A stretch of 11,040 nucleotides of DNA from Oscillospiraceae bacterium. Lineage in GTDB: Bacteria; Bacillota_A; Clostridia; Oscillospirales; Oscillospiraceae. The notes under the pieces were generated by a model. It worked only from the letters and a program-made list of their open reading frames with translations. It had not been told where the DNA came from and made no database searches. The DNA lies in assembly GCA_017411665.1 (NCBI GenBank), contig JAFQPT010000224.1, forward strand, positions 1 to 11,040. Reading direction: 5' to 3'. The first letter of the stretch is position 1, and each line of letters begins with the position of its first letter. Of this stretch, positions 1 to 11,040 are shown one piece after another. Made by a program: the position numbers and the translations under genes.

Positions 1-778
1 AGTTTGCAATCCCTAGCTCTACCGCCAGATTCCGCAGGTTTTCCCGCTCTTCCCCATCACCGATGATGGTGAAGCGGAAGTCGTACTTGTCCTTCAGTAG
101 ACCCAGTGCCTGCAGGGTGATGTCCACCTTCTTGAGGGGGATGAGCATACCTGCATACACAATGGAGAATACATCATTGTGCTTTTCGCCCTTGTAGTAT
201 TCCGCCACATCGTTGGGTGCGCCGCCGTAGCACATGAAGGTCTTGGCATCGGGGCGCAGAGAATGGAGCTTGGCAAGGATTTTCTTGCTGACGCCGCCGG
301 AAACGGGGCTTGCGTCCAGAATCTCCCCTGCTTTCTTGTCGGAAAACTTCACGTCACAGTTGTGGAAAATAGGCACAACGGGACAGTCGAAGTGCTTGCG
401 TACGCGCTGAATGACCTTCCACTGGTCATAGCAGAAGAATGCGAAAATCACATCGGGCTTTTTGCCCCAGCGACTGACTTCATCACAGATGAACTTTTCC
501 GCCTTCCTTGCCTGACTGCCGGGGAGATATCTCCAGCCGGGGAAAGGTCTGTTAATTTTAATGAAGGAAACGGGCACGTTTTCCAACTTAAATCTTCTGG
601 TTTCGCTCAGCGCCTGCTCCACGGGAGACCAGCGCTTATGGTAGCGCATATCCTCATGGATGACCTGCACGTTATGTCCCGCCTTGACCCATTCGCGGCA
701 AATGTAATGGCCCATGCCTGTCTGCTGATTGTCGTAACAGTCACTGGGGTACAGTCGGGTGATAAACAGAATATTCAT
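1..778 (-). CDS. Glycosyltransferase, GT4-like (GT-B fold), C-terminus beyond window
   Basis: Probably transfers a sugar from a nucleotide-sugar donor during cell-surface polysaccharide synthesis in the cytoplasm. The 259 codons seen start MNILFITRLYPSD, typical of the first beta strand of a GT-B enzyme, followed by TGMGHYICREWVKAGHNVQVI (about residues 20-40), the N-terminal Rossmann layout of family 4 enzymes. The second domain begins near residue 204 (FSIVYAGMLIPLKKVD) and carries IIGDGEERENL (238-248), a common GT4 donor-domain pattern. The window ends before the EX7E-type region, so the catalytic end is unseen. The ATG at 778 is preceded by GGAAGG with an 8-base gap. It lies 105 bases after the nucleotide-sugar dehydrogenase on the same strand with no clear terminator between, so co-transcription is likely. 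Family is clear; acceptor and linkage cannot be told. Confidence 0.85.
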   Translation of the reverse strand, partial: MNILFITRLYPSDCYDNQQTGMGHYICREWVKAGHNVQVIHEDMRYHKRWSPVEQALSETRRFKLENVPVSFIKINRPFPGWRYLPGSQARKAEKFICDEVSRWGKKPDVIFAFFCYDQWKVIQRVRKHFDCPVVPIFHNCDVKFSDKKAGEILDASPVSGGVSKKILAKLHSLRPDAKTFMCYGGAPNDVAEYYKGEKHNDVFSIVYAGMLIPLKKVDITLQALGLLKDKYDFRFTIIGDGEERENLRNLAVELGIAN

Positions 779-810
779 GCCTGTTTCCTTCCTTGGTTGT
801 TATATGAATT

Positions 811-849
811 GCCTTTAAAGGCTGCCTGTCCATTGCCATAGGCAAGGAC
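811..849. other. Two small palindromes between dehydrogenase and glycosyltransferase genes
   Basis: GCCTTTAAAGGC (811-822) is a perfect 12-base palindrome. GTCC-A-TTGCC / GGCAA-GGAC (828-849) forms a hairpin with a 3-base loop and one bulged A. Neither is followed by a T-run on the minus strand, so they are not convincing terminators; they may be processing or stability structures in a shared transcript. Confidence 0.35.
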
Positions 850-883
850 ATTCTCAAAAACAAGCCCTCAGACTTATTTTTGA

Positions 884-2197
884 TCAAAGAACGACGATGT
901 TCTTTCTGGGCTGCAGATGCTTGGTAACGTTTCTGGTATCGAATACCACCTGTGCATGATCGGCAACCAGTTCATAGTCTACGTTGGAGTGACCGGTGGT
1001 GATCATGACCAGATCGTAGCCTTCCACAACCTCGCCGGTCAGTGCGGGAATAGAGACATACTGACGGCCCTTGTAGGGGCATTCGGGTACCCAGGGGTCG
1101 AAGTAATCAACCACTGCGCCGTTGCGTTCCAGATATTCGATGACCTTGAATGCGGGGCTTTCGCGGTAGTCGTCGATGTCCTGCTTGTAGCTGACGCCCA
1201 GAATCAGAATCTTGGAGCCGTTGATTGCCTTCTTGTAGCGGTTGAGGATGCGGCCTGCACGCTCTACGCAGTATTCGGGCATACGGTCGTTGATGATCAT
1301 GGAAGATTCGATCATGGAGGTATGGAATTCATACTCTCTTGCCTTCCAGGTCAGGTAGTAGGGATCCAGAGGGATGCAGTGTCCGCCCAGACCGGGGCCG
1401 GGATAGAATGCCTGGAAGCCGAAGGGCTTGGTCTTTGCTGCTTCGATGACTTCCCAAACATTGATGCCCATCTTTTCACACAGAATGGCCATTTCATTGA
1501 CCAGACCGATGTTGATGTTGCGGTAGGTATTTTCCAGAATCTTTTCCATTTCCGCAACAGCGGGAGAAGAAACCTTAAATACTTCGCCTTCCAGAACTGC
1601 TTCGTACAGTGCTGCAATCACTTCGGTAGCGTCTTCACCGATGGCACCGACAACCTTGGGGGTATTCTTGGTCTTGAATACCAGATTACCGGGGTCATCA
1701 CGTTCGGGAGAGAAGCCCAGATAGAAGTCTTCGCCGCACTTCAGGCCGGTGCCTTCTTCCAGAATGGGCTTGAGCAGTTCTTCGGTGGTGCCGGGATAGG
1801 TGGTGGATTCCAGAACCACAGCGGTACCCTTGGTCAGATACTTCGCCACTTCGATGGTGGAGTCGCGCACGTAGCTGATATCGGGCTGCTGGTGGTCATC
1901 CAGAGGAGTAGGTACGCAGATCGCTACAAAGTCTACGTCCTTGATAAAGCTATAGTCAGAGGTAGCAGACACCATACCGCTTGCCACCAGATCGGACAAT
2001 TCAGCATCCACAACGTCACCGATGTAGTTCTTGCCTGCGTTGACCATGTCGACCTTTTCCTGCTGTACATCAAAGCCGATGCACTTAAAGCCTGCCTTCG
2101 CTTTTTCCACAATCAGGGGCAGACCAACGTAACCCAGACCGACAACGCCGATAGTCAGGCTGCGGTCCTTGATTTTATTAAGCATGGTTTCTTTCAT
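884..2197 (-). CDS. Nucleotide-sugar 6-dehydrogenase (UDP-GlcNAc/UDP-glucose type, WbpA/WecC-like)
   Basis: Cytoplasmic NAD-dependent enzyme oxidising C6 of a UDP-sugar to the uronic acid in two steps, feeding acidic residues into polysaccharides. The protein is 437 residues, normal for the family. Visible are the NAD-binding GLGYVG (20-25), CVPTPLD (94-100), the TTYPGTT strand-loop (132-138), the FSPER motif (162-166), the catalytic Lys/Asn helix EKILENTYRNINI (218-230), the catalytic Cys274 in GPGLGGHCIPLDP, and the C-terminal UDP-binding domain with GVSYKQDIDDYRESPA (334-349). The GFxxFYPGPGLGGHCIPLDPYYLTWKA context is closest to WbpA-like UDP-N-acetylglucosamine 6-dehydrogenases, but UDP-glucose cannot be excluded. 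I chose ATG 2197 because AGAGG sits 9 bases upstream. The longer TTG start at 2215 would place that ribosome site inside the gene. It is transcribed from the promoter at 2262-2290 and is followed by a glycosyltransferase. Confidence 0.93.
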   Translation of the reverse strand: MKETMLNKIKDRSLTIGVVGLGYVGLPLIVEKAKAGFKCIGFDVQQEKVDMVNAGKNYIGDVVDAELSDLVASGMVSATSDYSFIKDVDFVAICVPTPLDDHQQPDISYVRDSTIEVAKYLTKGTAVVLESTTYPGTTEELLKPILEEGTGLKCGEDFYLGFSPERDDPGNLVFKTKNTPKVVGAIGEDATEVIAALYEAVLEGEVFKVSSPAVAEMEKILENTYRNINIGLVNEMAILCEKMGINVWEVIEAAKTKPFGFQAFYPGPGLGGHCIPLDPYYLTWKAREYEFHTSMIESSMIINDRMPEYCVERAGRILNRYKKAINGSKILILGVSYKQDIDDYRESPAFKVIEYLERNGAVVDYFDPWVPECPYKGRQYVSIPALTGEVVEGYDLVMITTGHSNVDYELVADHAQVVFDTRNVTKHLQPRKNIVVL

Positions 2198-2227
2198 AAT
2201 GCAATTCCTCTTCAAAACTCTCCGATT

Positions 2228-2248
2228 CTGCGGCCGAAAATGCCGCAG
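2228..2248 (-). other. GC-rich hairpin in the 5' leader of the dehydrogenase gene
   Basis: CTGCGGC and GCCGCAG form a perfect 7-bp stem around a 7-base loop (ATTTTCG on the minus strand). It lies between the promoter and the ribosome site, about 30 bases upstream of the start codon. It may stabilise the 5' end of the mRNA; no T-run follows, so it is not a terminator. Confidence 0.5.
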
Positions 2249-2261
2249 TCATTCAACCTAA

Positions 2262-2290
2262 ATAGTACACTAAGTAGCACCATTTTTCAA
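2262..2290 (-). promoter_or_regulatory. Sigma-A-type promoter of the dehydrogenase gene
   Basis: On the minus strand TTGAAA (2285-2290) is followed after exactly 17 bases by TACTAT (2262-2267), five and four to five matches to the -35 and -10 consensus. The expected transcription start is near 2255, giving a leader of about 58 bases that contains the hairpin at 2228-2248. Confidence 0.7.
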
Positions 2291-2336
2291 GATTCTACAG
2301 AAATAAAATCAAAGTTTTGTGAATATTTCTACAAAG

Positions 2337-2382
2337 AAAACACTCCGACAGACCGTATCTCTACAACCTGCCAGAGTGTTTT
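2337..2382 (-). terminator. Terminator of the GH3 gene
   Basis: AAAACACTC (2337-2345) pairs with GAGTGTTTT (2374-2382). The stem continues inward as TGGCAG/CTGTCG with two G-T wobbles, about 15 bp in all around a 16-base loop. The minus-strand product ends GAGTGTTTTC followed by TTTG, a modest U-tract. It begins 7 bases past the GH3 stop codon and precedes the dehydrogenase promoter, separating the two units. Confidence 0.7.
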
Positions 2383-2388
2383 TCAACG

Positions 2389-3540
2389 TTATGTAAGAAT
2401 CCCAAATTCTATTTTCAGTTTCAATATACGAAGCACCGCCTCGTCGATGCGCTCCTGCGAAATGTCACCTCGCCGCACTGCAGAAATCACAGCGGGAATC
2501 TGGGTTTCAAAGTCGGAGGTCAGCAGCATATCGCTGCCCGCCTGTATGGCTTTTACAGCCAGCGCACCGCTGTCGCCATAGGCTTCCAGTCCTGCCGCAC
2601 CCAAGTCATCGGAGATAACAATGCCGTCAAAGCCGAAGCTGCGGCGCAAAACCTTATGCACTTCCGCAGATAAGGATGCAGGCGCATGGGGGTCAATGGC
2701 ATTGACCACACTGTGCCCCATCATGACCATTTTGGCCCCTGCCTTGATGCAGCGTTCAAAGGGCAGAAAGTCCTCCGTTTCAAATACCTCTATGGGCCGC
2801 TCATCCACCGCCACAGAGGCAGGCAGATTGCCATAACCGGGAAAATGCTTCAGCACACCGATGACACCCTCATCATTCATGGTTTTCACAACCGCTTCGG
2901 CATATCGGGCGGTATCGTCAGCCTCCCTGCCCAGCGCTCTGCCGTACATGTACGCGCCGTCTGCGGTCGCCACGTCGCACACAGGGGCAAAGTTCACATT
3001 GACCCCCAGTGACCGCAGCAGCTCACTCTTGTCCTCCGCATCGCTTTCCACGAGAGAGATGCCCCCTGTGGTCATCAATTCGGCAGGAGACAGGAAGGGA
3101 ATCTGCCGCAGCGCGGGATATCGGCTGACCGTATTGTAAATACCGCCCTCCTCGTTGGCGCCGATGAACATAGGCACCGCAGAGCCTGTCTGAAAGCTGC
3201 TGACTACGGCATTGACTTCGCTTTTGCTCAGATTTTCCAGATTGCGCTCACTCAGCAGCAAACCGCCCAGTCCCAATTCCACCGCACGCTCGGAATCAGC
3301 GGTGTCCATGGCGAAGAACATCTGCCCCACCTTTTCCTCCAGTGTCATTTCACCGAGGATTTTTTTCGCATAATTGTTGATGGCTTCTTCCGTCTTTGTA
3401 GGATACGATGTCACGCGGGAGTCCCAGTTTTGCTGATACACCTGCGCCATCATGGCAATGGCAATCATGGACAGGATGAGCAGAATCACCGCTCGAATAT
3501 GTAATTGCAGTTCTTTGTCACTCATTTTATGCACGGGCAT
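2389..3540 (-). CDS. Membrane-anchored glycoside hydrolase family 3 protein, NagZ-like, active site altered
   Basis: GH3 proteins of this type usually remove beta-linked N-acetylhexosamine from peptidoglycan or other glycans. This 383-residue protein has a short cytoplasmic N-terminus, one membrane segment (about 15-36) and then a single GH3 barrel outside the cell. Barrel landmarks are LEEKVGQMF (67-75), NEEGG (129-133), GVNVNFAPVCDV (179-190), KHFPGYG (231-237) and the nucleophile loop VISDD (308-312, Asp311 expected). Two things are odd. The D-(S/T)-H acid/base dyad that should follow KHFPG is absent, replaced by NLPASVAVDER. The Asp usually before (Q/E)EGG is Asn129. Substrate cleavage is therefore uncertain, and a binding or regulatory role is possible. 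ATG 3540 has AAAGGG just upstream, though the 3-base gap is tight; Met6 is an alternative start. It appears monocistronic. Confidence 0.85.
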   Translation of the reverse strand: MPVHKMSDKELQLHIRAVILLILSMIAIAMMAQVYQQNWDSRVTSYPTKTEEAINNYAKKILGEMTLEEKVGQMFFAMDTADSERAVELGLGGLLLSERNLENLSKSEVNAVVSSFQTGSAVPMFIGANEEGGIYNTVSRYPALRQIPFLSPAELMTTGGISLVESDAEDKSELLRSLGVNVNFAPVCDVATADGAYMYGRALGREADDTARYAEAVVKTMNDEGVIGVLKHFPGYGNLPASVAVDERPIEVFETEDFLPFERCIKAGAKMVMMGHSVVNAIDPHAPASLSAEVHKVLRRSFGFDGIVISDDLGAAGLEAYGDSGALAVKAIQAGSDMLLTSDFETQIPAVISAVRRGDISQERIDEAVLRILKLKIEFGILT

Positions 3541-3574
3541 ACACCCTTTCTCAGTTCCTTATCGGTACAGACGT

Positions 3575-3580
3575 ATTATA
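3575..3580 (-). promoter_or_regulatory. Putative -10 box of the GH3 gene
   Basis: The minus strand reads TATAAT, a perfect -10 hexamer, 34 bases upstream of the start codon. No convincing -35 hexamer is found 16-18 bases further upstream, so the promoter may be weak or activator-dependent. Confidence 0.45.
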
Positions 3581-3739
3581 CTACGAGATTGTTTCGAATG
3601 GGAATGATTTCTGTCGTTATTTTAATTTGCACCTACAATTTCCTATGTCGATGGATCAATGCGCGGGTACGGTGCTGTAGAAAAAAGCACTTTGCGCTTC
3701 CGACCACATAGCTCTGCAAATCGAAGTTTACAAATCGCA

Positions 3740-3830
3740 AGCACTTCTGCTGAAGTGCTCTATCGGGAAATGCGATTATGGCATTTCCCGATGCGATTTC
3801 AGGGAAAACCGGCCATGGTTTTCCCTGAAA
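3740..3830. repeat. Run of three perfect hairpins in a gene-free region
   Basis: Three adjacent perfect inverted repeats: AGCACTTC/GAAGTGCT (3740-3759, 8 bp, 4-base loop); ATCGGGAAATGC/GCATTTCCCGAT (3762-3792, 12 bp, 7-base loop); TTTCAGGGAAAACC/GGTTTTCCCTGAAA (3797-3830, 14 bp, 6-base loop). A fourth, imperfect one follows at 3853-3871 (AAAAC/GTTTT core with one bulge). ATGCGATT is directly repeated at 3770 and 3791, and CAAATCG twice just upstream (about 3717 and 3731). None is followed by a T-run. There is no credible gene here. It resembles a REP-like or MITE-like palindromic cluster. It lies upstream of the GH3 promoter and beyond the ABC operon terminator. Confidence 0.75.
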
Positions 3831-3880
3831 CCCTTTCCTTCACGCAGTGCGAACGAAAACTGGTTTTCCGTAAAAAAAAT

Positions 3881-3971
3881 TGTCATCTCGAGCTTGCCGA
3901 GGGATCTCCCGGATCATTGGCGTATTGAATGGGGGATTCCTCGATTCCGCTTCGCTTCACTCGGAATGACA
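3881..3971. mobile_element. TGTCATTCCGAG palindromic repeat element, copy 1
   Basis: A 91-bp element bounded by TGTCATCTCGAG on the left and CTCGGAATGACA on the right, which are imperfect terminal inverted repeats. The right arm, read inward on the minus strand, is TGTCATTCCGAGTGAAGCG and continues into a GGAATCGAGGAATCCCCC stretch shared with copies at 7364 and 9314. It has no coding capacity. Size and structure fit a small non-autonomous (MITE-like) element or a dispersed REP-type repeat. Confidence 0.65.
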
Positions 3972-4049
3972 GATGATTTTGAGAAAGCACCTCGTACTTT
4001 CTAACGTCTCTTCAAATTCCAATTTATCGTTCTAAGGGCTCACACATCG

Positions 4050-4078
4050 AAAAAGGCACTCCGTTTGGAGTGCCTTTT
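4050..4078 (-). terminator. Rho-independent terminator of the ABC importer operon
   Basis: AAAAGGCACTCC (4051-4062) and GGAGTGCCTTTT (4067-4078) form a perfect 12-bp stem with a 4-base loop. On the minus strand the 3' side ends in TTTTT. It starts 1 base past the last stop codon. The symmetric A/T flanks could also stop plus-strand transcription. Confidence 0.92.
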
Positions 4079-4079
4079 C

Positions 4080-4790
4080 TTATTCGCTTGCTGCAAGCAG
4101 CTTTTTCGTATATTCGTGTTTGGGGTGGTCGAATACTTCGTCTCTCGTGCCGTATTCCACCACTTCCCCGTCCTTCATGACCATGACACGGTCGCAAATC
4201 TGCCAGACAACGTCCATATCATGACTGATGAACAGGTAGCTCAGCCCCAAATCCTGCTTCAGCTCTACCAGCAGCTTCAGAATTTCCGCCTGCACAGTTA
4301 CGTCCAGTGCGGAAACAGGTTCGTCTGCAATAACAAACTTTGGATTGCCGATGATGGCTGCCCCGATGCCCACTCTCTGGCGCTGACCGCCACTGAGCTC
4401 GCGGGGCTTGCGGTTATAGTACTTTTCGTTCAAGCCAACCTTGCACAGCATTTCCTCTGCCATCTTGCGGCGGGTCTCCTTATCCACACCTGCGTTGCGC
4501 AGAGGCTCTTCCAGAATCCAGCCGATACTCTTGGCAGGGTTCAGAGAAGCTGCAGGGTCCTGAAATACCATGCGGGGACGTTCATCGTTCAAAATGATTT
4601 CCCCGTCCCAGTCCTTGTTGATGCCCAGAATGGCTCGGGACAGAGTGGTCTTGCCGCAGCCGGATTCGCCCACCAGACCGAGGATTTCCCCTTCCTCCAC
4701 CGTAAAGCTCACATTATGGAGCACCTGTCGGCGGGAACGGTTTTCCTTATAGTACACATTGAGGTTCTTGACCTCCAGCAACGTACTCAT
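4080..4790 (-). CDS. Peptide/nickel-type ABC importer ATPase, second subunit (DppF/OppF/NikE-like)
   Basis: One of two nucleotide-binding subunits that power uptake through the paired permeases encoded upstream, on the inner face of the membrane. The 236 residues contain Walker A GESGCGKT (41-48), Q-loop VFQDPAASLNP (75-85), signature LSGGQRQRV (132-140), Walker B FVIADEP (152-158) and the H-loop His190, so ATP hydrolysis should be intact. It is short. Only about 30 residues separate the Walker A Lys from the Q-loop Gln, against roughly 45-50 as I recall for DppF or NikE, and it lacks the C-terminal oligopeptide-transporter extension of DppF/OppF. ATG 4790 is chosen over longer readings because AAGGAGG lies 8 bases upstream and the start overlaps the previous stop as ATGA, indicating translational coupling. 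It is the last gene of the operon. Confidence 0.9.
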   Translation of the reverse strand: MSTLLEVKNLNVYYKENRSRRQVLHNVSFTVEEGEILGLVGESGCGKTTLSRAILGINKDWDGEIILNDERPRMVFQDPAASLNPAKSIGWILEEPLRNAGVDKETRRKMAEEMLCKVGLNEKYYNRKPRELSGGQRQRVGIGAAIIGNPKFVIADEPVSALDVTVQAEILKLLVELKQDLGLSYLFISHDMDVVWQICDRVMVMKDGEVVEYGTRDEVFDHPKHEYTKKLLAASE

Positions 4791-5575
4791 TCGGCAGCCC
4801 TCCTTCTGAAGGGAATGGATGCAATCAGCTTCTTGGTGTAATCGTCCTTGGGATGATTGAACACCTCTTCCACAGGGCCTTCTTCCACGATAAGGCCTTG
4901 ATTCATGACAATGACACGGCTGCACAGCTTGCGGATGACACGCAGGTCATGGGAGATGAACAGGATGCTCATGCCCTTTTCCCGGTTCAGCTTCTGCAGC
5001 AGCTTCAGAATTTCCGCCTGAATGGTCACGTCCAGTGCGGTGGTGGGTTCGTCTGCAATCAGCAGCTTGGGGCTGCCGATGATGGCGCTTGCAATCATCA
5101 CGCGCTGACGCTGACCGCCGCTCATTTCGTGGGGATACTTTCTGTACGCCCGCTCCACGTCGGGCAGTTCCACATCACGCATGGCCTGCAGCGCCTTTTC
5201 CTTGCGTTCTTCCTTGGTCATCTTGGTGTGGATTGCCAGCACTTCCTCCACCTGCTTGCCGATGCGCATGGTGGGGTTAAGGCTGGTCATGGGCTCCTGG
5301 AATACCATGGCAATTTCGTTGCCCTGCATACTGCGCAGCTGGTCGCGGTTCATGTCCACCAGATTCTTGCCGTCGATGGAAATTTCCCCCTGCAGCTTTG
5401 CATGGCGGGGACTCAAACCCGCCATCGCCAGTGCAGTCTGGGTCTTACCGGAGCCGGATTCGCCGACGATTCCGACGATTTCGCCGTCAGCAATGGTAAA
5501 GCTGATGCCGTGGACAGCTTCTTCCAGCTCACCGCGGTCCATAAATGCCACGTGAAGGTCTTTTACCTGTACCAT
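4787..5575 (-). CDS. Peptide/nickel-type ABC importer ATPase, first subunit (DppD/OppD/NikD-like)
   Basis: Partner ATPase of the importer. The 262 residues carry Walker A GESGSGKT (38-45), Q-loop MVFQEPMTSLNP (90-101), signature MSGGQRQRV (151-159), Walker B LLIADEP (171-177), the D-loop ALDVTIQAE and H-loop His209. The length matches NikD-type subunits (about 250) better than DppD/OppD (about 320-330). The cysteine-rich C-terminal extension of the latter is absent, the protein ending soon after YTKKLIAS. Start ATG 5575 overlaps the permease stop by one base (TGATG) and has AGGAGG 7 bases upstream; the longer open frame to 5665 lies inside the permease gene. The four importer genes from 7330 to 4080 are almost certainly one transcript with coupled translation. 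Substrate cannot be read from this subunit. Confidence 0.92.
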   Translation of the reverse strand: MVQVKDLHVAFMDRGELEEAVHGISFTIADGEIVGIVGESGSGKTQTALAMAGLSPRHAKLQGEISIDGKNLVDMNRDQLRSMQGNEIAMVFQEPMTSLNPTMRIGKQVEEVLAIHTKMTKEERKEKALQAMRDVELPDVERAYRKYPHEMSGGQRQRVMIASAIIGSPKLLIADEPTTALDVTIQAEILKLLQKLNREKGMSILFISHDLRVIRKLCSRVIVMNQGLIVEEGPVEEVFNHPKDDYTKKLIASIPFRRRAAE

Positions 5576-6378
5576 CAGCCCACCTCCTTTTCCTGGAAGC
5601 CCTGTCCCAGCAGGGTGAAGCCCAGAATCATCAGCACGATGAATGCGCCCGTAAAGATGGCGCACCAGGGTGTGGTAAACAGGGTCCCCTGTGCTTCGGA
5701 GAGCATGCGGCCCAAAGAGGCATCGGGCGGCTGTACACCCATGGACAGATAGCTCATGCTGGCCTCTGCCAGTACGGCATTGTTAAAGCCGATGGCAACA
5801 GAGCTCAAAAGCACATTCTGTACATTGGGCAGAATGTGTGCAAACAGAATGCGGAAGGGGCTTGCGCCCATGATACGTGCATTCTGAACATAGTCTTTGG
5901 TGCGTTCCTTGGCAAATTCGCCGCGGACGATGCGGGCAAAGCTGGGGATAAACAGAATGCCCAGAGTGAGAATGATCTTGTATTTGCCGGAGCCGAATAC
6001 GCTGACCACCACCAGTGCCAGCAGAATGCTGGGGAATGCAGCAATGGCATCGCACAGGCGCATCAGCAGCTCGTCCATCCAGCCACCGTAGTAGCCGGTG
6101 AGGCTGCCGATGATGATGCCTACGATGACACCGATGGCTACGGTGCAGAATGCAATGAACAGACTGGTACCGCCGCCGTCAATGACGCGGGAGAACATAT
6201 CACGGCCGAAGTTGTCCGTGCCGAAGGGATGGGTCAGACAGGGGCCCATCATTTTGTCCGCTGCGGACATGGCGTTGGGGTCATAGGGCGTCCACACAGC
6301 GCCGATGAGAATGAGAAGCACCAGTACGGCAGTAATTGCGCCGCCGATGCGAAGATTCCAATTATAGTTTTTCTTCAT
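5575..6378 (-). CDS. ABC importer permease (DppC/OppC/NikC-like)
   Basis: Integral membrane half of the transport channel. The 267-residue protein has a first membrane segment at about 11-29, the OppC-type N-terminal hallmark FGTDNFGRDMFSRVI (52-66), further hydrophobic segments at roughly 75-95, 112-130, 135-150, 186-205 and 238-258, and the EAA coupling loop ARIMGASPFRILFAHILPN (167-185) that contacts the ATPase. Length and layout are normal for the family. ATG 6378 has AAGGAGG 5 bases upstream. It lies 10 bases after the partner permease gene and overlaps the next gene by one base. The family handles dipeptides, oligopeptides, nickel chelates or other small peptides; nothing visible here chooses among them. 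Confidence 0.93.
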   Translation of the reverse strand: MKKNYNWNLRIGGAITAVLVLLILIGAVWTPYDPNAMSAADKMMGPCLTHPFGTDNFGRDMFSRVIDGGGTSLFIAFCTVAIGVIVGIIIGSLTGYYGGWMDELLMRLCDAIAAFPSILLALVVVSVFGSGKYKIILTLGILFIPSFARIVRGEFAKERTKDYVQNARIMGASPFRILFAHILPNVQNVLLSSVAIGFNNAVLAEASMSYLSMGVQPPDASLGRMLSEAQGTLFTTPWCAIFTGAFIVLMILGFTLLGQGFQEKEVG

Positions 6379-6388
6379 GGCAGCCTCC

Positions 6389-7330
6389 TTACTGTACCTT
6401 GATACGAGGATCGATGACCTGGTACAGCAGGTCGGTGATGAAGTTGACGATGACCACCAGAGCCGCCATCATCACAACGATGGCCTGTACCACGGGGAAG
6501 TCGCGGTTCATGATGGAGGTCAGCAGCAGACGTCCGATCCCGGGAATGGAGAACACCTGCTCAATGATGATACTGCCTGCAGCGATTTCGGGGATGCAGG
6601 TGGCAAAGAAAGTCAGCACGGGAATCAGTGCATTGCGCAGCACGTGAGTCAGCAGCACGGAGTTGAACTTTCTGCCGCGGCTGCGTGCAGTGCGGACATA
6701 GTCCTGCTTCAGCTCTACCAGCACGGAAGAGCGCAGGAGCTTGGTTGCCATAGCGGTCTTAGGCAGCGCAATGGCCAGTGCAGGGAAAATCAGATAGCGG
6801 ATGAACCCTGCAAAATCCTCAGTGTAGCTGACAAATGCACCCTGCGTAAACAGGTTCAGCATCAGCCCGAACACCAGAGTAAATACCATGCCCAGGAAGA
6901 AGGGCGGGAAGCTCATGATGACCTGCCCCAGTACGCCCACAGCGGCATCGGTCAGCTCACCTGCGTGCTTACCCTGCCATACCCCCAGAGGTACGGAAAT
7001 CACAACAATCACGAGGAAGCTCATGACTGTCAGCGCGACGGTAATGGGAAGTTTGGGCATAACCAGTTCCTTGACAGACATAGAGTAGCTGTAGGAAGTG
7101 CCCATATCCCCAAACAGGAAGTCACGCAGCCAGTCAAAGTACTGGACAAAGAAGGGTCTGTTGAGACCAAGCTGTTCGCGCAGTGCCTCCAGCTTTTCGG
7201 GGGTCGCCTCGGTGCCCAGCATATCCGTTGCCACGTCACCGGGAATTACGTGAAACGCCCAGAAGGCGAGCAGAGATACTGCGAACAACGTAATAATGAG
7301 GGTCAATATTTTCTTAATGTAGTATTTCAT
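6389..7330 (-). CDS. ABC importer permease (DppB/OppB/NikB-like)
   Basis: First of the two channel-forming permeases. The 313-residue protein has the N-terminal membrane segment (about 8-28) followed by the HVIPGD turn, the OppB-type soluble region REQLGLNRPFFVQYFDWL (51-68) and FGDMGTSY (73-80), then membrane segments near 98-118, 132-157, 180-195, 235-255 and 283-305, with the EAA loop ARSRGRKFNSVLLTHVLRN (215-233) before IPGIGRLL (262-269). It is full length. ATG 7330 is preferred: AAGGTGAG lies close upstream, and the longer frame to 7420 would run back into repeat element copy 2. It is separated from the lipoprotein gene by 204 bases that hold that element, so its expression may be lower than that of the lipoprotein. 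Confidence 0.93.
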   Translation of the reverse strand: MKYYIKKILTLIITLFAVSLLAFWAFHVIPGDVATDMLGTEATPEKLEALREQLGLNRPFFVQYFDWLRDFLFGDMGTSYSYSMSVKELVMPKLPITVALTVMSFLVIVVISVPLGVWQGKHAGELTDAAVGVLGQVIMSFPPFFLGMVFTLVFGLMLNLFTQGAFVSYTEDFAGFIRYLIFPALAIALPKTAMATKLLRSSVLVELKQDYVRTARSRGRKFNSVLLTHVLRNALIPVLTFFATCIPEIAAGSIIIEQVFSIPGIGRLLLTSIMNRDFPVVQAIVVMMAALVVIVNFITDLLYQVIDPRIKVQ

Positions 7331-7363
7331 TTGCTCACCTTCTTTCTTTGTTGTTGGGAAAAT

Positions 7364-7525
7364 TGTCATCCCGACCGAGCGAAGCGTGTGGACTCCCGCA
7401 TAAAACGCGGGAGTCATCAAAGCATCTTACCTTTTAAGCTTTGATAGTGGACCCCCTCAAACAAGCAGCCTCTCATCGGGGGATTCACTCGACTGCGCGG
7501 CAAAGCCGCTCCGCTCGGAATGACA
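7364..7525. mobile_element. TGTCATTCCGAG palindromic repeat element, copy 2, inside the ABC operon
   Basis: A 162-bp element bounded by TGTCATCCCGACCGAGCGAAG and CTCGGAATGACA. The right arm read inward matches copies 1 and 3 (TGTCATTCCGAGCGGAGCG, then AGTCGAGTGAATCCCCC). Its centre carries two further perfect hairpins: GACTCCCGC/GCGGGAGTC (7391-7415, 9 bp) and ATCAAAGC/GCTTTGAT (7416-7445, 8 bp), which look like a nested or composite structure. It sits between the lipoprotein and permease genes with no gene interrupted and begins 33 bases upstream of the permease start codon. It has no coding capacity. Confidence 0.7.
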
Positions 7526-7534
7526 GATTATTTA

Positions 7535-9103
7535 TTACTTTGCCGAAGTTTCAGTCCATTCAACAGTGGACAGGTCCAGAACGTACATGGGGTAGAACTT
7601 CAGACCGGTCAGGTAGGGGTTCACAGCGACCATGTCGTACAGGTCCTGAATGTAAACGTTTGCTGCTTCTTCGGTCAGAATGGTTTCCATCTGCTTAAAC
7701 AGCTCGGTCTGCTCATCCACATCGGTGCAGGATGCTGCCTGTGCGTACAGTGCATCGTACTGTGCGTTGTTGAAGTTAATCATGTTCTTGCCGTAGTCGG
7801 ATACCCAGCGCTGCAGCATACCGCTTGCAGTCAGAGTGGCGGTATCAAAGCCGACAACGGTTGCTTCAAAGTTTCTGCCTGCGTAGGTATCGCTTGCCCA
7901 GGTTGCCCATTCCACCTGCTTGATGTTTGCGGTTACGCCAATCTGCTGCAGCATGGATGCGATAACTTCGCCTGCCTGTACGTGCTGGGGATAGTTGGAG
8001 GGTACGGTGATGGTAAAGGTAAAGCCGTCAGCGTAGCCTGCTTCAGCCAGCAGCTGCTTTGCCTTTTCCACGTCGTAGGTGTAGTAGTCAGCCAGCTCTT
8101 CCACATAGTACTTGGTGAATGCGGGGAACATGCTGGAGCCTACGGGTACGCCGTTGCCATCGCAGACGAAGTCAATGACTGCCTGCTTGTCCACTGCGTA
8201 GCACAGTGCCTGACGGACGCGTACGTCGGAGAAGGGTTCGAAGTTGTGGTTCAGATACATTGCCTGTACCAGCTTCATGGTATCCTTTTCGATGACGTAC
8301 TGGTCTTCCACGCTCTTGACCTGGTCAGCAGTCAGATGCGCTACCACGTCGATTGCGCCGCTCTTCAGGCTCATAACCCAGCTGCCTGCTTCGATGATCA
8401 GATAGTTGACTCTCTGCAGCTTTGCCTTTTCGCCCCAGTAATCATCAAAGCGTTCCATGATGAAGTTTTCCTGAGGAGAGCGGGATACGAACTTGAAGGG
8501 GCCGGTACCGATGGGAGCGGTCGCCTGGTCTGCGTAGTTTTCGGGGATGATGGCTGCATTGGTGGTAGCCAGATAGCCCAGGAATTCTGCATTTGCAGCC
8601 TTCAGAGTGATTTCTACGGTACGGTCACCGGTCTTCTTTACAGATTCAATGCCCGTGAGGGTACCTGCTGCGGTGTATACACCGTCATCCAGCAGCCCCG
8701 CACAGCGGGAAATAGAAAAGACAACATCGTCTGCAGTGACTTCTTCGCCGTTGTGGAACTTGATCCCCTCACGCACAGTGAATACATACACAGTACCATC
8801 TTTGATCACTTCCACTTTCTCAGCGACTGCTTCTACAATGTTGCCGTCGGAATCAGCCTTTACAAGGCCTTCGAAAATGTTAAAGTTGACTTCTCTGGTT
8901 CCTGCCGCCACTGCCATATGGGGGTCAAGACTGTCGTCCAAGTCCTGAGGGATCGCGACGTTGATCTCATTGGTCGCTGCCCTCGCGGGAGCTTCAATCG
9001 GTTCTGCGGAAGAATTATCCTTGCCTCCTGCGCATGCGCACAGTGAAACAGTCATGGCCAGTGCCAATACCATCAGGATAATGCGATTCAATCCTTTTTT
9101 CAT
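7535..9103 (-). CDS. Substrate-binding lipoprotein of the ABC importer (family 5, DppA/OppA/NikA type)
   Basis: Captures the transported ligand outside the cell and delivers it to the permeases. The 522-residue precursor starts with a lipoprotein signal peptide: KKGLNR, a hydrophobic stretch to about residue 21, then the lipobox LCAC with Cys24 as the lipidated residue, followed by a polar linker rich in Ser/Ala/Pro. Family 5 landmarks are the EGLVKAD turn (78-84), GIKFHNGEEVTADDVVFS (113-130) and PIGTGPFKF (197-205). Length is typical. ATG 9103 has AAGGAG 6 bases upstream. It is the first gene of the operon, transcribed from the extended -10 promoter at 9155-9183. The ligand could be a peptide, nickel chelate or similar; the family is certain, the ligand is not. 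Confidence 0.94.
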   Translation of the reverse strand: MKKGLNRIILMVLALAMTVSLCACAGGKDNSSAEPIEAPARAATNEINVAIPQDLDDSLDPHMAVAAGTREVNFNIFEGLVKADSDGNIVEAVAEKVEVIKDGTVYVFTVREGIKFHNGEEVTADDVVFSISRCAGLLDDGVYTAAGTLTGIESVKKTGDRTVEITLKAANAEFLGYLATTNAAIIPENYADQATAPIGTGPFKFVSRSPQENFIMERFDDYWGEKAKLQRVNYLIIEAGSWVMSLKSGAIDVVAHLTADQVKSVEDQYVIEKDTMKLVQAMYLNHNFEPFSDVRVRQALCYAVDKQAVIDFVCDGNGVPVGSSMFPAFTKYYVEELADYYTYDVEKAKQLLAEAGYADGFTFTITVPSNYPQHVQAGEVIASMLQQIGVTANIKQVEWATWASDTYAGRNFEATVVGFDTATLTASGMLQRWVSDYGKNMINFNNAQYDALYAQAASCTDVDEQTELFKQMETILTEEAANVYIQDLYDMVAVNPYLTGLKFYPMYVLDLSTVEWTETSAK

Positions 9104-9154
9104 GGTTTTCTCCTTAATTTCAATTGAATTTCCATTATTAAATTGTTCGGCATC

Positions 9155-9183
9155 ATTGTATCATTCACAGCCCCAAATAGCAA
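9155..9183 (-). promoter_or_regulatory. Promoter of the ABC importer operon
   Basis: On the minus strand TTGCTA (9178-9183) is followed after 17 bases by TACAAT (9155-9160). The -10 is preceded by TGA, making an extended -10 (TGATACAAT) that would compensate for the weak -35. The leader to the ATG is about 45 bases. No clear operator is seen around it. Confidence 0.65.
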
Positions 9184-9263
9184 TCCTTTTCTCCCGATTG
9201 CCCTTATTTTAACAGGATTTCCCTATTTTTTGTCGGTATGTGGGTCGCATTCTCCACCGTAGA

Positions 9264-9281
9264 GGCAGGGCTTGCCCCCAT
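9264..9281. repeat. Short GGCTTGCCCC repeat, left copy
   Basis: GGGCTTGCCC is palindromic, and the stretch GGCTTGCCCCCAT (9269-9281) recurs as GGCTTGCCCCTAT at 9461-9473. The two copies lie in direct orientation on either side of repeat element copy 3. It is probably the remnant of another dispersed intergenic repeat. Confidence 0.4.
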
Positions 9282-9313
9282 GATTCAGTACGAGGAACAC
9301 CCCCAAACTTACC

Positions 9314-9422
9314 TGTCATTCCGAGTGCAGCGCAGCGGAATCGAGGACTCCCTCAATGAGTGTGCCATTCGTCGAGGGGATACACTCGACTCCGCAGCAA
9401 AGCTATTACGCTCGGTATGGCA
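9314..9422. mobile_element. TGTCATTCCGAG palindromic repeat element, copy 3
   Basis: A 109-bp element bounded by TGTCATTCCGAGTGCAGCG and CTCGGTATGGCA. The left arm continues CGGAATCGAGGACTCCC, almost the same as the right arm of copy 1. The right arm read inward continues GGAGTCGAGTGTATCCCC, close to that of copy 2. The right end carries two changes (CTCGGTATGGCA against CTCGGAATGACA), suggesting decay. An internal GAGTGT/ACACTC pair can extend the fold. It lies in the gap between the divergent importer and feo promoters. The open frame across it is repeat-derived, not a gene. Confidence 0.65.
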
Positions 9423-9441
9423 GCTTCTTTTTGCGGACACC

Positions 9442-9473
9442 GTATCGGCGGGCGGCCAAAGGCTTGCCCCTAT
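9442..9473. repeat. GGCGGGCGGCC ... GGCTTGCCCC intergenic repeat, right copy
   Basis: Read on the minus strand the stretch is ATAGGGGCAAGCC followed by TTTGGCCGCCCGCC. G-rich and C-rich runs flank a short centre, like the GTAGGGGCGG-type intergenic repeats I associate with clostridial genomes. It shares GGCTTGCCCC(C/T)AT with 9269-9281. Identification as a repeat family rests on this one pair and memory. Confidence 0.4.
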
Positions 9474-9546
9474 CAATTGAATTGTTTCAACACCCTGTCG
9501 AATTTAGTCTACGCTAATGTGCCCGTTTTTTGGTTGTTCTGTGAAA

Positions 9547-9562
9547 GTTTGGAATTCCTAAC
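9547..9562. promoter_or_regulatory. Candidate feo operator, site 1 (GTTTG-N6-CTAAC)
   Basis: GTTTG-GAATTC-CTAAC matches the GTTAG-N6-CTAAC pattern of the other feo sites with one mismatch in the left half. It lies 36 bases upstream of site 2 and just upstream of the TTGACT -35 box, a position suited to upstream or cooperative binding. It is the weakest member of the set. Confidence 0.4.
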
Positions 9563-9571
9563 ATTTCTGCC

Positions 9572-9600
9572 TTGACTTTTTCGTTAGGAGGTCCTAATAT
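9572..9600 (+). promoter_or_regulatory. Candidate promoter P1 of feoAB
   Basis: TTGACT (9572-9577) is followed after 17 bases by TAATAT (9595-9600), a good -35 with a moderate -10. Operator site 2 (9583-9598) fills the spacer and overlaps the -10, and site 3 (9607-9622) covers the expected start. This is a repressor-like layout. Confidence 0.55.
9583..9598. promoter_or_regulatory. Candidate feo operator, site 2 (GTTAG-N6-CTAAT)
   Basis: GTTAG-GAGGTC-CTAAT contains the perfect palindrome TTAGGA-GG-TCCTAA (9584-9597). It has the same half-sites and 6-base spacer as sites 3 and 4 and sits between the -35 and -10 of P1. TTAG/CTAA half-sites recall DtxR/IdeR-family boxes, but the spacing differs from the DtxR consensus as I know it. 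Confidence 0.6.
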
Positions 9601-9606
9601 GATGGT

Positions 9607-9622
9607 GTTAGAATTTACTAAC
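9607..9622. promoter_or_regulatory. Candidate feo operator, site 3 (GTTAG-N6-CTAAC)
   Basis: GTTAG-AATTTA-CTAAC is a perfect inverted repeat; with one more base each side it is TGTTAG/CTAACA. It starts 24 bases after site 2, so both lie on the same DNA face if the helical repeat is near 10.5-12. It covers the start region of P1 and the -35 region of P2. Confidence 0.65.
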
Positions 9623-9641
9623 AGTATTATATAAGTATAAT
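9614..9641 (+). promoter_or_regulatory. Candidate promoter P2 of feoAB and overlapping palindrome
   Basis: TTTACT (9614-9619) is followed after 16 bases by a perfect TATAAT (9636-9641), 24 bases upstream of the feoA start codon. The -35 overlaps operator site 3. The -10 lies in a 9-6-9 inverted repeat, CAGTATTAT/ATAATACTG (9622-9645), which may be a further binding site or an mRNA hairpin. Which of P1 and P2 is used cannot be decided by eye. Confidence 0.45.
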
Positions 9642-9665
9642 ACTGCATGAAAAGTGAGGATAGTT

Positions 9666-9878
9666 ATGGATCTCAGAAGCGCACAGATTGGAAAGGAATA
9701 TATTGTCCGCCGGATCGTGACCGACGACGAAGAACTCAACTCCTTCCTGTTTTCTCTGGGCTGCTACAGCGGCGAACCCATCACCGTAATTGCAAAGCGC
9801 AGAGGCGGCTACACCGTGTCCATCAAGAACGGCAGATACAACATCGACAGCGGGCTTGCTGCTGCCATCGAAGTCTGA
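9666..9878 (+). CDS. feoA: FeoA, ferrous iron transport accessory protein
   Basis: A small cytoplasmic protein with an SH3-like fold that works with FeoB in Fe(II) uptake. The 70 residues follow the FeoA pattern: MDLRSAQIGKEYIV at the start, an acidic linker (TDDEELNSFLFSLG, about 18-31), then CYSGEPITVIAKRRGGYTVSIKNGRYNIDSGLAAAIEV, where FeoA proteins have the LGL..G..I.....G...V...G...ALR core. I chose ATG 9666 because GAGGA lies 6 bases upstream. A GTG in frame at 9654 would put that site inside the gene. It is the first gene of the feo unit, 116 bases ahead of feoB, and is probably under iron control through the GTTAG-N6-CTAAC sites. Confidence 0.9.
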   Translation: MDLRSAQIGKEYIVRRIVTDDEELNSFLFSLGCYSGEPITVIAKRRGGYTVSIKNGRYNIDSGLAAAIEV

Positions 9879-9883
9879 TTGGA

Positions 9884-9944
9884 CGGGTACCCCGAATTTC
9901 ATGTGAGGCGAAAGCCTCACGGACATGAGTTAGGGTGCGCTAAC
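9884..9944 (+). other. Structured feoA-feoB gap with hairpins and operator site 4
   Basis: Three adjacent foldable units lie in the gap. CGGG-TAC-CCCG (9884-9894) is small. GTGAGGC-GAAA-GCCTCAC (9903-9920) is a perfect 7-bp stem with a GNRA tetraloop, extendable by TCAT/ATGA (9899-9928) across a 4-base bulge. GTTAG-GGTGCG-CTAAC (9929-9944) starts directly after and has the same half-sites and spacing as the sites upstream of feoA. The last could be DNA operator, RNA stem or both. There is no T-run, so not a simple terminator, and I could not match it to a riboswitch class I know. Confidence 0.5.
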
Positions 9945-9994
9945 AACATCGTTTAACATTTAGATTTAGAATATCACAAAGAGGAGGAACCCTT

Positions 9995-11040
9995 ATGAGA
10001 ATTGCTTTAGCAGGCAATCCCAACAGCGGTAAGACCACCATGTACAATGCTCTGACCGGCCGCAGCGAAAAGGTCGGAAACTGGGCAGGTGTTACCGTTG
10101 AAAAGAAAGAAAGCCCCATTAAGAGAAGCTTTTATGACGGTGCAGAAGAACTGATTGCAGTTGACCTGCCCGGTGCTTACTCCATGTCTCCCTTCACCTC
10201 CGAAGAGAGCATCACCAGCAGCTACGTCAAGAATGAGCACCCCGATGCCATTATCAACATCGTGGACGCGACCAATCTGAGCCGCTCTCTGTTCTTCACC
10301 ACCCAGCTGATGGAACTGGGCATTCCCGTTGTCATCGCACTGAACAAGTCCGACATCAATGAAAAGAAAGAAACCGTCATCGACGCAAAGGCACTGAGCG
10401 CAAAGCTGGGCTGCCCCGTCATCGAAACCGTATCCACCTCCGCAGAAGGTCTGGGCGCAGTGGTCAAGGCTGCTATGGGTCTCAAGGGCAAAGGCCAGAA
10501 GGCTCCCTACAAGCAGGGCAGTATCGACCTGACCGACAAGGCTGCTGTGGAAGCTGCTGACAGAAAGCGCTTCGACTTCGTAAACGGCATCGTAGAAAAG
10601 GTGGAAACCCGTAAGATTCAGACCAATGAATACGGCTTCCAGGACAAGATCGACGCAGTCCTGACCCACCCCATCGTTGGTATTCCCATTTTTGCACTGG
10701 TTATGTTCCTGGTGTTCCACATTTCCCAGTCCGACGGCTCTCTGGGTCTGGGCGTATGGCTGGCAGACACGCTGGTAGGCTGGCTGGAAGGCATTCAGAG
10801 CGCTATCGGCGAACTGGTCTCCGACGCATCTCCCCTGCTGCAGGCTCTGCTGGTTGACGGTATCATCGGCGGCGTTATTGCGGTTGTGGGCTTCCTGCCT
10901 CTGGTTATGGTCATGTACTTCCTGGTCGCTCTGCTGGAAGACTGCGGCTATATGGCTCGTGTTTCCGTTGTGCTGGATCCCATCTTTAAGAAGGTGGGTC
11001 TTTCCGGCAAGTCTGTCATTCCTTTCGTCATCGGCACCGG
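9995..11040 (+). CDS. feoB: FeoB, ferrous iron transporter with N-terminal GTPase, C-terminus beyond window
   Basis: Membrane transporter for Fe(II) with a cytoplasmic GTPase domain. The visible 349 codons hold G1 GNPNSGKTT (7-15), the G2 region [10 protein letters not shown] (30-39), G3 DLPG (57-60), G4 NKSD (117-120) and a G5-like VSTSAEG (146-152). A helical guanine-dissociation-inhibitor-like region (about 170-222) follows, then the first membrane segments: [15 protein letters not shown] (227-241), [23 protein letters not shown] (289-311) and the conserved [35 protein letters not shown] (315-349), where the frame runs off the edge. Most FeoB G1 loops I know read GNPNCGKT or GNPNSGKT. Start ATG 9995 has GGAGG 7 bases upstream. 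It is downstream of feoA on the same strand with a structured gap, so it is either co-transcribed or separately tuned. Confidence 0.96.
   Translation, partial: [348 protein letters not shown]

Follow-up and report, generated by a model that had tools for sequence, protein, structure and literature searches.

A conserved palindrome at the feo locus of gut Clostridia as a putative one-dimer operator of small DtxR/MntR-type repressors

The feo locus and its palindromes

The window, by which we mean the whole stretch of DNA that was analysed (11,040 bases), runs at its far end into feoA and feoB, and the upstream neighbour of feoA is a peptide-binding protein gene on the opposite strand. Four copies of a palindrome of the form GTTAG-N6-CTAAC, here termed O1 to O4, lie in this region together with the following features.

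9503 to 9518, no strand: candidate weak extra copy, TTTAGTCTACGCTAAT, two mismatches; alone not above chance
9547 to 9562, no strand: O1, GTTTGGAATTCCTAAC, one mismatch to GTTAGN6CTAAC; upstream of the -35 element
9572 to 9600, plus strand: predicted feoA promoter TTGACT-17-TAATAT, 9 of 12 consensus positions matched
9583 to 9598, no strand: O2, GTTAGGAGGTCCTAAT, one mismatch; in the spacer between -35 and -10
9607 to 9622, no strand: O3, GTTAGAATTTACTAAC, no mismatches; at the predicted transcription start
9614 to 9641, plus strand: possible second promoter TTTACT-16-TATAAT, its -35 inside O3; 10 of 12, a consensus match only
9666 to 9878, plus strand: feoA (Pfam PF04023, E=1.3e-12)
9903 to 9920, plus strand: hairpin GTGAGGC-GAAA-GCCTCAC without T-tract, 8 nt before O4, at the place of the relatives' terminator-like hairpin
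9929 to 9944, no strand: O4, GTTAGGGTGCGCTAAC, no mismatches; between feoA and feoB
9995 to 11038, plus strand: feoB, extending beyond the window end (Pfam PF02421, E=5.7e-56)

In the predicted feoA promoter, 17 nt separate the -35 element TTGACT (9572-9577) from the -10 element TAATAT (9595-9600). O2 occupies most of this spacer and reaches the -10 element, and O3 lies six bases past it. The initial annotation of this DNA had reported copies at 9547, 9583, 9607 and 9929, and all four were recovered there with at most one mismatch each; the distances that it had measured between the first three, 36 and 24 bp from start to start, are correct, and its remark that the second and third overlap promoter elements agrees with O2 touching the -10 element and O3 lying at the predicted start. 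Its further statement that the pattern is confined to the feo locus stands for the window, where no other copy with at most one mismatch occurs, and fails for the relatives, one of whose genomes holds 25 exact copies. Dinucleotide shuffling of the 11,040 bases gave a mean of 0.13 copies at this threshold (maximum 3 in 60 shuffles), and 300 shuffles of positions 9441-9995 gave a mean of 0.013 (maximum 1). With two mismatches allowed, the window contains 7 matches against 2.27 expected, and the one at 9503, immediately before the array, could be a fifth, weak copy.

Two other repeated structures were observed in the window. A perfect 10-bp inverted repeat, CAGTATTATA-TAAG-TATAATACTG, abuts O3 in the feoA leader (9622-9645); it contains a possible -10 element and folds with -9 kcal/mol (z -3.9), and inspection by eye did not find it in the 13 relatives that were displayed. 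An interspersed element around TGTCATTCCGAG is present in three diverged copies (3904-3998, 7507-7533 and 9287-9381), consisting of a 95-nt inverted pair at 75% and 27-nt matches.

Conservation at feo and distribution among relatives

A scan for FeoB relatives yielded 580 confirmed loci, of which we used the best 80, with 74-82% identity. They derive mostly from MAGs with some isolates, and carry labels such as Oscillospiraceae, Lachnospiraceae and Clostridia; for some of the organisms the family is the one to which we take the genus name to belong. Among these best 80 of 580, 75 loci have 700 nt before feoB, and 74 of the 75 carry a copy with at most one mismatch (1.3 in shuffles), 41 of them an exact one (0 in shuffles). 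A copy at the feoA promoter was found in 71 of the 75, a copy before feoB in 65 and both in 62. When the window was added to the best 80 of 580 and two mismatches were allowed, the internal site was present in 77 of 81 loci.

Over the 189 sites of the window and the best 80 of 580 loci, the half-site consensus reads R-G-T-T-A-G-Y-W-W; the half-sites themselves are partly given because these sites were chosen for at most one mismatch, and R, Y and W were not part of the selection. Neighbouring sites in this set tend to keep their distance, 21 of the 35 pairs within 60 bp being 33-34 bp apart. A sigma-A-like promoter matching at least 9 of 12 positions lies within 50 nt of 44 of 73 promoter-side sites (window and relatives, best 80 of 580), and in 28 of these 44 its -10 element ends 7-8 nt before the first site. 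L001, the closest locus among the matches listed, resembles the window in layout, with a copy in the promoter spacer, a copy at the start and a third further down. The motif is conserved at feoA in these relatives, and this conservation argues that the palindrome is a real and widely conserved control site of gut Clostridia. One locus of a different build is L005, which has no feoA within 700 nt before feoB; a promoter and two operators 34 bp apart precede its feoB (6001), and a tRNA-Thr gene lies at 5658-5733.

Beyond feo, the genomes of 16 relatives hold 155 exact copies compared with 25 for the reversed pattern, and many of the relatives greatly exceed their control count. Random scatter of the motif and a lack of conservation at feoA in relatives were two of the refuting conditions set by the initial annotation, and the results on both did not refute it. 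The ratio of exact to reversed copies is very uneven from genome to genome (25/3, 24/1 and 20/3 against 1/2 and 2/0). The same unevenness is seen in 118 genomes of the class, which together hold 306 copies against 237 for the control; 12 of these genomes have at least 8 copies (control 1) and 43 have none. The motif is a trait of some clades, and the uneven counts suggest a regulon that is large in some genomes and small or absent in many.

Of the 54 exact copies in the genomes G003, G009 and G004, 51 were placed relative to genes by crude ORF calling; 48 of the 51 lie outside called ORF bodies and 43 near a start. For G003, Intestinimonas butyriciproducens An565 (the genome of locus L011), 30 proteins encoded near sites were compared with NCBIfam. 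Above the curated cut-off were three ECF substrate components of the MptD/Trep_Strep kind, the ZIP transporter ZupT and a heavy-metal P-type ATPase, although the site beside the last actually precedes a recombinase gene. Proteins below the cut-off but of clear family were ABC exporter-type proteins, AraC-type regulators and two MntR-like regulators, and the other neighbours included a methyltransferase, a TetR-type regulator and a deacetylase-like protein; no family match was obtained for 6 of the 30 proteins, and some site neighbours are not transport genes. Among the genes that a site precedes are those for ECF components, ABC proteins, the ZIP transporter, AraC-type regulators and a DtxR-type regulator. 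In stretches L127-L136 of this genome, genes for ABC proteins, ECF components and AraC- and TetR-type regulators are clustered with operators between them, and some stretches are common to G007 and G008. G003 also has up to 11 DtxR-family matches, nine of them over the Pfam cut-off, which means that parallel regulators may use similar sites.

Operator geometry and the candidate regulator

In the 19-bp TTAGGTTAGSCTAACCTAA box of the actinobacterial DtxR/IdeR proteins, one IdeR dimer is described on repeats 1 and 3 and the other on repeats 2 and 4 (PMC8464063, available sections). Written out from that source, repeats 1 and 3 are TTAG at positions 1-4 and CTAA at 11-14 with six bases between, and the spacing of the sites here is therefore the one-dimer spacing of the family. 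IdeR also binds a half-site as one dimer, for which the authors propose the consensus TTAGGNNNNCCTAA; the 14-bp TTAG-N6-CTAA site at the nuo cluster of Saccharopolyspora erythraea is given as the first reported case (PMC8464063, same sections), and positions 9584-9597 within O2 match this published half-site exactly. The 'own spacing rule' that the initial annotation had proposed is thus not supported, and the spacing it called different from the DtxR box differs only from the whole two-dimer box, not from the one-dimer unit. A second overlapping TTAG/CTAA pair, as in the 19-bp two-dimer box, was seen by eye in none of the four window copies. The sites therefore resemble the DtxR/IdeR box, as far as the cited source describes it, in their TTAG and CTAA halves six bases apart, in their overlap with the -10 element and start, and in the family of the regulator, but provide a single dimer site where the box has two that overlap, and favour an outer G/C. 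They differ from the S. erythraea half-site in being the usual form of the feo operator in the whole group, often in arrays.

The first spacer base after GTTAG offers a further difference, being mostly C or T in the relatives. G is found there in only 16 of 370 half-sites of the relatives (best 80 of 580), compared with 5 of 8 in the window. In IdeR, Gln43 contacts the first C of CCTAA, that is, the spacer base adjoining CTAA (PMC8464063, available sections). The 23 regulators encoded head-to-head with feoA (best 80 of 580) never have Gln at this position; residue 43 is Arg in 5 and Val or Ile in 18. C follows GTTAG in 19 of 26 half-sites of the five loci with Arg43; among the 76 half-sites of the 18 loci with Val43 or Ile43, C follows in 12 and T in 56 (Fisher test for C against not C, 1.6e-7, uncorrected for kinship, many of the 18 being Mediterraneibacter). 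In five further genomes with Arg43 proteins (those of L006, L015, L025, L026 and L035) the count of C is 30 of 36; a Val43 paralogue is present in L006 as well, and L015 and L026 each have a second homologue with residue 43 unread. Other genomes with Val43 or Phe43 fit loosely or not at all, the counts of C being 0/6 for L016, 2/6 for L008, 3/6 for L003 and 2/4 for L002, and L045 is an exception to the pattern, with a Val43 regulator and C at all six spacer-1 bases. Residue 43, a DNA-contact position, and the base that it contacts tend to change together, and if this rule holds, the regulator of the window's organism should be Gln-like at position 43.

DtxR-family matches were found in all 12 genomes searched, in 11 of them above the Pfam cut-off, and none among the ORFs of the window. 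Where at least 1 kb upstream was available (74 of the best 80 of 580 loci), 23 loci, including L001, have a short DtxR/MntR-type gene that is oriented head-to-head with feoA and shares its operator region, and 51 lack such a gene. Nine loci of the best 80 of 580 have a DtxR-type gene downstream of feoB, and two of these (L048 and L053) have a head-to-head gene in addition. This arrangement supports the dimeric DtxR-related metal sensor that the initial annotation had suggested. Homologues of the L001 regulator, one to three each, occur in 14 of 16 genomes of close relatives, with no match in those of L005 and L024, whose assemblies may be incomplete.

Fur-family genes are found in 15 of 16 relatives' genomes, the Fur box being a 19-bp GATAATGATAATCATTATC-like site. 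Short Fur-like frames, matching roughly positions 1 to 65 of the Fur model, were also observed near feo or adjoining operator copies (G004:C2:54818-55006, in the stretch of L018; G009:C1:784504-784689; G009:C17:2375-2563) and might encode a second regulator or a small helper protein.

All four regulators scanned consist of PF01325 and PF02742 (Fe_dep_repress and Fe_dep_repr_C) and end soon after the dimerisation domain, without the SH3/FeoA-like C-terminal domain; in this, and in residue 43, they differ from DtxR/IdeR proteins. The L001 regulator matches MntR and DtxR structures with E of about 5e-14, and its residues aligned to Met10, Cys102, Glu105 and His106 of DtxR are identical. In the six MntR ligand columns, the 23 head-to-head proteins (best 80 of 580) all read [Met, Asn or Asp]-Glu-His-Cys-Glu-His, with Met in 5, Asn in 17 and Asp in 1 at the first column. 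Over 35 regulators (best 80 of 580) the Met10 place holds Met in 5, Asn in 20, Asp in 8 and Val in 2, and Cys102-Glu105-His106 is kept, as in DtxR, in 33. Of the manganese ligands of MntR, the equivalent of Glu99 is Cys in 33 of 35 and Asp8 is kept in 8 of 35, so that the set does not fit MntR in the strict sense. The replacement of MntR Glu99 by Cys and of Asp8 by Met is described as giving iron-type ligands in the parts consulted of PMC10317159 and PMC2628430. Both are present in the L001 regulator and only Cys in most others, which makes iron likely but not proven, and the signal sensed is probably Fe(II).

The same operators could instead serve a sensor mainly of manganese, or of both metals, in other words an MntR of its own kind that also controls feo. 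The proteins resemble Bacillus subtilis MntR in size and two-domain build, as the four scanned ones are of MntR length and have no SH3/FeoA domain, and the mntH recognition sequence, which includes TTTGCCTTAAGGAAAC (PMC9861239), can be read as a 5-N6-5 palindrome, a reading of our own. Asn or Asp at the Met10 position, found in 28 of 35 regulators, is likewise known from MntR proteins (PMC10317159, in part), and PgMntR, with Asp and Cys at these places, is reported to bind both metals (PMC4805248, in part). On the other hand, the half-site sequence differs from that of B. subtilis, the target is a ferrous-iron transporter, Cys stands where MntR has Glu in nearly all regulators, and L001 together with four other head-to-head regulators has Met as well. 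We regard a manganese sensor as unlikely, though the most serious of the alternatives considered here.

The internal site and the proposed mode of repression

Judging from sequence, it is very probable that the sites would be one-dimer operators of a small (about 120-130 residues), metal-dependent DtxR/MntR repressor, with O2 and O3 blocking the promoter and O4 stopping read-through polymerase. When metal, probably Fe(II), is sufficient, the repressor would sit on O2 and O3 and block RNA polymerase at the feoA promoter, a step well supported by the position of the two sites. A dimer bound to O4 would stop the polymerases still passing feoA, so that feoB would be shut more tightly than feoA. 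No promoter was recognised at O4, which lies within the transcribed region if feoA and feoB are co-transcribed, as we assume, and a bound dimer there would act on the elongating polymerase or on a terminator. The role that we favour is a roadblock that would back up a leaky terminator. In the sections available of PMC10310618, PurR, GalR, CcpA and CodY are described as blocking elongation, which most DNA-binding proteins do poorly; an operator inside the transcribed region is shared with such roadblock repressors (LacI, PurR, GalR, CcpA, CodY; PMC10310618 and PMC4132739, in part), whereas the near-constant distance behind a terminator-like hairpin is particular to the sites described here.

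This pairing was seen in 50 of 77 loci (window and best 80 of 580), in which a terminator-like hairpin, a stem with a T-rich tail, ends 12-18 nt before the internal site. The count comes from a strict scan that allowed stem ends at 8-20 nt and supersedes an earlier looser one (58 of 77, stem end 10-19 nt before the site). At the promoter-side sites the same hairpin occurs in 1 of 73, and 100 shuffles gave a mean of 2.35 (maximum 8); the difference between internal and promoter-side sites is marked (Fisher test, 8e-19, uncorrected for kinship). Stem sequences vary among many of the loci, and no stem of the 50 overlaps with a copy of the operator. Of the 50 stems, 27 are A-T-rich with fewer than three G-C pairs, so that these may be leaky as terminators. 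The distance from the internal site to feoB varies from 40 to 129, which suggests that terminator and operator belong together. A copy at a near-constant short distance behind a terminator hints at a second way to shut the transporter gene. In the window, the region around the hairpin (9893-9930) folds with -14.5 kcal/mol (z -3.9), and as no T-tract follows it, O4 there does not lie behind a standard terminator; some other loci, for example L024 and L043, similarly lack the terminator and retain a hairpin before the internal site. The feoA-feoB spacers of L011, L013, L037, L048, L053 and L062 form a subgroup with no terminator-like hairpin but with similar stretches, a ..gca.. run preceding the internal operator and a tgt.gtaat-like run following it, perhaps another device.

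The same arrangement was found outside feo. Around 49 exact sites (98 sides) of three genomes, 14 terminator-like hairpins are aimed at the operator from 10-19 nt, whereas the other ten-base bins up to 150 hold 0-4 and shuffles about 1. Five further genomes (96 of 98 exact sites, 190 sides) gave 22 in the 10-19 nt bin, at most 4 per genome in any other bin and 0.2-0.6 per genome in shuffles. Inspection of all eight genomes gave 38 sides with a hairpin at 8-20 nt; 8 were removed because an operator copy folds on itself or is overlapped, and 5 more for having fewer than three G-C pairs, a rule that would also remove the 27 A-T-rich stems at feo. The 25 kept come from all eight genomes (1 to 6 each) at distances of 13-18 nt (16-18 nt for 19 of the 25), in a count that includes operons of related genomes repeatedly (for instance L127 13453, L204 and L220, or L127 11941, L205 and L221). 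The roadblock reading requires that enough polymerase pass the terminator when iron is low; against this, some of the stems away from feo appear strong, and a second promoter was not recognised.

We tentatively suggest, as something possible rather than probable, that a terminator followed 12-18 nt on by a one-dimer operator would form a two-part device, a metal-gated terminator recurring across the regulon in Lachnospiraceae and Oscillospiraceae. The bound repressor would halt polymerase at the end of the terminator and thereby make a leaky terminator tight, and when metal is absent polymerase would read through into the transporter gene. A polymerase halted by a roadblock stops about 14 bases before the operator. 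This point would correspond to the first bases of the T-tract, so stalling would fit better than completed intrinsic termination.

Other readings of O4 and of the repeats have to be weighed against the roadblock. Sites of the regulon often lie at promoters, and L005 has its promoter and two sites directly before feoB, so that O4 might be the operator of a separate feoB promoter. Yet only one internal site of 70, that of L005 itself, has a sigma-A-like promoter within 50 nt, against 44 of 73 promoter-side sites in a scan that knows the sigma-A-like type only, and in Mediterraneibacter the distance from site to ATG, ribosome site included, is about 25 nt; a separate promoter is improbable and was set aside as unsupported, as was an antisense promoter (4 of 69 sites). 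O4 could also cooperate with the promoter sites through DNA looping, to which 62 of 75 loci (best 80 of 580) would be suited, as their sites form two groups, in most cases separated by 284-395 bp. The distance shows no helical phasing (R 0.05-0.11 in 64 loci at 10-11 bp), however, and the four scanned proteins have no SH3 domain, through which dimers of some relatives interact (MtsR, according to the available sections of PMC8464063), and looping, likewise unsupported, seems highly improbable to us. That the repeats act as RNA hairpins, or are chance or mobile repeats and not protein sites, draws on the pairing of GTTAG with CTAAC in the predicted transcript fold around O4. Against this, the predicted start lies downstream of both O1 and O2, which would not be transcribed from the feoA promoter, the same half-sites precede unrelated genes in relatives, and the motif is conserved at feo in all but one of 75 loci (best 80 of 580). 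The window has no Rfam match at gathering thresholds, and an RNA element or a chance repeat can be given next to no weight.

The family, the repression of feo by metal and roadblocking are already known. We found no report of this motif at feo in the open-access literature, including by its literal string, nor of a terminator-operator pairing of this kind. Measured against that literature, and as far as shown here, the one-dimer site as the usual feo operator, the variation of residue 43 and the terminator-operator pair are new. A 2023 review (PMC10317159, in the sections available) states that low-GC Gram-positives mostly sense iron by Fur and keep DtxR proteins for manganese, and leaves one-dimer half-sites in other species, and their role, for investigation. 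Many gut Clostridia appear to control ferrous-iron uptake via one-dimer sites and small Cys-containing DtxR proteins, and the half-site question becomes testable in cultured commensals. The pairing of residue 43 with one base pair offers a candidate recognition rule, and the terminator-operator device may split one operon into two levels of control.
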